The position numbers and the translations under genes were made by a program. DNA of 64,000 nucleotides from Planctomycetota bacterium (lineage in GTDB: Bacteria; Planctomycetota; UBA1135; GCA-002748355): the NCBI GenBank assembly GCA_027021385.1, contig JALUUL010000086.1:124001-188000 (forward strand), written 5' to 3'. The notes beneath the pieces are model-generated. The model saw nothing but the letters and a program-made list of their open reading frames with translations, was not told the DNA's origin and made no database searches. The first letter of the stretch is position 1. Each line of letters starts with the position of its first letter. This document shows, one piece after another, positions 1-64,000 of this stretch.

Positions 1-2987
1 ATGCGGTCAGGCGTTCGAATCTGGACGTCGGCGCCCGGACGATCGAAATGAACCGGGCCGAATACGTGATCCGCGGGCTCGGGTTCATCAAGAACCTGAA
101 GGATCTCGAGGAGTCCGTCGTGAAGGCGGAAGGAGGGGTCGGGATCCGGTTGCGGGAACTCGGCAACGTCCATTTCGGCCCCGCGCTGCGCCGGGGCATG
201 CTCGACAAGGACGGAGCCCAGGTCGTCGGCGGGGTCGTCGTCGCGAGGTACGGAGCCAACCCCCTCGCCGTGATCAAGGGGATCAAGGCCAAGCTGAAGG
301 AGATCGAACCCGGGCTCCCCGAGCGTGTCGACGCCGACGGGAACAGGGTCAAGGTCGCCGTCGTCCCCTTCTACGACCGCACGGGGCTCATCTACGAGAC
401 CCTCGGGACCCTGAACGAGGCCCTGGCCGAGGAGATCCTGATCACGATCCTCGTGGTTCTCATCATGGTTCTCCACCTCCGCTCGAGCCTCCTGATCTCG
501 GCCCTGCTGCCGCTCGCGGTCCTTTTCACCTTCATCGCGATGCGATGGGGAGGAGTGGACGCGAACGTCGTCGCCCTCTCCGGGATCGCGATTGCGATCG
601 GGACGCTCGTCGACATGGGGATCGTCCTGACCGAGAACATCCTGAAACGACTCGAGGAGGCCGACCCCGCTCTTCCCCGCTGGAAGGTCATCTGGTGGGG
701 GGCCCACGAGGTCGGGAGCGCCGTCCTGACCTCGACGGCCACGACCGTCATCAGCTTCCTCCCCGTGTTCACGATGACCGCGGTCGAGGGGAAGATGTTT
801 AAACCCCTCGCGTTCACGAAGACCTTCGCCCTCCTCTGCGCGGTCCTCATCGCGGTCGTTGTCCTCCCGGTCCTCGCGATGGCGGTCCTGGGGTTCCGCC
901 CACGGGTCGTCAAGAAGGGAGGTCTTTCCCGGCTGTTCCGGATCGTCGCGAAGAACGCGAGCCTGCTCTCCGCCCTCGTCGTCGTCTGGTTCCTTGCAGG
1001 CGCCTGGGTCCCGCTGGGGGCCGAGCGCGGGACGATGCCGAACCTCTTCTTCACCGGCGGGCTCGTGCTTTCCCTGCTCTTCGTGTTCCGCATCTTCCAG
1101 TGGGCCTATCCGTTCTTCCTCGCCACCTTCCTTCGGACGGGGGCCCTCTTCCTGCTCGTTCCTCTTTCCCTTGCGGTCATGGGAGCGACGATCTGGCTGG
1201 GGTTCGACAAGACCCTCGGATGGTTGCCGGGCTTGATGCCGACGGAGACCCTGCAGAAAAGGGTCGCATCCCTCGGAAAGTCCTTCCCCGGGCTCGGAAA
1301 GGAGTTCCTGCCCAGATTCGACGAGGGCGCCTTCCTCTTCATGCCGACGACGATGCCGCACGCGGGCACCGAGGAGACCGTGGACGTCCTCGCCAAGCTC
1401 GACCGTCTGATCCGCTCGGTTCCCGAGGTCGAGTGGGCGGTCGGGAAGGCCGGCCGCGTCGAATCGGCCCTCGATCCCGCCCCGATCTCGATGATCGAGA
1501 CCGTCATCCAGTACAAACCCGAGTACCGGCTTGGAAAGTCGGGGCATCGGATCCGTTTTCGATACGACGAGGAGAAGGAGGAGTTCGTCCGGGACGCACA
1601 GGGGAATCTCATCCCCGACAGCGGTGGACGTCCGTTCCGCCAGTGGCGGAAACACATCAAGACGCCCCACGACATCTGGAACGAGATCCAGAAGGTCGCG
1701 AAGCTTCCCGGGACATCCTCCGCGCCTTACCTCCAGCCGATCGAAGCCCGGCTCGTGATGCTCCAGACCGGAATGCGGGCCCCCATGGGTGTCAAGGTGC
1801 AGGGGCCGGATCTCAAGACCGTCGAGAGGGTAGGGATCGAGATCGAACGCCTCCTGAAGGAGGTTCCGGAGATCCAGGCTTCCGCGGTCATCGCGGACCG
1901 GATTCTCGGAAAGCCCTACCTCGAGATCGAGTTGGACCGGGACGCTCTTTCCCGTTACGGGATCCCGATCCGGAAGGCCACCCAGGTCATCGAGGTCGCG
2001 ATCGGCGGAAAGCCGGTGACCCTGACCGTCGAGGGTCGGGAGCGGTATCCGGTCCGGATCCGCTATTTCCGGGAACTCCGGAACAATCCCGATGAGATCT
2101 CGAAGGTCCTGATCCATGGAGCGGACGGGACCCCGATTCCGATCGGGCAACTCGCGCGGATCAACTTCATCCGCGGCCCGCAGTCCATCAAGAGCGAGGA
2201 CACCTTCCTGACCGGGTACGTCCTGTTCGACAAGAAGCCGGGGATCTCGGAGGTCGAGGCCGTCGAGGCGGCGGATCGATATCTGAAGGAAGCCATCGCG
2301 AAGGGGGATTTCCATGTCCCCGCCGGCGTCAGCTATCGTTTCGCCGGAAACTACGAGAACCAGGTCCGTTCCGAACAGCGCTTGAAGGTCGTTCTCCCCC
2401 TCGCCCTGGTCCTGATCTTCCTGCTCCTCTACTTCCAGTTCCGCTCGAGCGCGACGACCTTGATGGTGTTCTCGGGGGTCGTCGTCGCCTGGTCCGGCGG
2501 GTTCCTGATGATCTGGCTCTACGGACTTCCGGGTTTCCTGGATTTCGACATCTTCGGGACCTCGATGCGGGAGCTGTTCCAGATCAAGCCGATCCAGCTC
2601 TCCGTGGCCGTCTGGGTCGGTTTCCTCGCCCTCTTCGGAATCTCGACCGACGACGGCGTCGTCATGGCGACCTATCTGAAGCAGAGCTTCGAGCGGAACC
2701 GACCCGTCACGAAGGAGGGGATCCGCGAAGCCGTTCTCGAGGCGGGCAAGCGTAGGATCCGGCCTTGTCTTATGACCGCCGGGACGACGATCCTGGCCCT
2801 TCTCCCGGTCTTGAGTTCCCGGGGAAAGGGGGCGGACATCCTGGTGCCGATGGCCATTCCCTCCTTCGGGGGTATGGTCGTCCAGCTCTTGACGCTCTTC
2901 GTCGTCCCCGTTCTCTATTGTTCCTGGGAGACCTGGAAGCTCCGGCTCAAGATCGGGCCCTACAGGGAACTTCGGGAAGCGGCTTGA
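1..2987 (+). CDS. Heavy-metal efflux RND permease, CusA/CzcA family (5' end outside window)
   Basis: Inner-membrane proton-driven pump subunit that exports metal cations together with a periplasmic adaptor and outer-membrane channel, neither of which lies in the window. The frame is open from base 3 and the residues before the first ATG (48) also match the family, so the gene is cut by the window edge rather than starting at 48. Visible family marks are the TM4 helix with the conserved Asp in LVDMGIV (near 612), the porter-domain segment VMLQTGMRAPMG, and the TM10-11 region ending in RRIRPCLMTAG. Of the three periplasmic methionines that bind Cu(I)/Ag(I) in E. coli CusA, only the one in VMLQTG appears kept; the other two places look like YGI and HGADG. 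The TM10 acidic residue is Asp (ISTDDGVV). Extra hydrophobic sequence between about 900 and 1230 enlarges the middle of the protein. The metal specificity cannot be assigned. Confidence 0.9.
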   Translation, partial: AVRRSNLDVGARTIEMNRAEYVIRGLGFIKNLKDLEESVVKAEGGVGIRLRELGNVHFGPALRRGMLDKDGAQVVGGVVVARYGANPLAVIKGIKAKLKEIEPGLPERVDADGNRVKVAVVPFYDRTGLIYETLGTLNEALAEEILITILVVLIMVLHLRSSLLISALLPLAVLFTFIAMRWGGVDANVVALSGIAIAIGTLVDMGIVLTENILKRLEEADPALPRWKVIWWGAHEVGSAVLTSTATTVISFLPVFTMTAVEGKMFKPLAFTKTFALLCAVLIAVVVLPVLAMAVLGFRPRVVKKGGLSRLFRIVAKNASLLSALVVVWFLAGAWVPLGAERGTMPNLFFTGGLVLSLLFVFRIFQWAYPFFLATFLRTGALFLLVPLSLAVMGATIWLGFDKTLGWLPGLMPTETLQKRVASLGKSFPGLGKEFLPRFDEGAFLFMPTTMPHAGTEETVDVLAKLDRLIRSVPEVEWAVGKAGRVESALDPAPISMIETVIQYKPEYRLGKSGHRIRFRYDEEKEEFVRDAQGNLIPDSGGRPFRQWRKHIKTPHDIWNEIQKVAKLPGTSSAPYLQPIEARLVMLQTGMRAPMGVKVQGPDLKTVERVGIEIERLLKEVPEIQASAVIADRILGKPYLEIELDRDALSRYGIPIRKATQVIEVAIGGKPVTLTVEGRERYPVRIRYFRELRNNPDEISKVLIHGADGTPIPIGQLARINFIRGPQSIKSEDTFLTGYVLFDKKPGISEVEAVEAADRYLKEAIAKGDFHVPAGVSYRFAGNYENQVRSEQRLKVVLPLALVLIFLLLYFQFRSSATTLMVFSGVVVAWSGGFLMIWLYGLPGFLDFDIFGTSMRELFQIKPIQLSVAVWVGFLALFGISTDDGVVMATYLKQSFERNRPVTKEGIREAVLEAGKRRIRPCLMTAGTTILALLPVLSSRGKGADILVPMAIPSFGGMVVQLLTLFVVPVLYCSWETWKLRLKIGPYRELREAA

Positions 2988-3076
2988 GTATCACCTGGAT
3001 CGCCCCCCGCGCCGGATTGAGGAAGACGGCGGGGGAGGCTTCACGACCGACTTCCTCGATACGAACGAATAGGACC

Positions 3077-3328
3077 ATGAAGCGAAGCTCGAAGATCATC
3101 TCCACTCTCGCCCTTTCTCTCCTCCTCCAGGCCTGCGCGAGCGCTCCCTCCGGCCGGGGGCCGGTCAACGACCTCTGCCCGATCATGAACAAGCCGGTCA
3201 AGACGACGATCACGACCGTCTACAAGGGCGAGACGATCGGTTTCTGCTGCAAGGGCTGCATCAAGAAGTGGAACGCGAAGGAGGAAACCGTCAAGGACGC
3301 GATGCTGAAGAGTTGGAAGGGGAACTGA
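3077..3328 (+). CDS. Small lipoprotein with YHS-type metal-binding domain
   Basis: An 83-residue protein starting at ATG 3077, 89 bases after the efflux pump gene. Residues 1-20 form a signal sequence ending in a lipobox (LLLQAC), so the mature protein should be a membrane-anchored lipoprotein. The rest is one YHS-like domain: CPIMNKPV, then YKGETIGFCCKGC, matching the pattern of a Cys-Pro turn and a later FCxxxC pair seen in metal-binding domains attached to metal ATPases and efflux systems. Its position right after a CusA/CzcA pump suggests a periplasmic or outer-leaflet metal-binding accessory; this role is inferred. A longer frame runs back to 2765 inside the pump gene, but the signal peptide fixes the start at 3077. 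The 3' end overlaps the start of rtcB. Confidence 0.8.
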   Translation: MKRSSKIISTLALSLLLQACASAPSGRGPVNDLCPIMNKPVKTTITTVYKGETIGFCCKGCIKKWNAKEETVKDAMLKSWKGN

Positions 3329-4530
3329 TCGAGGGGCGGGGGGTCCCGATCCGCGCCTGGATCCGGGGCGTCCCCGTCGAGAGCGAAGCGATCGCCCAAC
3401 TCCGGCGGATCGCGAGCCTGCCGATCATCCGACCCCATGTCGCCGCGATGCCCGACGTGCACCCGGGCATCGGGGCGACGGTCGGGAGCGTCATCCCGAC
3501 GAAGGAAGCGATCATCCCCGCGGCCGTGGGGGTGGACATCGGTTGCGGCATGCAGGCGCTCCGCCTCGATCTGACCGCCGGGAGGCTTCCCGACGATCTC
3601 GGGAAGATCCGCAGGGCGATCGAGAAGGCCGTCCCCCACGGGCGCACGGGCAGGGGAGGCCGCGGAGACCGCGGGGCCTGGAGACGCCCTCCGGCCCGGG
3701 TCGAGAAGGCCTGGAAACGATTGCGGCGGGGGTATGAACGCATCGTCTCGCAGTTCCCCTCCCTCGACCGGGGACGGCATGTCGAGCATCTGGGGACCCT
3801 CGGCACCGGGAACCATTTCCTCGAGGTCTGCCTGGACGAGGAGGACAGGGTCTGGATCCTGTTGCACAGCGGCTCGCGCGGTGTCGGGAATCGGATCGGA
3901 CGTCATTTCATCCAGCTCGCGAAGAAGGACATGCGGCGCCATCTCGCGGACCTTCCCGACGAGGACCTGGCCTACTTGAAGGAGGGGACCGAACATTTCG
4001 AGGCGTATGTCTCCGCGGTCGAGTGGGCCCAGCGGTATGCGAGGACCAACCGGGACCTGATGATGGAGGCGGTCCTCGAGGCCCTTCGGGAGGAGGGCGG
4101 GGTTCCGCCCTTCCGGACGACCGAAGAGGTCGTCGATTGCCATCACAACTACGTCCGGAAGGAGCGGCATTTCGGGATGGATCTCTACGTCACCCGGAAA
4201 GGGGCCGTCCGGGCCGGCAAGGGGGAACTGGGTCTGATCCCGGGTTCGATGGGAGCCCGTTCCTATGTCGTCCGGGGGAAGGGGAACCCCGCGAGCTTCG
4301 AGAGTTGCAGCCATGGGGCCGGAAGGGCGATGTCGCGCACGGAGGCGCGCAGGCGCTTCTCCCTGGAGGAACACCGGAACGCGACGGAGGGGATCGAGTG
4401 TCGCAAGGACGAGGCGGTCCTGGACGAGACTCCGATGGCCTACAAGCCGATCGACAAGGTCATGGAGGCGCAGCGGTCCCTCGTCGAGGTCGTCCACGAA
4501 CTCCGGCAGGTCTGCTGCGTCAAGGGCTGA
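3313..4530 (+). CDS. rtcB: RNA-splicing ligase RtcB
   Basis: GTP- and Mn-dependent ligase that joins 2',3'-cyclic phosphate (3'-phosphate) and 5'-OH RNA ends, used in RNA repair. It aligns along its whole length with the E. coli enzyme: GVDIGCGM, GTGNHF, HSGSRG, NCHHNY-like CHHNYV, SCSHGAGR (the His that is guanylylated) and a CVKG tail. Start choice: the upstream GTG at 3268 would overlap the lipoprotein gene by 61 bases and add 15 unmatched residues. TTG at 3313 gives 405 residues and puts the metal-binding Asp and Cys of GVDIGC at 75 and 78, exactly the E. coli numbers, so TTG is preferred. No rtcA, rtcR or archease gene is adjacent. Expression is probably coupled to the upstream lipoprotein through the 16-base overlap. 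Confidence 0.95.
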   Translation: MEGELIEGRGVPIRAWIRGVPVESEAIAQLRRIASLPIIRPHVAAMPDVHPGIGATVGSVIPTKEAIIPAAVGVDIGCGMQALRLDLTAGRLPDDLGKIRRAIEKAVPHGRTGRGGRGDRGAWRRPPARVEKAWKRLRRGYERIVSQFPSLDRGRHVEHLGTLGTGNHFLEVCLDEEDRVWILLHSGSRGVGNRIGRHFIQLAKKDMRRHLADLPDEDLAYLKEGTEHFEAYVSAVEWAQRYARTNRDLMMEAVLEALREEGGVPPFRTTEEVVDCHHNYVRKERHFGMDLYVTRKGAVRAGKGELGLIPGSMGARSYVVRGKGNPASFESCSHGAGRAMSRTEARRRFSLEEHRNATEGIECRKDEAVLDETPMAYKPIDKVMEAQRSLVEVVHELRQVCCVKG

Positions 4531-4617
4531 GGCGCGGTTCCTCCGGGGCCGGGAGGCCCCCGCCATTTCCCTCCGACCCCCTCCCGGTGGAGCCTTCCGC
4601 GGAGGTATCGTGGGGGC

Positions 4618-7600
4618 ATGCATGGAGTCGGATTCCTCGTCCTCTCGATCCTCCTCGCACCGGCCGGGTTTTCTTTCGAGGCCGGGGAGTCCCCCCCGGA
4701 GGGGGCGGGACGGGGGGAGGATCGGGCCTTCGTCCGGATCCCGCTCGACGGGGAATGGCAATGCCGGCCCCTCCCGGGAAAGAAGGAAAAGGGGGGCCGG
4801 GAAGGCGGGAAGGAATCCGGCTGGAGGCCGATCCGGGTGCCCGCTTGCTTCGAGGAGGTCCTGGGGTCGGGGTTCGACGGGGACGTAGAGTACCGGCGGG
4901 AGTTCCGGCTTCCCGGCGGGAAGGACCGGCGCTGGTTCCTGCGTTTCGGAGCGGTCATGACGCGCGCGCGGGTCCTCGTCGACGGGGTCGAGGTCGGGAG
5001 CCACCTGGGCGGATGGACGCCGTTTCGGATCGAGATCACGAAGGCTCTCGGACCCGGGATCCTGCACCGCCTGCATGTCGTGGTCCGGGAGGAGGTCGGG
5101 CATTCCTTGCAGGGGTTCCTCCCCGCGATCCAGCCGCATTTCGGGGGAATCTGGCAGTCGGTGCATCTCGAGGGGGAGCGGGGTCCCGTCCTCGACCGGG
5201 AACACAGTTGGGTCGTCGGGCGTTTTCCGGAGGGAAGAGCCCGGGTGCTCGGGGAGGTCCGGTTTCGAGGGGTGGGGAGGGGGCGGATCCGGTTCCTCCT
5301 CGAGGGCGGGGGAACGCGTCTTCTCGATCGGAGCCTCGATTTCCGGGAAGGACGGGTCGAACTGGACCTTCCCGCCGGGTCCGTGCGCTCCTGGAGTCCG
5401 GAGAACCCGGTCGTCCATGCCTACAGGATCGAACTCCTCGACTCCGGCGGGAAGGCGGTCGATGCGATCGAGGGGCCTCTGGCCTTCCGGGAGGTCGAGG
5501 TCCGCGGCAGGTCGATCCGGTTGAACGGTCGATTCTTCGTGCCCCGGGGCGTCCTGCATTGGGGGTATGACACGAAGAGCCTGGACCCCGGGGAGGGGGC
5601 CGCGTTCTGGCGCCGGGAAATGCGGAGGATCCGGTCTTTCGGCTTCAACCTCGTGAAGGCCTGCCTCTGGCTGCCGCCCCCCTCCTTCTTCCGGGCGGCG
5701 CTCGAGGAGGGGGTGGCCGTATGGCTCGAGTACCCGGCCTGGCATCCGGATTTCTCGGCCGCGAGGCTTCCGGAACTCCTCCGCGAATACGACGAGTTCT
5801 TCCGGGTCGATCGGGACGAGGCGGCGGTCCTGCTGCGTTCCCTGACCTGCGAGACCGGCAGGGCTAAGGCGGCGGAGGAGACGGTCCGCATCCTCTACGA
5901 GCGTTGCAAGGAGAAGACGGGGGGCGTCCTCGTCGAGGACGACAGTTCGTGGATCTCGTGGAACCGCTACCATGATTTCTACGACGACCACCCTTACGGA
6001 AACCGCAGGGGGTGGGCCGCCCGCCTGCGGGGCTTCGACCGTTACATCCGCGAACACGGGTCCAAGCCCCTCGTGCTCGGAGAGGCGCTCGCCGCGGATA
6101 CCTGGGCGGATCTCGGGGCGATCGAGCGGAGGCTCGCGGGGGATCCGGACCCCTGGTGGAAGCCCCGGGCCTTCGCTTCGCAGAAGGCCTTCGAAAAGCG
6201 GATGGGGCGCCTCTACGGGGAGGGGGCGGCGGCGAGGCTCCTCGCCGAGTCGAAGGCCTTCGCCCTCGCGCAGCGGAAGTTCCAGATCGAGGTCTTCCGG
6301 CTCCTCCTCCCCCGCGCGGGATACGTCTCCAGCGTCTGGCGCGACATCCCGAAGTGCAGGATGGGCTATCTCGACGATCTCGACCGGCCGAAGTGGACGG
6401 CGGAGGACTTCTCCTGGCACCGGGACCTTATGCTCGTGCTCGACGAGGAGCGCGCGCTGCGCTCGGTCGACGGGGGGGCCCTCGAGCGGAGTCCCCTCCG
6501 TGTGCGCCTCGCCGGCGATCTCCTGCGCCTCGTCGGGAGGACGCCGATGTGCCGCTGGATCTGGCGGCGGGAGCGATGGAGAAAGGACGGGGGTTACGTT
6601 CCCGCCGCGGCCGAACGCGAGGGAAGGAGCCCTTGGCTTCTCGAGGGCGATCGCAGGGGACTCTCGGCTCCGTTCCGGGTTCCGTGGGGCTGGCCCCGGG
6701 GCAGCGAGGATCCCGAACGGTGGACCCTCGATCTGCGGCTCGAGGGGCTCGCCTCGAACCGTTGGACCTTCCATGTCCTCCCCCGCCCCTCCGGAACCGG
6801 AGCGGGAAAGACCGGGCCCGGGAAGGCGCCCGTGCGCTTCGCGAAGGGCATGGAGCCCTCGCTGCTTCGCTGGGTCGAGGAGGGGGGCGCGCTGGTCCTG
6901 CAGTCGGGAGGGAGGGGGGGGCCGCGCAGCGGCGCGCTCTGGTGGTTGCAGGGAGCCCCCTTCGCGAGGGCGGGACCCGCCGTCCTCCCGGGACTCCCTC
7001 GGGATCTCTGTCTGGAACTCTTCGACCTGGACCTGGACGGGCGGCCCTTCGCGAACACGCCCCTTTCCAGGGCCTTCGCTCCCCTCCTCGGATTCTGGGA
7101 CACGCACGACGAGGAGGAAGAGGTCCAGGTCCTGTATTCCCTGGCCGAGGCGAGGGTCGGGAAGGGGAGGATCCTCCTCTGCGGTCTCGACCTCTCGGAG
7201 CGGCCGGAGCCCCCACTCTTCTCCGGCGGAGAGGGGGGAGGGGAGACGCCGGGCAATCCCGCGCGCGCGATCCTCAGACGCGCCCTGACCGACTACCTCC
7301 GAAACTCCCGCCCCCCGGAGGCCCGGCTCTCCAGGGATCTGCTCCTGGATTGGAAGGAGGCGCTCGGGGCGTCGAAGACCTTCCTGGACGGGATCTGGAA
7401 GTTGCGGAAGGACCCGAAGGACAGGGGACTCGAGGAGGGTTGGATGAAGCCCGGTCTCGAGGACCAAGGCTGGCTCCGATCGAGGACGGGCGTGCACTGG
7501 GAGAAGGCCGGCCTGCCGCATTACGACGGGATCGCCTGGTACCGGAAGACCTTCGTCCCGCCGCCGTGGTGGAGAAAAGGCACGCCCCTGCACCTGGTCT

Positions 7601-7845
7601 TCGAGGGCGTCGATGATTCCTACATCCTCTTCCTGAACGGACGCAGGGTCGCCGCCTTCGGCGATCCCGAGACCGGAGAGACCGTCTGGCTCGTCCGCAC
7701 CTCCGCGGAGATCTCCCCTTTCCTCCATGAGGGCGCGAACATCCTCGCGCTCCGGGTCGTCGATCACGGGGGGGCGGGGGGCCTGCACCGCCGCGTCTAC
7801 CTCTCCTCGGGCCGTCCCGAACTCGAGGATCTCGTCGACAAATAG
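4618..7845 (+). CDS. Secreted glycoside hydrolase family 2-like protein
   Basis: A 1075-residue protein with an N-terminal signal sequence (about residues 1-20). The order is an N-terminal GH2 sugar-binding jelly roll (about 40-190), an immunoglobulin-like linker domain (about 200-290), a TIM-barrel (about 295-560, beginning NGRFFVPRGVLHW) and a long C-terminal part that ends in a second jelly-roll (about 960-1065, GIAWYRKTF ... LFLNGRRVAAFGDP). Family alignment places the acid/base Glu at E412 in LTCETG (usual form SLGNE) and the nucleophile at E489 in VLGEAL. Both catalytic glutamates are therefore kept although the surrounding motifs are unusual, so an active exo-glycosidase (beta-galactosidase, glucuronidase or mannosidase type) is plausible; the substrate cannot be named. 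Stands alone, 87 bases after rtcB. Confidence 0.8.
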   Translation: MHGVGFLVLSILLAPAGFSFEAGESPPEGAGRGEDRAFVRIPLDGEWQCRPLPGKKEKGGREGGKESGWRPIRVPACFEEVLGSGFDGDVEYRREFRLPGGKDRRWFLRFGAVMTRARVLVDGVEVGSHLGGWTPFRIEITKALGPGILHRLHVVVREEVGHSLQGFLPAIQPHFGGIWQSVHLEGERGPVLDREHSWVVGRFPEGRARVLGEVRFRGVGRGRIRFLLEGGGTRLLDRSLDFREGRVELDLPAGSVRSWSPENPVVHAYRIELLDSGGKAVDAIEGPLAFREVEVRGRSIRLNGRFFVPRGVLHWGYDTKSLDPGEGAAFWRREMRRIRSFGFNLVKACLWLPPPSFFRAALEEGVAVWLEYPAWHPDFSAARLPELLREYDEFFRVDRDEAAVLLRSLTCETGRAKAAEETVRILYERCKEKTGGVLVEDDSSWISWNRYHDFYDDHPYGNRRGWAARLRGFDRYIREHGSKPLVLGEALAADTWADLGAIERRLAGDPDPWWKPRAFASQKAFEKRMGRLYGEGAAARLLAESKAFALAQRKFQIEVFRLLLPRAGYVSSVWRDIPKCRMGYLDDLDRPKWTAEDFSWHRDLMLVLDEERALRSVDGGALERSPLRVRLAGDLLRLVGRTPMCRWIWRRERWRKDGGYVPAAAEREGRSPWLLEGDRRGLSAPFRVPWGWPRGSEDPERWTLDLRLEGLASNRWTFHVLPRPSGTGAGKTGPGKAPVRFAKGMEPSLLRWVEEGGALVLQSGGRGGPRSGALWWLQGAPFARAGPAVLPGLPRDLCLELFDLDLDGRPFANTPLSRAFAPLLGFWDTHDEEEEVQVLYSLAEARVGKGRILLCGLDLSERPEPPLFSGGEGGGETPGNPARAILRRALTDYLRNSRPPEARLSRDLLLDWKEALGASKTFLDGIWKLRKDPKDRGLEEGWMKPGLEDQGWLRSRTGVHWEKAGLPHYDGIAWYRKTFVPPPWWRKGTPLHLVFEGVDDSYILFLNGRRVAAFGDPETGETVWLVRTSAEISPFLHEGANILALRVVDHGGAGGLHRRVYLSSGRPELEDLVDK

Positions 7846-7933
7846 AAGGCGGGCGTCCCTTGTCTTCGGGGGGGCTGGTCTTTGCGAAGCGGTTGCGGGT
7901 ATCCTTCTCCGCCAGCCCTTCCGGGAGGAAGAC

Positions 7934-9508
7934 ATGAAGCCTCCGATCTCTCTTTTCGTCCCCCTTCTCCTCTCCGCCCTCTCCTCGGCTCTTTCCGGGC
8001 AGAAGGAACTCCAGCGGATCCAGCTCGCGAACCCGACCTCTGCGACGGCTTTCGGAAGGAGTCTCGCCCTGTCGGGGGATCTCGCGGCCGTCGGCGCGCC
8101 GGACGAGAAGATCACCGCCAACTACCAGGGGAGGGTCTACGTCTACCGGCGCACGACCGGGGGGTGGGTGCTCGAGGCGGGACTGCAAGCTCCCACGCCG
8201 ACCCTCCTCGATCGCTTCGGGAGCAGTGTGGCCCTCTCCGGTTCGGTCCTCGTCGTCGGGGCCCCGGCCCATCTCTCGAAGACCTCGAACGGTGCGATCC
8301 ACGTCTTCCGGAGGAAGAACGGGAAGTGGGTCCACGAGGCGGTCTTCAAGCGAGGGAAGTGGTTCGGCTCCTCGGTGGCGGTCTCGGGGAACCGGATCGT
8401 CGCCGGAGCCCCCTGGACGAGGCTTCCGCGTTTGAACTGGGGTGGGCCCAACCATGCGGGCGCGGCGTGGGTGTTCCGATACGACGGTACGAAATGGGTC
8501 GAGGAGGGGATGCTCAAGGCCTCGGACGCCTACAACGACGATCATTTCGGTTCCTCGGTCGCGATCCAGGGGACCACGATCCTCGTCGGGGCTTCAGGCG
8601 AGGGCGATGAGTACCAACGACGCTACGCGATCGGCGCCGTCTACGCCTTCGAATGGAGCGGAACCTCCTGGATCCAGAAGCAGAAGTTCCGCGCGACCCG
8701 ATTCGCGGACAACGCGGCTTTCGGCTCTTCGATCTCGATGGATGGAGGAGTCGCGGTCGTGGGGTCTCCGGGCAAGAAGATCCGGGCGATCTGGAATGCG
8801 GGAGCGGCCTACATCTTTCGGAAGACGGCGACCGGCTGGGTCCAGGAACAGAAGCTCGCCTCCCCCTGGCCGGCGCAGATGGCGTCTTTCGGCGGTCAGG
8901 GGCGGGTCGCGTTGCAGGGGGGCCTTTGTCTCGTCGGTTCGGGGGGACGGGACGCGTCCGGGAGGGTCCATGGAGCGGTGCATGCCTGGCGCAAGGGACC
9001 CAAGGGCTGGAAGCTCGAGCCCTCGTTCTCGGGTTCCGGCTTGACGACCAAGTACTCCCGGTTCGGGACCGGGCTGGCCCTGGACCGCGGCGCCTTGCTG
9101 GTCGGAGGATACCTCGAGAACCAGGCGCCCCGGTCGAACGAGACGGTTTGGGTCTTCGACATGAAGCCGGATTTCCGGGTGATGGTGCGCCCTCTCCCGG
9201 TCGTCATCAAGGACACGGCCTCGTTCGAGGTTCGGGACGCTCCGGGAGGGGCCGCGGCCGTCCTCCTCTGGGGGTTCCAGGGAACGGCTCGGATCCCTCT
9301 CCCCTGGCCCGGCGCGGTCCTGGGGCTCAAGTTCCCGATGATCCTCGGGGCGCAGACGGTGGGGAAATCGGGAGGTGTCGCGTGGGATTTCGACATCCCG
9401 GCCTCGGCCCTCGGAGTCCGGCTCTGGGTCCAGACCCTCGAGATCGAGAGTCTCCGGAAGGCCCGCACGAGCAACGTGATCTACACGAAGATCAGCCTTC
9501 CGCTCTGA
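7934..9508 (+). CDS. Secreted FG-GAP repeat (integrin alpha-type beta-propeller) protein
   Basis: A 524-residue protein starting at ATG 7934, nine bases after a GGGAGGAA ribosome binding site; the longer open frame back to 7727 is rejected because residues 1-20 form a clear signal peptide. Residues about 25-410 hold seven repeats of the type FGSSVALSGSVLVVGAP alternating with YVYRRTTGGWV, the FG-GAP pattern without the calcium-binding DxDxDG loop, expected to fold as a seven-bladed propeller. The last 110 residues form a separate beta-rich domain (VIKDTASFEV ... ARTSNVIYTKISLPL) similar in layout to the C-termini of other secreted proteins near 57-62 kb. Probably exported and surface or periplasmic; ligand unknown. 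Convergent with the M48 protease gene. Confidence 0.8.
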   Translation: MKPPISLFVPLLLSALSSALSGQKELQRIQLANPTSATAFGRSLALSGDLAAVGAPDEKITANYQGRVYVYRRTTGGWVLEAGLQAPTPTLLDRFGSSVALSGSVLVVGAPAHLSKTSNGAIHVFRRKNGKWVHEAVFKRGKWFGSSVAVSGNRIVAGAPWTRLPRLNWGGPNHAGAAWVFRYDGTKWVEEGMLKASDAYNDDHFGSSVAIQGTTILVGASGEGDEYQRRYAIGAVYAFEWSGTSWIQKQKFRATRFADNAAFGSSISMDGGVAVVGSPGKKIRAIWNAGAAYIFRKTATGWVQEQKLASPWPAQMASFGGQGRVALQGGLCLVGSGGRDASGRVHGAVHAWRKGPKGWKLEPSFSGSGLTTKYSRFGTGLALDRGALLVGGYLENQAPRSNETVWVFDMKPDFRVMVRPLPVVIKDTASFEVRDAPGGAAAVLLWGFQGTARIPLPWPGAVLGLKFPMILGAQTVGKSGGVAWDFDIPASALGVRLWVQTLEIESLRKARTSNVIYTKISLPL

Positions 9509-9531
9509 GAGCGCGGGAGGGCGGGGGAGCC

Positions 9532-10317
9532 TCAACCCCCGGCGCGGCCGTAGCGCGCGAGGACCGAGGGGATCAGGGCGCGGAGACGCCGGGCGCGGGC
9601 CTCGGGGGCGGGGTGGGTCGAGAGGAAGAGGTCGAGCGGACTCCGGGCCCCGCTCAGACGGGCCATCTTCTCCCAGAGACGAACGGCCTCCCGGGGGTCG
9701 TAGCCGGCCTGCACCATCAGGTGGAGTCCGATCTCGTCCGCCTCGCTCTCCTGGGTGCGGGAATGGGGGAGGACGAAACCGAGCTTCGTGACCGCGCCGT
9801 AGGCCGTCATGACCTTCGTTCGGGTCGCCGCCCGGCCGGGATCGCGACCCCCGAGGAAGGCTTGGAGAAGATCGCCGAAGGCCCGGAAGCCGATCGAGCG
9901 GCTGATGCGTTCGTTGCCGTGCCGCGCGAGGGCGTGGGCGATCTCGTGTCCCATGACGGCCGCGATCTGGTCCTCGTTCCGGCAGATCTTCAGGATGCCG
10001 GTGTAGAAGGCCATCTTCCCCCCCGGAAGGCACCATGCGTTGACGACGTCGTCGGCCTCGAGGAGCCGGACCTCCCATTCCCAGGACTTGCCGGTGTAGG
10101 GGAGGAGGCGGCGCAGCACGCCCCTAAGCCTCGCGACCTCGGGGCCGGTCCGGACCTCGGGGTAATCCGCGAGCGCCTCGGGATAGGACTTTTCCCCGAG
10201 ACGGATCTCCTGTTCCTCGCTCAGGAGGGTGAACTGCCTGCGCCCGGTGATCAGAACCGTGCTGCAGGCGGCGAGGAGGAGGAGGGGGAGGATCGAAAAA
10301 GCCTGGCCTGGTCGCAT
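9532..10317 (-). CDS. M48-family metalloprotease lipoprotein (LoiP/YcaL/Oma1-like)
   Basis: A 261-residue zinc endopeptidase. Start taken at ATG 10317, giving a signal sequence with lipobox LLLLAACS; a longer frame back to 10725 is antisense to the next gene and is rejected. The HExxH zinc motif is present in GHEIAHALARHG, and the third ligand is the Glu in ESEADEIGL. This arrangement matches periplasmic M48 lipoproteins that degrade misfolded envelope proteins. Divergent from the methyltransferase gene with 64 bases between the two starts, and convergent with the FG-GAP gene. Quality control of envelope proteins is the likely role by family. Confidence 0.88.
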   Translation of the reverse strand: MRPGQAFSILPLLLLAACSTVLITGRRQFTLLSEEQEIRLGEKSYPEALADYPEVRTGPEVARLRGVLRRLLPYTGKSWEWEVRLLEADDVVNAWCLPGGKMAFYTGILKICRNEDQIAAVMGHEIAHALARHGNERISRSIGFRAFGDLLQAFLGGRDPGRAATRTKVMTAYGAVTKLGFVLPHSRTQESEADEIGLHLMVQAGYDPREAVRLWEKMARLSGARSPLDLFLSTHPAPEARARRLRALIPSVLARYGRAGG

Positions 10318-10381
10318 CTTGTCTGGATCCTTGCGTCCCTCAGCATAGGACGGGATGCTCGGTCGGCGAGGCGGGGATTCG

Positions 10382-11017
10382 ATGAAAGAACATCCGGATT
10401 GGAACCGACGATACCTGGAGGGAGACACCCCCTGGGACCAGGGGGGGCCTTCCCCCGCCCTCGTAACCCGGCGGCGGAGGGAGCCGATCTTCCCCCCGGG
10501 GAGCCGGATCCTCGTGCCCGGCGCGGGCCGGGGGCATGACGCCCTCTTCCTCGCCTCGGAGGGTTTCGAGGTCGTCGCCGTGGACCTCGCGGAGGAGGCC
10601 GTCCGGGCGGGGCGGCGGGCCGCGGCGCTTGCCGGCCTGTCCTCCCTCTGCGAGTTCCGCCAAGCCGATCTCTTCGAGCTGCCGCGGGAGGAACGGGAGG
10701 CCTTCGACGGGGTCTTCGAACACACCTGCTATTGCGCGATCGATCCCGGACTGCGAGGGGACTACGTCACGGCCGTGCGGGATTGCCTGAGGCCCGGCGG
10801 TCTCTTCCTCGGGCTGATGTTCCCGATGGAGGAGAGGGAAGGGGGGCCCCCCTACGGACTCGACGAGACCGAGATCCGGGAACGCTTCGAGGGGGCGGGC
10901 TTCCTTCTCCTTCGGAGCGCGGAGGCCGAGGGCTCACCGCCCGCGCGGGCCGGACGCGAGCGCTGGATGGAGTTCGAGCGCGCGGGTGGAGAGGCCGGAG
11001 GGACCTCTCGCGGCTGA
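10382..11017 (+). CDS. TPMT-like SAM-dependent methyltransferase
   Basis: A 211-residue class I methyltransferase of the thiopurine S-methyltransferase/thiol methyltransferase family. The start ATG 10382 gives the family opening HPDWNRRYLEGDTPWDQG; the ATG at 10355 would add nine unmatched residues. The SAM-binding glycine motif is VPGAGRGHDALFLA, followed by the acidic strand end VVAVDLAEEAV, and the family motif EHTCYCAIDPGLR is present. Enzymes of this group methylate small thiol, halide, selenium or tellurium compounds; the substrate here is unknown. The stop codon lies within the promoter-like sequence of the next gene. Confidence 0.85.
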   Translation: MKEHPDWNRRYLEGDTPWDQGGPSPALVTRRRREPIFPPGSRILVPGAGRGHDALFLASEGFEVVAVDLAEEAVRAGRRAAALAGLSSLCEFRQADLFELPREEREAFDGVFEHTCYCAIDPGLRGDYVTAVRDCLRPGGLFLGLMFPMEEREGGPPYGLDETEIRERFEGAGFLLLRSAEAEGSPPARAGRERWMEFERAGGEAGGTSRG

Positions 11018-11042
11018 CAGGGGGCGACCCCGGGCCTATCAT
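11014..11042 (+). promoter_or_regulatory. Candidate sigma-70 promoter
   Basis: CTGACA, 17 bases, TATCAT. It overlaps the methyltransferase stop codon and lies 82 bases before the next start (11124), so the YkgJ-type gene can be transcribed on its own. Read by eye; no expression data. Confidence 0.45.
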
Positions 11043-11123
11043 CCTCCGCTTCGCTCGGGACCCGACGCGTCCGGTCCCGAAACCGCGGACCAGGGAGGAC
11101 CGGCCGGGGCCGGTTGCGATGGA

Positions 11124-11750
11124 ATGGGCAAGACCAAAGAAAAGAGCCGGGAACCGAAGGCCCAGCGACTCGGACGGCGGAACCCGGAACTCGAACTCCT
11201 GTTCCGGCACCTCGACGAGATCGAGATCCGCCTGGACGACGAGGAACTCGAGGTGACCTCGACCTATCCCGACCGGGGAAACGAATTCGGATCGGGCAAC
11301 CTGTCGATGTCGCGGACCTTCGATCTCGAAGAGCACGAAGGCCTGCGCGACCTCGTCCGGAAGCTGGTCGGCGCGATCCAGGACGCCCTGGCGGAGGGAG
11401 ACGAGGACTACGATCCCGATCGTTGCGACCGCTGCGTGAAATCCGATTGCTGCGGATTCGACCGGATCCACCTGAACGAGGAGGAGCGACGCCGGATCCT
11501 GGATTTCCTCGGAAAGGAGGATACCGAGCGGGAGAACCGGCGTTATTTCCTCCCCGATGACGACCTGAGCGGCTACTACGTGACCGTTTTCAAGCAGGTC
11601 GACGGGCATTGCGTCTTCCTGAAGCCCGTCGAGGGGCAGATGCGCTGTTCGATCTACCCGGTGAGGCCGCAGGTCTGCCGGGACTTCGACGCGGCCTACT
11701 GCACCGAATGGAGCAAGCTCCTTCCACGGAGGAAGGCTCGGAGGTCCTGA
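11124..11750 (+). CDS. YkgJ-family cysteine-cluster protein (putative zinc/iron-binding)
   Basis: A 208-residue protein starting at ATG 11124; an earlier in-frame ATG at 10986 falls within the previous gene and lacks a matching sequence. The C-terminal half contains the CxxCxxxxCC cluster (CDRCVKSDCC) followed by the later RCSIYPVRPQVCRDF segment and a final Cys, which define the YkgJ/UPF0153 family, thought to bind a metal ion. Residues about 20-100 are charged and family-poor. The family has no firmly established biochemical function. It has its own promoter candidate just upstream. Confidence 0.75.
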   Translation: MGKTKEKSREPKAQRLGRRNPELELLFRHLDEIEIRLDDEELEVTSTYPDRGNEFGSGNLSMSRTFDLEEHEGLRDLVRKLVGAIQDALAEGDEDYDPDRCDRCVKSDCCGFDRIHLNEEERRRILDFLGKEDTERENRRYFLPDDDLSGYYVTVFKQVDGHCVFLKPVEGQMRCSIYPVRPQVCRDFDAAYCTEWSKLLPRRKARRS

Positions 11751-11888
11751 GCTTCCGCCCGGGGGGCGACCCGGATCCGGCTGGAGAGGAGGGTGGAATT
11801 CCGATTTCGCAAGGAATCGCGAATCGGACTCAACCTCCGGACGGGGGCGGTCCGAAAGGGCTGCCGAACCCCCGAACGAGGTAGTCCT

Positions 11889-12500
11889 ATGGTCTCCGCC
11901 CGCAGCACCGGCCCTTCCTCCCCCCCGAAACCTCCTTCCCGCCCGGCGGCTCGGGTCGAGGTCCCTCCGCAAGAGCGGATCCAGGACCCGCCTCGAGTCG
12001 GCTTCCTCGGAACGATCCTGACCGAGTGCGAGTTCGATGCGGAGGCCCGCGAGGCCCTCGACGACCTCCGGTCGGACCTGGGGACGAGGGTCTACGACCT
12101 CGCCCGGCAGCTCGCCGAACGCGGCCGGACCGCCGCCTTGAAGGCCGAGGGCCTCCTCTCTCCCGACCTCTTCGACGAGGGACCCGAGACCCGTCCCTCG
12201 ATCGAACGGCTCCGCCGCTCCGCCGCGACCCAGTGGTTGGCCGCGACCCTCGAGGGCCGTTTCGACAGTGAGTTCTCGCGACTCGTCCGGCACCAGTGGA
12301 TGCCGATCCTTCTGGCGGACTTCCGGGAGGAACACCCGGCTCCGGTCCTCGTCGGCCACCTGTTGGACTATGCGCAAGGCCTCCTGGACGCTTGGATCTT
12401 CGAGGACACCGAGGAGAACCTCGTCCCGGCGGCGCGCCGCCGGGACGCCGTCGAGAAGGCCTTCCGAATCCAGCGCAGGCTCTTCGGCCTCGAGAGCTGA
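11889..12500 (+). CDS. Hypothetical protein, possible protoglobin/globin-sensor fold
   Basis: A 203-residue soluble protein. ATG 11889 follows a GAGG ribosome binding site; the ATG at 11793 adds a low-complexity stretch and is less likely. The first 45 residues are Pro/Ser-rich and probably disordered. Residues about 50-200 are all-helical, and the spacing of SIERLRRSAATQWLAA, LEGRFDSEFSRLVRHQW and RDAVEKAFRIQRRLF resembles globin-coupled sensor/protoglobin domains: the helix pair around a GxFDxxF turn, then a His where the proximal heme ligand would be (RHQWMPIL). Conservation is too weak to claim heme binding. No output domain is attached. Lies between the YkgJ gene and tRNA-Arg. Confidence 0.55.
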   Translation: MVSARSTGPSSPPKPPSRPAARVEVPPQERIQDPPRVGFLGTILTECEFDAEAREALDDLRSDLGTRVYDLARQLAERGRTAALKAEGLLSPDLFDEGPETRPSIERLRRSAATQWLAATLEGRFDSEFSRLVRHQWMPILLADFREEHPAPVLVGHLLDYAQGLLDAWIFEDTEENLVPAARRRDAVEKAFRIQRRLFGLES

Positions 12501-12593
12501 GGTCCCGGGAGGAAGGCGGCCCCCTTCCCTCCCTCCTGCGGGGGGAACCCGCCGGTGTGGGGGGGAGACGCTCTCCGGGCCCTCTCCTCCCCC

Positions 12594-12621
12594 TTGACCG
12601 GGGCCGCGCCGCGCCTATCCT
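12594..12621 (+). promoter_or_regulatory. Promoter of tRNA-Arg
   Basis: TTGACC, 16 bases, TATCCT, ending 13 bases before the mature tRNA 5' end. Both hexamers are close to the sigma-70 consensus and the distance fits initiation just ahead of the tRNA. Confidence 0.65.
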
Positions 12622-12634
12622 TCTCCGCCCGCGC

Positions 12635-12711
12635 GTACCCGTAGCTCAATTGGATAGAGCACCTGACTACGGATCAGGAGGTTGAGGGTTCGACTCCTTC
12701 CGGGTACGCCA
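12635..12711 (+). tRNA. tRNA-Arg (anticodon ACG)
   Basis: Complete cloverleaf. The acceptor stem GTACCCG pairs with CGGGTAC without mismatch; the D stem is GCTC/GAGC; the anticodon stem CCTGA/TCAGG encloses the loop CTACGGA with anticodon ACG (positions 34-36; the A is normally deaminated to inosine so that CGU, CGC and CGA are read). The T arm GAGGG/CCTTC holds one G-T pair around the TTCGACT loop. The discriminator is G and the CCA end is encoded. A good promoter lies directly upstream. Confidence 0.97.
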
Positions 12712-13041
12712 ACCCTCTCCTCCGCCCGCCCATTCCCTCCCTTTCCCTGCCTTGCCGCTCCGGGAGGCGCTCCGGAATCCCCTTGTCCGGGGGGCTTCTC
12801 CGAAATCCCCGGGGGGGCCCTCATTTCCGCCATCCCTGCCAACTTCAGTGGGTGCGCGAGACCGTCGGTGCGCGGGGGGGGACCCTCATTTCCGCCATCC
12901 CCGCCAACCGATTCAGGGAACCGGACGATCCCCTCCTTGCGTTCCGGAAAAGGATGCGGATTTTTGTTGCGATCCATATGTTGCAAGGTAGTTTTTGAGA
13001 ATCATCCGCAACTAAGGAGTCCCGAAGAACCGGGAGAAACG
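12712..13041. other. Intergenic region downstream of tRNA-Arg
   Basis: 330 bases without a convincing gene. The left two thirds are GC-rich and hold a 26-base direct repeat (see next entry). The right part (about 12955-13041) is markedly AT-richer, with runs of T and three copies of the word GTTGC or its complement, and leads into the GGGAGA ribosome binding site of the barrel gene; it probably carries that gene's promoter, but no clear pair of hexamers could be chosen. Confidence 0.6.
12818..12908. repeat. 26-base direct repeat, two copies
   Basis: Copies at 12818-12843 and 12883-12908 differ by one base; each begins CCCTCATTTCCGCC and is preceded by a run of seven or more G. Start-to-start distance is 65 bases. 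Placed about 110 bases after a tRNA gene. Could be a decayed dispersed repeat or integration scar; no integrase is nearby. Confidence 0.7.
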
Positions 13042-14370
13042 ATGGTAACCAAAGGAATAAACGAAAGTTACGCAACAATTTCCTTCGTCAGGGCCATGGT
13101 ATTCGGAGCGATCTGTCTTCTGACTGCCGCGTCCCCCCTCTCCTCGCAGGACCCGGGCTCGAAGAAGGGGGGAATCCTCGATTCGGGGACCGGAACCTAC
13201 CGGACCGGAACCCGGAGACCGAGGGCGGCCGAGGCCGCTCTCCCGGGCCAGGTCGGAGACCCTACCCCGAAGCTCCGGGGGGACGAACTCTTCGACTACG
13301 AGTTCGAGATCGAGGGCTACGTCGATGTCCGGTTCTATGACCGGGAAGGCGAGAAGCGGAGATTCGAACTCAAGCGCTTCGTTCCCGAGATCGAGGGGAT
13401 GCTGAGCCCGCACGTCTTCTTTTCGGTCGAGGTCGAACTCGAGGACGGGGCCGAGGAGATCACCTTCGAGAAGGCCGTGGTCGAATACCAGCCGATTCCG
13501 GAGTTCGCCGTGAGCGCGGGCGTGCACCTCGTGCCCCTGGGCAGGGTCAACCTCTACCACGACGGGCCCGAACTCGAGTTCACCGACCGTCCCCTCGTCG
13601 ACAGGTTCATCATTCCTTCGACCTACCGGGACGCGGGGCTCGGATTCCGAGGCCGACTCGGGAGTCTCCCCGGGGATGGAAACCTCGAGGCCTCCGTCTT
13701 GATCCACGGAGGGCTGCGGGGGCAGGACGCCGACGGGACCTACCTGATCGATCGCACCAAGGGCTTCCGCCGGGCCCGGACGCACCTCCCGACGGGGGGC
13801 GGCTTCTCGTCCTACGAGGACAACAACGGGGGCGCGACCGTCACGGCGCGGCTCGAGGCCGAGGGTCCGGGATACCGGGTCGGACTCTCCGGGCTTCACG
13901 GGAGCTGGGATCTCGAGGGCCGCCTGGACCTGGATCTCGCGGTCCTGGACGTGGATACCGACAGTCGCCTCTTGCCGTCCCTCGAGGCTTCGATTCCGGG
14001 GAGACTGCTGTTCCGAGGACAGGTCGTCTGGGGACGCCTCGAACGGGATGCGGCCGCCAGGGCCGGGGGGGTTCCGGGAGGCGTCGGGGGGGGATACCTC
14101 CAGGTCGGATGGCGCCTGCCCCTCTCCTCCGGAAAGAGCGACGGGATTCCGAAGTTCTTCGACGAGGAGGCGAGTCTGACCTTCCTCCTGCGCGGGGAAA
14201 GGGTCGAACTGGACGGGGCCCGTCTCGATCGCAACGAGTTCTCGATCAACTTCCGCCCCAATGGGGAGATGAGCGTGATCCGCTTCGGATACCAGTGGAA
14301 CCTCGAGGGCGGATCGACTCCCGGGGCCCGGAACAACGCCTTCGTCGCCTCCTTCACGACTTCGTTCTGA
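13042..14370 (+). CDS. Outer-membrane beta-barrel (porin-like) protein
   Basis: A 442-residue protein with an N-terminal signal peptide (hydrophobic core around residues 15-30, cleavage near AASPLSSQD). After a basic linker to about residue 75 the sequence alternates aromatic/aliphatic with charged residues, as in amphipathic beta-strands, for example YEFEIEGYVDVRFYDREG and MLSPHVFFSVEVELEDG, and it ends in a terminal Phe (FVASFTTSF), a common barrel-assembly signal. The layout matches phosphate-selective (OprO/P-like) porin relatives in which EGYVDV.F is followed by GxLxPHVFF-type strands. The solute is unknown. The first 20 codons are AT-richer than the rest, which helps initiation. Followed by strong inverted repeats. 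Confidence 0.7.
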   Translation: MVTKGINESYATISFVRAMVFGAICLLTAASPLSSQDPGSKKGGILDSGTGTYRTGTRRPRAAEAALPGQVGDPTPKLRGDELFDYEFEIEGYVDVRFYDREGEKRRFELKRFVPEIEGMLSPHVFFSVEVELEDGAEEITFEKAVVEYQPIPEFAVSAGVHLVPLGRVNLYHDGPELEFTDRPLVDRFIIPSTYRDAGLGFRGRLGSLPGDGNLEASVLIHGGLRGQDADGTYLIDRTKGFRRARTHLPTGGGFSSYEDNNGGATVTARLEAEGPGYRVGLSGLHGSWDLEGRLDLDLAVLDVDTDSRLLPSLEASIPGRLLFRGQVVWGRLERDAAARAGGVPGGVGGGYLQVGWRLPLSSGKSDGIPKFFDEEASLTFLLRGERVELDGARLDRNEFSINFRPNGEMSVIRFGYQWNLEGGSTPGARNNAFVASFTTSF

Positions 14371-14432
14371 TCCGGAGGAGCGGCCCGCTCCGGGCGACCT
14401 CGGGCCGGTCTCGCCGGGGGTCGCCCCGGATC

Positions 14433-14473
14433 CCGTGTCCGGAGACGGCGCACCCCGCGGTCTCCGGACACGG
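14433..14473. terminator. 14-bp perfect inverted repeat after the barrel gene
   Basis: CCGTGTCCGGAGAC (14433-14446) pairs exactly with its complement at 14460-14473 around a 13-base loop. A smaller hairpin (GGAGCG/CGCTCC, 14377-14391) lies six bases after the barrel stop codon. No T-run follows, so this may be an intrinsic terminator of the GC-rich type, or an operator for the pcrA gene that starts 42 bases later. Confidence 0.5.
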
Positions 14474-14514
14474 CGTGGCCGCGGGGGAATCGGGCGCTAC
14501 GATCCCTCCTCCGT

Positions 14515-16722
14515 ATGCATCGGCTGTGCGAAGACCTGAACGAGGCCCAGAAGGAGGCCGTCCTCCACGAGGATGGCCCCCTTCTCGTCGTCGCCGGAGC
14601 GGGCTCGGGGAAGACGCGGGTCATCACGCGACGGATCGCCCGCCTGGTGGCCTCGGGAATCCCGGAATGGAGACTGCTCGGGCTGACCTTCACGAACAAG
14701 GCGGCCCGGGAGATGGCCGAGAGGGTCGAGGACTTGGTCCCCGGGGCCCGGGTGCGTCTCAGCACCTTCCACTCGGCCTGCGCCCGTTTCCTCCGGATCC
14801 ACGCCCCGAGGATCGGGTTCACGAAGGAATACACGATCTACGACACGACCGACAGGGACCGGCTGCTCAAGTCCCTGTGCCGGGACCTCTCGATCTCCCC
14901 CCGCGAAGTGCGCCCTTCGGTGCTCGGAGCCCGGATCTCCCGGCTCAAGAACGAGGGGGTCTGGCCCCACGATTTCGCGCCCGATCCCTTCGCTCCGTTC
15001 GACGAGTTCGTCGGACGGGTCTATGGACCGTACATGGAAACCCTGCGTTCGATGAACGCGATGGACTTCGACGACCTCCTCTTGCGCTTCCTCCACCTGC
15101 TCGACGAGGAGGAGGACGTCCGCAGGGAACTCGGGGGCCGTTTCCTTCACATCCTGGTCGATGAGTTCCAGGACACGAACCGCATCCAGTACGAGATCGT
15201 CAAGAGACTGGCCGCGGTGCACGGGAACCTTTGCGTCGTCGGGGACCCCGACCAGTCGATCTACCGTTTCCGGGGGGCGGAGGTCGGGAACATCCTCTCC
15301 TTTCCCGAGGACTGGCCCGGGACGCGTGTCCTCAAGCTCGAGAGGAACTACCGCTCGACCGCGAACATCCTCTCCTTCGCGCAGCGGGTGATCGCCTGCA
15401 ATCGGTTGCGCCACGAAAAGGTCCTCCTGCCCGTGCTGGACGAGGGGGAGCCCGTCCGGCTCCACCGGGCGGAGGACGCGGAGGCGGAGGCGCGGTGGGT
15501 CCGGGGCCGGGTCCTGGAACTCCTCGACCGCCGGGTGGACCCGGGCCGGATCGCGGTCTTCTATCGCGCCCGCTTCCTCTCGAGAGGACTCGAGACGATC
15601 TTCCGGCGCGGAGGGATCCCGTTCCAACTCGTCGGGGATCTCGGGTTCTTCGAGAGGAAGGAGGTCAAGGATCTGCTCTCCTTCCTCAAGGTCTGCGTGA
15701 ATCCGCGCGATCTCCTGTCCTTCGAGCGCGTGCTGAACGTCCCCCCGCGGGGGATCGGGAAGGTGTCGGCCGAACGCCTTCGAGCCGCCGCCGCTAGGGC
15801 GGGGCTCGGACCGGCCGAGTTCCTGCGAAGGGGGGAGGCGCCGGAGGACGCCCCGAAACGGGCGAGAGAGGGCATGCGGGCTCTCGGGGGGATCCTCCGG
15901 GAAGCCGGGGAGGCCTCGTGGCGTTCGGTCGCGGAGACCCTCGAGGTCTTCCTCGATCGGACCTCCTACATCGAGGAGGTTTGCCGGACGGGAGGGCCCG
16001 AGGACGCGGACCGGGAAGAGAACGTCGGCGAACTCCTGCGCGACGCCCGCCGCTTCGACGAGGAATGCGAGGCCCGGCGAGGGCGGACAGGGGAGGAGGA
16101 GATCCACCCGGTGGCCGGATACCTCGCCCAGGTCAGCCTCCTGACGGATGCGGAAGAAGAGACGGGGGGCGGAGAGGGGCGGATCCAGTTGATGACCGTG
16201 CACGCGGCCAAGGGGCTCGAGTTCGACCACGTGTTCGTGATCGGCCTCGAGGAGGGGATCTTCCCCCACGGCCGGTCGATCGAGGAGCCCGAGGGCCTGG
16301 AGGAGGAGAGGAGGCTCTTCTACGTCGCGGCGACGAGAGCCCGGAAGAGCCTCCATCTCTCGCTGGCCGAACGGCGGACGAGCTTCGAGGGGGGGAGCCG
16401 CTGGACCGATCCCTCCCGTTTCCTGATCGAGGGGGGGATCGACTGCGGAGCGGACCCGGAGACCCCGCGAGGAGCGGAGGATCCGGCGGAGGAGGACCTG
16501 GGCGGAGGTTGGGGCGAGGCCCCGGAACCTTTCTTCCATGATCCGGATTCCGCGCCCGAGTTCCGGAAGGGAGAACGGGTCCGGCACGCGAGCTTCGGCC
16601 TGGGGAAGATCCTGAAGGTCCGGGGGCGGGGCGCCCGGGCGAAGGTCGAGGTTCTCTTCCCGTCCGGAGTGCGTACCCTGCTCCTCGAGTACGCGAACCT
16701 GCAGCGAGTGGAAGAGGTTTGA
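14515..16722 (+). CDS. pcrA: ATP-dependent DNA helicase PcrA/UvrD
   Basis: A 735-residue superfamily 1A 3'-5' helicase used in nucleotide-excision repair and replication-fork upkeep. All motifs are present: Q-motif LNEAQKEAV, Walker A GAGSGKT (28-34), LTFTNKAAREM, STFHSAC, Walker B LVDEFQDTN (D216, E217), GDPDQSIYRFRGA, ERNYRS, motif V LMTVHAAKGLEF and motif VI YVAATRAR. The C-terminus (about 690-735: GERVRHASFGLGKILKV) is the small SH3/Tudor-like domain typical of PcrA, which binds RNA polymerase. Length is normal for the family. It ends two bases before the AAA+ gene, so the two are probably cotranscribed. Confidence 0.97.
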   Translation: MHRLCEDLNEAQKEAVLHEDGPLLVVAGAGSGKTRVITRRIARLVASGIPEWRLLGLTFTNKAAREMAERVEDLVPGARVRLSTFHSACARFLRIHAPRIGFTKEYTIYDTTDRDRLLKSLCRDLSISPREVRPSVLGARISRLKNEGVWPHDFAPDPFAPFDEFVGRVYGPYMETLRSMNAMDFDDLLLRFLHLLDEEEDVRRELGGRFLHILVDEFQDTNRIQYEIVKRLAAVHGNLCVVGDPDQSIYRFRGAEVGNILSFPEDWPGTRVLKLERNYRSTANILSFAQRVIACNRLRHEKVLLPVLDEGEPVRLHRAEDAEAEARWVRGRVLELLDRRVDPGRIAVFYRARFLSRGLETIFRRGGIPFQLVGDLGFFERKEVKDLLSFLKVCVNPRDLLSFERVLNVPPRGIGKVSAERLRAAAARAGLGPAEFLRRGEAPEDAPKRAREGMRALGGILREAGEASWRSVAETLEVFLDRTSYIEEVCRTGGPEDADREENVGELLRDARRFDEECEARRGRTGEEEIHPVAGYLAQVSLLTDAEEETGGGEGRIQLMTVHAAKGLEFDHVFVIGLEEGIFPHGRSIEEPEGLEEERRLFYVAATRARKSLHLSLAERRTSFEGGSRWTDPSRFLIEGGIDCGADPETPRGAEDPAEEDLGGGWGEAPEPFFHDPDSAPEFRKGERVRHASFGLGKILKVRGRGARAKVEVLFPSGVRTLLLEYANLQRVEEV

Positions 16723-16724
16723 GG

Positions 16725-17648
16725 ATGGGCGAGACGGAGGAGGATCTCGATCGCGCTTTCCGGGAACTCCTGGAGCGCCTCGAGGAGTCCGTTCCCGAGA
16801 TCCAGGCCGAGGGGGCGAGGCGGCGATGGATCTCGCTGCTCGAAGATGCCGGACGGCGGGTCCTCGCGCGCCGGGAAGGCCGGTCCTTTCCGGGAGAGTT
16901 CGGCATCCTCGGAGCCTCGCCCGCGATGGAGAAGGTCTTCACCCTCCTCCGGAAAGTGCTCCCCTCGGACTACCCGGTCCTGGTCACGGGGGAGAGCGGG
17001 ACCGGCAAGGAACTCGTCGCCCGCGCCCTCCACGAATACGGCCCCCGGAAGGATCGGACCTTTCTCTCCGAGAACTGCGCCGCGATTCCCGAGACCCTTC
17101 TCGAATCCATCCTCTTCGGGCATGCGAAGGGGGCCTTCACCGGAGCGCATCGGGACAATCCCGGGCATTTCGTGGCGGCGGACCGGGGAACCTTGTTTCT
17201 GGACGAGATCGGAGACATGCCGCTCTCGATGCAGAGCAAGCTTCTCCGCGTCCTTCAGGACGGGGAGATCCGCCCGGTCGGGGGAGAGGGGGTCCGCAAG
17301 GTCGACGTCCGTCTGATCGCGGCGACGAACCGCGATCTCCGCCTGCGGGTCCGGGAGAAGGCCTTCCGCGAGGATCTCTTCTACAGGCTGAACGTTCTCG
17401 AGATCCATCTGCCCCCGCTGAGGGAACGGGGCGGGGACATCCTGCTTCTGGCGGAACATTTCCTGTTCCAGGCCTCCGAGGATCTCGGCCGTCCCCTCGA
17501 GCTGTCGGAGGACGCCCGGGACTTCCTGCGTACCCGATCCTGGCCCGGCAACGTCCGGCAGCTCGAGAACGAGATCCGCCGCGCGGCCGCCCTGGCCCGG
17601 GGGCCCGTTCTCGAACCCTCCGACTTCTCCCCGACCCTCGGGGACTGA
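16725..17648 (+). CDS. Sigma-54-type AAA+ activator lacking a DNA-binding domain
   Basis: A 307-residue protein; ATG 16725 is two bases after pcrA (TTG 16719 is an alternative). Residues 1-60 are a short helical region without a receiver, PAS or GAF fold. Residues 65-305 are a full sigma-54-interacting AAA+ domain: GASPAMEKV, Walker A GESGTGKE (89-96), the sigma-54 contact loop GAFTGA (136-141), Walker B GTLFLDEIGDM, sensor I AATNRDL and the WPGNVRQLEN sensor II segment. The protein stops right after this domain (SDFSPTLGD), where a Fis-type helix-turn-helix normally follows. It should still remodel sigma-54 holoenzyme but must find promoters without its own DNA contact, or through a partner. 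Cotranscription with a helicase is unusual. Confidence 0.88.
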   Translation: MGETEEDLDRAFRELLERLEESVPEIQAEGARRRWISLLEDAGRRVLARREGRSFPGEFGILGASPAMEKVFTLLRKVLPSDYPVLVTGESGTGKELVARALHEYGPRKDRTFLSENCAAIPETLLESILFGHAKGAFTGAHRDNPGHFVAADRGTLFLDEIGDMPLSMQSKLLRVLQDGEIRPVGGEGVRKVDVRLIAATNRDLRLRVREKAFREDLFYRLNVLEIHLPPLRERGGDILLLAEHFLFQASEDLGRPLELSEDARDFLRTRSWPGNVRQLENEIRRAAALARGPVLEPSDFSPTLGD

Positions 17649-17661
17649 GGCCGTTCCCTCC

Positions 17662-19152
17662 TCAGGTCTTGCGGCGGCCGAGCATCGGGAGGGCGAAGAG
17701 CATCAGGACCGGAAGGACCTCGAGCCTTCCGACCCACATGACGAGACACATGACGGCCTTCGCCTGCCAGGCGAGGTGGGGGCCGGTGATCCCGGTGCTC
17801 AACCCGACGTTTCCCTGCGTCGAGGCCATCTCGAGGATCAGGTCCGCGAGGTCGAAACCCTTCGGGAGGAAGTGCTCCATGACCATGATCGAGAGCCAGA
17901 GGACACCGATCCCGGCGATGACCATGACCGACATCGAGCCGAGTCTCTGGTCGGCCTCGTCCTCGGGGATGCGTTCCCCGTCGAACTCGAAGTGGAGGAT
18001 CTCGTGGGGCGATTTCGCGGCCTTTCGGAATTTCCAGAGGATGCCGGCCTTCAGCCAGGCGACCCGGATCAGTTTGAGTCCTCCCGCCGTCGAACCGGCG
18101 GCCCCGCCCAGGATCATCGCGAAGGAGAGGAGGAGCTTCCCCGTCGCGGACCAGGTTTCGAGATCCACGCTCTGGAACCCCGCGGTGCTCAGGGCCGACG
18201 ACCACTGGAACGCGCTGTCGAGCCATTGGCCTTCCCCGTGGTGCCAGAGGTTCTCGAGCCCCAGCACGAGGGAGCCCCCGAGGAGGAGGATCCACAGGAG
18301 CCGGTGCTGGGCGTCGCGGACCAGGGCCTTCAGGTTTCCGTGCCGCGTCAGATCGAAGAGGTTCGCGAAGCTCACGGCTCCCAGGACCATCGTCACGATG
18401 GCCGCGATCTTTACCGAAGGGCTCTCGCCGGCGAAACTGTCGTCGGTGATTCCGAACCCCCCGGTCGCGAGTCCGGTCATCCCGTGATTCAGCGCCGTCC
18501 ACCAGTCGAGGCCCGCGGCCTTGAGCAGGAGGACGGCTCCGGCGGAGTAGAGGAGGAAGATCCACCAGATCGTGCGGACCGTCGCGCGGACCGAGGGGAA
18601 GATCTTCTCCTCGCGGGCCTCCGAGAAGTAGAGGCGGAAGGTCCCCTTGCCCGGTCGGAGGATCGAGAGCATCAGGACGATGACGCCGACCCCGCCGATC
18701 CATTCGGTGAAGCTCCGCCACCACTGCAGGCTGGCGGGGAGTTCGCTCGGGCGGGCCGCCATCGTCAAGCCGGTGCCGGTGAAGCCCGAATAGGACTCGA
18801 AGATCGCGTTCCACGGATCCAGGAAGGCGAGGACGGTCGGAGTGCCCGCCTCGGTCCCCTGCAGGGCCTGCGCCAGGCTCCAGAACGGGATCGCGCCGAG
18901 CCAAGGGATCAGGAACCAGGCGAGGGCTGCGACGACCATGCCCTCCCCGAGTCTCGAATCCCCGGCTCCCTTGAAGGAGCGGAAGAGACCTTGACCGAGG
19001 ACGAGGGAGAGGACGGAGACGAAGAGGAAGGGTTCGAGGGCGCTCCGTTCTCCGGAGAGGAGACAGACCGGGAGGGTGGCCAGCGCCATCAGGCCTGGGA
19101 CATGGAGGGCCAGGCCGAGGTCGCGGAGGACGAGACGAAGGTTCAGGAGCAC
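17662..19152 (-). CDS. trkH: Potassium uptake channel subunit TrkH
   Basis: A 496-residue polytopic membrane protein of the TrkH/KtrB family that conducts K+ into the cell. The four selectivity-filter repeats are visible in order: SGFTGTGLT, LATGGFGITDDS, STAGFQS and TQGNVGLSTG, each with the conserved filter Gly. About 11-12 hydrophobic segments surround them. It starts nine bases after the trkA stop codon on the same strand, so the channel and its gating subunit form one operon. Convergent with the AAA+ gene (13 bases between stops). Confidence 0.95.
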   Translation of the reverse strand: MLLNLRLVLRDLGLALHVPGLMALATLPVCLLSGERSALEPFLFVSVLSLVLGQGLFRSFKGAGDSRLGEGMVVAALAWFLIPWLGAIPFWSLAQALQGTEAGTPTVLAFLDPWNAIFESYSGFTGTGLTMAARPSELPASLQWWRSFTEWIGGVGVIVLMLSILRPGKGTFRLYFSEAREEKIFPSVRATVRTIWWIFLLYSAGAVLLLKAAGLDWWTALNHGMTGLATGGFGITDDSFAGESPSVKIAAIVTMVLGAVSFANLFDLTRHGNLKALVRDAQHRLLWILLLGGSLVLGLENLWHHGEGQWLDSAFQWSSALSTAGFQSVDLETWSATGKLLLSFAMILGGAAGSTAGGLKLIRVAWLKAGILWKFRKAAKSPHEILHFEFDGERIPEDEADQRLGSMSVMVIAGIGVLWLSIMVMEHFLPKGFDLADLILEMASTQGNVGLSTGITGPHLAWQAKAVMCLVMWVGRLEVLPVLMLFALPMLGRRKT

Positions 19153-19161
19153 GGGTCCGTC

Positions 19162-19824
19162 TCAGGAGCCGAAGATCTCGGATTCCTTCGAGGAGAGGGG
19201 GTGGCTCGAGTAGAGGGTGATCACGTCCCCTTCGGCCAGCGTCGTGTCGCCTCTGGGGATCAGGACCTTCTTTCCTCTCCGGAGGCAGATGATCAGGGTG
19301 TCCTTCGGCATCAGGGACTCCTTTCCGATCTCGACCAGGGTCCGGCCCGCGAGGGGGGAGGCCTTCCCGAGGGTCACGGTGGAGACCTGGGTTCCGTCCT
19401 CCATCGGAACGACGTCCTTGAGGCCCGGCTGCAGCAGGAGGCCGAGCAGATGGCGCGCGATCAGGACTTCCGGGTCCACGAGCACCCGGGCCCCGAGATC
19501 CTCGAACATCCGGACATGTCGTTGATCGTTCACGATCGAGATGCGGTTCTCGACCTCGGACTCCTTCGCGAGCATGACGGCCATCAGGTTCGTCGCGTCG
19601 TCGCCCGTCGTCGCGATCAGGGCCTCGCTGTGCTCGATGTCGGCTTCCTCGAGGATCCCCCCGCTCGCGACGTCGGCCTTCAGGATCCTGCAATCGAGGT
19701 CGCGCCCGGCCCGATCCGCCCGTCCCTCGTCCTGCTCGATCAACGTGACTTCGTGGCCGGCCTCCGAGGCCATGGCGGCGAGGGTGCCGCCGATCGTGCC
19801 GGCGCCGATGATGATCATCCGCAT
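19162..19824 (-). CDS. trkA: Trk/Ktr potassium uptake regulatory subunit TrkA
   Basis: A 220-residue cytoplasmic gating protein with one RCK unit: a Rossmann RCK_N domain (residues 1-125, nucleotide motif IIGAGTIGGTLA and acidic VTLIEQDE) and a C-terminal RCK_C domain (about 140-215, EIGKESLMPKDTLIICLRRGKKVLIPRGDTTL-like layout ending in the phrase EGDVITLYS). A single-RCK subunit is typical of KtrA and of short TrkA forms, whereas E. coli TrkA has two. It binds nucleotides and controls the adjacent TrkH channel. First gene of the trkA-trkH operon; the 179 bases between it and the divergent CAP-domain gene should hold both promoters. Confidence 0.95.
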   Translation of the reverse strand: MRMIIIGAGTIGGTLAAMASEAGHEVTLIEQDEGRADRAGRDLDCRILKADVASGGILEEADIEHSEALIATTGDDATNLMAVMLAKESEVENRISIVNDQRHVRMFEDLGARVLVDPEVLIARHLLGLLLQPGLKDVVPMEDGTQVSTVTLGKASPLAGRTLVEIGKESLMPKDTLIICLRRGKKVLIPRGDTTLAEGDVITLYSSHPLSSKESEIFGS

Positions 19825-20003
19825 CGTCTGTCTCCCGGATCCTTGGTCCCTGGGCCGTGACGGTCCTCGAGGACGAAAGCCTAGCCTCCGTCCCCCGCGA
19901 TCTCGAAGAGGGAAGACCTCCCGGTGCCGGAAGAAGAGGGAGGCGTTAGGATGGACGGGTCCCCGTCCCGGTCCGAATCCCCCGCCGACCCGCGAAGAAT
20001 CCG

Positions 20004-22610
20004 ATGCGCAGATCGCCTGCCCGCACCCTTCGTTTTTCCAGGGAGGCTCCGCCCTCCTTCCTTCTCCTCGCCCTCCTCCTCCTCGCCCTCTCCTGGCTTC
20101 CGTCTTCTTGCAGCGAGGGAAGGCCTCCGCAGGTCTTCGGCAGGATCGAGGATCTCGCCCGCGGCGGGAAGTGCGCGGAGGCGAGGTCCCTGCTCGAGAC
20201 CTCCCTCCGGGACCATCCCGACTGGGATCTCCGGTATCCGAAGGCCCATGAGCGTCTCCGCTTCCTCGTCGATCGTTACACGAGGGCCTATGAGAAGGGA
20301 GAGGAATACCTCGAGGACCTGGTCCGGAAATACGGACGGAACGACGCGATCGTCGCGGCGAGATCCTGGATGGCCGGCAGCCGTGACCGCTACCTGAAGA
20401 CGGCCGTGCGGCGCCTCCTCTCGGAGCTTCCGCGGATCGCCGCGAAGGTCGAGGAATCCGGGGCGGAGGCGGGCGCCGGAGAGGCCGCCTCCGAGGACGC
20501 GGGGTCCGCGCAGGTCGGCCAGGAGGCCGAGGGACTGAGGGCCCGGGACCTCCTGGATCGGGCCCTCGACGTGATCGAGGGGCGGATCGGAGAAGAGGGT
20601 TTCGCGGTGGTCCTGGAGGAACTGCGGGCGCTTCTTCTCGAAGCGGGTTCCGAGGCCGACAAGGTCCGCGAGCGGATCTGGGCCGTGCAGGCCCGGGCGC
20701 GAAAGGCGATGAAGGCGGACATCGCCCGGGCCGAGACGCTGTGGAGGACGGAGGGGAGCGGGCCCGCCCTCTCCTTCCTCGAGGAGCGCTTGCCCCTCTA
20801 TCCGGAGCGGGGTCCCCTGGCCGGGCTTCTCCATTTGCGGGACGGGATCCTGCGGGAGACCCGTGCGGCGATCGCCAGGAAGCGGATGGCTTCGAAGCCT
20901 CCGAGGACCGGGAGTCCGGTGGCGCCCCCGCCCCGGGGAACCGGAGGGGAGAGGGGGAGCGAGCGGACGTCGACAGGGAGGACAGGCCCCATTCCTCCCC
21001 GCCCTCCCGTCTCCAAGGAGGGGGGGGATCCGATACGCGAGGGAGAAGACGCGCTGGCGCGCAGGGATTTCCGGGAGGCGGCCCGCCGCTTCGACGAGGT
21101 CGCGCGGACTCTCGAGGACGCCGCCTCCGCCGCGGCCGGGCCCTGGAGGCGGCAGGCCGACCTCTGCGGGATTCTCGCCGCCTGTCTCAAGACCCTGTCC
21201 TCCAGGATCGCGGAGAACCCGAAGCGTTTCGCCGCTCTCGACCTCGGTGGGGGCCGGAAGGGACGCCTGAAGGCCTACCGGCGCGGAGTCCTGACCTATG
21301 CGACCGAGGAGGGGGAAGAGGTCCGGGAACTCGCATCCCTGTCGGATCCCGCCCTGGCCTCCCTCTTCGAAGCGGCCGCGAAGACGGCGGGGGAGAAGGC
21401 CGCCGCCGCGTGGCTCGACCTGCGGGCGGGCAGATCCGAAGCCGCCCTCGCCCTCTGCCGGAAGGCCTGGGAGGACGAGGGAACGAGGGACCTCGTCTCC
21501 TTCCTCGTCGCCCTGTCCCGGGACGAGGTTGCCGGGCCCGGGGGGTATGAACTCGTCGGAGGGGCATTCTTCGCCCCGCGGGAGATCGAACGGATCGAGA
21601 AGCGGAAATCCCTCCTGGCCGAGATCGACCGGATCCTCCGACTCAGGGAGGACGAGGAACGGGAACGTCGCTTCACGAAGCTCCTCGAGATGGACGCCTC
21701 GCTCCTCCCGGTCCTGAGCGGAGAACTCCGAGCGCGCAGGAACGCGATCCGGAAACGTCTTTCGAACTCGAAGGTTCGCGCCTCCCTCCGGAAGCTGCGG
21801 GCGGTGCGCGAGGAACTCGACAAGCGCCGGGCGCATGCGATGGCCCTGATCTTCGATACGGAGAAATACTTCTACCCGTATCGGCCGCCGGCGGTCAGTC
21901 CGGAGAAGGCCAAGGAATACTGGAAGGTCCAGGCTGAGGTCGACCGGAGGGTCGCGGCCGTGCGGGAGGTCTGGGAGGGAAAGCAGGCGGTCGTGAGCCT
22001 TCCGAAGAAGGTCGCCGCCGAGATCGAGACCTTCCGGTGGATCGAGCGCAAGCTCCGCGATCTCGGGGAGGCTCCCCCGAAGGAGGAGGGGCTCGAGGTC
22101 CTTCTCGCCCGCGCTCGGACCGACATCCGCAACTTCGCCCTCGACGAACGCGACGCGCGGAGGATCCGAGCCGCGAACCGGATCCTCGAGGAGAACCGGA
22201 AGAAACTCGCGGCCTGGCTGGAGGAGAAGAGGGTCAGCCGGGCGGAAGCGGATCTGATCCAGATGACGAACCGCTATCGGATGATGATGGGCGTTCCGCC
22301 CCTGCGCGCGGACTCCCGTCTGATCCTCTCCAGCCACGGGCACAGCCGGGAGATGTCGAAGCTCGGCTATTTCTCGCACTTCTCGCCGAACCCGCAGCGG
22401 AAGACCCCTTCGATGCGCATGAAGCTCGCGGGCTATCCCGGAGGGGGGGGGGAGAACATCGCCCTCCATTCGAGCGTTCCCGGCGCCTTCGACGGATGGC
22501 TGCACAGTTCGGGACACCATCGCAATCTGCTGCGGCGCTCGCACAAGGATCTCGGCTGCGGGATCGTCGGCCGCTACTACACGCAGAACTTCGGAGCCGG
22601 AACGCGCTGA
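20004..22610 (+). CDS. Large lipoprotein with C-terminal CAP/SCP domain
   Basis: An 868-residue protein. The signal sequence ends in a lipobox-like LPSSC (Cys36). Residues 40-300 are helical and tetratricopeptide-like (FGRIEDLARGGKCAEARSLL), 300-345 are a Pro/Arg/Thr-rich linker, 345-400 look like another helical repeat (DALARRDFREAARRFDEVA) and 560-740 are strongly charged helices that may form coiled coil. Residues about 745-868 are a CAP domain, with TNRYRMMMGVPPLRADSRLI, a His pair in SSHGHSREM, GYFSHFSPNP, GENIALHSS and the WLHSSGHHRNLL signature. Bacterial CAP proteins are secreted or envelope-attached with mostly unknown activity; the repeats may hold it in a complex. Single gene, divergent from trkA and convergent with the acyltransferase. 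Confidence 0.8.
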   Translation: MRRSPARTLRFSREAPPSFLLLALLLLALSWLPSSCSEGRPPQVFGRIEDLARGGKCAEARSLLETSLRDHPDWDLRYPKAHERLRFLVDRYTRAYEKGEEYLEDLVRKYGRNDAIVAARSWMAGSRDRYLKTAVRRLLSELPRIAAKVEESGAEAGAGEAASEDAGSAQVGQEAEGLRARDLLDRALDVIEGRIGEEGFAVVLEELRALLLEAGSEADKVRERIWAVQARARKAMKADIARAETLWRTEGSGPALSFLEERLPLYPERGPLAGLLHLRDGILRETRAAIARKRMASKPPRTGSPVAPPPRGTGGERGSERTSTGRTGPIPPRPPVSKEGGDPIREGEDALARRDFREAARRFDEVARTLEDAASAAAGPWRRQADLCGILAACLKTLSSRIAENPKRFAALDLGGGRKGRLKAYRRGVLTYATEEGEEVRELASLSDPALASLFEAAAKTAGEKAAAAWLDLRAGRSEAALALCRKAWEDEGTRDLVSFLVALSRDEVAGPGGYELVGGAFFAPREIERIEKRKSLLAEIDRILRLREDEERERRFTKLLEMDASLLPVLSGELRARRNAIRKRLSNSKVRASLRKLRAVREELDKRRAHAMALIFDTEKYFYPYRPPAVSPEKAKEYWKVQAEVDRRVAAVREVWEGKQAVVSLPKKVAAEIETFRWIERKLRDLGEAPPKEEGLEVLLARARTDIRNFALDERDARRIRAANRILEENRKKLAAWLEEKRVSRAEADLIQMTNRYRMMMGVPPLRADSRLILSSHGHSREMSKLGYFSHFSPNPQRKTPSMRMKLAGYPGGGGENIALHSSVPGAFDGWLHSSGHHRNLLRRSHKDLGCGIVGRYYTQNFGAGTR

Positions 22611-22634
22611 TCCGCCCCCGGGGCGGGAGGAACC

Positions 22635-23618
22635 TCAAGCTCGCCGCCGGGCCATCCTGGCGGCGAGCCTCTCGGGGGTCGTTCTCCAGCGATCGTGGAA
22701 CCAGACCCAGTCCTCGGGGACGGCGCGGATGCGCCGTTCGACGTCGAGGCTCCAGGCCCGGGTCAGGCGCTCGATCTCCTCGTGCCGGTCGGCCCCGGGA
22801 CGGGGACGGTGGATGCCGTAGACCTCGAAGGCGAGCCCCCCGCCGGTCCTGCGGGTGAATCCGGTCACGAGGGGCGCTCCGGAAGCGACGGCGAGGGCCG
22901 CGGGTCCGGTCGGGGTGAAGGCGTCCTTCCCGAAGAAGGGGAGGAAGATCCCGTTCGCCCTCTTGATGTCCTGGTCGGGGACGAGACCGAGAAGGCCTCC
23001 CGCGCGGAGGAGCGTAAGGGGGTGCCGCAGCGAGACATCCTGGTAGAAGATTCGGATTCCCGTTTCCCGCCGCATGCCGGTCACGATCCTGTCGAGGCGC
23101 GGATTCGAGAGGCGCTTGACGATGACGGCCACCGGCCGGTCGATCGAGAGCCGGTGGATGTGGCGTCCGAGAAGCTCCCAGTTCCCGACGTGGCCGGTGA
23201 CCGCGACGACACCCCGCCCCTCGGCGAGGAGGGCCCGCAGGACGGGGGCGACGTCCCGGTCCTCGAGATAGCCTTCAGGAAGTCTCCCCTTCCAGGCCGC
23301 GAGGCTCTCGGCGAGGAGGAGTCCGAGGTTGGAGGAGAGAGCGGCCGTGAAACCTCCGCAGTTCTTCGCCGCGTAGTCCTCGCCGAAGGCCCTGGCGAGG
23401 TTCGTCCGGACCTTCCGCCGGAGGAGGGGGGGGGCCAGGAATCGGGTCAGGAGGGGGAAGACCCTCAGGTTCCACTCGAAGGAAAGGAGACCGAGGAGCC
23501 GGAGCAGGGCTTCGGCGGAGAGGCCGACGAGTTCCCTGCGGGCCCGCTTCAGGACCCTCCGGAGGCGGCGCCGGATTCCAAGGGGTCGCTTTCCTTCCGC
23601 TCGTGCCTCCGCCGCCAT
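22635..23618 (-). CDS. Lipid A biosynthesis acyltransferase (LpxL/HtrB-like)
   Basis: A 327-residue inner-membrane acyltransferase that would add secondary acyl chains to lipid A or a similar glycolipid. ATG 23618 is chosen; the very long frame extending to 25193 is the antiphase of the next gene. The HxxxxE catalytic motif is present as GHVGNWELLG, followed by VIVKRLSNPRLDRIV and the VPDQDIKRANGIFLPFFGK block, which carries the family residues around the substrate site, and the C-terminal VPEDWVWFHDRW. The first 70 bases overlap the 3' end of the kinase-fold gene on the same strand, implying translational coupling. With LptF/LptG just upstream this forms an outer-membrane lipid group. Confidence 0.9.
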   Translation of the reverse strand: MAAEARAEGKRPLGIRRRLRRVLKRARRELVGLSAEALLRLLGLLSFEWNLRVFPLLTRFLAPPLLRRKVRTNLARAFGEDYAAKNCGGFTAALSSNLGLLLAESLAAWKGRLPEGYLEDRDVAPVLRALLAEGRGVVAVTGHVGNWELLGRHIHRLSIDRPVAVIVKRLSNPRLDRIVTGMRRETGIRIFYQDVSLRHPLTLLRAGGLLGLVPDQDIKRANGIFLPFFGKDAFTPTGPAALAVASGAPLVTGFTRRTGGGLAFEVYGIHRPRPGADRHEEIERLTRAWSLDVERRIRAVPEDWVWFHDRWRTTPERLAARMARRRA

Positions 23619-25072
23619 GCGGCGCAGCCTAGCCCGACCGCGGCGGCCAGGCGACGCGGAGGAGGGAGGACGAGGTCGAGGGCGCGGCCCTCGCGGTAGT
23701 ACGCGCGCAGGAGGGTCCGGGGCAGGCGCCCCGGGTCCTCCCCCCGAGGTCTGTCCGCCTGGAAGCGCCACCAGGCGAGCAGGCGGGCGAGGTCTGCCGC
23801 GCGCGCCGCTTCCCGGCGAAGGCGGGGGAGGGGGCGCAGGCCGTCGAGGTCCACGAGATGGGCCCGCCCCCCGGGGAACCTGAGGTTGTCTCCCTTCAGG
23901 TCCCGGTGTCGGAGACCCGAGGCGTGGAGCCTCGCGAGGAGCCGTCCGAGGTCTTCCGCGGCGGCGAGGGGAAGGGGGCCGGCCCGGGCGAGGTCGTCGA
24001 GCGAGGGGGCGGAACGCCCCCCTTCGTCCAGGGCGGCGGAGAGGACCCAGGATCCCCCCCCTCCCGCGGGGATCAGGGCGAGGGCCCGCGGGGCGGGCAA
24101 CCCCCTGAGTTCGAGATCGTGGGCGGCCAGCCAGAGGGCCTCGGCTCTTCGCCCTTCCCGGAGCTTTCCGAAACCGAGCCGGGAGCGAACGACCGTTCCC
24201 CTCCGGCCCGCTCGGATCCGTTCCCCCCGTTCGAGGATCTCGAGGATCGCCGCCGGGTCCGCCGGAAGGCCCGCGTTCCGGCGGAGGATCGCTCGCCCGA
24301 CCCTGCGGAACGGGCCCGAATCCCGCAGGGCGCGCGACCTGCGCTTCTTCCAGTGCGCGCGGAGGAGGGCCGGAAAGCCGGGAGGGGCCGCGGGGAAGGA
24401 GAGCGCGCCGAGAAGGGCCTCGCGCTTGGCCTCGTCCTCGGGCCAGGGCCAGGGCAGACAGAGTCCGAGAAGGTCGTTCCAGGTCGGCCGGACCGGGCCG
24501 TCCCGGAAGCGGACTTCGCGGAGGTCCAGAAGGCTCCAACGCCCTTCCTTCCCCCGGTGGAGCTGGCCCGGGTGGAGATCCCCGTGCGCGAGCCCGCGGG
24601 CGTAGAGGGAGGCGAGGAAACGCCCGGCCTCTTCGAAGACGCGCGGATCCTCGAAGCCGGACAGGGTCGATCCGGGCCCGAGATCCTCGAGGAGAAGCCG
24701 GAACATCCAGTGGGCGTGTCCAAGTTCGGAAGCGGCGAACAGCCCAGGGACCCTGCAACCCCTGGCCCGGGCCTCGAGGATCCTCTCCGCCTCCTTGCGG
24801 GCTCCGAGCAGATGACGCCGGGCCCGTCTCCGGAAGAGTTTGGCGATCACGCTTCCGGAAGGCCCCGAAAGGCGCAGGACGCTGCGGAAGGGTCCGTGGT
24901 CGAGGACCTCGAGTCCGGGGGGGAGCGGGCGGCCTTCCTCGAGGAGAGGTAGGAGTCCGGGCAGTCGGGGATCCAGGAGCGAGGAGGCGAGTTCCTCCGC
25001 GGCGCGGGGATCGGGGATCCTGATCCCCGCCGCGGAAGCCTCGGGGAGCGGGCGTTCCTCGACGGAGGACAT
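23549..25072 (-). CDS. Two-module kinase-fold protein (LPS core/Kdo kinase-like)
   Basis: A 507-residue protein made of two successive small-molecule-kinase-type modules. Module 1 (about 45-235) has an N-lobe Lys in SVIAKLFRRRA, the catalytic loop AHGDLHPGQL and the metal-binding Asp in SLLDLREVRF. Module 2 (about 285-490) has the loop RHRDLKGDNLRF and HLVDLDGLRP, but where the ATP-anchoring Lys is expected it reads GTVVRSRLGFGKL, so that Lys is missing or displaced. Single modules of this type are the WaaP/KdkA family that phosphorylate heptose or Kdo of LPS. The overlap with an LpxL-like acyltransferase supports an LPS role. Whether both modules work is unknown. Confidence 0.75.
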   Translation of the reverse strand: MSSVEERPLPEASAAGIRIPDPRAAEELASSLLDPRLPGLLPLLEEGRPLPPGLEVLDHGPFRSVLRLSGPSGSVIAKLFRRRARRHLLGARKEAERILEARARGCRVPGLFAASELGHAHWMFRLLLEDLGPGSTLSGFEDPRVFEEAGRFLASLYARGLAHGDLHPGQLHRGKEGRWSLLDLREVRFRDGPVRPTWNDLLGLCLPWPWPEDEAKREALLGALSFPAAPPGFPALLRAHWKKRRSRALRDSGPFRRVGRAILRRNAGLPADPAAILEILERGERIRAGRRGTVVRSRLGFGKLREGRRAEALWLAAHDLELRGLPAPRALALIPAGGGGSWVLSAALDEGGRSAPSLDDLARAGPLPLAAAEDLGRLLARLHASGLRHRDLKGDNLRFPGGRAHLVDLDGLRPLPRLRREAARAADLARLLAWWRFQADRPRGEDPGRLPRTLLRAYYREGRALDLVLPPPRRLAAAVGLGCAAWRRRHERKESDPLESGAASGGS

Positions 25073-25271
25073 GACGGGGAAAGCCTAACCGTTCCCGTCC
25101 CGCGATGAGCCCCCGCCTCTCCCGGGGGAGCCGAGGGCTCTCGGCTCCGGTCTGGCGGCAGGGGGACCTTGCGTCCATGATTCCCGTTTCCATCTACGAG
25201 ATCCCGGAGCGGCCTCGGTTCCGCGGGAGGTTCCTCCTCGGAGGGGGGGAACGAGGAGGCATGGCCCCGCC

Positions 25272-26342
25272 GTGTGGCGCATACACCGCTACTACCTGAA
25301 AGAGCTGCTGTTCAACTTCGGGCTGACCTTCGTCCTGTTGTTCGGCGTGTGCCTCCTCGGTCTCGCGGCCCGGGGGATCTACCGGAGCCAGGGGGCCGAC
25401 ATGATCCTGGCTCTCTGGATCACCCTGCTCTGGGGCATCGATTCGATCCATCATCTCCTTCCGATCTCCCTCCTCGTTGCGACGGTCTTCACCTTCGGCC
25501 GGGCCTCGTCGGAGAACGAGGTCACCGCGCTGCGCAGCGCCGGCGTCTCACCGCTCAGGCTGATGGGGGCGGTTCTGATCTCCGGCGCCGCGGTCACGGT
25601 CCTGAACTCCTGGTTGTTGCACAATCTGGTCCCGCTCGCGCACTACCAGAAATACCGTCCCGCGAAGACCCTCCTCGAGCAGTTCATCCTCAACAACCGC
25701 CCGACGGCGAACCGCCTCGAGTTCTCGAGTCTCAGCATGAGCTGGGAGAAGAAAGAGGGGAACTGCTACCGCAAGGTCGTCTTCAAGATCCGGGGAAGGA
25801 GGGGGCGCCGGGTCGGGTTCGCGGAGCGGGCCTGTTTCGGGTCCAAGAGGCAGGGCGAGGTCCTCCTGGTCCGCCTCCTGAATGTCGAGGGCTTCCTCGT
25901 CGCGCGGGGGGAGGGAGGACGGCAGACCCGTTTCCGGGAAGGCGAGATCGATCTCTCCTTCGATCTCCGGGATCTCCTCGAACAGAACAAACGCCGGGAA
26001 GGGGTCAAGGACCTGAGCACGGCCCAGCTCTGGGCCGAGGTCTCGCGTGGAAGGGTCCCGCGCCTGAAGGAGAACCTTTGGCGGATCTGGAGGCGATCGA
26101 CGCAGGCTCTGGCGGGCCTGCTCCTCGCGCTGGCCGGATTCCCGATCGGGATCCTCTCGAAGAGGTCGGGCCGGATGACCGCGTTCGCGTTCTCCTTCCT
26201 GCCCTTGGCCCTCTATTACGGGCTTTCCTACCTCTCTCCCCCCCTCGCGCGGAGCCTGGGGGCCGTCTGGCCGGTCTTCCTTCCGGCCGCCGGCATGCTC
26301 GTCTTCTCCTGGTTGCTCGGACGATGGGCCTTCCGCAGATGA
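25272..26342 (+). CDS. lptF: LPS export permease LptF (YjgP/YjgQ family)
   Basis: A 356-residue inner-membrane subunit of the LptB2FGC machine that extracts LPS for transport to the outer membrane. It shows the family layout: three N-terminal transmembrane segments (starting IHRYYLKELLFNFGL, with TFGRASSENEVTALRSAG as the LptB-coupling helix), a periplasmic beta-jellyroll (about 130-245) and three C-terminal segments. Start is GTG 25272, 11 bases after an AACGAGGAGG ribosome binding site; the ATG at 25261 is in another frame. It overlaps the next gene by ATGA. lptA, lptB and lptC are not in the window. Confidence 0.88.
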   Translation: MWRIHRYYLKELLFNFGLTFVLLFGVCLLGLAARGIYRSQGADMILALWITLLWGIDSIHHLLPISLLVATVFTFGRASSENEVTALRSAGVSPLRLMGAVLISGAAVTVLNSWLLHNLVPLAHYQKYRPAKTLLEQFILNNRPTANRLEFSSLSMSWEKKEGNCYRKVVFKIRGRRGRRVGFAERACFGSKRQGEVLLVRLLNVEGFLVARGEGGRQTRFREGEIDLSFDLRDLLEQNKRREGVKDLSTAQLWAEVSRGRVPRLKENLWRIWRRSTQALAGLLLALAGFPIGILSKRSGRMTAFAFSFLPLALYYGLSYLSPPLARSLGAVWPVFLPAAGMLVFSWLLGRWAFRR

Positions 26343-27475
26343 GGACCGACGGTTTCGAAGACGCGGGGCGCGAGGGGTCCGGATTCGGGCTCTGCGACCG
26401 CTACGTCCTCAGGATCTGTCTCGGATCCTACGCGGTCTGTCTCGTCTTCCTGATCGGCCTCCTGATCCTGATGGATCTCCTGTTGAGCTTCGACACCTAT
26501 GCGAAGAACCTCGCCGCGCTTCCGTCGTCGCTGGGGAGACAGGGGTTCTTCCTCGTTCTCGCATACTATTTCTTCAACCTCCCGTTCTTCTTCCTGTCGA
26601 TCGCCCCCTACGTGACCGTGACTTCGGCGATGTTCGCGATCGGAAGATTGATGGGCGCGAACGAGATCGTGCCGATGCTCTTCACGGGGAGGAGCTTGAC
26701 GAGGATCCTCCGGCCTCTGTTCCTGGTCGTCCTCGCGAACATCGCCGTCATGTTCTGGGCGAGGGAGTACCTCCTGCCCTCCTTCCTCCCGTTGAAGGAC
26801 GATTATCAGGCGATGTTGCGCGACGGGGAGGTTGATCGGGTCGTCCGGGACAAGGTCGTCCGTCTGGGAGGGGGGGAGACGATCTTCTTCGACCGCTATC
26901 GCGTGCGGAGCCGCAGGATGGAAGGCCTGGAGATGCACGTGTCCCGGGGGAAGGGACGCTCCCTGGTCCGGGCGGACGCGGCGGATTACCGGGAAGACGG
27001 ACCCCTCGGCGCGGGCTGGTACCTCGAGGGAGGAAGGAGATCGATTCCCGGAACCGATCTCCTCGAGGATCTGCGTTTCCATCCCCTGGGAGGTCTCGAC
27101 CCGAATCGTCTGCGGAAGGAGCTGAAGGAACGCAGGGAGGTCCTCGACCTGACCTACAGCGATCTCCTGGTGCTGGTCCGGGAAAAACCCGAGGTTCCCG
27201 AATACGTCCTCGCCCTCCACGGGAACCTCACCTTCCCCCTGGCGAACCTCCTGCTCGTGCTCCTGGCCCTTCCTTTCGCCCTGCGTTTCGAACGGGGGAG
27301 CAAGCTCGAGAGGATCGCCTTCGCGCTGGTCGTCTGCGGCGCCTACCTCGTCACGGACTTGATCTTCCGCAATCTCGGGGCCCAGGGGACGATCCATCCG
27401 GTCATCGCGGCCTGGTTCCCGACGATCCTCTTCGGGAGCCTCGGGATCGTGCTCTTCGACGGGGTGCGGACCTGA
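26339..27475 (+). CDS. lptG: LPS export permease LptG (YjgP/YjgQ family)
   Basis: A 378-residue partner of LptF. N-terminal membrane segments (YVLRICLGSYAVCLVFLIGL), the coupling-helix region GRLMGANEIVPMLFTGRSL, a periplasmic jellyroll (about 150-270) and three C-terminal membrane segments containing LHGNLTFPLANLLLVLLALP follow the family order. The start ATG overlaps the lptF stop (ATGA), so both are translated together, which fits the 1:1 heterodimer. The assignment of F and G within the pair follows order and similarity and could be swapped. Confidence 0.87.
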   Translation: MRTDGFEDAGREGSGFGLCDRYVLRICLGSYAVCLVFLIGLLILMDLLLSFDTYAKNLAALPSSLGRQGFFLVLAYYFFNLPFFFLSIAPYVTVTSAMFAIGRLMGANEIVPMLFTGRSLTRILRPLFLVVLANIAVMFWAREYLLPSFLPLKDDYQAMLRDGEVDRVVRDKVVRLGGGETIFFDRYRVRSRRMEGLEMHVSRGKGRSLVRADAADYREDGPLGAGWYLEGGRRSIPGTDLLEDLRFHPLGGLDPNRLRKELKERREVLDLTYSDLLVLVREKPEVPEYVLALHGNLTFPLANLLLVLLALPFALRFERGSKLERIAFALVVCGAYLVTDLIFRNLGAQGTIHPVIAAWFPTILFGSLGIVLFDGVRT

Positions 27476-27482
27476 GGAGGAC

Positions 27483-28934
27483 TCAGTCCCTCGGAAGGAT
27501 CCGGAAGCCGCGGAAACGGCCCTTTCGGGCCTTCTCGAGACGATACCGGGCGAGGATCGACTCCCGGAACTCGGGAAAGCGCGACCCGAGGTATTCCCAG
27601 CCCTCCGCGCTCACGAGGAGGGTCTGCCCTTCCGCGAGCCTCCGGTCGAGATCCCGGGGGAGGGTCTCCGTGGCGAGCCTTCGCATCGCCTCGGGGTCCC
27701 GCTTTCCGCCCTCCAGGAGTTGGACCGCGATTCCCCGAAGAGGCAGGAACTCGAGACCGTGGTCGTAGTCGAGGTGCAGGCAGCGCAGGCCGTCCTCGGC
27801 GATGACGAGAGTCCTCGGCCCGCCGAGGGCGGCGGCGTCGGCCGCCCATTCCCAGGGGGGATCCGGGTGCCGGGAGACCCAGGTCGTCGCGAGATGGACG
27901 GCGACCGCGCCCTGGAACATGCCGAGGAAGAGGGCGATCCGGAGGAGGATGGGGCCGGGGGGGGATGCGAGGAGCACGGTCCAGAGGAGGAGGACCGGGA
28001 GGTAGTAGGCCCCGTATTCCTCGACCGGCCAGTTCCCGAAGAGGAGGAGATAGGGGAGCAGGCCGAGGAGGGCGAGGGCGATCCTCCCCCCTCCGAAACG
28101 CCGCCCGGCGGCGGGCAGGAGGAGCCAGAGGGCCGGCGCCGCGAGGAGGACCTCCTCTCCGAGGTAGCGGATCCATTCCGCCGGACTCTTGGCCTGCATC
28201 GTCCGCAGCGCGAAGGCCAGGCTCCGGTCCTTTAGATAGGCGGGTCCGCCCCCGAGAAGATCGGCCTTGATCCAGGGGTCGGCGAACTTGAAGGCGAGGG
28301 TCGGGAGGAAGAGGAGGGCGAGGTCGAGGAAGGCACCCGATCGCAACGCGAATCCCCCCCCGCTCAAACGGCTCCAGGAGAGAAGGAAGAGGGCGGGAAG
28401 AAGGAGGGCGAAGCTCGAATGGCTTGCGAAGGCGGCCGCGAGGACGAGTCCCGCCAGGGCGCGCGAGGTCCTCCCCCCGGCGAGCGCCCTGTCGAGGGCG
28501 AGGAGGGCCGCGGCGACCCAGAAGAAATGGTGGGCGTGGTTCTCGACCTGGGTCGCGTAGAAGACGACGACCGGGGAGGAAGCCAGAAGGAAGGTCCAGA
28601 GCCCGCCCGGCGGTTCCCGGCCGCCCCTGAGGGAACGGGAGTCGAGGAGGAGCCGATGGCAGAGCGCGAGTCCCCCCGCCATGCAGACCCCGGAGAACCA
28701 GAAGGCGGCGCGCGCCTCGGAGGCTCCCAGAAGGACGAGGGGGCGGGTGAAGAGAAAGAGGTCGGGAAGGTAGAGGAGATGGTGAGCGAGGAAGTTCCGG
28801 TCGCGGAGCCAGACGAGATAGGTGATCCCGTCCCCGTAGGGCTGTTCCTGGGCGAGGAGCAGGAAGGCCGCGAGGGCGAGGAGGAAGACCGTCCGGGCGC
28901 CCTTCGGCCTCGAGGGTCTCGGATTCCGGGTCAA
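27483..28934 (-). CDS. Polytopic membrane protein, possibly GT-C type glycosyltransferase
   Basis: A 483-residue protein with about 10-11 hydrophobic segments between residues 15 and 350 and a soluble C-terminal part (about 365-483). An early loop reads PYGDGITYLVWLRDR; an acidic residue in the first external loop is typical of membrane glycosyltransferases using lipid-linked donors (PMT/GT39 style). VVVFYATQVENHAHHFFW also recalls such enzymes. No family could be named with certainty. It overlaps the upstream rubrerythrin gene by four bases (ATGA) and is thus the last gene of a three-gene operon with it and the dehydrogenase. Confidence 0.55.
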   Translation of the reverse strand: MTRNPRPSRPKGARTVFLLALAAFLLLAQEQPYGDGITYLVWLRDRNFLAHHLLYLPDLFLFTRPLVLLGASEARAAFWFSGVCMAGGLALCHRLLLDSRSLRGGREPPGGLWTFLLASSPVVVFYATQVENHAHHFFWVAAALLALDRALAGGRTSRALAGLVLAAAFASHSSFALLLPALFLLSWSRLSGGGFALRSGAFLDLALLFLPTLAFKFADPWIKADLLGGGPAYLKDRSLAFALRTMQAKSPAEWIRYLGEEVLLAAPALWLLLPAAGRRFGGGRIALALLGLLPYLLLFGNWPVEEYGAYYLPVLLLWTVLLASPPGPILLRIALFLGMFQGAVAVHLATTWVSRHPDPPWEWAADAAALGGPRTLVIAEDGLRCLHLDYDHGLEFLPLRGIAVQLLEGGKRDPEAMRRLATETLPRDLDRRLAEGQTLLVSAEGWEYLGSRFPEFRESILARYRLEKARKGRFRGFRILPRD

Positions 28935-29362
28935 GACCTTCGTTTTTCCAGGCGCTCCAGAGCGCTGCGGAAGGTGTCCGCGTGGGAGTCCTCGGCCCGG
29001 GCGAGGCTGTCGAACCAGGCGGCGATCTCGGTGAAACCCTCCTTGCGCGCCTCCTCCGCCATCCGGGGGTAGATCTCCCGGTTCTCCTCGAGTTCGAGTT
29101 CCATCGCGACCTCGAGGTTCTCGCGGGTCGTTCCGATCGGTTTTCCGGTCGTCGGCTCGCCGTGGTCCTTCAGGAAATCGAGGTGGCCCAGCGCGTGTCC
29201 GGTTTCCCCTTCCGCGGCCTCGAGGAAGGTCTCGGAGATCTCCTCGAATCCTTCGAGGGCCGCCCTCCTGGAGAAATAGAGATAGAGGCGGTTCGCCCTG
29301 GCTTCGCGGGAGAAGGCATCCACCAGGTTCTGGAAGGTTTGGGTTTCACGGAAGTCGGTCAT
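28931..29362 (-). CDS. Rubrerythrin-type di-iron protein (no rubredoxin domain)
   Basis: A 143-residue four-helix ferritin-like protein. The two halves carry the di-iron ligands: Glu in FSREARANRLYLYF, ExxH in EAAEGETGHALGH, Glu in ELEENREIYPRMAEEA and ExxH in RAEDSHADTF. In related proteins this site reduces peroxide. The C-terminal rubredoxin domain with its FeS4 cysteines, found in classical rubrerythrins, is missing, so an outside electron donor would be needed. The start overlaps the stop of the dehydrogenase by ATGA and its stop overlaps the membrane-protein start, so all three are translationally linked. Confidence 0.85.
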   Translation of the reverse strand: MTDFRETQTFQNLVDAFSREARANRLYLYFSRRAALEGFEEISETFLEAAEGETGHALGHLDFLKDHGEPTTGKPIGTTRENLEVAMELELEENREIYPRMAEEARKEGFTEIAAWFDSLARAEDSHADTFRSALERLEKRRS

Positions 29363-30141
29363 CGCATCGATTCCTCGCGGTGGAGGTGCCAGGGATCCGC
29401 CTGAGCGGTCGGCATGACCAGGATCTCGTCGAGGTTCACGTGGGGGGGGCGGGTGGCGGCGAAGAGGACGCAGGCGGCGACATCCTCGGCCTCGAGGGGC
29501 CGGAAGCCCTCGTAGACTCCGGAGGCTTTCGTCTCGTCTCCGCGGAACCGGACGAGGCTGAACTCGGTTTCGACCATGCCGGGATCCACGGAAGTCACGC
29601 GGATCCCCTTGCCGAGGGTCTCGAGCCGGAGGGCCCGGCAGAGGGATTGGAGGGCCCGCTTCGTCGCGCAATAGACCGATCCGCCCGCGTAGGCCTGACG
29701 GCCCGCGATGGACCCGATCATGACGATGTGTCCGCGGCCCCGTTCCTCCATCCCGGGAAGGAATGTGCGGACCATGTGGAGCACCCCGACCAGATTGGTT
29801 TCGATCATCTCCCGCCAGGCCTCGCCCTCCCCTTCGTCCAGGCGTTCGACGAGACGCGCGAGCCCCGCGTTGTTGACCAGGCAGTCCGGCGGGCCGAGAG
29901 TCTCCAGGAGTCCGTTCCGGAAGGCGGCGACCGATTTCCGGTCCGTGACGTCGAGGACCCGATGGAAGACCCTCGGCGCTCCGGCCGCCTCGAGTTCTCC
30001 GCGGAGGGTTTCGAGCCGGTCGGCGCGACGCGCTCCGACAGCGACCGACCAACCCTCCGCCGCGAAGGCCAGGGCGCAGGCCCGGCCGATTCCCGCGGAG
30101 GCGCCGGTGATCAGGACGAGAGGATCCTCGACTTGCCGCAT
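29359..30141 (-). CDS. Short-chain dehydrogenase/reductase (YdfG-like)
   Basis: A 260-residue NAD(P)-dependent oxidoreductase. The cofactor motif TGASAGIG (12-19) and the following basic GARRADRLETL (favouring NADPH) are present, as are NNAG, the catalytic Ser in IGSIAGR and the YCATK Tyr/Lys pair. The ending MPTAQADPWHLHR resembles YdfG-type enzymes that oxidise 3-hydroxy acids such as serine and 3-hydroxypropionate. First gene of an operon with rubrerythrin and a membrane protein. Confidence 0.88.
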   Translation of the reverse strand: MRQVEDPLVLITGASAGIGRACALAFAAEGWSVAVGARRADRLETLRGELEAAGAPRVFHRVLDVTDRKSVAAFRNGLLETLGPPDCLVNNAGLARLVERLDEGEGEAWREMIETNLVGVLHMVRTFLPGMEERGRGHIVMIGSIAGRQAYAGGSVYCATKRALQSLCRALRLETLGKGIRVTSVDPGMVETEFSLVRFRGDETKASGVYEGFRPLEAEDVAACVLFAATRPPHVNLDEILVMPTAQADPWHLHREESMR

Positions 30142-30254
30142 GCCATGGTTCTAGCGGGAAAGCGGGTCCGGGTGGAGGGGGGACCGGGAATCCCCGAGCG
30201 GAACGGGGACGGGTGCGACGAAGGACGCGGAAGGGAAGGGGAGTGGGCTCCGGG

Positions 30255-31502
30255 TCAACCCCCGCGCATCTGCTTCAGCTTCTCGATCGCGCTGAGGACC
30301 CGGACCGTCCGGCCGGGATCCGTCGCGGGTTCGGCGGAGGGTTTCGAGGCCTGTGCTGCCTCTCCCGCGGTCGCTGCGGGTTCCGGGGAAGTCCGCGGGA
30401 GACCTCCTCCGCCCTCCCGAACGGGAACGGGGGACGATGCGCAGGCCTCGAGGCCTCGGACGGCGTCGAGCACTTCCCGCAGGCTCGCCTCGATCGGTCC
30501 CAGGTCGACGGGGACCTCGCGGGCATCGGGCCTCTCCTCGGTGAGGGCGGCCTTCAGGGATTCGAAGCGCTTCTCCAGATCGGCTTCCCGTTCCTTCCGG
30601 TCCTCGTCGAGGCGCTGTCCGATCTTGATTCCGGCGTTGTTCGCCTTCTCCTCGATGAAGGGTTTGATTTCGTCGAGGAGATGGTCCCGGCTCTGGTGGA
30701 GCTGCTCCTCGAGAGCGTCCGTGTGCCCTCGGAGGATTTCGATCATGCCCTCCCATTTCTTCTCCGAGGTCACGAGATTCTCGGCCATGGCCTTCTCAAC
30801 GGCCCGGATCTCCTGGTTCACATCTTCGATCTTCTGCTCGATGTCGCTCAGGCGCGTGACGACGTCGAGGAGGGGCTTGTTGAACATGCGCATCGCCTTG
30901 TTCAGGTTCGCGATCATGTTCTCTAGCTTCTTGAGGCTCAGGTTCAGTTGCTGGTCGTCGACCGGAACGGTTTCCTCGAGTCTCCTGCCGACCTCCTCCG
31001 CGCTCTTTTCCAGCCTGCAATCGACCCGGGCGACCAGGTCCTCGAGGTCCTCCCTGATCCTTCGGGCGACCGGGTCGCTCCTCCTCTGTGCGAGCACGAG
31101 CCCGCAGAGGACGAGTCCTCCGAGCAGGAGGGAGGAAGGCTCGAAACCCCAGCCGGTCAGGAAGGAGGCGAAGGAGGAATCCCCCTTCGAAAGCCCCAGG
31201 TAGATCCCGCAGGCCGTGAAGACGATTCCGGCGAGGAGGACCGGGATCCTCATGCCCGATCCGGACTCCGGATCCCCCGCGACGGAGGTCTCCGGAGGGG
31301 AGTCGAAGTCGGAGGCCTCCGGTTCCCCGTCGGGGTCGAGGTAGTCTTCGTACCCGCCGGGATCCTCGAGATCAGGATCCTCGCATCCGGGATCGTCGAA
31401 CCCCCGGTCCTCCCGCGCGGGCGACTCCTCCTCCGATCCGCCGAAGAACGAATCCAGGGATTCCTTGAGATCGTTGGTTTCCTCGTCCCGTTCCCGTGCC
31501 AT
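30255..31502 (-). CDS. Coiled-coil membrane protein of unknown function
   Basis: A 415-residue protein starting at ATG 31502 (the frame runs on to 32063 but only as antisense of ptsI). Residues 1-80 are very acidic and low in complexity (FGGSEEESPAREDRGFDD). Two hydrophobic segments (about 88-105 and 118-137) put it in the membrane. Residues about 145-310 are heptad-like with many Leu/Ile and charged residues (LSLKKLENMIANLNKAM, LSDIEQKIEDVNQEIRAVEK), which predicts long coiled coil, followed by a Pro/Ala-rich tail. No family recognised. It is divergent from ptsI. Confidence 0.65.
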   Translation of the reverse strand: MARERDEETNDLKESLDSFFGGSEEESPAREDRGFDDPGCEDPDLEDPGGYEDYLDPDGEPEASDFDSPPETSVAGDPESGSGMRIPVLLAGIVFTACGIYLGLSKGDSSFASFLTGWGFEPSSLLLGGLVLCGLVLAQRRSDPVARRIREDLEDLVARVDCRLEKSAEEVGRRLEETVPVDDQQLNLSLKKLENMIANLNKAMRMFNKPLLDVVTRLSDIEQKIEDVNQEIRAVEKAMAENLVTSEKKWEGMIEILRGHTDALEEQLHQSRDHLLDEIKPFIEEKANNAGIKIGQRLDEDRKEREADLEKRFESLKAALTEERPDAREVPVDLGPIEASLREVLDAVRGLEACASSPVPVREGGGGLPRTSPEPAATAGEAAQASKPSAEPATDPGRTVRVLSAIEKLKQMRGG

Positions 31503-31812
31503 CTTGCAGCTCCGCTCGGTCTCGTCTTCCCCCTTCGTCGGGGACCCTGTTCCTCTATCGGTCGAATTCCGCTCGAGCTGATGGATCGACGGGGGAGGGG
31601 CAGGGGCCGCCGGCCGGGAGGAAGAGGAAGGGGAAGGAAACTCCGATGGGAGGGGACCCGGAGTCCTTGCATTCCCCCGTTCCCCTCCCTTTGCTGGTCG
31701 GAAGCCGCGCTCTCCGCGTGACGGGAGCGCTTTCCTTTTGGACCGGCGAGGGCCGTTCCGACCGGTCCCGGTCCCCGCGTCTCGCGAACCGAAATCCAGT
31801 CCCGGAATCTCG
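31503..31812. other. Divergent intergenic region
   Basis: 310 bases between the starts of the coiled-coil gene and ptsI; it should hold both promoters. It contains a purine-rich tract (about 31592-31645). No clear promoter hexamers, long inverted repeat or small gene could be supported. Confidence 0.5.
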
Positions 31813-33534
31813 ATGTCGACCGAACTCAAGGCCGTCGCCGCCGCCCCAGGAATCGCGATCGCCCCCGTCATCCACATGCGGACGGCCGGGGAGTTCGTTC
31901 CGACGGAGCGGCTCGCCCCGGACCGGGTCGACGAGGAGTGCGACCGTTTTCTCAAGGCCGTCGAGCGCGCGGAGGAGGCCCTCCGGGCCTTGATGGCCGG
32001 TTTCTCCAAACAGCTCGCGAAGAAGGAGGAGGGGATCTTCGCCGCCCACCTGGCCCTCCTCAAGGATCCGGGCCTTCTCCAGGAGGTTCAGGACCGGATC
32101 CGGAATCGTCATGTCAACGCGGAAGTCGCGCTGCAACAGGTCGTGGCGAGGTACGAGGGCATCTTCGAGTCGATGGACAACCCGACCCTGCGGCAGAGGG
32201 CCGGGGACATCCGCGATCTCGGCCGTCAGGTCATGAACGCTCTCCTCGAGAGGAGCCGCGAGGAAATCGTGGGGATGGACCGCGATCACCTCCTGGCCGT
32301 CGACGAGTTCCTTCCGAGCGACATCGCGCAGATCGACACGAACAAGGTACAGGGGATCCTGATGGGGGAGGGCGGGAAGTATTCCCACGGGGCGATCCTT
32401 GCGCGTTCCCTGGGAATCCCCTGCCTCGTGGGTCTGGAGAGGCATCTCGCCAGGATCCAGACCGGAACGCAGGCCATCCTCGACGGTGACGCGGGAAAGC
32501 TCATCCTCGATCCGACCGAGGAGAGGATCCGGGAATACAGGAGGCTGATCGAGAAGCAGAAGGAGGCCGCGCGGAGGATCTTCGAGGTCCGTCTCTCCCC
32601 TTCAGTGACGACCGACGGCGTCCGGGTGCGGCTCTACTGCAACCTCGAGAGTCCGATGGAACTCGAGGGGCTGGAAACCGAACTCGTCGACGGGGTCGGC
32701 CTGTTCCGGACCGAGTTCGCCTTCATGGAGCGGAAGATGTTCCCCTCCGAGCAGGAGCAGTACGAACTCTACCGGACCGTCCTCGAGACGATGGAGGGGA
32801 AGAGGGTCACGTTCCGCACCCTCGACGTGGGGGGGGACAAGCCCCTCCCGTATCTCCGGACCCCCGTCGAACGGAATCCCGTCCTGGGCTGGCGCGGCAT
32901 CCGCCTGAGCCTCCAATGGCAGGATCTCTTCTACACGCAGATTCGGGCGCTGGTGCGGGCTTCCGTCCACGGACAGGCCTCGATCATGCTTCCGATGGTC
33001 ACGAACGCCGAGGAGATGCGGGTCGCGCGCGAGATCATGGATCGGGTCGTCGAGGATCTGATCCGGAAGGGGGAGCCGGTCGGGAGCAATCTCCATTTCG
33101 GGGTCATGGTCGAGATTCCGGCCTTCGCGATGCTCGTGCCGAACGTCGCCCACTCCCTCGACTTCCTGAGCGTCGGCAGCAACGATCTGGCTCAGTATTT
33201 TCTGGGGGTCGACCGCGACAACCCCCGGGTGTCCAAGCTCTACGACCCCTTCCATCCCGGATTCCTCCGCTTCCTCGGGCAGATCGCGTCCCAGGCCGCG
33301 GAGGCCGGGATCCCGACCTCCCTGTGCGGGGAGATCGCCTCCGAACCCCTGTTGATCCCGGTCCTGGTGGGCATGGGGTTTCGGAGGTTCAGCATGTCGC
33401 CGGTCTTTCTGCCGCGGAGCAAGCTGGCGATCCGCTCCACTTCCCTGGAACTCGGCCGGGAACTCTTCACCGAGGTCTGCGCCCTTGCGACGGCGGAGGA
33501 GGTTCGGGATCATCTCCGTGCCAGGATCGCTTGA
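31813..33534 (+). CDS. ptsI: Phosphoenolpyruvate-protein phosphotransferase (enzyme I)
   Basis: A 573-residue enzyme I of the phosphotransferase system; it takes the phosphoryl group from PEP and passes it to HPr. The phosphorylated His is H192 in GGKYSHGAILARS, in the swivelling domain, and the PEP-binding barrel contains FRTLDVGGDKPLPY, LFRTEFAFM, VEIPA, VGSNDLAQYFLGVDR and the catalytic Cys505 in SLCGEIA. The His loop reads KYSHGA rather than the usual RTSHTS. No ptsH, EIIA or sugar-specific component is in the window, so it may serve a regulatory PTS. Ten bases separate it from the Myb-like repeat gene, which has its own GGAGG site. Confidence 0.95.
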   Translation: MSTELKAVAAAPGIAIAPVIHMRTAGEFVPTERLAPDRVDEECDRFLKAVERAEEALRALMAGFSKQLAKKEEGIFAAHLALLKDPGLLQEVQDRIRNRHVNAEVALQQVVARYEGIFESMDNPTLRQRAGDIRDLGRQVMNALLERSREEIVGMDRDHLLAVDEFLPSDIAQIDTNKVQGILMGEGGKYSHGAILARSLGIPCLVGLERHLARIQTGTQAILDGDAGKLILDPTEERIREYRRLIEKQKEAARRIFEVRLSPSVTTDGVRVRLYCNLESPMELEGLETELVDGVGLFRTEFAFMERKMFPSEQEQYELYRTVLETMEGKRVTFRTLDVGGDKPLPYLRTPVERNPVLGWRGIRLSLQWQDLFYTQIRALVRASVHGQASIMLPMVTNAEEMRVAREIMDRVVEDLIRKGEPVGSNLHFGVMVEIPAFAMLVPNVAHSLDFLSVGSNDLAQYFLGVDRDNPRVSKLYDPFHPGFLRFLGQIASQAAEAGIPTSLCGEIASEPLLIPVLVGMGFRRFSMSPVFLPRSKLAIRSTSLELGRELFTEVCALATAEEVRDHLRARIA

Positions 33535-33544
33535 ACGGAGGATC

Positions 33545-34246
33545 ATGCGCAAGCGCGGAAACTGGTCGGTGACGGACCTCACCAAGCTCCGGGCCCTTTT
33601 CGGAAGGAGGCCGATCCCGCAGCTCGCCCGCGAACTCCGCAGGACGGAGGAGACGATCCGCCAGAAGGCGGAAACGATGTTCGGGGGCCGCAGGAATCCC
33701 GGACCCTGTTCGGCCGAGGACGAGTCCGCGCTCCGCGAGATGGTGGGGATCAGCGACCTCGAGACGATGGCGCTCGTCCTGGGCAGGGAGGTGGAGGCCG
33801 TCACGGAGGTGTTGAGGACCTGGGCGGGTCGAAAGCGCCGCGGGCGCTACCAGCGCTGGGAGATCGAGTTCTTGAAGAACTTCGGCGCCTCCCGGCCGGA
33901 TTGGGCTCTGGCCCTGGTGCTCGGAAGGGAGATCGCGGCCGTCCGCAGGAAGGCGGCCGAACTCGGCTTGGGTAAGGACCGGCGCCTCGTCGAGGTGCCC
34001 TTGCCGGGGATCGAGAAGATCGTGGTCCTGGAACCCCGGCCCCCCCGGAGGATGCCGCGATGGTCCCCCTCCGAGGTGGAGACCTTGAAGCGCCTCTTTC
34101 CGGAGACCCCGAACCTTCGGATCGCCCGCGTCCTCGGCCGCAGCATCAGTTCGGTCGTCGCCAAGGCCAACGAACTCAGGCTGCGCAAGTCGAAACGCCG
34201 GCTCACCGAGATGGGAAGGGAGAACGCGGGAAAGCGCGGGGTCTGA
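33545..34246 (+). CDS. Putative DNA-binding protein of four Myb/SANT-like repeats
   Basis: A 233-residue basic protein; ATG 33545 follows GGAGG by four bases. Four repeats of about 40-50 residues share a pattern of aromatic-x-acidic, LxxLF, a turn, IARxLGRs and a third helix of the recognition type: WSVTDLTKLRALFG ... IRQKAE (8-45), CSAEDESALREMVG (54-95), YQRWEIEFLKNFG ... RRKAAELGL (100-142) and WSPSEVETLKRLFP ... VAKANELRL (175-218). This is the three-helix form of Myb/SANT, GcrA and related helix-turn-helix units, and the repeats are clearly of common origin. Target is unknown. The position between ptsI and a STAS-kinase cluster suggests a regulator. Confidence 0.65.
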   Translation: MRKRGNWSVTDLTKLRALFGRRPIPQLARELRRTEETIRQKAETMFGGRRNPGPCSAEDESALREMVGISDLETMALVLGREVEAVTEVLRTWAGRKRRGRYQRWEIEFLKNFGASRPDWALALVLGREIAAVRRKAAELGLGKDRRLVEVPLPGIEKIVVLEPRPPRRMPRWSPSEVETLKRLFPETPNLRIARVLGRSISSVVAKANELRLRKSKRRLTEMGRENAGKRGV

Positions 34247-34413
34247 GCCGGGGGGAGGGGCCTGCCCTCCGCCCCGCGGACGGAGCGGATCCTTCCTCGA
34301 ATCCGGGGTTTCGGAGCGACGGCCCGAGAGTTTCGCGAGGGATTCGGGCGAAGCGCTCAACCGGCGGGCGAGAGGGAACCGATAGAAGCCGCAACCGGTC
34401 CGGAGCAGGGAGA

Positions 34414-34435
34414 TCGGAGAAGGTGTCTTCTCCGA
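34414..34435 (+). promoter_or_regulatory. Leader hairpin before the STAS gene
   Basis: Perfect 9-bp stem (TCGGAGAAG with its complement) and a GTGT loop, 35 bases before the STAS start. The loop side carries AAGGTGTC, a word repeated as the ribosome binding site region AAAGGTGTC directly before the ATG. May be an RNA stability or translation control element. Confidence 0.35.
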
Positions 34436-34470
34436 CTGCGCTCCAACGTCAGGAATCCTAAAGGTGTCAA

Positions 34471-34866
34471 ATGGATATCGTCGGGAAGAAGAGTCAAGGT
34501 CTTTCCGTTACCTGCCTCGAAAAGGACAAGGTGGTCATCCTTTCCTTCAATGATCGCAGCCTGAACTTCTACGTGACGGATGCGCTGAAGGAGAGCCTGA
34601 AGGAAATGATCAACGGGAAGATCGACGAAGGTTACCAGTACTTCCTGCTCAACATGGAGAACGTGAAGATCATCGACTCCTGCGGAGTGGGGTTGGTCAT
34701 CGCCGCCAACAACTTGACGGCCTCGAGAGACGCCAAGCTCTACCTGACCAACATCAAGCCCTTCATCATCAAGATCTTCGACATCATGCGGATCTCCAAG
34801 CACCTCAACCTCTACGAGTCCGAGGACGAGGCGCTCCAGGCGATCCAGAAGAACGGGCAGGATTGA
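34471..34866 (+). CDS. STAS-domain protein (anti-sigma factor antagonist-like)
   Basis: A 131-residue single STAS domain of the SpoIIAA/RsbV type. The strand-helix order is intact and the phosphorylatable Ser is S70 in IDSCGVGLVIAANN. Such proteins are phosphorylated by a HATPase kinase and, when unphosphorylated, release a sigma factor or act in partner switching. No RsbW-type kinase or sigma gene is adjacent; the next gene is a histidine kinase on its own start. Lower GC and more Lys/Asn than its neighbours suggest selection for high expression or a different origin. Confidence 0.85.
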   Translation: MDIVGKKSQGLSVTCLEKDKVVILSFNDRSLNFYVTDALKESLKEMINGKIDEGYQYFLLNMENVKIIDSCGVGLVIAANNLTASRDAKLYLTNIKPFIIKIFDIMRISKHLNLYESEDEALQAIQKNGQD

Positions 34867-34945
34867 TCGGGAGCCGGTCTCCCCGACCGGCGGTCACGAG
34901 AAGCGATTCCGGACCCGCCGCGGGGATCCTATTTCCGGCGCCCGG

Positions 34946-36583
34946 ATGGAGAGGCCTTCGGACATGACGCGAGGGACCGGACAGATTCTCGTATTGGCGG
35001 AAGACCAGCCGGGCCTTGCCGCGCTGGAACTCTCCCTGCTCGATCGGGGTCTGCATGTCCTGAGGGCCGCTCCTTCCGGCGCCGTGCGGATGATGTCCGA
35101 CCTGAGTCCCGATCTCGTCCTCGTGGATCCCACCCAGATCGAAGGACGGGCGGCGGAGATGCTCTCCGCCCCGGAGGCGGGAATGATCCTGGTCGCCATG
35201 GTCGCAGCCCCTTCGCCGGGCCGGCTCAGGAGGGCGATGGAACTCGGAGCCAGGGATTTCCTCGTGCAGCCTTTGAGCGAGGACGGAGAGCGCGAGGCGG
35301 AAGTCGTCATGCGCACTCTCGGACTCCACCGACGAAAAGGGGAGATGGCCAGGCGGAAGGAAGCGGAGTCCGTCTGGCGGTTGAAGAAGGAGATCACCGA
35401 ACTCAAGGAGCGTTATCTCCGCCAGTGCAGGGCTTTCGACGAGTCCCAGGACGTCTTCTATCTCGATCTGTCGAGGATGATGACGATCTTCGACAACATC
35501 ATGGACGGGATCGTGTTCACGGACCCCGAGGGGCAGGTCACGTTGATGAACCCCGTCGCGGAGGACCTCCTCGGAGTAAAGTCCTTCGTCGCGATCGGCC
35601 GGCCGCTCTCGACCTGCGTGCGCGGCAAGGAACTCGTGGACGAGATCGTCCGGGAGCAGGAGCAATCGAGGGAGAGCGGGGAACCCAGCGAATCCACCTT
35701 CGAGAGCCTGGGGCCCGGGGGGGCCGTCGAATACCACAAGATCCGGACGACGGCGGTCACCGACTACAGGGGGAGTTTCGCGGGGATCCTGACGGTCATC
35801 AAGGACGTGACGGCGGAATGCAAGTCCGACCAGATGAAGAACCAGTATCTCTCCATCGTCTCCCACGAACTCCGAACGCCTCTCACCGGGATCAAGACCT
35901 TCGCGACGATGATGGGCAAGGGAGCCCTCGGGAAGCTTCCCGAAAACCAACAACGCGTGATCGACTCCATCCGGGAGCAGAGCCTGCGGCTCGAACACGA
36001 GATCGACAAACTGATCTCCCTCGGAAGGATCGAGTCGGGGGATTTCGCGATGGACCTCGAGGTCTTCCCGATCGACGAACTCTTGAGAATGGTCAGCGAA
36101 CCCTTCCGCCAGACGGCGAGGGATCGGGGAATCGACCTCGTCTTGAACCTTCCCGAGGAGAGTCCTCTCGTGGAGGCCGACCGGGACGATCTCCGGAGAG
36201 CGCTCCAGGCCCTCGTCGAGAACGCGATCAAATTCACCCAGGACGGCGGAAAGGTGAGGATCTCCCTGGCGACCGACGCGGACGTCCTGCGGGTGAAGGT
36301 CGAGGACAACGGCCCCGGGATCGAGCCCAAACACAGGAAACGGATCTTCGAGAAGTACTTCCAGGTCGAGAACCCCCTGACCCGACACCATGGCGGCGCG
36401 GGGCTTGGGCTCAGCGTCGCCCGGGGCGTCGCGGAGGCCCATGGAGGGTTCATCGAGGTCGAGAGCGAACCCGGCCGGGGAGCGGAATTCACGGTCTGCC
36501 TGCCGGTGTGGCGGGAAGACGAGGACTACGGGCGGAACGAAACGGAAACGGCGAGCCTCATCGGGGCTGACGAGGAGAGATGA
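34946..36583 (+). CDS. Hybrid-type sensor histidine kinase with N-terminal pseudo-receiver and PAS
   Basis: A 545-residue cytoplasmic kinase with no membrane segment. Residues about 13-125 have a receiver fold (ILVLAEDQPG, LVLVDPTQIEG) but the conserved Lys of the KP loop is Gln (LVQPL), so signalling by phosphorylation is doubtful. A coiled linker (about 135-170) leads into a PAS domain (about 175-290, FDNIMDGIVFTDPEG). The catalytic part has H307 in VSHELRTPLTGIK, the N box NAIKFTQ, DNGPGIEP and GAGLGLSVARG. The start overlaps no neighbour; its stop overlaps the response-regulator start (ATGA), so kinase and regulator form a pair. ATG 34964 is an alternative start. Confidence 0.9.
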   Translation: MERPSDMTRGTGQILVLAEDQPGLAALELSLLDRGLHVLRAAPSGAVRMMSDLSPDLVLVDPTQIEGRAAEMLSAPEAGMILVAMVAAPSPGRLRRAMELGARDFLVQPLSEDGEREAEVVMRTLGLHRRKGEMARRKEAESVWRLKKEITELKERYLRQCRAFDESQDVFYLDLSRMMTIFDNIMDGIVFTDPEGQVTLMNPVAEDLLGVKSFVAIGRPLSTCVRGKELVDEIVREQEQSRESGEPSESTFESLGPGGAVEYHKIRTTAVTDYRGSFAGILTVIKDVTAECKSDQMKNQYLSIVSHELRTPLTGIKTFATMMGKGALGKLPENQQRVIDSIREQSLRLEHEIDKLISLGRIESGDFAMDLEVFPIDELLRMVSEPFRQTARDRGIDLVLNLPEESPLVEADRDDLRRALQALVENAIKFTQDGGKVRISLATDADVLRVKVEDNGPGIEPKHRKRIFEKYFQVENPLTRHHGGAGLGLSVARGVAEAHGGFIEVESEPGRGAEFTVCLPVWREDEDYGRNETETASLIGADEER

Positions 36584-36963
36584 TGGACCGAACCATCCTT
36601 ATCATCGAAGACGAGAAGCTCATCATCGTCTCGACACAGATGGTGCTCGAATCCGCGGGCTACCATGTCGAGTCGGCGATGAACGGAGAAGACGGCATCC
36701 GGAAGGCGAGGGAGATCAAACCCGATCTCATCCTTCTCGACATCATGATGCCGGGCATCGACGGCTGGGAGACCCTGACCCGTCTGAAACGGGAGGAAGG
36801 AACCTCCAACATCCCCGTGATCATCTTCACGGCCCGCGAGCACGCTCGGGGCCACCAGAAGAGTTCGGAGATGGGGGCGGCGGGGTATTTCCGGAAGCCG
36901 TTCGAACCGGACGAGTTGATCGAACTCGTCGAGAAGCACGTGGGTACCGGCGCGGGGGCCTGA
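36580..36963 (+). CDS. Single-domain response regulator (CheY-like)
   Basis: A 127-residue receiver domain only. Acidic pocket IIEDEK, phosphoacceptor D54 in LILLDIMMPG, Thr in IIFTAREH and Lys in YFRKPFEPDE are all present. With no output domain it must act by binding a partner, possibly the HD protein encoded 19 bases downstream or the upstream kinase in a relay. The start overlaps the kinase stop (ATGA); ATG 36583 directly follows and could also be used. Confidence 0.93.
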   Translation: MMDRTILIIEDEKLIIVSTQMVLESAGYHVESAMNGEDGIRKAREIKPDLILLDIMMPGIDGWETLTRLKREEGTSNIPVIIFTAREHARGHQKSSEMGAAGYFRKPFEPDELIELVEKHVGTGAGA

Positions 36964-36982
36964 CGGGGACCCGGATCCTGCC

Positions 36983-38182
36983 ATGTCCTCCGCCGGCCCC
37001 CAGGGTTCGCCGTCCGCCGTCCTCAGGGCGAGGAATCGGGACGGGCGCTTCCGCCGTCTTCTCCGCCGCCTCTTCGTCCTCCTCAAAGCCGCCCAGATGA
37101 GGGAGGACGGGCGGGATCTGTTCCTGAAGGCCGTGACCGAATTCATGCCCTCCCTGGGCAAGGTCCTCGATCTCGAGGGGGAACTCGCGATCGTCGAGAA
37201 GGACGGATACCTCTTCCTGAACGGGATCCGCGCCCAGGTCAGCGTCGAGGGCTTCGCCGCCCTGAAGTTCCTCGTGCAGGCCTTGATCGGCCGCGAACTC
37301 TCCGGGATCAGTTTCCTGCGCGGGATCACGAAGGGGGAGATCGAACGTTTCATGCCCCTGTTCGCGCGGGAGGAGGGGATCCCCTGTCCCTTCGAGGAGT
37401 TCGAGGAGGCCCTCCGCGAACACGACATCGTCATGATCCGTCCGATCCCGAGGATCCGGCGGGAAAGGCCCCGCACTCCGAAGACCGAGGGGGAGCGCAC
37501 CTTCCTGAAGACGATCTTCGTCCAGAAGCAATGCCTCGAGGGCCTGCGTTCGGGCTGCATCCTCGACCTGCGACTCGGGAAGCAGATCATCCAGGGAATC
37601 GTCGAGCACCTCCTCGAGGAGGAGGCCTGCCTGCTGGCCCTGGACTCCCTCCGGGACCGCGGTCCTCATCTCTTCCACCACAGCGTGCGGGTCGCCGTGG
37701 TCTCCGTCTGGCTGGGCCGGATGTTGGATCTCGGCCCCGAGCTCTTGGGGAAACTCGGAGTGGCCGCCCTCTTCCATGATCTCGGGGTCGAACCGCGGGA
37801 CGGCGGCCCGGTCGTCACGCCGGAGCAGGTCGCGGCCCCTCCTACGAGGGAGCAGGCGATCGAATCCTTCCGGCGTTTCGTTCTCGTGGGCTGCGAGTCG
37901 GACTTGATGCGGAGGGCGGCCCTCGTGGCCTCGGAACTTCACAGGGACGAAGCGGAGGAGGGGATCGGGGGCGCCTACGAGGAGAGAGGAAGGTCCCTGC
38001 TCGGACGGATCGTCGCCCTCTCCGACGCCTTTGACCGGAAGACCCTCGGGCGGGAGGACCTGCTCGAGGCGGGGGAGCGGGCGGCCGCGGAACTCCGCTG
38101 GGAGGGCGAGGCCGAGGACGCCCCGCTGATCGGGCTCCTGCAACGGCTGGTCGCGGACGCCGGCGTCAAGGAACCTTGCTGA
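36983..38182 (+). CDS. HD-domain protein, degenerate HD-GYP type
   Basis: A 399-residue protein. Residues 30-160 are helical with no recognised family. Residues about 185-385 align with HD-GYP domains: HHSVRVAVVSVWLGRML, then the HD pair in LFHDLGVE, LHRDEAEEGIGGAY where HHExxDGxGYP is expected, and IVALSDAFDRKTLGRE. Two of the metal-binding points remain but the GYP signature is eroded, so cyclic-di-GMP phosphodiesterase activity is uncertain and a scaffold or sensory HDOD-like role is possible. Third gene of the kinase-regulator operon. Its last 17 bases overlap the convergent decarboxylase-family gene. Confidence 0.75.
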   Translation: MSSAGPQGSPSAVLRARNRDGRFRRLLRRLFVLLKAAQMREDGRDLFLKAVTEFMPSLGKVLDLEGELAIVEKDGYLFLNGIRAQVSVEGFAALKFLVQALIGRELSGISFLRGITKGEIERFMPLFAREEGIPCPFEEFEEALREHDIVMIRPIPRIRRERPRTPKTEGERTFLKTIFVQKQCLEGLRSGCILDLRLGKQIIQGIVEHLLEEEACLLALDSLRDRGPHLFHHSVRVAVVSVWLGRMLDLGPELLGKLGVAALFHDLGVEPRDGGPVVTPEQVAAPPTREQAIESFRRFVLVGCESDLMRRAALVASELHRDEAEEGIGGAYEERGRSLLGRIVALSDAFDRKTLGREDLLEAGERAAAELRWEGEAEDAPLIGLLQRLVADAGVKEPC

Positions 38183-38807
38183 GGAAGGCTCGGAGGGTCT
38201 CTTGAAAGCCCTGGTCGATGGGAATGTCGAAGCAGAGTTCCGGAGTCCGGGCGGCCTCTTCGATCTCCTCGACCGAGGCCCCGGCGAGGAAGGCTCCCCG
38301 GGCGTGGGAGAGCATCTGGGGGAGGAGCCGGAGACTCCGCAGCGCGGCGACGCCGAGGAGTTCGCGGGTGCGCAGGGGAAGGCCGCACCTGCCGAGGATC
38401 TCTCCATAGGCGAGCCGGAGGACCAGGTCGGGCAGGGCCGGGTCGAGGTCCGCCATGTCCGCGAGAACGCGAGGGGTCGCCTCCCCGTAGACCTCGCCGA
38501 AGGCACGCTCTCCCTCCGTGAGCGTGGCGGGTTCGCTCCTTCCCTCGCCCTTCCCCCGGGGGAGACGACGCGCCCCGAGAGCCCGGAAGGCCGACAGCGC
38601 GAGCGGGAAGCCCGCGTAGGGGATCGCGCAGAGACAGAGCCCCCGGAGGTCCGCGGGGCCCGCGCCCCGTTCGAGGGCGAGGTCCGCGCAGGCGCCGAGG
38701 AGGTCCGGCTCGTTGCGCACGAGGGCGACGAAGGCGAGGCAAAGCGCGCGCTCCCGGGCCGGGAGCCCGGGACGTTCGCAAAGGGCCTGGAGATCCGGAA
38801 AGGTCAT
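38166..38807 (-). CDS. Carboxymuconolactone decarboxylase/AhpD-family protein
   Basis: A 213-residue all-helical protein. The second half, LPLRTRELLGVAALRSL followed by LLPQMLSHARGAFLAGASVEEIEEA, is the family core; the first half (ARERALCLAFVALVRN) looks like a weaker repeat. The redox CxxC of AhpD is absent, so it is not a peroxidase-system disulfide reductase; many relatives have unknown activity. Start ATG 38807; the long frame to 40544 is antisense to the RluA-family gene. Its start region is back to back with a lipoprotein-like gene and its stop overlaps the HD gene. Confidence 0.75.
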   Translation of the reverse strand: MTFPDLQALCERPGLPARERALCLAFVALVRNEPDLLGACADLALERGAGPADLRGLCLCAIPYAGFPLALSAFRALGARRLPRGKGEGRSEPATLTEGERAFGEVYGEATPRVLADMADLDPALPDLVLRLAYGEILGRCGLPLRTRELLGVAALRSLRLLPQMLSHARGAFLAGASVEEIEEAARTPELCFDIPIDQGFQETLRAFLSKVP

Positions 38808-38816
38808 GGAGGAAGG

Positions 38817-39443
38817 ATAGCCGCGATCCTTCTTCTCCTCGTTCCGCTGTTGTCGTTCTCCTGCCGGAGGTCCGGCAGGACCGGACGAAAGCCCCGGCCC
38901 GTGGTCCTGGCCGGGATCTCCTTCGGAAAGGATCCGATCCGCCTTCCCGGGGGGCGCGAGGTCTCCCGGGCCCGCTACCGGGACCGCTTGGTCGAGCTGC
39001 AGGGAGGGGGATGGCTCCGCCTGAAGGCGCTCCGCGCCTTCCTGCTCGCGGAGGCCGGAGGCCCTCCTCCCCGGGCCCTCGTGCTCGGGGTCCGGCGCCT
39101 CCTCGGTGGGGCGGAGTCCTTCCGGTCCTGGCTCCCGGTCGAGGACGGAGCTTGGACCAGCGAGTCCGCGCGCCTGGACCTGGCCCTGGTCTGCGCGCTC
39201 CTCCTGCGCCGGGCCGGGGCGGGGGAGGGCCGGGAAGACCCGGCGGTTCCGCAGGACGTCGGGGTCTTGAGGGATCTGCTCGAGCGGGCCGCCCTCCGCC
39301 ATTCGCCCCGGGCGGAATGGGTCGGGGGCCGCTTCCTCGGGATCTGCGGGGATCGCGTCGTCGGAACGGAACTCCTCTATCCGGACATCCTCGCCCTGGC
39401 CTCGCCGCGGACCCGGGAACGGGCGGCCCTGACCGCTCCCTGA
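38817..39443 (+). CDS. Hypothetical exported/lipoprotein-like protein (start uncertain)
   Basis: About 208 residues beginning with a strong hydrophobic signal core (AAILLLLVPLLSFSC) and a Cys that could be a lipobox Cys. There is no ATG, GTG or TTG ahead of the core in this frame: the choices are ATA 38817, CTG 38787 or TTG 38850 within the core. A GGAGGAAGG site lies immediately before 38817. The body (residues about 30-208) has no family match; it contains RARYRDRLVELQGGGWLRL and Arg/Leu-rich helices. The start region overlaps the divergent decarboxylase-family start. Whether a rare start codon is used or a base is missing cannot be decided here. Confidence 0.5.
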   Translation: MAAILLLLVPLLSFSCRRSGRTGRKPRPVVLAGISFGKDPIRLPGGREVSRARYRDRLVELQGGGWLRLKALRAFLLAEAGGPPPRALVLGVRRLLGGAESFRSWLPVEDGAWTSESARLDLALVCALLLRRAGAGEGREDPAVPQDVGVLRDLLERAALRHSPRAEWVGGRFLGICGDRVVGTELLYPDILALASPRTRERAALTAP

Positions 39444-39553
39444 GGGGCCGGCGACCACGATCGCCCGGTCCCGGGGGACCGGGCCGGACTTCCTCGGTCG
39501 GACCGGCAGTCGGGAGCTTGCGCCGCGGGAAGGCCTCCGGAAGATGGACCGCG

Positions 39554-40549
39554 GTGGGAAACTTGAAGGAGCACCGGATCCACGAGGCGGACGCCGGCCA
39601 GAGGTTCGACCGATACCTGCGCAAACTCCTGCCCGAGGCCCCCCTGTCCCTTCTCCATCGATGGTTGCGCAAGGGCGAAGTCCGCCTGGACGGCCGGAGG
39701 GTCGCGGCCTCGACCCGTCTCGAGCCCGGGCAGACCTGCCGCTTCGAGGCCTCGGAGGCCGAACTCGCGAGGCTCGGGAAACGCCCCGCCCCCGCGGCTC
39801 CCAAGGGCCTTGGGTTCCGGATCGAATGGCTCCATCGCGACGAGGACCTCGGAGCCCTCCGGAAACCCGCAGGGGTCCCGGTCCAGGGGGACGGGACGGA
39901 GCGGGACCTGGCCGGGATGCTCGGAGAACTCGGGGGAAGGGGGAGGACCTTCCGCCCGGCTCCGACGCACCGGCTCGATCGGATGGCCACCGGGGTGCTG
40001 ATGGTCGGTCTGAGTCCCCTTGGGCTCCGGGGCTTGACCGCCGCCTTCCGGGAGGGGCGGGTTCGCAAGCTCTACCTCGTGCACGTCCTCGGCCGGCCGG
40101 AAGGGAGCGGTCGGAGGCTGGTCGCGTGGATCCGGGAGCGGAGCCGGCGCGACCCCGGCGGGGCCGAGGTGGAGGTCTGCGACCGGAAGGTCGCCGGGGC
40201 GAAGCGGGCGGAACTCGTCTTCCACGTCCTGGCTGCGGCCGAGCCCGGCGCCCTCGTCCTCGTCGAACTCGGGACCGGGAGGAAGCACCAGATCCGCGCG
40301 CAGTTCGCGGCGATCGGGCATGCCCTCGTCGGGGACCGTAAATACGGGAGCCGGTTTCCCGAGACCCGGGCTTCCCTCCTCCATTGCTGGAGGGTGGAAT
40401 GCCGGCACCCTTCGACCGGTGAAGACCTCGCGGTCGAGGCTCCGGTCCCCTTTCCCGAGTCCTTTCCGGAGGGGTTCCGGAAGGAAGTCCTCGAGCGGGC
40501 GCGGTCCCTCGCCGGCGCGCCTCCTTTTCCGAAGAGCGGTCCACGATGA
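39554..40549 (+). CDS. RluA-family pseudouridine synthase
   Basis: A 331-residue enzyme that converts uridines in 23S rRNA (RluC/RluD-like) or tRNA to pseudouridine. An N-terminal S4 RNA-binding domain (HRWLRKGEVRLDGRR, residues about 15-70) precedes the catalytic domain with HRLDRMATGVL, where the Asp is the nucleophile, KLYLVHVLG, GRKHQIRAQFAAIGHALVGDRKYG and the C-terminal LHCWRVECRHP. The start is GTG 39554 or TTG 39563; both follow purine-rich sequence. Overlaps the next gene by ATGA. Confidence 0.92.
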   Translation: MGNLKEHRIHEADAGQRFDRYLRKLLPEAPLSLLHRWLRKGEVRLDGRRVAASTRLEPGQTCRFEASEAELARLGKRPAPAAPKGLGFRIEWLHRDEDLGALRKPAGVPVQGDGTERDLAGMLGELGGRGRTFRPAPTHRLDRMATGVLMVGLSPLGLRGLTAAFREGRVRKLYLVHVLGRPEGSGRRLVAWIRERSRRDPGGAEVEVCDRKVAGAKRAELVFHVLAAAEPGALVLVELGTGRKHQIRAQFAAIGHALVGDRKYGSRFPETRASLLHCWRVECRHPSTGEDLAVEAPVPFPESFPEGFRKEVLERARSLAGAPPFPKSGPR

Positions 40550-41082
40550 AGCCGAAAGCGCGACCTTCGTTTCTCCTCCTTCTCCTTCCTCTTCTCTTCG
40601 GGTCCTTTCCCGCCTGCCGCGGGGGGCGCGACGGCGGGGACGGCGGGTCCGACCCGCGGGGGAAGGGGGCGGCTTCCCGCCCCTCGGGGGAACTCCCCTC
40701 CGCCGGGGCCTGGGCCGCGTCGATCCGAGGGCCCGACTCGGAGGGGGGGACGGGCCGCTACGCCTGGAAGGAGGTCGAGGTCATGGAGAGCATGCCGATC
40801 CAGTTCGCTCTCCGGCTCCGCAGGTCGATGCCGAGCGCCGGCTGGAAGCTCGAACCGGCGCCGGTCGTGATGAAGGCCCTGCCCGCTTCCGGCCGTCCGG
40901 GACGGCTCGAACTGCGCATCCGCGTCGTTCCTCCCGAGGGACCCTCCGCGATGGTCCTCGAGGACCTCGACTGCAGGGTGCCGCTCGGGAGTCTGCGTTC
41001 GGGGACCTGGGAACTGCGGATCTTCGAGGGGGAATCCGGGGATCCGGTGCAGGTCCTCCGTTTCGAGGCGCTGCGCGAATGA
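40546..41082 (+). CDS. Putative lipoprotein of unknown function
   Basis: A 178-residue protein. Signal sequence with lipobox-like FPACR (Cys near residue 24), then a Gly/Asp/Arg-rich linker to about residue 60 and a compact beta-rich part (YAWKEVEVMESMPIQFAL to the end) of about 115 residues. No family recognised. Translationally coupled to the pseudouridine synthase by ATGA and followed after 19 bases by an amidase lipoprotein. Confidence 0.65.
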   Translation: MKPKARPSFLLLLLPLLFGSFPACRGGRDGGDGGSDPRGKGAASRPSGELPSAGAWAASIRGPDSEGGTGRYAWKEVEVMESMPIQFALRLRRSMPSAGWKLEPAPVVMKALPASGRPGRLELRIRVVPPEGPSAMVLEDLDCRVPLGSLRSGTWELRIFEGESGDPVQVLRFEALRE

Positions 41083-41101
41083 AGAGGGAGGGGGCGCGGT
41101 C

Positions 41102-42142
41102 GTGAATCGGGAGTGGAACCCATGGCTTCCCGGAGGAGGAAGGGGAGGGGGCCGCCTCCGCCCGAGGATCTGTCTCCTCCTCCTGGGGATCGCGGGGGGC
41201 TGCGCGGGAAACCCGTCGAGTCGGGTTCCCGGCGAGGAAGCCCCGAGGGTCGGGGACGAGATCGTCGCCTGCGGGCGCTTCTTCCACGTGGGGGCCCCGG
41301 TCGTCCTCTGGATGGATCCCCGGGGATACGACGCCTACCGGGTCGAACCGAGGTTCCCCGAGGAAGTCCCGGCTCGGACGCCGCCCCCGGCCGGACCGCG
41401 GTACGCGAGCCTCAGGAAGGGCCTTCCCGAGGACCTGGCGGCGAAGATCCGCAAGCGGGGCTGGACCCTCCCCGAACTCCAGGGCTGGGTGAGCCAGTTC
41501 GTCGTCCACTACGACGTCTGCGGAACTTCCCGGCAGTGCTTCAAGGTACTCCAGGACCGGCGCGGTCTCTCGGTGCACTTCATGCTCGACGTCGACGGCA
41601 CGATCTACCAGACCCTCGATCTCAAGGAACGCGCCTGGCACGCCGGCAAGGCGAATGAGCGTTCGATCGGGATCGAGATCGCGCAGATCGGGGCCTACCC
41701 CTCACCGGACCACGAGGTCCTGCGCTCCTGGTACCGGCGTGTCGGCGGCCGCGTCCGGATCCGGTTCCCTTCCTGGATGGACGAGACCGGAATCCGGGGA
41801 GGGGACGGTCCGTTCCGTCCGGCCAGGGAGGCCTTGCAGTCCGGGGTCGTCCAGGGGCGTCGCCTCTACCAATACGACTTCACCGAAGCCCAGTACCGGA
41901 GCCTCGCCCGCCTCCTGGCCGCCCTGAACCGGATCTTTCCCAGGATCCGCCTCGACGCCCCCCGGAACGCGGACGGAAAGGTGCGCGACTCCGCCCTGTC
42001 CGCCGAGGAACTCGCGGATTTCGAGGGCGTGCTCGGCCACTACCACGTCACGACGCGGAAGATCGATCCGGGACCGGCCTTCGACTGGAATCGTGTCCTC
42101 CGTGAGGCCCGCGATCTGCGCTGGGGCCGGACGCCGCGCTGA
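41102..42142 (+). CDS. N-acetylmuramoyl-L-alanine amidase (Amidase_2), lipoprotein
   Basis: A 346-residue zinc amidase cleaving the bond between MurNAc and the peptide stem of peptidoglycan. GTG start at 41102; the signal sequence ends at LLGIAGGC. The amidase domain (about 135-335) has the zinc His in VVHYDVCG, HFMLDVDGTIYQTLDLKERAWHAGKAN, the catalytic Glu in SIGIEIAQIG and the second His/Lys in HYHVTTRKIDPG. An insertion of about 55 residues lies between the Glu strand and the last His. A peptidoglycan remodelling role fits the next gene, murA. Confidence 0.9.
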   Translation: MNREWNPWLPGGGRGGGRLRPRICLLLLGIAGGCAGNPSSRVPGEEAPRVGDEIVACGRFFHVGAPVVLWMDPRGYDAYRVEPRFPEEVPARTPPPAGPRYASLRKGLPEDLAAKIRKRGWTLPELQGWVSQFVVHYDVCGTSRQCFKVLQDRRGLSVHFMLDVDGTIYQTLDLKERAWHAGKANERSIGIEIAQIGAYPSPDHEVLRSWYRRVGGRVRIRFPSWMDETGIRGGDGPFRPAREALQSGVVQGRRLYQYDFTEAQYRSLARLLAALNRIFPRIRLDAPRNADGKVRDSALSAEELADFEGVLGHYHVTTRKIDPGPAFDWNRVLREARDLRWGRTPR

Positions 42143-42372
42143 CCAAGGTACGGGCGTGGCTTCGCGCCTGGGTGGTGAAGAAGGATCCCCCCGACCTGGT
42201 CGGTTGCCGTAAGGGCTCCGGGTTTCCCGAGCAGGAGGAGGGGGAGTTCTCGCGAGCCGGGACGGTTCGGGATAGGATCGCTCGTGTCCGGACCTCGGCG
42301 GTGACATGGGCCGGACGGCCGCAGGGCGGTGCTGCGGCGTTCTCGATTCGCTCCGGGCGAAGGGAGGGGAGC

Positions 42373-43845
42373 ATGGACAAGATCCGCGTGCGCGGCGGCG
42401 CCCGGCTTTCCGGGCAGGTTCGGGTCTCGGGCTCGAAGAACGCGAGTCTCCCGATCCTGGCGGCCTGCCTTCTCGTGGACGGCCCGACGGTTCTCGAGGG
42501 CGTTCCACGGCTCGAGGACGTCAGGAACATGTGCCACATCCTCGAGCACCTCGGGGTCGTCCACGAGTGGTTGCCCGACGGAAGCCTGCGGGTCGAGGTC
42601 GTCGACGACCGCAACGTCCATGCCCCCTACCATTACGTCCGAACGATGCGGGCGAGCTTCTGCCTGCTGGGACCGCTCTGGGCCCGGCGCGGGCGCGCCC
42701 AGGTGAGTCACCCGGGAGGCTGCGTCTTCGGGCACCGTCCGATCGACCTCCATCTGAAGGGCATGCGGGCCCTGGGGGCGGACATCCGCATCGACAAGGG
42801 GGATGTCCATGCCTCGGGGCCGGTGCGGGGGGGGCGGGTGTATCTTGGGAGCAACTTCGGGAGCACCGTCCTCGGGACCGCCAACACCCTGATGGCGGCC
42901 TGCCTTGCGGAGGGGGAGACGGTCATCGAATACGCGGCCCAGGAGCCCGAGATCGCGGACCTCTGCAGGTTCCTCCGGGCCTGCGGCGCGCGGATCGAGG
43001 GCATCGGCACCCACCGGCTCCACATCCGGGGCGTTCCGAAACTCAGGGGGTGCCGGTACCGAGTCATCAACGACCGGATCGAGGCGGGGACCCTCCTCGC
43101 GGCCGGGGTCCTGACCGGCGGCGAGGTCGAGGTCCTCGGCGCGGAGCCGGATCATCTCTCGGCCTTCCTGGACGCGCTCGAGCGGGCGGGAGCCCGCTTC
43201 GAGATCGGGTTCCGCGAACCCGGGGACGGCGCGGGCGCGGAACTCGGGGCGGAGCTTCCGGGGCTGGTCGAGGCGCGTCCGCCCCGAGTCTCCCGAGAGG
43301 GGAGGGCGCTGCGGCTTCCCCGAACCGGGGAGCAGGGGGGGAGGCTGCTGACGGATCGGATCTTCTACGAGGACGAGCGGAGGGTAGGGGATGGACCCGG
43401 GGAGGAAGGGATTCCGTTCCTGAGGACCCTTCCGATGGACCCGGAGGAACTCGAGGCGACGGATGTCGCGACGATGCCCTACCCGGGCTTCCCGACCGAC
43501 CTCCAGGCCCAGTTCATGGCCTTGATGCTGGTCGCGAAGGGCGTCAGCGTCATCACCGAGAAGATCTATCCCGAGCGCTTCATCCACGTGTCGGAACTCG
43601 CGAGGCTCGGCGCTCGGATCCGGAGGGAGGGCCCCTGCGCGATCGTCCAGGGTGGAAGGGAACTCTGCGGGGCGACGGTCATGGCCTCCGATCTCCGCGC
43701 CTCGGCCGCCCTGATCCTCGCCGGTCTCGTGGCTCGGGGGACGACGGCGATCCGCCGGGTCTACCACCTGGACCGGGGGTACGAGTCCCTCGACCGGAAG
43801 CTGGCCGCCCTCGGGGCCGACATCGTGAGGCTCAAGGAGGTCTGA
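42373..43845 (+). CDS. murA: UDP-N-acetylglucosamine 1-carboxyvinyltransferase MurA (with insertion)
   Basis: First committed enzyme of peptidoglycan synthesis, transferring enolpyruvate from PEP to UDP-GlcNAc. Start ATG 42373 follows GGGAGGGGAGC. GSKNASLPILAACLL, the active-site C117 in HPGGCVFGHRPIDLHL (the Cys alkylated by fosfomycin), NTLMAACLAEGETVI, PYPGFPTDLQAQF and the closing DRGYESLDRKLAALGA are standard. At 490 residues it is about 70 longer than E. coli MurA; the extra piece (about 280-345) is charged and Gly-rich and lies just before the ATMPYPGFPTD segment. Cys117 argues for fosfomycin sensitivity. Confidence 0.96.
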   Translation: MDKIRVRGGARLSGQVRVSGSKNASLPILAACLLVDGPTVLEGVPRLEDVRNMCHILEHLGVVHEWLPDGSLRVEVVDDRNVHAPYHYVRTMRASFCLLGPLWARRGRAQVSHPGGCVFGHRPIDLHLKGMRALGADIRIDKGDVHASGPVRGGRVYLGSNFGSTVLGTANTLMAACLAEGETVIEYAAQEPEIADLCRFLRACGARIEGIGTHRLHIRGVPKLRGCRYRVINDRIEAGTLLAAGVLTGGEVEVLGAEPDHLSAFLDALERAGARFEIGFREPGDGAGAELGAELPGLVEARPPRVSREGRALRLPRTGEQGGRLLTDRIFYEDERRVGDGPGEEGIPFLRTLPMDPEELEATDVATMPYPGFPTDLQAQFMALMLVAKGVSVITEKIYPERFIHVSELARLGARIRREGPCAIVQGGRELCGATVMASDLRASAALILAGLVARGTTAIRRVYHLDRGYESLDRKLAALGADIVRLKEV

Positions 43846-43956
43846 GGAAGGCGCCCCCCGGGACGAGGCGCTCCCGGGGTTTCCGGGCTATGATCCTCCG
43901 CCTTTTCCGGACTCCGCCTCCTCGGCGGAGGGCCGGATCCTCAACCGGTCTCCGCC

Positions 43957-45378
43957 ATGTTCGAATCCCTGACCTCCGCGCTCGGCAAGGCCTTCCAGTC
44001 CCTTCGGGGACAACGGAACCTGACCGAGGAGAACATCCAGGAGGGCCTGAAGGCCGTCCGGCGCGCCCTCCTCGAGGCCGACGTCCACTTCAAGGTCGTC
44101 AAGAGCTTCGTCAACCGGGTCAAGGAGTCGGCCCTGGGGCGCGAAGTGCTGCAGTCCGTCTCTCCGGCCGACCAGTTCGTCAAGATCTGCCACGACGAAC
44201 TCGTCCGCTTGATGGGTTCGGAGACCGCGAGGATCCCGGTCGCGGACCAGGGGCCGACGGTGGTCATGCTGGCGGGCCTTCAAGGGTCGGGAAAGACGAC
44301 GACCTGCGCGAAGCTCGCCCACTACGTCCGCAAGCGGAAGAAGAAGCGTCCGCTCCTCGTCGCGGCCGATCTCCAGAGACCCGCCGCGGTCGAACAGCTC
44401 AGGACTCTCGGCCGCCAGCTCGGGATCGAGGTCTACGAGGAGGGGGTGGACGGGAATCCCCCCGCGGTCTGCGAGCGCGGGATCCGCCATGCGTTCCGCA
44501 ACGGGCACGACTTCGTGATCCTGGATACCGCGGGACGCCTCCACGTCGACGACCGCCTGATGAAGGAACTCGAGGAGGTCGTGAAGAGGTGCAAGCCCCA
44601 CGCGGTCGTCCTCGTATGCGACGCGATGCTCGGTCAGGACGCGGTCAACTCGGCGGGAGAGTTCCACCGGCGCCTGCCGTTGACGGGGATCGTCCTGACG
44701 AAACTGGACGGCGATACCCGGGGCGGAGCCGCGCTCTCGGTCCGCGAGGTGACCGGGTGCCCGGTCCTTTTCGCGGGGGTCGGGGAGAAGACCGAGGATC
44801 TCGAGGAGTTCCATCCCGATCGGATGGCCGGCCGCATCCTCGGCATGGGGGACGTCGTCGGACTCGTCGAGCGGGCGCAGGAGGTCCTCGACGAGAAGGA
44901 CGCGGAGAAGGCCGCGAAGAAACTGCTCAAGGGGCGCTTCACCTTCGAGGATTTCCTGAAGCAGATGCAGATGGTCCGCAAGCTCGGCCCCTTGAAGAAG
45001 GTCCTCGGGATGCTTCCCGGCATGGGGCAGGCCCTCGAAGGGGTCGAGATCGAGGACGGGCACTTCGCGAGGCTCGAGGCGATGATCCTCTCGATGACCC
45101 CCCTCGAACGGAGGGATCCCGACCGCATCGATCTTTCGAGACGCCGCAGGATCGCGGCCGGATCGGGCAATGAACTCCAGGCTGTCCACAACCTGATCAA
45201 GCAGTTCAAGCAGATGCGCAAGATGTTCGGGAAGATGGGGAAGGGGGGAATCGGCGGGGGACTCTCCCCGGAGATGCTGGCGGGCAAGGGACCGCGCAAG
45301 GGGTTTAGGACCCCGAAGGGGGGGGCTCCCTTCGGTTCGGGAAGGCCCGGGGGCAGGAAGAGGGGGCGGGGCTTCTGA
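43957..45378 (+). CDS. ffh: Signal recognition particle protein Ffh
   Basis: A 473-residue SRP54 GTPase that binds signal sequences of nascent membrane proteins with SRP RNA. The N domain (1-90) contains ALLEADVHFKVVKSF; the G domain has GLQGSGKTTTCAKLA, DLQRPAAVEQL, DTAGRL, TKLDGDTRGGAALS; the methionine-rich M domain follows (about 300-435: LKQMQMVRKLGPLKKVLGMLPGM and the RNA-binding SRRRRIAAGSG). The tail is Gly/Lys/Arg-rich. A TATGAT-like -10 lies at 43889-43894. In many bacteria ffh precedes rpsP, as here. Confidence 0.97.
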   Translation: MFESLTSALGKAFQSLRGQRNLTEENIQEGLKAVRRALLEADVHFKVVKSFVNRVKESALGREVLQSVSPADQFVKICHDELVRLMGSETARIPVADQGPTVVMLAGLQGSGKTTTCAKLAHYVRKRKKKRPLLVAADLQRPAAVEQLRTLGRQLGIEVYEEGVDGNPPAVCERGIRHAFRNGHDFVILDTAGRLHVDDRLMKELEEVVKRCKPHAVVLVCDAMLGQDAVNSAGEFHRRLPLTGIVLTKLDGDTRGGAALSVREVTGCPVLFAGVGEKTEDLEEFHPDRMAGRILGMGDVVGLVERAQEVLDEKDAEKAAKKLLKGRFTFEDFLKQMQMVRKLGPLKKVLGMLPGMGQALEGVEIEDGHFARLEAMILSMTPLERRDPDRIDLSRRRRIAAGSGNELQAVHNLIKQFKQMRKMFGKMGKGGIGGGLSPEMLAGKGPRKGFRTPKGGAPFGSGRPGGRKRGRGF

Positions 45379-45663
45379 CCCGGTCTCCGGCCGGGACGGC
45401 GCCCTTCCCCGTCGGAGCGGCCCTTGTCCCGGGCCCGGGATGAGGACCGCTCGGCCTGCCGGGCGGCGGGCTCGGGGGGCGCGGCCTCCCGAATGCTCGA
45501 AAATCCCCGCCTGCCGGGCCTTGCCCCGGCGGGAGAGGGGGTGTTTGATGGTCGCCCTTCGTCCCGGGTGCGGCCCGCCGTCCGGCGGGGCTTCCGCCCC
45601 GGATCCGACCCCGATTCACACCCTGGAAACGGAGCCTCCCGAGGGGGTTCCGCATAGAACCAG
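45379..45663. other. ffh-rpsP intergenic region with GC-rich hairpins
   Basis: 285 bases without a convincing gene. A hairpin CCTGCCGGG/CCCGGCGGG (one G-T pair) at 45510-45533 is followed by a short T-run (GTGTTTG), and another GC stem lies at 45574-45589. They may end ffh transcription or form the S16 leader. Confidence 0.45.
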
Positions 45664-46077
45664 ATGACCGTAAGGATCAGACTGCGCCGGACCGGCCGGC
45701 GGAATCGTGCTTGTTTTCGGCTCTGCGCGATGGATTCCCGATCCCCGCGCGACGGACGCGAACTGGAGATCCTGGGCTTCTACGATCCCGTCGCCCCTCG
45801 TGTCGAGGACCAGTGCCGGATCAAGGGCGACCGCGTTCTCGATTGGGTCGCCCGGGGCGCCCAGCTCTCGGAGACGGCCCGCGCCCTCTGCCTGAGGGCC
45901 GGCGTCGAACTGCCCGCGGAGGAGACCGGAACGAGGCGGAAGCGCAAGACGAATCCGAACCAGGCGAAGCGCAAGCAGGAGCGCTTCATGCGCCTTTCGA
46001 AGGCCAAGAAGGAGCGCCGCCTCGCGCGTCTCGCCGCGAAGAAGGCCGCGGCCGCGGAGGCGGAAAGCTCCGAGTAG
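45664..46077 (+). CDS. rpsP: 30S ribosomal protein S16
   Basis: A 137-residue protein. Residues 1-80 match S16: VRIRLRRTGRRNRACFRLCAMDSRSPRDGR, ILGFYDPVAP, and DRVLDWVARGAQLSETARALC. The C-terminal 55 residues are a Lys/Ala-rich basic tail (KRKQERFMRLSKAKKERR), making it longer than the 82-residue E. coli protein; such tails contact rRNA. The genes rimM, trmD and rplS, often next to rpsP, are absent; the next gene is the histone-like fusion. Confidence 0.95.
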   Translation: MTVRIRLRRTGRRNRACFRLCAMDSRSPRDGRELEILGFYDPVAPRVEDQCRIKGDRVLDWVARGAQLSETARALCLRAGVELPAEETGTRRKRKTNPNQAKRKQERFMRLSKAKKERRLARLAAKKAAAAEAESSE

Positions 46078-46166
46078 GAAACCCTTTTCCCGGAGATCGA
46101 GGTCCGGAAGCAACGAGCCCCGTCTCCCCGGATGGGTCGAGGGTCTGAGATGCGTCGGAGTGGGGT

Positions 46167-47516
46167 GTGACCAAGAAGAAGAAGAGCGGGACCTCCCGCG
46201 GGAAGACCAGGGCTCCCTCGTCGAAGAAGACGCCGAGCCGTAAGACGGCGAAGGCGAAGACCCGGAAGGGAGGGAGCGGATCCGCCTCGCGGAGCGCGGG
46301 GGCGAAGACGACGAAGAAGACCTCCGGAACCCGGGGGGGGAGCGCGAAGACGAAGAGCGCGGCCTCCGCGAAGGCGGGCGCGCGGGCGAAGGGGACCGCG
46401 AAGAAGACGAAGACCGGAAGAGGAAAGACCGCGGGCAAGACGCCGGCGAAATCCTCCGCCGCGGGCTCCGGATCCAAGAAAGCGGTGAGAAAGCCCAAGA
46501 AGAGGACCGGCGCCCAGGTGAAGAAGGTCGTCGCCAAGCTCGCGGAAGCCAAGAAGAAGGCGGCCGCGAAGAAGGCGGCCGCGAAGAAGGCGGTGGCGAA
46601 GAGCTCCGAGTCGACCAGGAAGAAGGCGAAGAAGGCGACGGCCAAGAAGAGCCCCGCGAAGAAGGCGAAGGTCGTCAAGGTCAAGACCGAGCCCGTGGAG
46701 ACGGCGAAACCCTCTCCCGGCGCGACCCGGAGCCTGCGTCTTCGTTCGCAGCCCGTCGAGGTCCAGGAGATCGATGTCCCGAGCGCCCGGCAGCGGAAAT
46801 CCCGGATGCGGACCTACCGCCCCCGCAGCTACGGCAAGACCCCGAAGAAGGTCAAGCCCAAGGACCTGGTCCACACCCTGATCCAGTACATGGGCAAGGT
46901 CCCCCGCCCCCCGGCGAGGAAGGCGCCGAAGACCGTCGTCGAGGTCGGGATCTTCGCGATCTTCGCGATCGGGGGAAACCCCTCGGGGGCCTGCATGGAG
47001 GCCGTGCGGAGACTGCTCGAGACCTTCCCGGACTGGAACGAGTTCCGGATCAGCGACGCGATCGAGTTCCACGAACTGCTCGAGGATCTCGGCCTCAAGG
47101 ATCTCTACGACCGCTGCGAGCGCGTCCTCGATTTCATCAACGACGTCTACCAGGACCAGAACCAGGTCGACCTCGAGTTCCTGAGGGACCTTCCTCCGGA
47201 GGATCGCCTGCAGATCCTCGACCGCTACACCTCGCTCGGCCCGCCGCTCGCGCACTTCCTGGCCTTGTCCCTCCAGGGTTTCGAGGGGGTGTTGTTCCAT
47301 TATTCCCTCGCGAGGGTCGCCCAGCGTGTCGGGCTCGTCGAGCGCACGGGGTCCCCGAAGGTCCTCGTCGCCTCTCTCGAGAAGGCGCTCCAGGGCGAGG
47401 ACGCGGTCTCGGCGCAGATCAACATGCTCGAGCTGGGGGAGGAGGTCTGCCACTCCAAGAACCCCTCCTGCCGGAATTGTTACCTGGTGCTCATGTGCAA
47501 GGACCGCAAGGTCTGA
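46167..47516 (+). CDS. Histone H1-like tail fused to an endonuclease III-like [4Fe-4S] domain
   Basis: A 449-residue protein, GTG start at 46167 after CGGAG. Residues 1-190 are almost only Lys, Ala, Ser, Thr and Arg with KKA/AKK repeats, like histone H1 tails and HctB/AlgP-type nucleoid proteins. Residues about 225-449 follow the helical order of HhH-GPD glycosylases ([13 protein letters not shown] ... [10 protein letters not shown] ... [21 protein letters not shown] ... [10 protein letters not shown]). The end has cysteines 428, 435, 438 and 444, exactly the C-x6-C-x2-C-x5-C spacing of the endonuclease III iron-sulfur cluster. The catalytic Lys of the hairpin and the catalytic Asp (VDTHV in the family) do not seem to be kept: the aligned places read GPPLAHFL and [13 protein letters not shown]-compacting or lesion-binding protein without glycosylase activity is inferred. 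Confidence 0.75.
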
Positions 47517-47536
47517 GTCAGGACCCACCGGGCCCC

Positions 47537-48133
47537 TTGCTCCTGGCCTCGACCTCCCCCCGGAGGAGAGCCCTCCTCGAGGCCGCCCTCCTCCCCTTCC
47601 TCCCGGTGCCCCCCGGCCCCGAGCCCCTCCGGGAGGAGCTTCCCCAAGGCCGGATCGAGGAGCAGGTCCTCCACGCGGCGGAGTCGAAGGCGCGGGGCGC
47701 CCGGTGCTCGGGGTTGCGCGGCCTTGTCCTGGGCGCCGATACGGTCGTCGTCCACGAGGGCGGGGTCCTCGGAAAGCCCGCCGATGCGTCCGAGGCGGAG
47801 TCCATGCTGCGGCGGTTGTTCCGGGGGCCCCATCTCGTCCTGACGGCCGTCGCCTTCCTTCCCTCGCCCCCAAGCGGGCGACTCGCCCCGCCGGTCCGCG
47901 CCCTCGCCGCCTCCCGGGTTCTCCTCCGCGACCCGGGGAAGGAGGTCCTCGAGGCCTACCTCAAAGGGGACGAATGGAAGGACAAGGCCGGAGCCTACGC
48001 GATCCAGGGGGAGGCCGGGGCCTGGGCGAGGCTCCTCGCCGGCCGCAGGGATACGGTCGTCGGGCTTCCGATGGACCGGGTCCTCCGCGCCTGGGAGGCC
48101 TGGAACCTGGGGATGCCCCTCCCCTTCGCTTGA
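47537..48133 (+). CDS. maf: Maf-family nucleotide pyrophosphatase
   Basis: A 198-residue house-cleaning enzyme that hydrolyses non-canonical nucleoside triphosphates (dTTP/UTP-type or m7GTP-type). It opens [16 protein letters not shown], and has ESKARGAR, the metal-binding [40 protein letters not shown] and [11 protein letters not shown]. The start is taken as TTG 47537, which gives the normal Maf N-terminus; the upstream ATG 47477 would lie inside the previous gene. There is no ATG or GTG at the expected place. It ends inside the rpmE promoter. Confidence 0.92.
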
Positions 48134-48157
48134 CGGTGGCGGCGGGCCGCCTATGCT
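48130..48157 (+). promoter_or_regulatory. Candidate sigma-70 promoter of rpmE
   Basis: TTGACG, 16 bases, TATGCT, overlapping the maf stop codon and 63 bases ahead of the rpmE start. It matches the tRNA promoter in hexamers and spacing. Confidence 0.6.
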
Positions 48158-48219
48158 GTTTCCCCTTTCCTCGTTCCGGGCCCCGGGCCCGACCCTTCCC
48201 GGCAGGAGGCCGAGCCAGG

Positions 48220-48435
48220 ATGCGGCAAGACATCCATCCGAAGTACCAGGAGTGCACGGTGACCTGCGCCTGTGGGGCGACCTTCACCACGCGGTCGACG
48301 ATCTCTTCGGTGAAGATCGACATCTGCAGCCAGTGCCATCCGTTCTACACCGGCAAGCAGAAGTTCGTCGATACCGCCGGACGCGTCGACAAGTTCCTGC
48401 GCCGTTACGGGAAGTCCGAGCAGGACAAGGCTTGA
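48220..48435 (+). CDS. rpmE: 50S ribosomal protein L31 (zinc-binding form)
   Basis: A 71-residue protein from ATG 48220 after GGCAGGAGG. It matches L31 end to end: [33 protein letters not shown]-type core and [11 protein letters not shown]. Cysteines 16, 18, 36 and 39 form the zinc site, so this is the C+ form, not the zinc-independent paralog. L31 can act as a zinc reserve. Followed by prfA after 34 bases, a frequent gene order. Confidence 0.97.
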
Positions 48436-48469
48436 ACCCCGACGAGGGGCCCGCGGCCCCCCGGTTCCG

Positions 48470-49570
48470 ATGACCGCTCCCCTTTCCCCCGGTTTCCGGC
48501 GGAGACTCGAAGAACTGGCCGCCCGCCGCCGGGAACTCGAGGAACGAGCCCTCGATCCCGAATGGACGGGGGACCCCCGGCGCTCGAAGACCCTGTTCCG
48601 GGAACTCGGGCGGCTCCGCAAGATCGGGGACCTCGAAGAACGGGTCGAGGAACTCGAGCGACGGCTCGCGGAGGCCCGGAACCTCTGCGAAGGCGGCGAG
48701 GATCCGGAACTCGAGGACCTGGCTGCGGGAGAGGTGTCGGAACTCGAGAAGGCCCTTCCCCCCCTCGTCGAGGAACTCGAGGGTCTTCTCCTGGAGGACG
48801 ACGCCGATCTGGACCGTGACGCGGTTCTCGAGATCCGGGCCGGCACCGGAGGGGTCGAAGCGGCACTGTTCGCCCGGGACCTGGCGAGGATGTACGAACG
48901 GTATTGCGAGCGGCGGCTCTGGAAGATGCGCCCCCTCGCGGTCTCGCTCTCCGAACTCGGAGGTTTCAAGGAGGCCTTCTTCGAGGTCCGGGGCGAGGAG
49001 GTCTTCCGCCGCCTCCGGTTCGAGATGGGGGGGCACAGGGTGCAGCGGGTCCCGGCGACGGAGAGCCAGGGACGGATCCATACCTCGCTGGCGACCGTAG
49101 CCGTGCTTCCCCAGGCCGAGGAGGTCGATGTCCGCATCGACGAGAAGGACCTCGAGATCCAGACGACGACCTCCTCGGGACCCGGGGGCCAGCACGTCAA
49201 CAAGACCCAGTCCGCGGTCCGGATCACGCACCTCCCGACCGGCCTGGTCGTCTACTGCCAGGAAGAGCGGTCCCAGCACAAGAACAAGGCCCGGGCCCTC
49301 CAACTCCTCCGGACCCGGCTCTACGACCAGGAGCGGAGGCGCAGGGAGGAGGAACGGGCCGAGGTCCGGAGGTCGCAGGTCGGGAGCGGGGACCGCAACC
49401 AGCGGATCCGGACCTACAACTTCCGGGACAACCGGGTGACCGATCACCGGATCCCGAAGAACTACTCCCTGCAGAAGGTCCTGGAAGGGGACCTGGATCC
49501 CCTGTTCGAGGATCTCCTGCGATTGGAACGGGACCTCCGCCTCAAGGAGTCGAGTTTCCAAGAAGGTTGA
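48470..49570 (+). CDS. prfA: Peptide chain release factor 1
   Basis: A 366-residue RF1 that reads UAA and UAG and triggers release of the finished protein. The codon-reading tripeptide PAT is in [18 protein letters not shown] (type 1, not the SPF of RF2), and the GGQ motif is at 239-241 in [31 protein letters not shown] and VTDHRI complete the family core. The N-terminal 100 residues are coiled coil as usual. PrmC, which methylates the GGQ Gln, is encoded one gene downstream. Confidence 0.97.
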
Positions 49571-49647
49571 ACCATTTTCCCCGCCCCCGTTTAGGATGTT
49601 TCCTCCCCGAAACGGGGAGAGCAGCCAGATCCCAGAGGTAGCCGGAC

Positions 49648-50289
49648 ATGACCGAAACGCATCCCGAGGAGCTCCAAGAACTCGAACCCCTCCACGAATC
49701 GGACCCCGGGGGCGCGCCCGCCCCGTCGGGGGCGGCGGAACCGCAGTACCAGGCGATGATCCTCCAGCGCCTGATGTCGGGGATGGCCGCTCCGTTCTTC
49801 AACCTCGGCGCCGACAAGGCCTACTACCGCTTCTTCTTCGGGGGGTTGCTGATCACGCTGGGGGCCCTGATGCCCTTCGATTCCGACTGGACCCATCTCG
49901 GCTACCGCAGCTTCACCGGAGCGCTCTGGCTGATCATCGGGCTCGGGGTCATGTGGACGATGTGGGGCGCGATCTCGACGGGGAAGGTGCGCTTCCGCTG
50001 GCTCCTCCTGGCCGGGATCCCCCTGCTCTGGTCCCTCTGGCACCTGTTCATGAACCCGGAACCTCCGGACTTCGGACCCGGGATCGAGGGCTGGGGCGAC
50101 CTCTTCGCCCTGATCGGCAAGAGGGAGCTGTCGGCCTTCGGGAACGGTCTCCAGCACTACGGTCCGGGACGCCTCTTCGTCCTCCTGGGGTCTCTCTACG
50201 TCGAACTCACGTTCATCCTGGGGGTGTTCGGCGGCGTGCAGAAGAACAAGCAGATAAAGGCCGGACGCGCGGCGGCCCGCCGGCGCTGA
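49648..50289 (+). CDS. Membrane protein of unknown function between prfA and prmC
   Basis: A 213-residue protein. The first 50 residues are acidic and soluble, followed by about four membrane segments (FFFGGLLITLGALMPF, GALWLIIGLGVMWTMW, WLLLAGIPLLWSLW, LFVLLGSLYVELTFILG) and a basic tail. No family recognised. ATG 49648 follows a GAGGTAG site. A weak TTGAAC/TTTAGG promoter-like pair lies at 49567-49595. Gene order links it to translation termination genes but no function follows from that. Confidence 0.65.
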   Translation: MTETHPEELQELEPLHESDPGGAPAPSGAAEPQYQAMILQRLMSGMAAPFFNLGADKAYYRFFFGGLLITLGALMPFDSDWTHLGYRSFTGALWLIIGLGVMWTMWGAISTGKVRFRWLLLAGIPLLWSLWHLFMNPEPPDFGPGIEGWGDLFALIGKRELSAFGNGLQHYGPGRLFVLLGSLYVELTFILGVFGGVQKNKQIKAGRAAARRR

Positions 50290-50300
50290 CGGGCGTCTCG

Positions 50301-51227
50301 ATGACCGGGAACGACTGGACGGTCGGCTCGGTCCTCGAAGCGGCGGAGCGTTGGCTCGCGGAACGGGGGAGAGGGGGGGCCCGGCGGCGCTCCGATCTCT
50401 GCTCTTGCTTGGCCGCGGTCTGCGGCACGGACCGGCTCAGGGTGTTGATGGACCATGAGCGCCCTCTCGGGGAGGCCGAGAGGGCCTCGTTCCGGGGGAT
50501 GGTCCGCAGGCTCGGCGAGGGCGAGCCCCTGGCCTACGTTCTCGGCCGGCGCTCCTTCCACGGCCGGGTCTTCGAGGTCGATCCTTCGGTGCTGATCCCC
50601 AGGCCCGAGACCGAATGCCTCGTCGAGGCGGCCCTGGCCTCGCTGCCGGAAGGGAGCCGCGTGTTCGAGCCCGGGACGGGTTCGGGATGCATCGCGGTGA
50701 GCCTCGTCCTCGAACGTCCGGACCTCGAGGTCCTGGCCTCGGACCTCTCCCCCGAGGCGCTGGCCCTGGCCCGGCGGAACGCCCGGACCCTCGGCGCCCC
50801 AAAGGACCGGCTCGTCTTCCGCCGGGGGGACTGGTGGGAGGCCGCCAGGGGGGAGCGATTCGACGCCCTGGTCTCGAATCCGCCCTACGTGGATCCGAGG
50901 CGTCCCGAACTCTGCGACCCCGAGGTCCTCGCCTTCGAACCGGCCGAGGCCCTCTTCGCCTCCGCCGGAGATCCCCTTGCGGCCGTCAGGACCCTCCTCG
51001 AGGGCTGCGGGCGGGGGCTGAATCCCGGAGGCCTCGTGTTCCTCGAACTTGGAATCGACACGATCGAGGGGGCCCGGCTCCTGGCCGAGGAATGCGGGAG
51101 TCTCGAAGAGGTCCGCGTCCTTCCGGATCTGGGGGGGAGACCCCGGATCCTCAGGGCGCGCCGGAAGGGGTCATCTCCAGATCCAGGGGCGCCTCGGACC
51201 GGCGATCAGGACCCCTCCGCCCTCTAG
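50301..51227 (+). CDS. prmC: Release factor glutamine methyltransferase PrmC
   Basis: A 308-residue SAM-dependent enzyme that N5-methylates the Gln of the GGQ motif in release factors. It has the N-terminal helical domain (RRSDLCSCLAAVCG ... ERPLGEAER), the linker PLAYVLGRRSFHGRVFEVDPSVLIPRPETE, the SAM motif FEPGTGSGCIAVSL and the catalytic NPPY (193-196) in ALVSNPPYVDP. The C-terminal 20 residues overlap the end of the convergent beta-propeller gene by 57 bases, so its final residues are poorly conserved. Confidence 0.93.
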   Translation: MTGNDWTVGSVLEAAERWLAERGRGGARRRSDLCSCLAAVCGTDRLRVLMDHERPLGEAERASFRGMVRRLGEGEPLAYVLGRRSFHGRVFEVDPSVLIPRPETECLVEAALASLPEGSRVFEPGTGSGCIAVSLVLERPDLEVLASDLSPEALALARRNARTLGAPKDRLVFRRGDWWEAARGERFDALVSNPPYVDPRRPELCDPEVLAFEPAEALFASAGDPLAAVRTLLEGCGRGLNPGGLVFLELGIDTIEGARLLAEECGSLEEVRVLPDLGGRPRILRARRKGSSPDPGAPRTGDQDPSAL

Positions 51228-53045
51228 GGGGAGGATCGGCCCCTGGAGTTCGGGCGCGGCGGCCCCGAGTTCGAGGGCCCGCTCGTAGTACAGGTCCTTG
51301 GAGAGGTCCAGCCAGTAGAGACTGCGATCGTTGACGAGGACGAGGCTCCCCTCGGTCAGGAGGAACCGTTCCGGGAGGGTCTCGCCGCTCTGGAACGGCG
51401 GCGCGTCGTAGCGGGGCCTCTTTGGCGGCGCCCCGCCTTCCGGACGGAGCCGGAGCCTGACCGGACCCGCTTCGAGCCAACCCTCCCGGAGGAAGTAGAC
51501 CCTGCCCGAACCGCGGACCCGTCCGAGGAAGGAACGGAGGCTTCGCCGCGGGAGGGGCGGGTCGAGGAGGAGGCCCTTCCGGCCGGGGTTCCTCCGGAGC
51601 CGGTAGAACCAATCCGAATCGGAGGGGGCGAAGCAGAGGTCGTCCTCCCCGACCGCGAGGAAGGGCCTTCGCCAGGGCGTCCGTTTGCCTCCGAGCCGCT
51701 CGAGCCGGGCCGTCCGGAAGGACCAGCGGACCTCACCCGTCCGGGCGTCGAGACGGAAGAGGAGACCGAGCCCGGTCGGAACGAACAGGTCCCCGTCGGC
51801 GAAGGCCATCGGGGCGGGCCGCAGCCGGCCGGGGCCGAGTTCCTCCTGCCTCGATTCGATCAGGTCCGAACCCAGGGGGGCTCCCTGGCAGAGGTCGCGG
51901 GACCAGAGCGGACGGCCGTTGCGGGCCAGGCAGGTCAGGGACAGGACGGCGTTCAGCTTGTCCTCGAAGCGGACCGTGCGGACGAAACAGCGGTCCCCGG
52001 CCAGGAGGGGGCCGCCGAGCGGAACCCCCCGATCGGGGCGCCAGGTCCAGACCCGACGCGGGCGTCCGTCCTCGTGGCGGCGGTAGAGGGCGAGAAGGGG
52101 GGCGGCGGAGCCGCTCCTCCCGGGGCCGGTCCCGAAGACGAAGGCGACGCGATCCCCCGACGCGGCCGGGAGGACGGGGCTTTCTCCGGAGGGACCGCGC
52201 AGATCCACGCGGAGATCGACGAACGAGGGCCTTCGCAGGGTCCCGTCGGGGCCAAGGTCGGCGGTCAGGAGATGGGTCGGGGAGAGGAGGAAGAGGATCC
52301 TTCCCTCGGGGCCCCGGCCCAGGACGGCGGAGGAGGAGCGGAGGACGCGGTTCCCGGGCCAGAGGGAAAGGGCGCGGGGCGGTCCCGAGGGCGGAGTCTT
52401 CGGAGCGCCGGGGGCGGTCCCCGCGAGGTCGCGGCCGGGAAGGGGCATCGGGGTTTTTAGAATCCCGGACGGGCGCGTGGAAGGGGGGGGGAGACCGAGG
52501 GCCCGCAGGATCCCCGCGGCTTCCTCGAGTTCGCCCCGTTCGGCCCGCAGGGCCGCGAGCCTCCGCAAGGCCCGTTTCGAGACCTCGGTCCCGGGCCAGG
52601 TCGAGGGGATCCCCGCCAGGACGCGCGGGTCCGAGCCCGCCCAGGTCAGGGCCGTCCGGGCCTCCTTTTCCCAGGCCTCGAGGAAGGTCCTCCTCCGCGC
52701 CTCGGGCCAGGAGGCCACGAGGTCCCGGATCAGGGTTCCGAGGTCCCGGGTCTCGCGCCTTCCGAAGTCGACCTGCGCCGCGGCCCAGGCGGGAAGGAGG
52801 AGCGGGGCGAAGATCCTGCGCGCCTTCTCCGCCTCACCCTCGAGAAGGGCGTCGACCCCCTTCTCGAGTTTCCGGAGGCGGGAGCGATCGACCCGGCGGA
52901 TCACGAAGCTGCGATTCGTTCCGGCCTCCCTCGATTCGTTGTCGGGGGACTGGGGCCGCGGGGAGGCCGGGGTCCCCGAGGGGAGGAGGGCCCCCAGGAG
53001 GAGGGGGAGGAGGAGCCGGAATCCCCGCCGGGCGCCCGCCCGCAC
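51171..53045 (-). CDS. Exported beta-propeller protein (PQQ/BamB-like repeats)
   Basis: A 624-residue protein from GTG 53045, three bases after the FtsB-like stop. Signal peptide at residues 1-27. Residues 40-180 are helical (RKLEKGVDALLEGEAEKARRIF, tetratricopeptide-like), then a Pro-rich linker, then about 230-620 repeating strands with propeller phrases such as FVPTGLGLLFRLDARTGEVRWSF and LTCLARNGRPLWSRDL, typical of PQQ-type (pyrrolo-quinoline quinone-like) blades. Catalytic residues of quinoprotein dehydrogenases are not evident, so a structural role as in BamB is more likely. Last gene of an eno-ftsB operon; its end overlaps prmC on the other strand. Confidence 0.7.
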   Translation of the reverse strand: MRAGARRGFRLLLPLLLGALLPSGTPASPRPQSPDNESREAGTNRSFVIRRVDRSRLRKLEKGVDALLEGEAEKARRIFAPLLLPAWAAAQVDFGRRETRDLGTLIRDLVASWPEARRRTFLEAWEKEARTALTWAGSDPRVLAGIPSTWPGTEVSKRALRRLAALRAERGELEEAAGILRALGLPPPSTRPSGILKTPMPLPGRDLAGTAPGAPKTPPSGPPRALSLWPGNRVLRSSSAVLGRGPEGRILFLLSPTHLLTADLGPDGTLRRPSFVDLRVDLRGPSGESPVLPAASGDRVAFVFGTGPGRSGSAAPLLALYRRHEDGRPRRVWTWRPDRGVPLGGPLLAGDRCFVRTVRFEDKLNAVLSLTCLARNGRPLWSRDLCQGAPLGSDLIESRQEELGPGRLRPAPMAFADGDLFVPTGLGLLFRLDARTGEVRWSFRTARLERLGGKRTPWRRPFLAVGEDDLCFAPSDSDWFYRLRRNPGRKGLLLDPPLPRRSLRSFLGRVRGSGRVYFLREGWLEAGPVRLRLRPEGGAPPKRPRYDAPPFQSGETLPERFLLTEGSLVLVNDRSLYWLDLSKDLYYERALELGAAAPELQGPILPLEGGGVLIAGPRRPWIWR

Positions 53046-53048
53046 CCC

Positions 53049-53360
53049 TCAGCGCCTCGTTTCCGGATGGTCCGGACGGGGAGGAAGCACGCCCTTGGCG
53101 TCGAGCGCCCGCTCCCAGGCCTGGGGGTCTTCCCTGAGGGAGCGAAGTCTGCGCCGAAGCCTCTCGCCGCGGTCCAGGAGCCGTCGTTCCCGGGTCCGTT
53201 GGAAGGCATGGGCCTTCTCGGCGGCTCGAAGTTCCCTCCATCCGGGGAGGACGTCGAAGAGGAGGACCTTGAGCGTGAAGAGGGAGAAGAGAATCGTGAA
53301 GGCGGCCGGCAGCCAGCGGCCCGCCCGGATCCGGTCCCCGCCCTCGATTCCCCGCTGCAT
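53049..53360 (-). CDS. ftsB: FtsB/DivIC-like septum formation protein
   Basis: A 103-residue bitopic protein: short basic N-terminus, one membrane segment (WLPAAFTILFSLFTLKVLLF, about 17-36), a coiled coil (about 40-80, LRAAEKAHAFQRTRERRLL) and the end motif DPQAWERALDAKGVLPP, corresponding to the DPxxxExxAR-LGLxxPGE ending of FtsB/DivIC. These proteins join FtsL and FtsQ in the divisome. Position directly after enolase (six bases) is the common place for ftsB. Sequence identity is low, so FtsL-type is an alternative. Confidence 0.72.
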   Translation of the reverse strand: MQRGIEGGDRIRAGRWLPAAFTILFSLFTLKVLLFDVLPGWRELRAAEKAHAFQRTRERRLLDRGERLRRRLRSLREDPQAWERALDAKGVLPPRPDHPETRR

Positions 53361-53366
53361 CCGCCC

Positions 53367-54740
<1,374 letters not shown>

Positions 54741-54871
54741 TTATCCGCCCCCGTCCTCCCTTGCCTGATCGAGCGGATCTGGGAGAATCGATTCCTTCCC
54801 CTCGCGGGCCCTTGATCTTCCTTTTTCCGACGTCCCTCCGTTTCCAGTCCTCTCTTTTCCAGGGGGTCATC

Positions 54872-57355
54872 ATGCCGTCCCTTCCGATTTCGCTGGCCGC
54901 AGGCCTTCTCCTGTCCCTGATCCTTCCCCGAGGACTTTCCGCGCAGGGGGCGGATTCCCCCTCCCGTGTCCACAGGGTCGAGGGATCGCGCACCCTCTTC
55001 CGACTGGATTCGGAAGGAGGCCGCGAGGTTTACAGGTTGAGCCTGGACCTCGGGAAGACCTGGTCGGACCCGGCTCCGACGAAGACCGTGATCCGCCTGC
55101 GCTACCGCGATTTCGATCCCCTCGTCCGGGAGCCCTCCGTTCCCGCTCTCCTTCGGGCCTCCCCGGATTCGCGCCTCTTTCTCGTCCAGTTCCGGACGCA
55201 GTCGACCGAGGCCTACCTCCGGCGTCTCGAGGATATCGGAGTCGAGGTGCATTCCTACATGCCCGACCAGGCCTACCTCGTGCGTTGCCCCCGCGATCGG
55301 GTCCCGGCCCTGCGGAGACTCCCCTTCGTCCGCTGGGTGGGTCCCTACCACAAGGCCTACCGGCTCTCGGAGGAGATCCTCGGCGCCCTTCTCCGTGGGG
55401 AGGAGACGCCCGCCCGGCGTTACGACATCCTCTACGTCGATCGGACGAGGGACCGGAAGGCGCTGACGACCTCGATCGAGGCCCTGGGGGGACGGATCGA
55501 CAACGCGAGCGAGGACCACGTCCTCTGCGAGGCGACCCTGACCCGGGCCCAGCTTCTCCGGGTCGCGGACCTCGACGAGGTCGCCTTCCTGGATCCCTGG
55601 TCCGCGCCCGAGGAGGACATGAACAACGCGAGGAACTACGGCGGCGCGAACGCGATCGAGCCCAAGGGCCCGCTCGGCGGTCACACGGGGAAGGGGATCA
55701 AGGGACACATCTGCGAGGGGATCTACAGGACGCACCGGGAGTTCGGATCGACGTCCTACCGTTCCACCCCGATCCCGTACGGAAACGGTTCGGCTTCCGG
55801 GCACGGGAACGCGACCTTCGGCATCGTCTTCGCGAAGGGGGTCCTGTCCATCGCCCGGGGGATGCTTCCGGACGGGCAGGGCTACTACACCCATTACGCC
55901 TACGTCTACAACAACAGCAACCGCTACAACCTCGTGAAGACCTTGAAGAACACCTACCGCGTGATGTTCCAGACGGCTTCCTGGGGATATGCCCGCACGA
56001 ACTATTACACGACCCGTTCGGCGGAGATGGACACGATCATCTTCGATCACGACATTCCGATCACCCAGAGCCAGAGCAACGCCGGAGCCACGCCCTCGCG
56101 GCCCCAGGCCTGGGCCAAGAACATCCTCTCGATCGGGGGGATCCGGCACTACAACACGCTCACGCCCACCGACGACCGGTGGGCGCGGTCGGGATCGACC
56201 GGTCCCGCCGCGGACGGAAGGATCAAACCCGACCTCTGCGGTTACTACGATTCGATCTATACGACGGGATACAGCTCGACCTCGTATACGAGCGGATTCG
56301 GAGGGACCTCGGGAGCGACTCCGATCGCGGCCGGGCATGTCGGTCTGACGATCGAGCTCTGGACCGACGGGTATTTCGGGCACATGGGCAAGCGGGGGGA
56401 TTGGAGGAACCGGCACCTCTATCTTCCGCATTTCACGACTGTCAAGGCGCTGTTGATCAACCACGCGAGCCAGTACCCGTTCTCCGGGGCGACGCATGAC
56501 CTGACCCGGACCCACCAGGGTTGGGGCTGGCCGAACGTCTGGAGGATGTACGCCCAGCGTGACTCGATGCTGATCGTCAACGAGAACGATATCCTGCGGC
56601 TCGGGCAGACGCGGAGCTATTGGGTCTTCGTCCCGTCGGGGAGGTCGGAACTCAAGGCGACCCTCGTCGCGGCGGAGCCCGCCGCGAATCCGGCCTCCTC
56701 CAAGACGGCCCTGAACGACCTGGATCTCAGCCTCCACGCCCCCGACGGAAGGACGGTCTACTTCGGAAACTACGGGCTGCGTTCCGGGAACTACAGCCGC
56801 CCGGGAGGGACGAAGAACTCCGTCGATCCCGTCGAGAACGTCTTCGTCAAGTCCCCCTCGGCGGGGGTCTGGAGGGTGGACGTGCGCGCGTCCTCGGTGA
56901 ACGTGGACACCCACAAGGAGACCCGGGTCACGGACGTCGACTACGCCCTCGTGGTTTCCGGACCCGCCGGCATGAGGGACCGCAGCGGCACCTCGCTCGC
57001 GATGACTTCGCGTGGACTCGGGGACCTGACGCTTTCCCTGACCGGTCTTCCGAAGGGTTGGACCGAGGGGTGGACCCTCCTCAGCCTGGCGACGAAGGGA
57101 CCCGCGGGGCACGGGAACTTCTTCGGGCTCGAACTCGACGCCCTTTCGCTCGCCAGCTTCACCTGGCCGATCGCCGCCGGGAACCCGGCGCACTTCAAGC
57201 CGACGACGAACCCGAGCCTCTTCCCGAACAAGGCCTTCTCGATTCCTCCGGGCACCTTGAATCTGCTGAAGGGTTCGAAGCTGGACGCGGTCGTCCTGCT
57301 CGCGGGGCCGGGAGGGATCCTGAGCGTGTCGAACGCCGCCAGGGTCCAGCTCTGA
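54872..57355 (+). CDS. Secreted subtilisin-like (S8) protease with altered Asp site
   Basis: An 827-residue protein; ATG 54872 follows AGGGGG and gives a signal peptide (about 1-24, cleaved near LSAQG). A propeptide-like part (about 80-225) resembles inhibitor folds that precede S8 domains. The catalytic domain (about 260-560) has the His motif GHGNATFGI (H311), the oxyanion Asn in QSQSNAG and the Ser motif GTSGATPIAAG (S480). Where the catalytic Asp belongs (D-T/S-G in the family) the sequence reads HICEGIYRTH, that is, E282. A jelly-roll P-domain-like region (about 590-710, LNDLDLSLHAPDGRTVYFG) and a C-terminal beta domain follow. Activity is therefore doubtful or altered. Confidence 0.82.
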   Translation: MPSLPISLAAGLLLSLILPRGLSAQGADSPSRVHRVEGSRTLFRLDSEGGREVYRLSLDLGKTWSDPAPTKTVIRLRYRDFDPLVREPSVPALLRASPDSRLFLVQFRTQSTEAYLRRLEDIGVEVHSYMPDQAYLVRCPRDRVPALRRLPFVRWVGPYHKAYRLSEEILGALLRGEETPARRYDILYVDRTRDRKALTTSIEALGGRIDNASEDHVLCEATLTRAQLLRVADLDEVAFLDPWSAPEEDMNNARNYGGANAIEPKGPLGGHTGKGIKGHICEGIYRTHREFGSTSYRSTPIPYGNGSASGHGNATFGIVFAKGVLSIARGMLPDGQGYYTHYAYVYNNSNRYNLVKTLKNTYRVMFQTASWGYARTNYYTTRSAEMDTIIFDHDIPITQSQSNAGATPSRPQAWAKNILSIGGIRHYNTLTPTDDRWARSGSTGPAADGRIKPDLCGYYDSIYTTGYSSTSYTSGFGGTSGATPIAAGHVGLTIELWTDGYFGHMGKRGDWRNRHLYLPHFTTVKALLINHASQYPFSGATHDLTRTHQGWGWPNVWRMYAQRDSMLIVNENDILRLGQTRSYWVFVPSGRSELKATLVAAEPAANPASSKTALNDLDLSLHAPDGRTVYFGNYGLRSGNYSRPGGTKNSVDPVENVFVKSPSAGVWRVDVRASSVNVDTHKETRVTDVDYALVVSGPAGMRDRSGTSLAMTSRGLGDLTLSLTGLPKGWTEGWTLLSLATKGPAGHGNFFGLELDALSLASFTWPIAAGNPAHFKPTTNPSLFPNKAFSIPPGTLNLLKGSKLDAVVLLAGPGGILSVSNAARVQL

Positions 57356-57371
57356 GAGTGTGAAAGAGGCC

Positions 57372-57398
57372 CGCCTCCCGCCGAGCAGGCGGGAGGCG
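57372..57398 (+). terminator. Hairpin after the S8 protease gene
   Basis: Perfect 11-bp stem (CGCCTCCCGCC with its complement) around a GAGCA loop, 17 bases after the stop codon. A GC-rich intrinsic terminator without a marked T-run. Confidence 0.65.
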
Positions 57399-57511
57399 CC
57401 CCCTCCCCGCGGGGACGCGAAGCGCCGCCGCGCGAGTTGCGGCCTAACTCTCTGCTTCCAAGATCCTTAGGTCTGAGTCTGCCCATACTCCGCCCGATAC
57501 GAAGAAGAGGG

Positions 57512-57540
57512 TTGACTCCGTGTCTGCTCGGGAACAGAAT
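57512..57540 (+). promoter_or_regulatory. Candidate sigma-70 promoter of the CT-repeat gene
   Basis: TTGACT, 17 bases, CAGAAT in an AT-richer stretch, 75 bases ahead of the ATG at 57615. The ATG itself is preceded by AGAGGAG (ribosome binding site, about 57599-57604), which supports 57615 as the true start. Confidence 0.5.
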
Positions 57541-57614
57541 GATTCCGCCCTTTGGGGCATGTTCTATTCAAGATTCAGTTGAACCCAAGACCCAAAAAGA
57601 GGAGTAGACTCATC

Positions 57615-57650
57615 ATGAGACATTCTCTCTCTCTCTCTCTCTCTCTCTAA
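57615..57650 (+). other. Out-of-frame start of the phase-variable gene (OFF state)
   Basis: ATG 57615 with a good ribosome binding site opens MRHS followed by Leu-Ser repeats encoded by the CT tract, and ends at TAA 57648-57650 after 11 codons. The long downstream frame continues from the tract as Lys-Asp-Lys then AGLLALGLVLGAGGL, a signal-peptide core, but reading it from this ATG needs two more bases (or four fewer). Confidence 0.75.
57625..57648. repeat. (CT)12 dinucleotide tract in the 5' coding region
   Basis: Twelve uninterrupted CT units, the only long simple repeat in the window. It sits ten bases into the reading frame from ATG 57615, the typical place of slipped-strand contingency repeats. 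Confidence 0.95.
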
Positions 57651-57681
57651 AGATAAAGCCGGGCTTCTAGCCCTCGGGCTT

Positions 57682-60243
57682 GTGCTCGGAGCCGGTGGAC
57701 TACGATCCTCCCTGCCCGCCCAGGATATCGGCAGCCGCACCCGCTTCGTGTTTCATGTTTACGTGGATCCCCTCCATGGGGACGACACGAAAGCGCGTTC
57801 GATCAGGTTTACGGGAGGGATGAATCCCACGGGAAGATTCGCGACTAACGCCGAGCGGGATTACCTTGCTCTTTCAAAACATCTTTACCACAAGAACCAG
57901 AGCAGAAAGCCCAAGGTATCGGACGGCTATCTCCAGCATGCTCCTTATGCCTTCCGTACTGTAAATGGGGCCATGCGGTACCTGGGGGATGAGTTTGGAA
58001 GCCCGAAAACTGTGTTGGGGACCTACCAACGCTGGACTGTCAATCTTCCATGGAAGAAACCCTATAGGGAAGGCGGGGATCCCGATTTGTACATCGACTA
58101 TATAGTCGTTCATTGCTTGGAAGGGATCTATGGCCCGATAAAAACCCCAAATTCTCAAGGAGAGGAGATCGACCCCAAGTCAGGCCTTCCGTATAACGGC
58201 GAAACTTTCCCCATCTATCTTCCGGATCGTGTAAGCATACAAGGAACGTCGGCGTTGTCCACTGTATTCGATGCAAGGTATGATTATGTGCCTATCATTC
58301 TCGTGGGTGAAAACTTGAATGAAAAGATCACCTATGAAGATTGCTTCATCGACAGCTTGACGATCCGAGGGGCTCGCGCGAATGAAAACAATGGGTTTCC
58401 CAATGGGGCCGGGATTCACATTTTCAGGGAGGACAATGTATACGTGGTGATCAGCAACTGCTTCATCACGGACAACTGGGTTGGGATTTCGATCGATAAC
58501 GACGATGATATTTCCAAGTACCGCCACAGCCCAATCATTGTGAACAACACCATCGCTTGGAACCGGGTGGGGATTTGGAGCGGCGACAGCTTCTACAATC
58601 AAAATAGGATTGGATACGCCTTTCCCAGGGTTTTCAACAACATCATCGATTCGGGCGACCCTTACGGGCATTTTGGACCTATAAACTCCACGGCTACCGC
58701 GCCTTTTTGGGGATTGGATACCTCCGACCTCCTGATCCGTGTCGGACCCTTGATGCTGGACTTCAATGCCTATGAGACGGCCGTGGCCAACAGCCCGAAG
58801 CCCATGAACTTTCTCCCCTTTTGGCCGGGCACTTCCCCAAGGAGTCCGGGTATCTACTCCCCGAGGGTGGATATTCGGGCATATACGCATGCGGGACTCG
58901 GTACCGCTAGAGGGAGTTTGTACATCAATGATATCTTCAGGAATTCCCAGAGTTCGGACCGTTCCCCGCACGATTTTCGATTGGCTCCCTTGGTATCCCT
59001 GGATACGAATCCTCCTTCCTCGACGGCATTGAACCCTTTGGTAAACCAGGGATATCTGACCTTTCCGATCGACTTTGCCAACAACTCTCCTTATATCTCT
59101 TACAATCCCGGCCTTCCTAGTCCCGGGTCGCAAGGGAACAAATCGGTTTCGGACTACGCGGCCCTCCATTCGATGGATTGGGATGGGGAGGGATTCGGAA
59201 ATCCCAGGATCGCGTCGCGGACCGGTTTCCAGCCCGGCCAATACAGCGATCTCGACCTGGGCGCGGACGAGATGGGCTTGACGATCGCCGCTGGATTCAT
59301 CGAAGGGACCAGGATCTTCAGCCGTAACGTCCCCAACGGAGAGGTCGGGAGTCAAAAGGGCACTCTCCCGATCACGGACCATACGCAGGTCTATTTCTTC
59401 AACCTGCCCGGGACGTATCCAAGGCCATGGTTTGTGAAATGGACGGGGAGGAACTACGTCTGGTGGGACTACGTGCAGATCCCCTCATTCACGCCCAATC
59501 CTTCGGGGAGGTATACAAAGGGCGTAACATATTCCTTTAGGAATGTTAGAATCGCTCAATCGGTTTGGGAGCCCTTCATGAAGGGGCTGGAATGCGACAC
59601 CTCCCCCCATCTCCTGCCCGACACGCATCCCTTCTGGGCGACCTATTTCGAAAGCCTGACCAGTCCGAATCCTCTCGATTACTTCGGCTCCAATCCTTGG
59701 TACCACCACAATTGGGATGACGGCGGCACTCCCCCTCAGCTCTCGGCGATAGAAACCGACAACAAGTACCTCTACTACGATCCGAATGTGTCGATCTTGC
59801 TTGAGGGAACCGCGAATCCCCCCGGATCCTGGGTTTGGACTCAGGGCTGGGGGTACCTGGGTCCCGGGCCGTATACGATCTTCGGTCCCTTCGGGTATCA
59901 GGGTTCGACGAACTACACCGTGCTTTCAAGCCCCGCGTGGGGATATGGAGATTCGGCCCCAGGCCCCGACATCATTCCGATGAACGGCTGGTCGGGGGAG
60001 CGTTACTGCCTGCAAGACCCGAACGCCCTGGTGAACCCTCTGTACAACATGCAGACCTTTCTGGGGATCAACAACGAGGATCCGACCGGCAAAGGGGCCG
60101 GGGCCAAGCAGTCGCCGAAGAAGGGCTCGGGACTTGGGGATGCCAAGAGGCTGAAGTACCTGGAGGCCTCCCTCGTCCTCGAGATGCGGGCTCGAGCGGT
60201 GAGCTACGCAAACAAGGTCTACCGGAAAAAGAGAAGGAAATGA
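57682..60243 (+). CDS. Secreted right-handed beta-helix protein, phase-variable
   Basis: An 853-codon frame that as written can only start at GTG 57682, within a signal peptide core, and so would lack the positive N-terminus. The intended product begins at ATG 57615 (see the OFF-state entry) with cleavage near SSLPAQD. The region FVFHVYVDPLHGDD ... PYAFRTVNGAMRYLG matches the start of secreted parallel beta-helix proteins, and residues about 140-330 carry the coils (YLPDRVSIQG, CFIDSLTIRGARANENN, VISNCFITDNWVGISI, IIVNNTIAWNRVGIWSG). The C-terminal half is Trp/Tyr/Pro-rich with no family match and ends in a basic tail. Base composition is clearly lower in GC than the neighbours, with normal A/T third positions, pointing to transfer. 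Surface carbohydrate binding or adhesion is a guess. Confidence 0.72.
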   Translation: MLGAGGLRSSLPAQDIGSRTRFVFHVYVDPLHGDDTKARSIRFTGGMNPTGRFATNAERDYLALSKHLYHKNQSRKPKVSDGYLQHAPYAFRTVNGAMRYLGDEFGSPKTVLGTYQRWTVNLPWKKPYREGGDPDLYIDYIVVHCLEGIYGPIKTPNSQGEEIDPKSGLPYNGETFPIYLPDRVSIQGTSALSTVFDARYDYVPIILVGENLNEKITYEDCFIDSLTIRGARANENNGFPNGAGIHIFREDNVYVVISNCFITDNWVGISIDNDDDISKYRHSPIIVNNTIAWNRVGIWSGDSFYNQNRIGYAFPRVFNNIIDSGDPYGHFGPINSTATAPFWGLDTSDLLIRVGPLMLDFNAYETAVANSPKPMNFLPFWPGTSPRSPGIYSPRVDIRAYTHAGLGTARGSLYINDIFRNSQSSDRSPHDFRLAPLVSLDTNPPSSTALNPLVNQGYLTFPIDFANNSPYISYNPGLPSPGSQGNKSVSDYAALHSMDWDGEGFGNPRIASRTGFQPGQYSDLDLGADEMGLTIAAGFIEGTRIFSRNVPNGEVGSQKGTLPITDHTQVYFFNLPGTYPRPWFVKWTGRNYVWWDYVQIPSFTPNPSGRYTKGVTYSFRNVRIAQSVWEPFMKGLECDTSPHLLPDTHPFWATYFESLTSPNPLDYFGSNPWYHHNWDDGGTPPQLSAIETDNKYLYYDPNVSILLEGTANPPGSWVWTQGWGYLGPGPYTIFGPFGYQGSTNYTVLSSPAWGYGDSAPGPDIIPMNGWSGERYCLQDPNALVNPLYNMQTFLGINNEDPTGKGAGAKQSPKKGSGLGDAKRLKYLEASLVLEMRARAVSYANKVYRKKRRK

Positions 60244-60251
60244 AGGCGGAT

Positions 60252-60284
60252 CGGAGAGTGGGGGAGGGAATCCTCCGCTCTCCG
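60252..60284 (+). terminator. Interrupted hairpin between the beta-helix and FG-GAP genes
   Basis: Outer stem CGGAGAG/CTCTCCG and inner stem GGAGG/CCTCC with a GAAT loop, eight bases after the stop. No T-run; could be an attenuator within an operon. Confidence 0.45.
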
Positions 60285-60318
60285 GCTCGGGCCATTCAAG
60301 GGAAGCATGGAGGCGATC

Positions 60319-61992
60319 ATGAAGGTGTTTAGGCGGAAGCATGCGCGATCCAAGGCGGCTTGTCTTGGCTTTTTCGCGCTCCCCTTTTTCTCTGTCTCTG
60401 GGGTGGCGCAAACCTCGTACAAGTTTACCCATTTCCCGGATTGGTTCATCCGGAATCCCTATACGGATGAGAGTGTCTATCAGGACGCTACAGCAGCGAT
60501 TGTATTGGACTATGACCATGATGGTTTTATTGATCTGATAATGGGTTCCCGCATTGCTTCTCTTGCCTCAGGCCAAGGGCCCTCCCCAAAAGGCCGCTGG
60601 TTGTATTTCCTTCATTTCAAGGGAGAGGGAGGAGGTAAGTTTTATTACGATTCGGCACGGAAGGCTCCTTTGCTGAATATAGCTGTGGAGAAATCATATA
60701 TCTACCAGATGGCCGGCGGTGATTTCGATGGAGACGGGGATGTTGATATTTTCGCAGGAAGGAGTATTCCACCTTTCGCTAATAGGTTTTACACTTTCGA
60801 AAAGCCTGCTCCTGACCGCCTGTTCTTGAACAACGGGAAGGGGGACTTTACCTATGCCCCGTCCGGGAGTCTGCCCGCCAACAATTTCATCACCGCCGAC
60901 TGCCGGGCCGTAGACATCGACGGGGACGGCGATCTCGACATCCTGACCGGCGTCGTCGGCGGCCTGAACCGGATCTACATCAACAACGGGAAGGGGGTCT
61001 TCAGCGACGAAAGCACGAAGCGCTTCCCGACCTCCCCCAGCCTCAACAGGTACGACACGAGCCAGATCGTCATCGGGGATGTCGATCGAGACGGGGATCC
61101 GGATCTCTTCTGGGCGACCGGGGGCTGGCTCAGTTATTGGAGCCAACAGAACGACCTCCTCCTCCTGAACGACGGGAAGGGGCGGTTCAAGCTTTCCGTC
61201 CAGCCGGATTTCAAGCAGCGCAACACAGGCGGAGGAGCCTTCGCGGACTTCGACGGGGACGGCGACCTGGACCTGGTGACGGCCTCGCAGAAGGAGCCCT
61301 CCAGGCTCTACCTGAACGACGGGAAGGGGGTGTTCAAGGACGTGACGGCGACCCGCTTCCCGAATCCGAAGGAGGAGCACTACTGGGTGCTCGCCGTGGA
61401 CGTGGACGAAGACGGGGACAAGGACATCCTCTCGGGAGGGCGCTGTCCGTTCCGGGTGTTCCTGAACGACGGGAAGGGGTACTTCAAGGAGGCGCCCGCG
61501 GCCCCGGACGCCACAACCTGGGGCTATTGCTTCAAGGCGGTGGCCGCCGACCTGGACCGGGACGGGGACATGGACATCCTCCAGCTCCCCCACAATCCGT
61601 GGCTCGCCCCTCTGCGGATCTACTACAACCTGCAACGGCAGTTCTACGTGTCTTCGAAGCGCTTCGCGCTCGGGAGGTCGGCGAGGTTCGAGGTGTATGC
61701 GGACCGGCCGCCGGCCTGGGGGGCGATCTTTCTCTCCATGAGGCCCGGGAAGCTGCGCTTTCCCGGTTTCGGGACATGGTACTTGGATGCGGCCACGAGC
61801 GTGCCGCTCTTCCCCTTCGCGATCGGCAGGTCGCAGGGGGGGAAGTACGCGGTGAGCATCCATGTGCCCAACGACAGCAGGTTGGCGAAGAAGCGGGTCT
61901 ACTGCCAGGGCTTGCTGTTCAACCTCCAGACCGGCTCGATGCAGTTCACGAACTTCACGACGAACCCGATCAAGTATTACTGGCAGAAATAG
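60319..61992 (+). CDS. Secreted FG-GAP/VCBS calcium-type beta-propeller protein (mosaic composition)
   Basis: A 557-residue protein; ATG 60319 is five bases after GGAGGC (ATG 60307 is an alternative). Signal peptide to about residue 31 (VSGVAQT). Seven calcium-type loops, among them DYDHDGFID, DFDGDGDVD, DIDGDGDLD, DVDRDGDPD, DFDGDGDLD, DVDEDGDKD and DLDRDGDMD, alternate with RLYLNDGKGVF phrases, as in a seven-bladed propeller. The last 115 residues (RFALGRSARFEV to NPIKYYWQK) form a beta domain like that of the FG-GAP protein at 7.9 kb. The first 500 bases have A/T-rich third positions, whereas from about 60830 codons end almost only in G or C, so the gene looks like a recombinant. Confidence 0.82.
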   Translation: MKVFRRKHARSKAACLGFFALPFFSVSGVAQTSYKFTHFPDWFIRNPYTDESVYQDATAAIVLDYDHDGFIDLIMGSRIASLASGQGPSPKGRWLYFLHFKGEGGGKFYYDSARKAPLLNIAVEKSYIYQMAGGDFDGDGDVDIFAGRSIPPFANRFYTFEKPAPDRLFLNNGKGDFTYAPSGSLPANNFITADCRAVDIDGDGDLDILTGVVGGLNRIYINNGKGVFSDESTKRFPTSPSLNRYDTSQIVIGDVDRDGDPDLFWATGGWLSYWSQQNDLLLLNDGKGRFKLSVQPDFKQRNTGGGAFADFDGDGDLDLVTASQKEPSRLYLNDGKGVFKDVTATRFPNPKEEHYWVLAVDVDEDGDKDILSGGRCPFRVFLNDGKGYFKEAPAAPDATTWGYCFKAVAADLDRDGDMDILQLPHNPWLAPLRIYYNLQRQFYVSSKRFALGRSARFEVYADRPPAWGAIFLSMRPGKLRFPGFGTWYLDAATSVPLFPFAIGRSQGGKYAVSIHVPNDSRLAKKRVYCQGLLFNLQTGSMQFTNFTTNPIKYYWQK

Positions 61993-62195
61993 GGCCGCTT
62001 CTGCTCCCCTGGGACGAGCGCCGGGACGGAGACTTTCCTTGCGTGGAGAGTCTCTTTCCGGCAAAAGGGAGCCATCCGCCGGCGGGGTTTTCCTCGTCTG
62101 CACCCTCGTCCGGTCCGGATCGTGGGACTCGGATCGGAATGGTTACTTCTCTCGTTGGATCCTTTCCGCTTCCCCTCGACCTCGAGAGGTTTCTC

Positions 62196-63293
62196 ATGCG
62201 AATTCCCGCGATCCTGTTCGCCTGTCTCCTTTCGGCGTCGGCAGGCCTTTCCCAGGTCTCGTCGACCCTTCCGAAGGGCAAGGACTCGACCGAAGGGACC
62301 GGCTCCGGCTGGGCGACCTGGCGCTACGCGCCGGCCAGGGCCGTCTATTCCTACAACGCGACGGCTTTTCCCTGGGGGGCCTCGCCGAAGGTCATCCGGG
62401 CCGTCTCCGCGAGAAGGGACGGGCTGATCACGACGACCTTCGTCAAGAATACGAAGAAGATTCGCCTCTTCGTCTCCTATGACGGCAACGACCCCTGGGC
62501 CCTGGATGTCCGTTTCGAGGGCAACCACGGGAAGATGCGGACGATGGTTCTCGGAACCGCGGCTGCCCCGGCGAGCGTCCTCTACCCCGCCGACCCCAAG
62601 CCCCCGGTCGGAAAGACCGCCCCGTTCACGGTTTCCTTCCCCTTCTCGCGACCCTTCCTCCTTCCCGCGAAGGCCCGGAACCTGATCTTCGATTTCCGCG
62701 CATACGGCACGGTCGCGACCCGGGACTACTGGTACGTGGACTCGGAGTTCAAGAGCGGCGGCGCCCTCACCCGGGGCAGCTTGGTTCGGGCGGGCGCCCA
62801 GTGTCCGACCACGCCGCTCATGACGATCTCCAACTACGTCGCCTGGCCGAACGCGACCTTCATCAACTATGTGGTCACCCGTGTCGCGAAGGCGCCTGTC
62901 GTCGCCTGGATCGGGGCTCCCCTGGCGACTCCGATCCCGCTCGGCAAGGGCTGCACCCTCTACGTGAGACCCCTGGTCCTTCTGACCGGGACCGCGGACA
63001 ACTCGACCCTGGGGCGCGCGACCTTCTCCTGGGGCAAGATCCCGAACCAGGCCTCGTTCATCGGGAAGAAGATCGCCTACCAGTTCGCCGTCGTGAAGGC
63101 GGGCTATCCCTTCCTCGGCGCGGTCGGCGTGACCCAGTGGGGGGACTACACGATCGGGAGCGGCTACGCGAACAAGGTGGACCAGGGGACGGTCTACAAG
63201 TACGCCCTCTCGTCCTCGAGCCTCTTCGATCCGGACAGGGTTGCGAACGCCGACTACCTCTCGACTCGGGCGCCGGTCCTCCTGGTGCGCTGA
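62196..63293 (+). CDS. Secreted protein of unknown function, tandem paralog 1
   Basis: A 365-residue protein. ATG 62196 follows GAGAGG and gives a signal peptide (1-20, cleaved near GLSQVSS). The mature protein starts SSTLPKGKDSTEG and has WATWRYAPARAVYSY, SARRDGLITTTFV, LFVSYDGNDP and FEGNHG, all shared with the next gene at roughly half the residues. The rest is beta-rich with a Phe/Trp/Tyr pattern and no family match. The opening motif resembles those of large families of exported proteins in Planctomycetota, as far as I can recall; no activity is known. Confidence 0.72.
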   Translation: MRIPAILFACLLSASAGLSQVSSTLPKGKDSTEGTGSGWATWRYAPARAVYSYNATAFPWGASPKVIRAVSARRDGLITTTFVKNTKKIRLFVSYDGNDPWALDVRFEGNHGKMRTMVLGTAAAPASVLYPADPKPPVGKTAPFTVSFPFSRPFLLPAKARNLIFDFRAYGTVATRDYWYVDSEFKSGGALTRGSLVRAGAQCPTTPLMTISNYVAWPNATFINYVVTRVAKAPVVAWIGAPLATPIPLGKGCTLYVRPLVLLTGTADNSTLGRATFSWGKIPNQASFIGKKIAYQFAVVKAGYPFLGAVGVTQWGDYTIGSGYANKVDQGTVYKYALSSSSLFDPDRVANADYLSTRAPVLLVR

Positions 63294-63319
63294 ATCCTCG
63301 ACCGGGCGGTCCGGGAAGT

Positions 63320-63341
63320 CCCGATGCCATCGGGGTTTCTT
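63320..63341 (+). terminator. Intrinsic terminator after paralog 1
   Basis: CCCGAT/ATCGGG stem with GCC loop followed by GTTTCTT, 27 bases after the stop codon. Confidence 0.65.
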
Positions 63342-63471
63342 AGGCCCCGGGGAGCGGAGCGGGCCCCGCGCCTTCTCTGGCCTTCCCCGGCGAGATCGGG
63401 AGGGCGGAAACCCGATTCCGAAACCCGGTTGCTTCCAGGGTGGAAAGCGAATTTGGAAAAGGGGTAGGATC

Positions 63472-63554
63472 TCGTTTCGAGACAGCTTCCCTCGGAAAAG
63501 CTTCCGTCCCGGGTCCTTTGGGCGCCCGCGGAGGGGATTCCCGTCTCGAAACGA
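63472..63554. repeat. 12-bp inverted repeat ahead of paralog 2
   Basis: TCGTTTCGAGAC (63472-63483) and its exact complement (63543-63554) are separated by 59 bases in the 289-base gap before the next gene. May fold the leader RNA or bind a regulator. Nothing else was seen in this gap. Confidence 0.55.
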
Positions 63555-63582
63555 ACCATTTCGTCTTGAAAGGAAACCCTCG

Positions 63583-64000
63583 ATGAAGATCCTCGCCCCC
63601 TGTCTTTCCCTGTCCCTCACGTTCCTGACGGCCTCGGTCGTCCCCGCCCAGACCTCGACGACCCTCCCCTCGGGGATGGACCGGATCGAAGGTAACGATC
63701 TCGACTGGGCCACCTGGCGGTTCACCCCGGCGCGCGCCGTCTACTCCTACAAGGCCGCCGTCTTCCCCTGGGGGAACGCCTCCAGGACTCTGACGGGAGT
63801 CAAGGCCCGGCGGGACGGCCTGCTCGTGACCCCCTTCGTCCAGAACTCGAAGAGCATTCGTCTCTACGTCTCCTATGACGGCAATGACCCCGAACGGATG
63901 GACATCTTCTTCGACGGGAATCATGGAACGGGGAAGAGCCTCGTCCTCGGGAGCGCCGCCGCACCGGCGACCGTGAACTACCCCGCCGATCCGCAACCCC
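63583..64000 (+). CDS. Secreted protein, tandem paralog 2 (3' end outside window)
   Basis: Open frame from ATG 63583, ten bases after AAAGGA, to the window end without a stop (139 codons seen). Signal peptide of about 24 residues ending VVPAQT. The mature part reads STTLPSGMDRIEG, WATWRFTPARAVYSYKA, KARRDGLLVTPFV, LYVSYDGNDP and FDGNHG, matching paralog 1 in the same order with the same spacing. A recent-to-moderate tandem duplication; more copies may follow beyond the window. Function unknown. Confidence 0.8.
   Translation, partial: MKILAPCLSLSLTFLTASVVPAQTSTTLPSGMDRIEGNDLDWATWRFTPARAVYSYKAAVFPWGNASRTLTGVKARRDGLLVTPFVQNSKSIRLYVSYDGNDPERMDIFFDGNHGTGKSLVLGSAAAPATVNYPADPQP

Follow-up and report, generated by a model that had tools for sequence, protein, structure and literature searches.

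The question that this locus raises is whether a perfect CT repeat, lying between a start codon and the long reading frame of a predicted secreted protein, acts as an ON/OFF switch, as the original prediction proposed, or has another explanation. We analyzed the window (the whole 64,000-nucleotide stretch of DNA presented here), the 3.69-Mb draft genome in 86 contigs from which it derives, and homologous loci of other Planctomycetota. The elements of the locus are as follows.

57598..57604, + strand: Shine-Dalgarno-like (SD) motif AGAGGAG, 10 nt upstream of ATG57615; read from the sequence
57615..57650, + strand: OFF-state mini-ORF of 11 codons, ATG to TAA, encoding MRHSLSLSLSL; from the sequence and frame arithmetic
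57624..57648, + strand: (TC)12T candidate contingency tract, perfect, 25 bp; read from the sequence
57649..57726, + strand: second portion of the signal peptide, KDK-AGLLALGLVLGAGGL-RSSLPAQD, which the downstream frame encodes and which is left out of frame with the ATG
57682..60243, + strand: mature ORF, intact, 853 codons, belonging to an undescribed secreted protein family; supported by homologues and by purifying selection in the family

A CT tract separates the start codon from the long reading frame

The sequence confirmed the predicted AGAGGAG site, the ATG at 57615, the (CT)12 repeat and the stop in the ATG frame, which is the TAA at 57648-57650. The tract starts 9 nt past the A of ATG57615, and the frame that exits it encodes KDKAGLLALGLVLGAGGLRSSLPAQD and is open as far as 60243. 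The predicted length of 853 codons is obtained when this frame is counted from GTG57682. The claim that it carries the missing half of a signal peptide was borne out at 57649..57726, where an n-region, an h-region and a cleavage-like site were called by eye. Upstream of the tract, the long frame lacks ATG, GTG and TTG codons and offers only ATT57622.

Frame arithmetic showed that with 12 CT units ATG57615 is out of frame with the long ORF, and that 10, 13 or 16 units join the two. Thus, the gain of one unit or the loss of two restores the frame, and several ON lengths exist, both as had been anticipated. The tract is by far the longest perfect repeat of a 1-9 nt unit in the 64-kb window, the second longest being 13 bp. 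Two features of contingency loci are therefore present in the window gene: a perfect non-triplet tandem repeat in the 5' coding region, and a start codon that is joined to or separated from the ORF by changes in unit number, with both states represented among homologues.

The predicted protein and its downstream neighbor

The product of the long frame belongs to an undescribed protein family for which a beta-helix is predicted. Two further features are relevant.

58090..58761, + strand: predicted right-handed beta-helix, ORF residues about 137-360; AlphaFold2 model
60307..61992, + strand: secreted FG-GAP beta-propeller gene, tract-free; Pfam FG-GAP_3 (E=2.4e-46) and conserved gene order

The AlphaFold2 model (pTM 0.83, mean pLDDT 71.8) consists of regular short beta-helix strands followed by less certain beta-rich parts. 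The Pfam matches of the family are to Beta_helix (PF13229) and DUF1565 (PF07602); they are weak, occur in a minority of members, and are sub-threshold for the window protein (Beta_helix, E=0.0048, 17.0 bits, gathering cut-off 25.9). Foldseek searches of the PDB gave no significant match (best E 0.022); most of the top-ranking structures were carbohydrate-active beta-helices and phage tailspikes. The original description as a beta-helix protein is thus supported by the predicted structure and the sub-threshold Pfam matches, but not by any family match at the curated level. Likewise, the signal peptide agrees with its designation as a surface protein, but no anchor was identified, and we infer the surface location. 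A PDB sequence search found no relative of the long conserved C-terminal half, and a PHROGs search found no match for the family. With the family profile, the PDB search gave nothing beyond a chance match, and a match to the NCBIfam surface-protein model LIC10774, far under the cut-off, was not used. The protein may bind glycans or surfaces; at the surface, it might function in adhesion or glycan binding, or serve phage or predators as a target and so be selected against.

The FG-GAP gene lies directly downstream on the same strand in the window, as it does in most of the homologous loci whose sequence extends far enough, and it is probably in one operon with the window gene. Homologous loci with this neighbor include L086, L087, L088, L090, L092, L093, L096, L097, L099, L101 and L025. 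In the VDPHYG subfamily, a Kelch-like gene comes next instead (L103, L105).

CT and C tracts in the paralogues of the same genome

A genome-wide scan of the 3.69-Mb assembly found only three CT/AG tracts of at least 7 units, and all three sit in signal peptides of the window gene and its paralogues (window gene, 12 units; paralogue C57, 11 units; paralogue C82, 14 units). Those of C57 and C82 are located directly past an SD-preceded ATG, and both are out of frame. A protein search of the genome gave six paralogues in total, including the window gene. The three that lack a CT tract have C runs in the equivalent position, namely C9 in paralogue C76, which is in frame, and C9 in paralogue C28 and C8 in paralogue C73, which are out of frame. 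A slippage-prone CT or C tract is therefore found in the signal-peptide codons of 6/6 paralogues, with consensus states of one ON (C76) and five OFF. Runs of nine C are frequent in the GC-rich source genome, and the C tracts of the paralogues were therefore weighed by position alone; one C tract taken alone is poor evidence for switching.

A scan for the arrangement RBS-ATG-C8 elsewhere in the source genome revealed 13 more sites outside the family, most of which, when read by frame, lie inside genes or antisense to them. None of them matched the family in clarity, and we do not claim additional C-tract contingency genes in this genome. In the window itself, a G10 run (22443-22452, + strand) was observed late in an 868-codon gene (20004-22610) with a signal-peptide-like start. 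It is translated in frame as a glycine stretch, and slippage there would change the C-terminus of the product.

Tracts of different units occupy one position in homologous genes

Strong homologues, approximately 40 copies, were found in 12 of the 154 genomes of the order; in the rest of the phylum they are almost absent, with 2 partial matches among 392 genomes drawn. All come from draft MAGs of several separate projects and represent consensus sequences only. Their records suggest hydrothermal, groundwater and other sources, and one (DOLJORAL78) suggests a dolphin mouth, so that some carriers may be host-associated.

Using a single set of thresholds, we detected a tract between the start codon and the mature domain or motif in 30 of the 39 homologues, which come from 12 Planctomycetota genomes. 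Together with the paralogues, this result speaks against the possibility, raised at the outset, that related genes lack the tract. The units at this site are 1, 2, 4, 5, 7 or 8 nt long, without a multiple of three among 31 tracts, and they include mono- and dinucleotides (C8-C12, (CT)7-14), tetranucleotides ((GGAA)7-11, (GCTG)8, (CCTA)7), pentanucleotides ((CTCTT)6, (CTCTA)5-7, (GGACA)7, (CCCGT)4, (CTGCT)4, and (TCCTG)3 beside (CCTCT)4), heptamers (ACAGCCC, AACCCGC, CAGAGCC) and octamers (GCACTCAC, CCTCAGAG, CTGTCTGC). In most homologues an SD and ATG are immediately upstream of the tract, whatever its phase.

Some members differ in detail. In L153 (minus strand; oriented positions ~1591-1627), the (TCCTG)3 and (CCTCT)4 tracts adjoin each other within a single signal peptide, which may represent one unit in the course of replacing another. 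Members L061 and L073, in which the coding tract is absent or weak, have a C11 run ~150 nt upstream of the GTG start and an A11 run ~130 nt upstream of the ATG, respectively; these could act on the promoter rather than on the frame.

We compared the frequency of tracts at the site with that in the remainder of the same loci. There were 31 tracts in the 5.6 kb between start and mature motif vs 33 in 161 kb elsewhere, a 27-fold enrichment (Poisson, 3e-33). Trinucleotide units made up 7 of the 33 tracts outside the site and none of those inside (Fisher test on non-mononucleotide tracts, 4e-4). As a matched control, the adjacent downstream secreted propeller genes were scored, and a tract was found in 0/18 (Fisher, 1.5e-8).

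Reading phase and the possibility of sequence error

Starts were assigned by hand, as an ATG with an SD. A start could be assigned in 29 tract copies, of which 24 are out of frame and 5 are in frame, a split consistent with random phase, for which one third in frame would be expected (p=0.08). In contrast, 7/7 scored tract-free copies have an in-frame start (Fisher, 9e-5 vs tract copies), these starts having been chosen by eye. Exceptions among the tract copies are L081, which has an alternative in-frame ATG, and L085, which has no clear start. Among the tract-free copies the exception is L065, which lacks a proper tract and is nevertheless out of frame: positions 1403-1440 contain an interrupted C-rich stretch with no in-frame ATG. 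This copy is a close relative (73%) of L069, a C10 copy; either its tract has decayed or the gene is locked off.

These data bear on the concern that the 12-unit consensus is an assembly or sequencing error and that the real tract has an in-frame unit number, which would leave the gene always on. The concern is a natural one for homologues taken entirely from draft MAGs and for simple repeats, which are error-prone. However, a gene that is always in frame is contradicted by the 24/29 tract copies that are out of frame in independent MAGs, and the out-of-frame tracts come from 12 genomes of several separate projects and have units of 1 to 8 bases. Furthermore, the neighboring genes are tract-free, and errors would not cluster in the signal peptides of one family. 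Even an in-frame count at the window locus would still be an unstable non-triplet tract. We consider error to be a highly unlikely explanation.

Turnover of the repeat and selection on the coding sequence

A maximum-likelihood protein tree of the family requires a minimum of 21 changes of unit type under our labels, which we read as about 20 because a C7 run was labeled separately from C. The presence or absence of a tract changes 7 times, and its position persists. The nearest relative of the window gene, L059, has a heptamer in place of CT, while L067, L075 and L145, which are 70-75% identical, have the GGAA unit in common in tracts of 29, 34 and 43 bp. Together with the 11, 12 and 14 CT units of the paralogues in the source genome, this demonstrates variation in tract length between genes and species, as opposed to within a strain. 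The turnover of units at a fixed position suggests that selection maintains a switch at this site rather than a given sequence.

The family sequences were also informative about whether these genes are decaying pseudogenes that were frameshifted at a repeat, as might be supposed from the out-of-frame consensus at the window locus and in most tract copies. The mature ORFs, of 700-970 codons, are stop-free in nearly all full-length copies, the two halves of the signal peptide are retained on both sides of the tract, and 5 tract copies are in frame. In addition, dN/dS between out-of-frame pairs with measurable dS was 0.13-0.33, indicating purifying selection; therefore, these copies are not pseudogenes, and we give decay no better chance than sequence error.

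Another explanation is programmed recoding, in which ribosomal frameshifting or transcriptional slippage at the tract would allow every cell to make full-length protein as a constant share of the product. Some slipping of RNA polymerase or the ribosome is conceivable on C and CT tracts, and the products need not be heritable. However, slippery sites consisting of 5-, 7- or 8-base repeats are not known for either ribosomes or RNA polymerase, and neither the unit type nor the phase is conserved (+1 and +2 states both occur), unlike at programmed sites; recoding thus appears as improbable as the two preceding alternatives. Least probable of all, and by some distance, is a start located elsewhere, with the tract as a harmless Leu-Ser stretch or leader: ATT57622 is in the long frame directly upstream of the tract, but ATT is a very rare start, GTG57682 lacks an SD and would remove the signal peptide, and across the family ATG and SD precede the tract in any phase and the units are universally non-triplet.

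A model for phase variation of the window gene

The position of the tract in paralogues and homologues and its many non-triplet unit types support the predicted phase variation. Judged from the sequences compared here, the window locus is very likely a translational phase-variation (contingency) locus with a slipped-strand CT tract in signal-peptide codons, and slipped-strand phase variation is strongly supported for the family. At SSR contingency loci, slipped-strand mispairing alters the number of units during replication. In our model, this process would add or remove CT units in the (CT)12 tract. At 10, 13 or 16 units, the ATG would be in frame with the long ORF, so that a complete signal peptide with a beta-helix protein of 850 residues would be made and exported (ON). 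Other unit counts would lead to an early stop and a short aborted peptide (OFF), the state to which the assembled 12-unit consensus would correspond. With six paralogues, each having its own CT or C tract, cells would differ in the combination of proteins that they secrete, and six independent loci could provide up to 64 combinations per population.

The model assumes tract changes at a high rate in living cells, which we infer from the behavior of established SSR contingency loci. In other bacteria, mutS and mutL dampen slippage at mono- and dinucleotide tracts. Because the source genome encodes both mutS and mutL, the slippage rate at its mono- and dinucleotide tracts may be modest to moderate.

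Relation to known systems and a wider planctomycete phasome

Random switching of secreted proteins by repeats is best known from pathogens. In the Opa adhesins of Neisseria, CTCTT repeats in leader-peptide codons turn expression ON or OFF by reading frame (PMC3960869). Opa is the closest working analogue: it too is a multi-copy exported family with a non-triplet repeat in the signal-peptide codons of each copy (PMC3960869), and one homologue here, L076, alone has the CTCTT unit itself, whereas the window gene has CT. Unlike Opa, the family is predicted to form a beta-helix instead of an outer-membrane beta-barrel, belongs to another phylum, and has units that vary from mono- to octanucleotides; a Pfam scan for Opa beta-barrel homology found no such domain and gave only the weak Beta_helix/DUF1565 matches. 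Because the protein is unrelated and its repeat differs, the window gene is not an Opa member.

In having C tracts and tetranucleotide repeats close to the start codon, and in the proposed switching by frame, the family also resembles SSR loci of Haemophilus, Campylobacter and Helicobacter (poly-G/C, tetranucleotides). It differs from those loci in having many unit classes at one position in one set of homologues, and its carriers belong to uncultured Planctomycetota, not to host-restricted pathogens. With respect to the protein, the predicted parallel-strand coil and the weak Pfam matches of some members are as in right-handed beta-helix proteins (PF13229, PF07602), from which the window protein differs in scoring below the curated cut-offs and in having no significant Foldseek match. 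The mechanism is thus a familiar one. What is new is the protein family, the phylum, and the fact that one unit type takes the place of another at a fixed site. No earlier report of phase variation in Planctomycetota was found in the searchable literature, and a search for environmental phase variation gave nothing relevant, subscription papers and preprints being outside the scope of both.

A scan of the order for (CT)9 was positive in 42 of 154 genomes, with 0-5 tracts per genome. Thirty of these loci were read; one belongs to the window family, and about 9 more are at the starts of other signal-peptide genes. In the latter (L188, L192, L193, L195, L205, L207, L209, L213 and L215), the CT/AG tracts, near locus position 1500, have 9-17 units and are mostly out of frame. 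L213 and L215 are distantly related to each other (26%), L205 encodes an FG-GAP protein, and no Pfam match was obtained for the other CT-tract genes tested; the open frame of L193 is short, and the starts of L205 and L209 are less certain. A planctomycete phasome wider than the window family is likely from these sequences. We lean, with some reserve, towards a multi-locus, multi-family phasome in this uncultured class of Planctomycetota, in which unrelated secreted families would each have their own signal-peptide repeats, the units being constantly replaced and the switch selected.

For annotation, one consequence is that automated gene prediction will shorten such proteins in MAGs or overlook them. 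For the family, the refilling of one position by unrelated units suggests that it is the switch, and not the repeat, that selection keeps. Finally, random ON/OFF switching of secreted proteins is very probable in these uncultured planctomycetes, and a large phase-variable family in planctomycetes that are represented by metagenomes only would favor the "bias explanation" (as cited in PMC4060949), a question that becomes directly testable.
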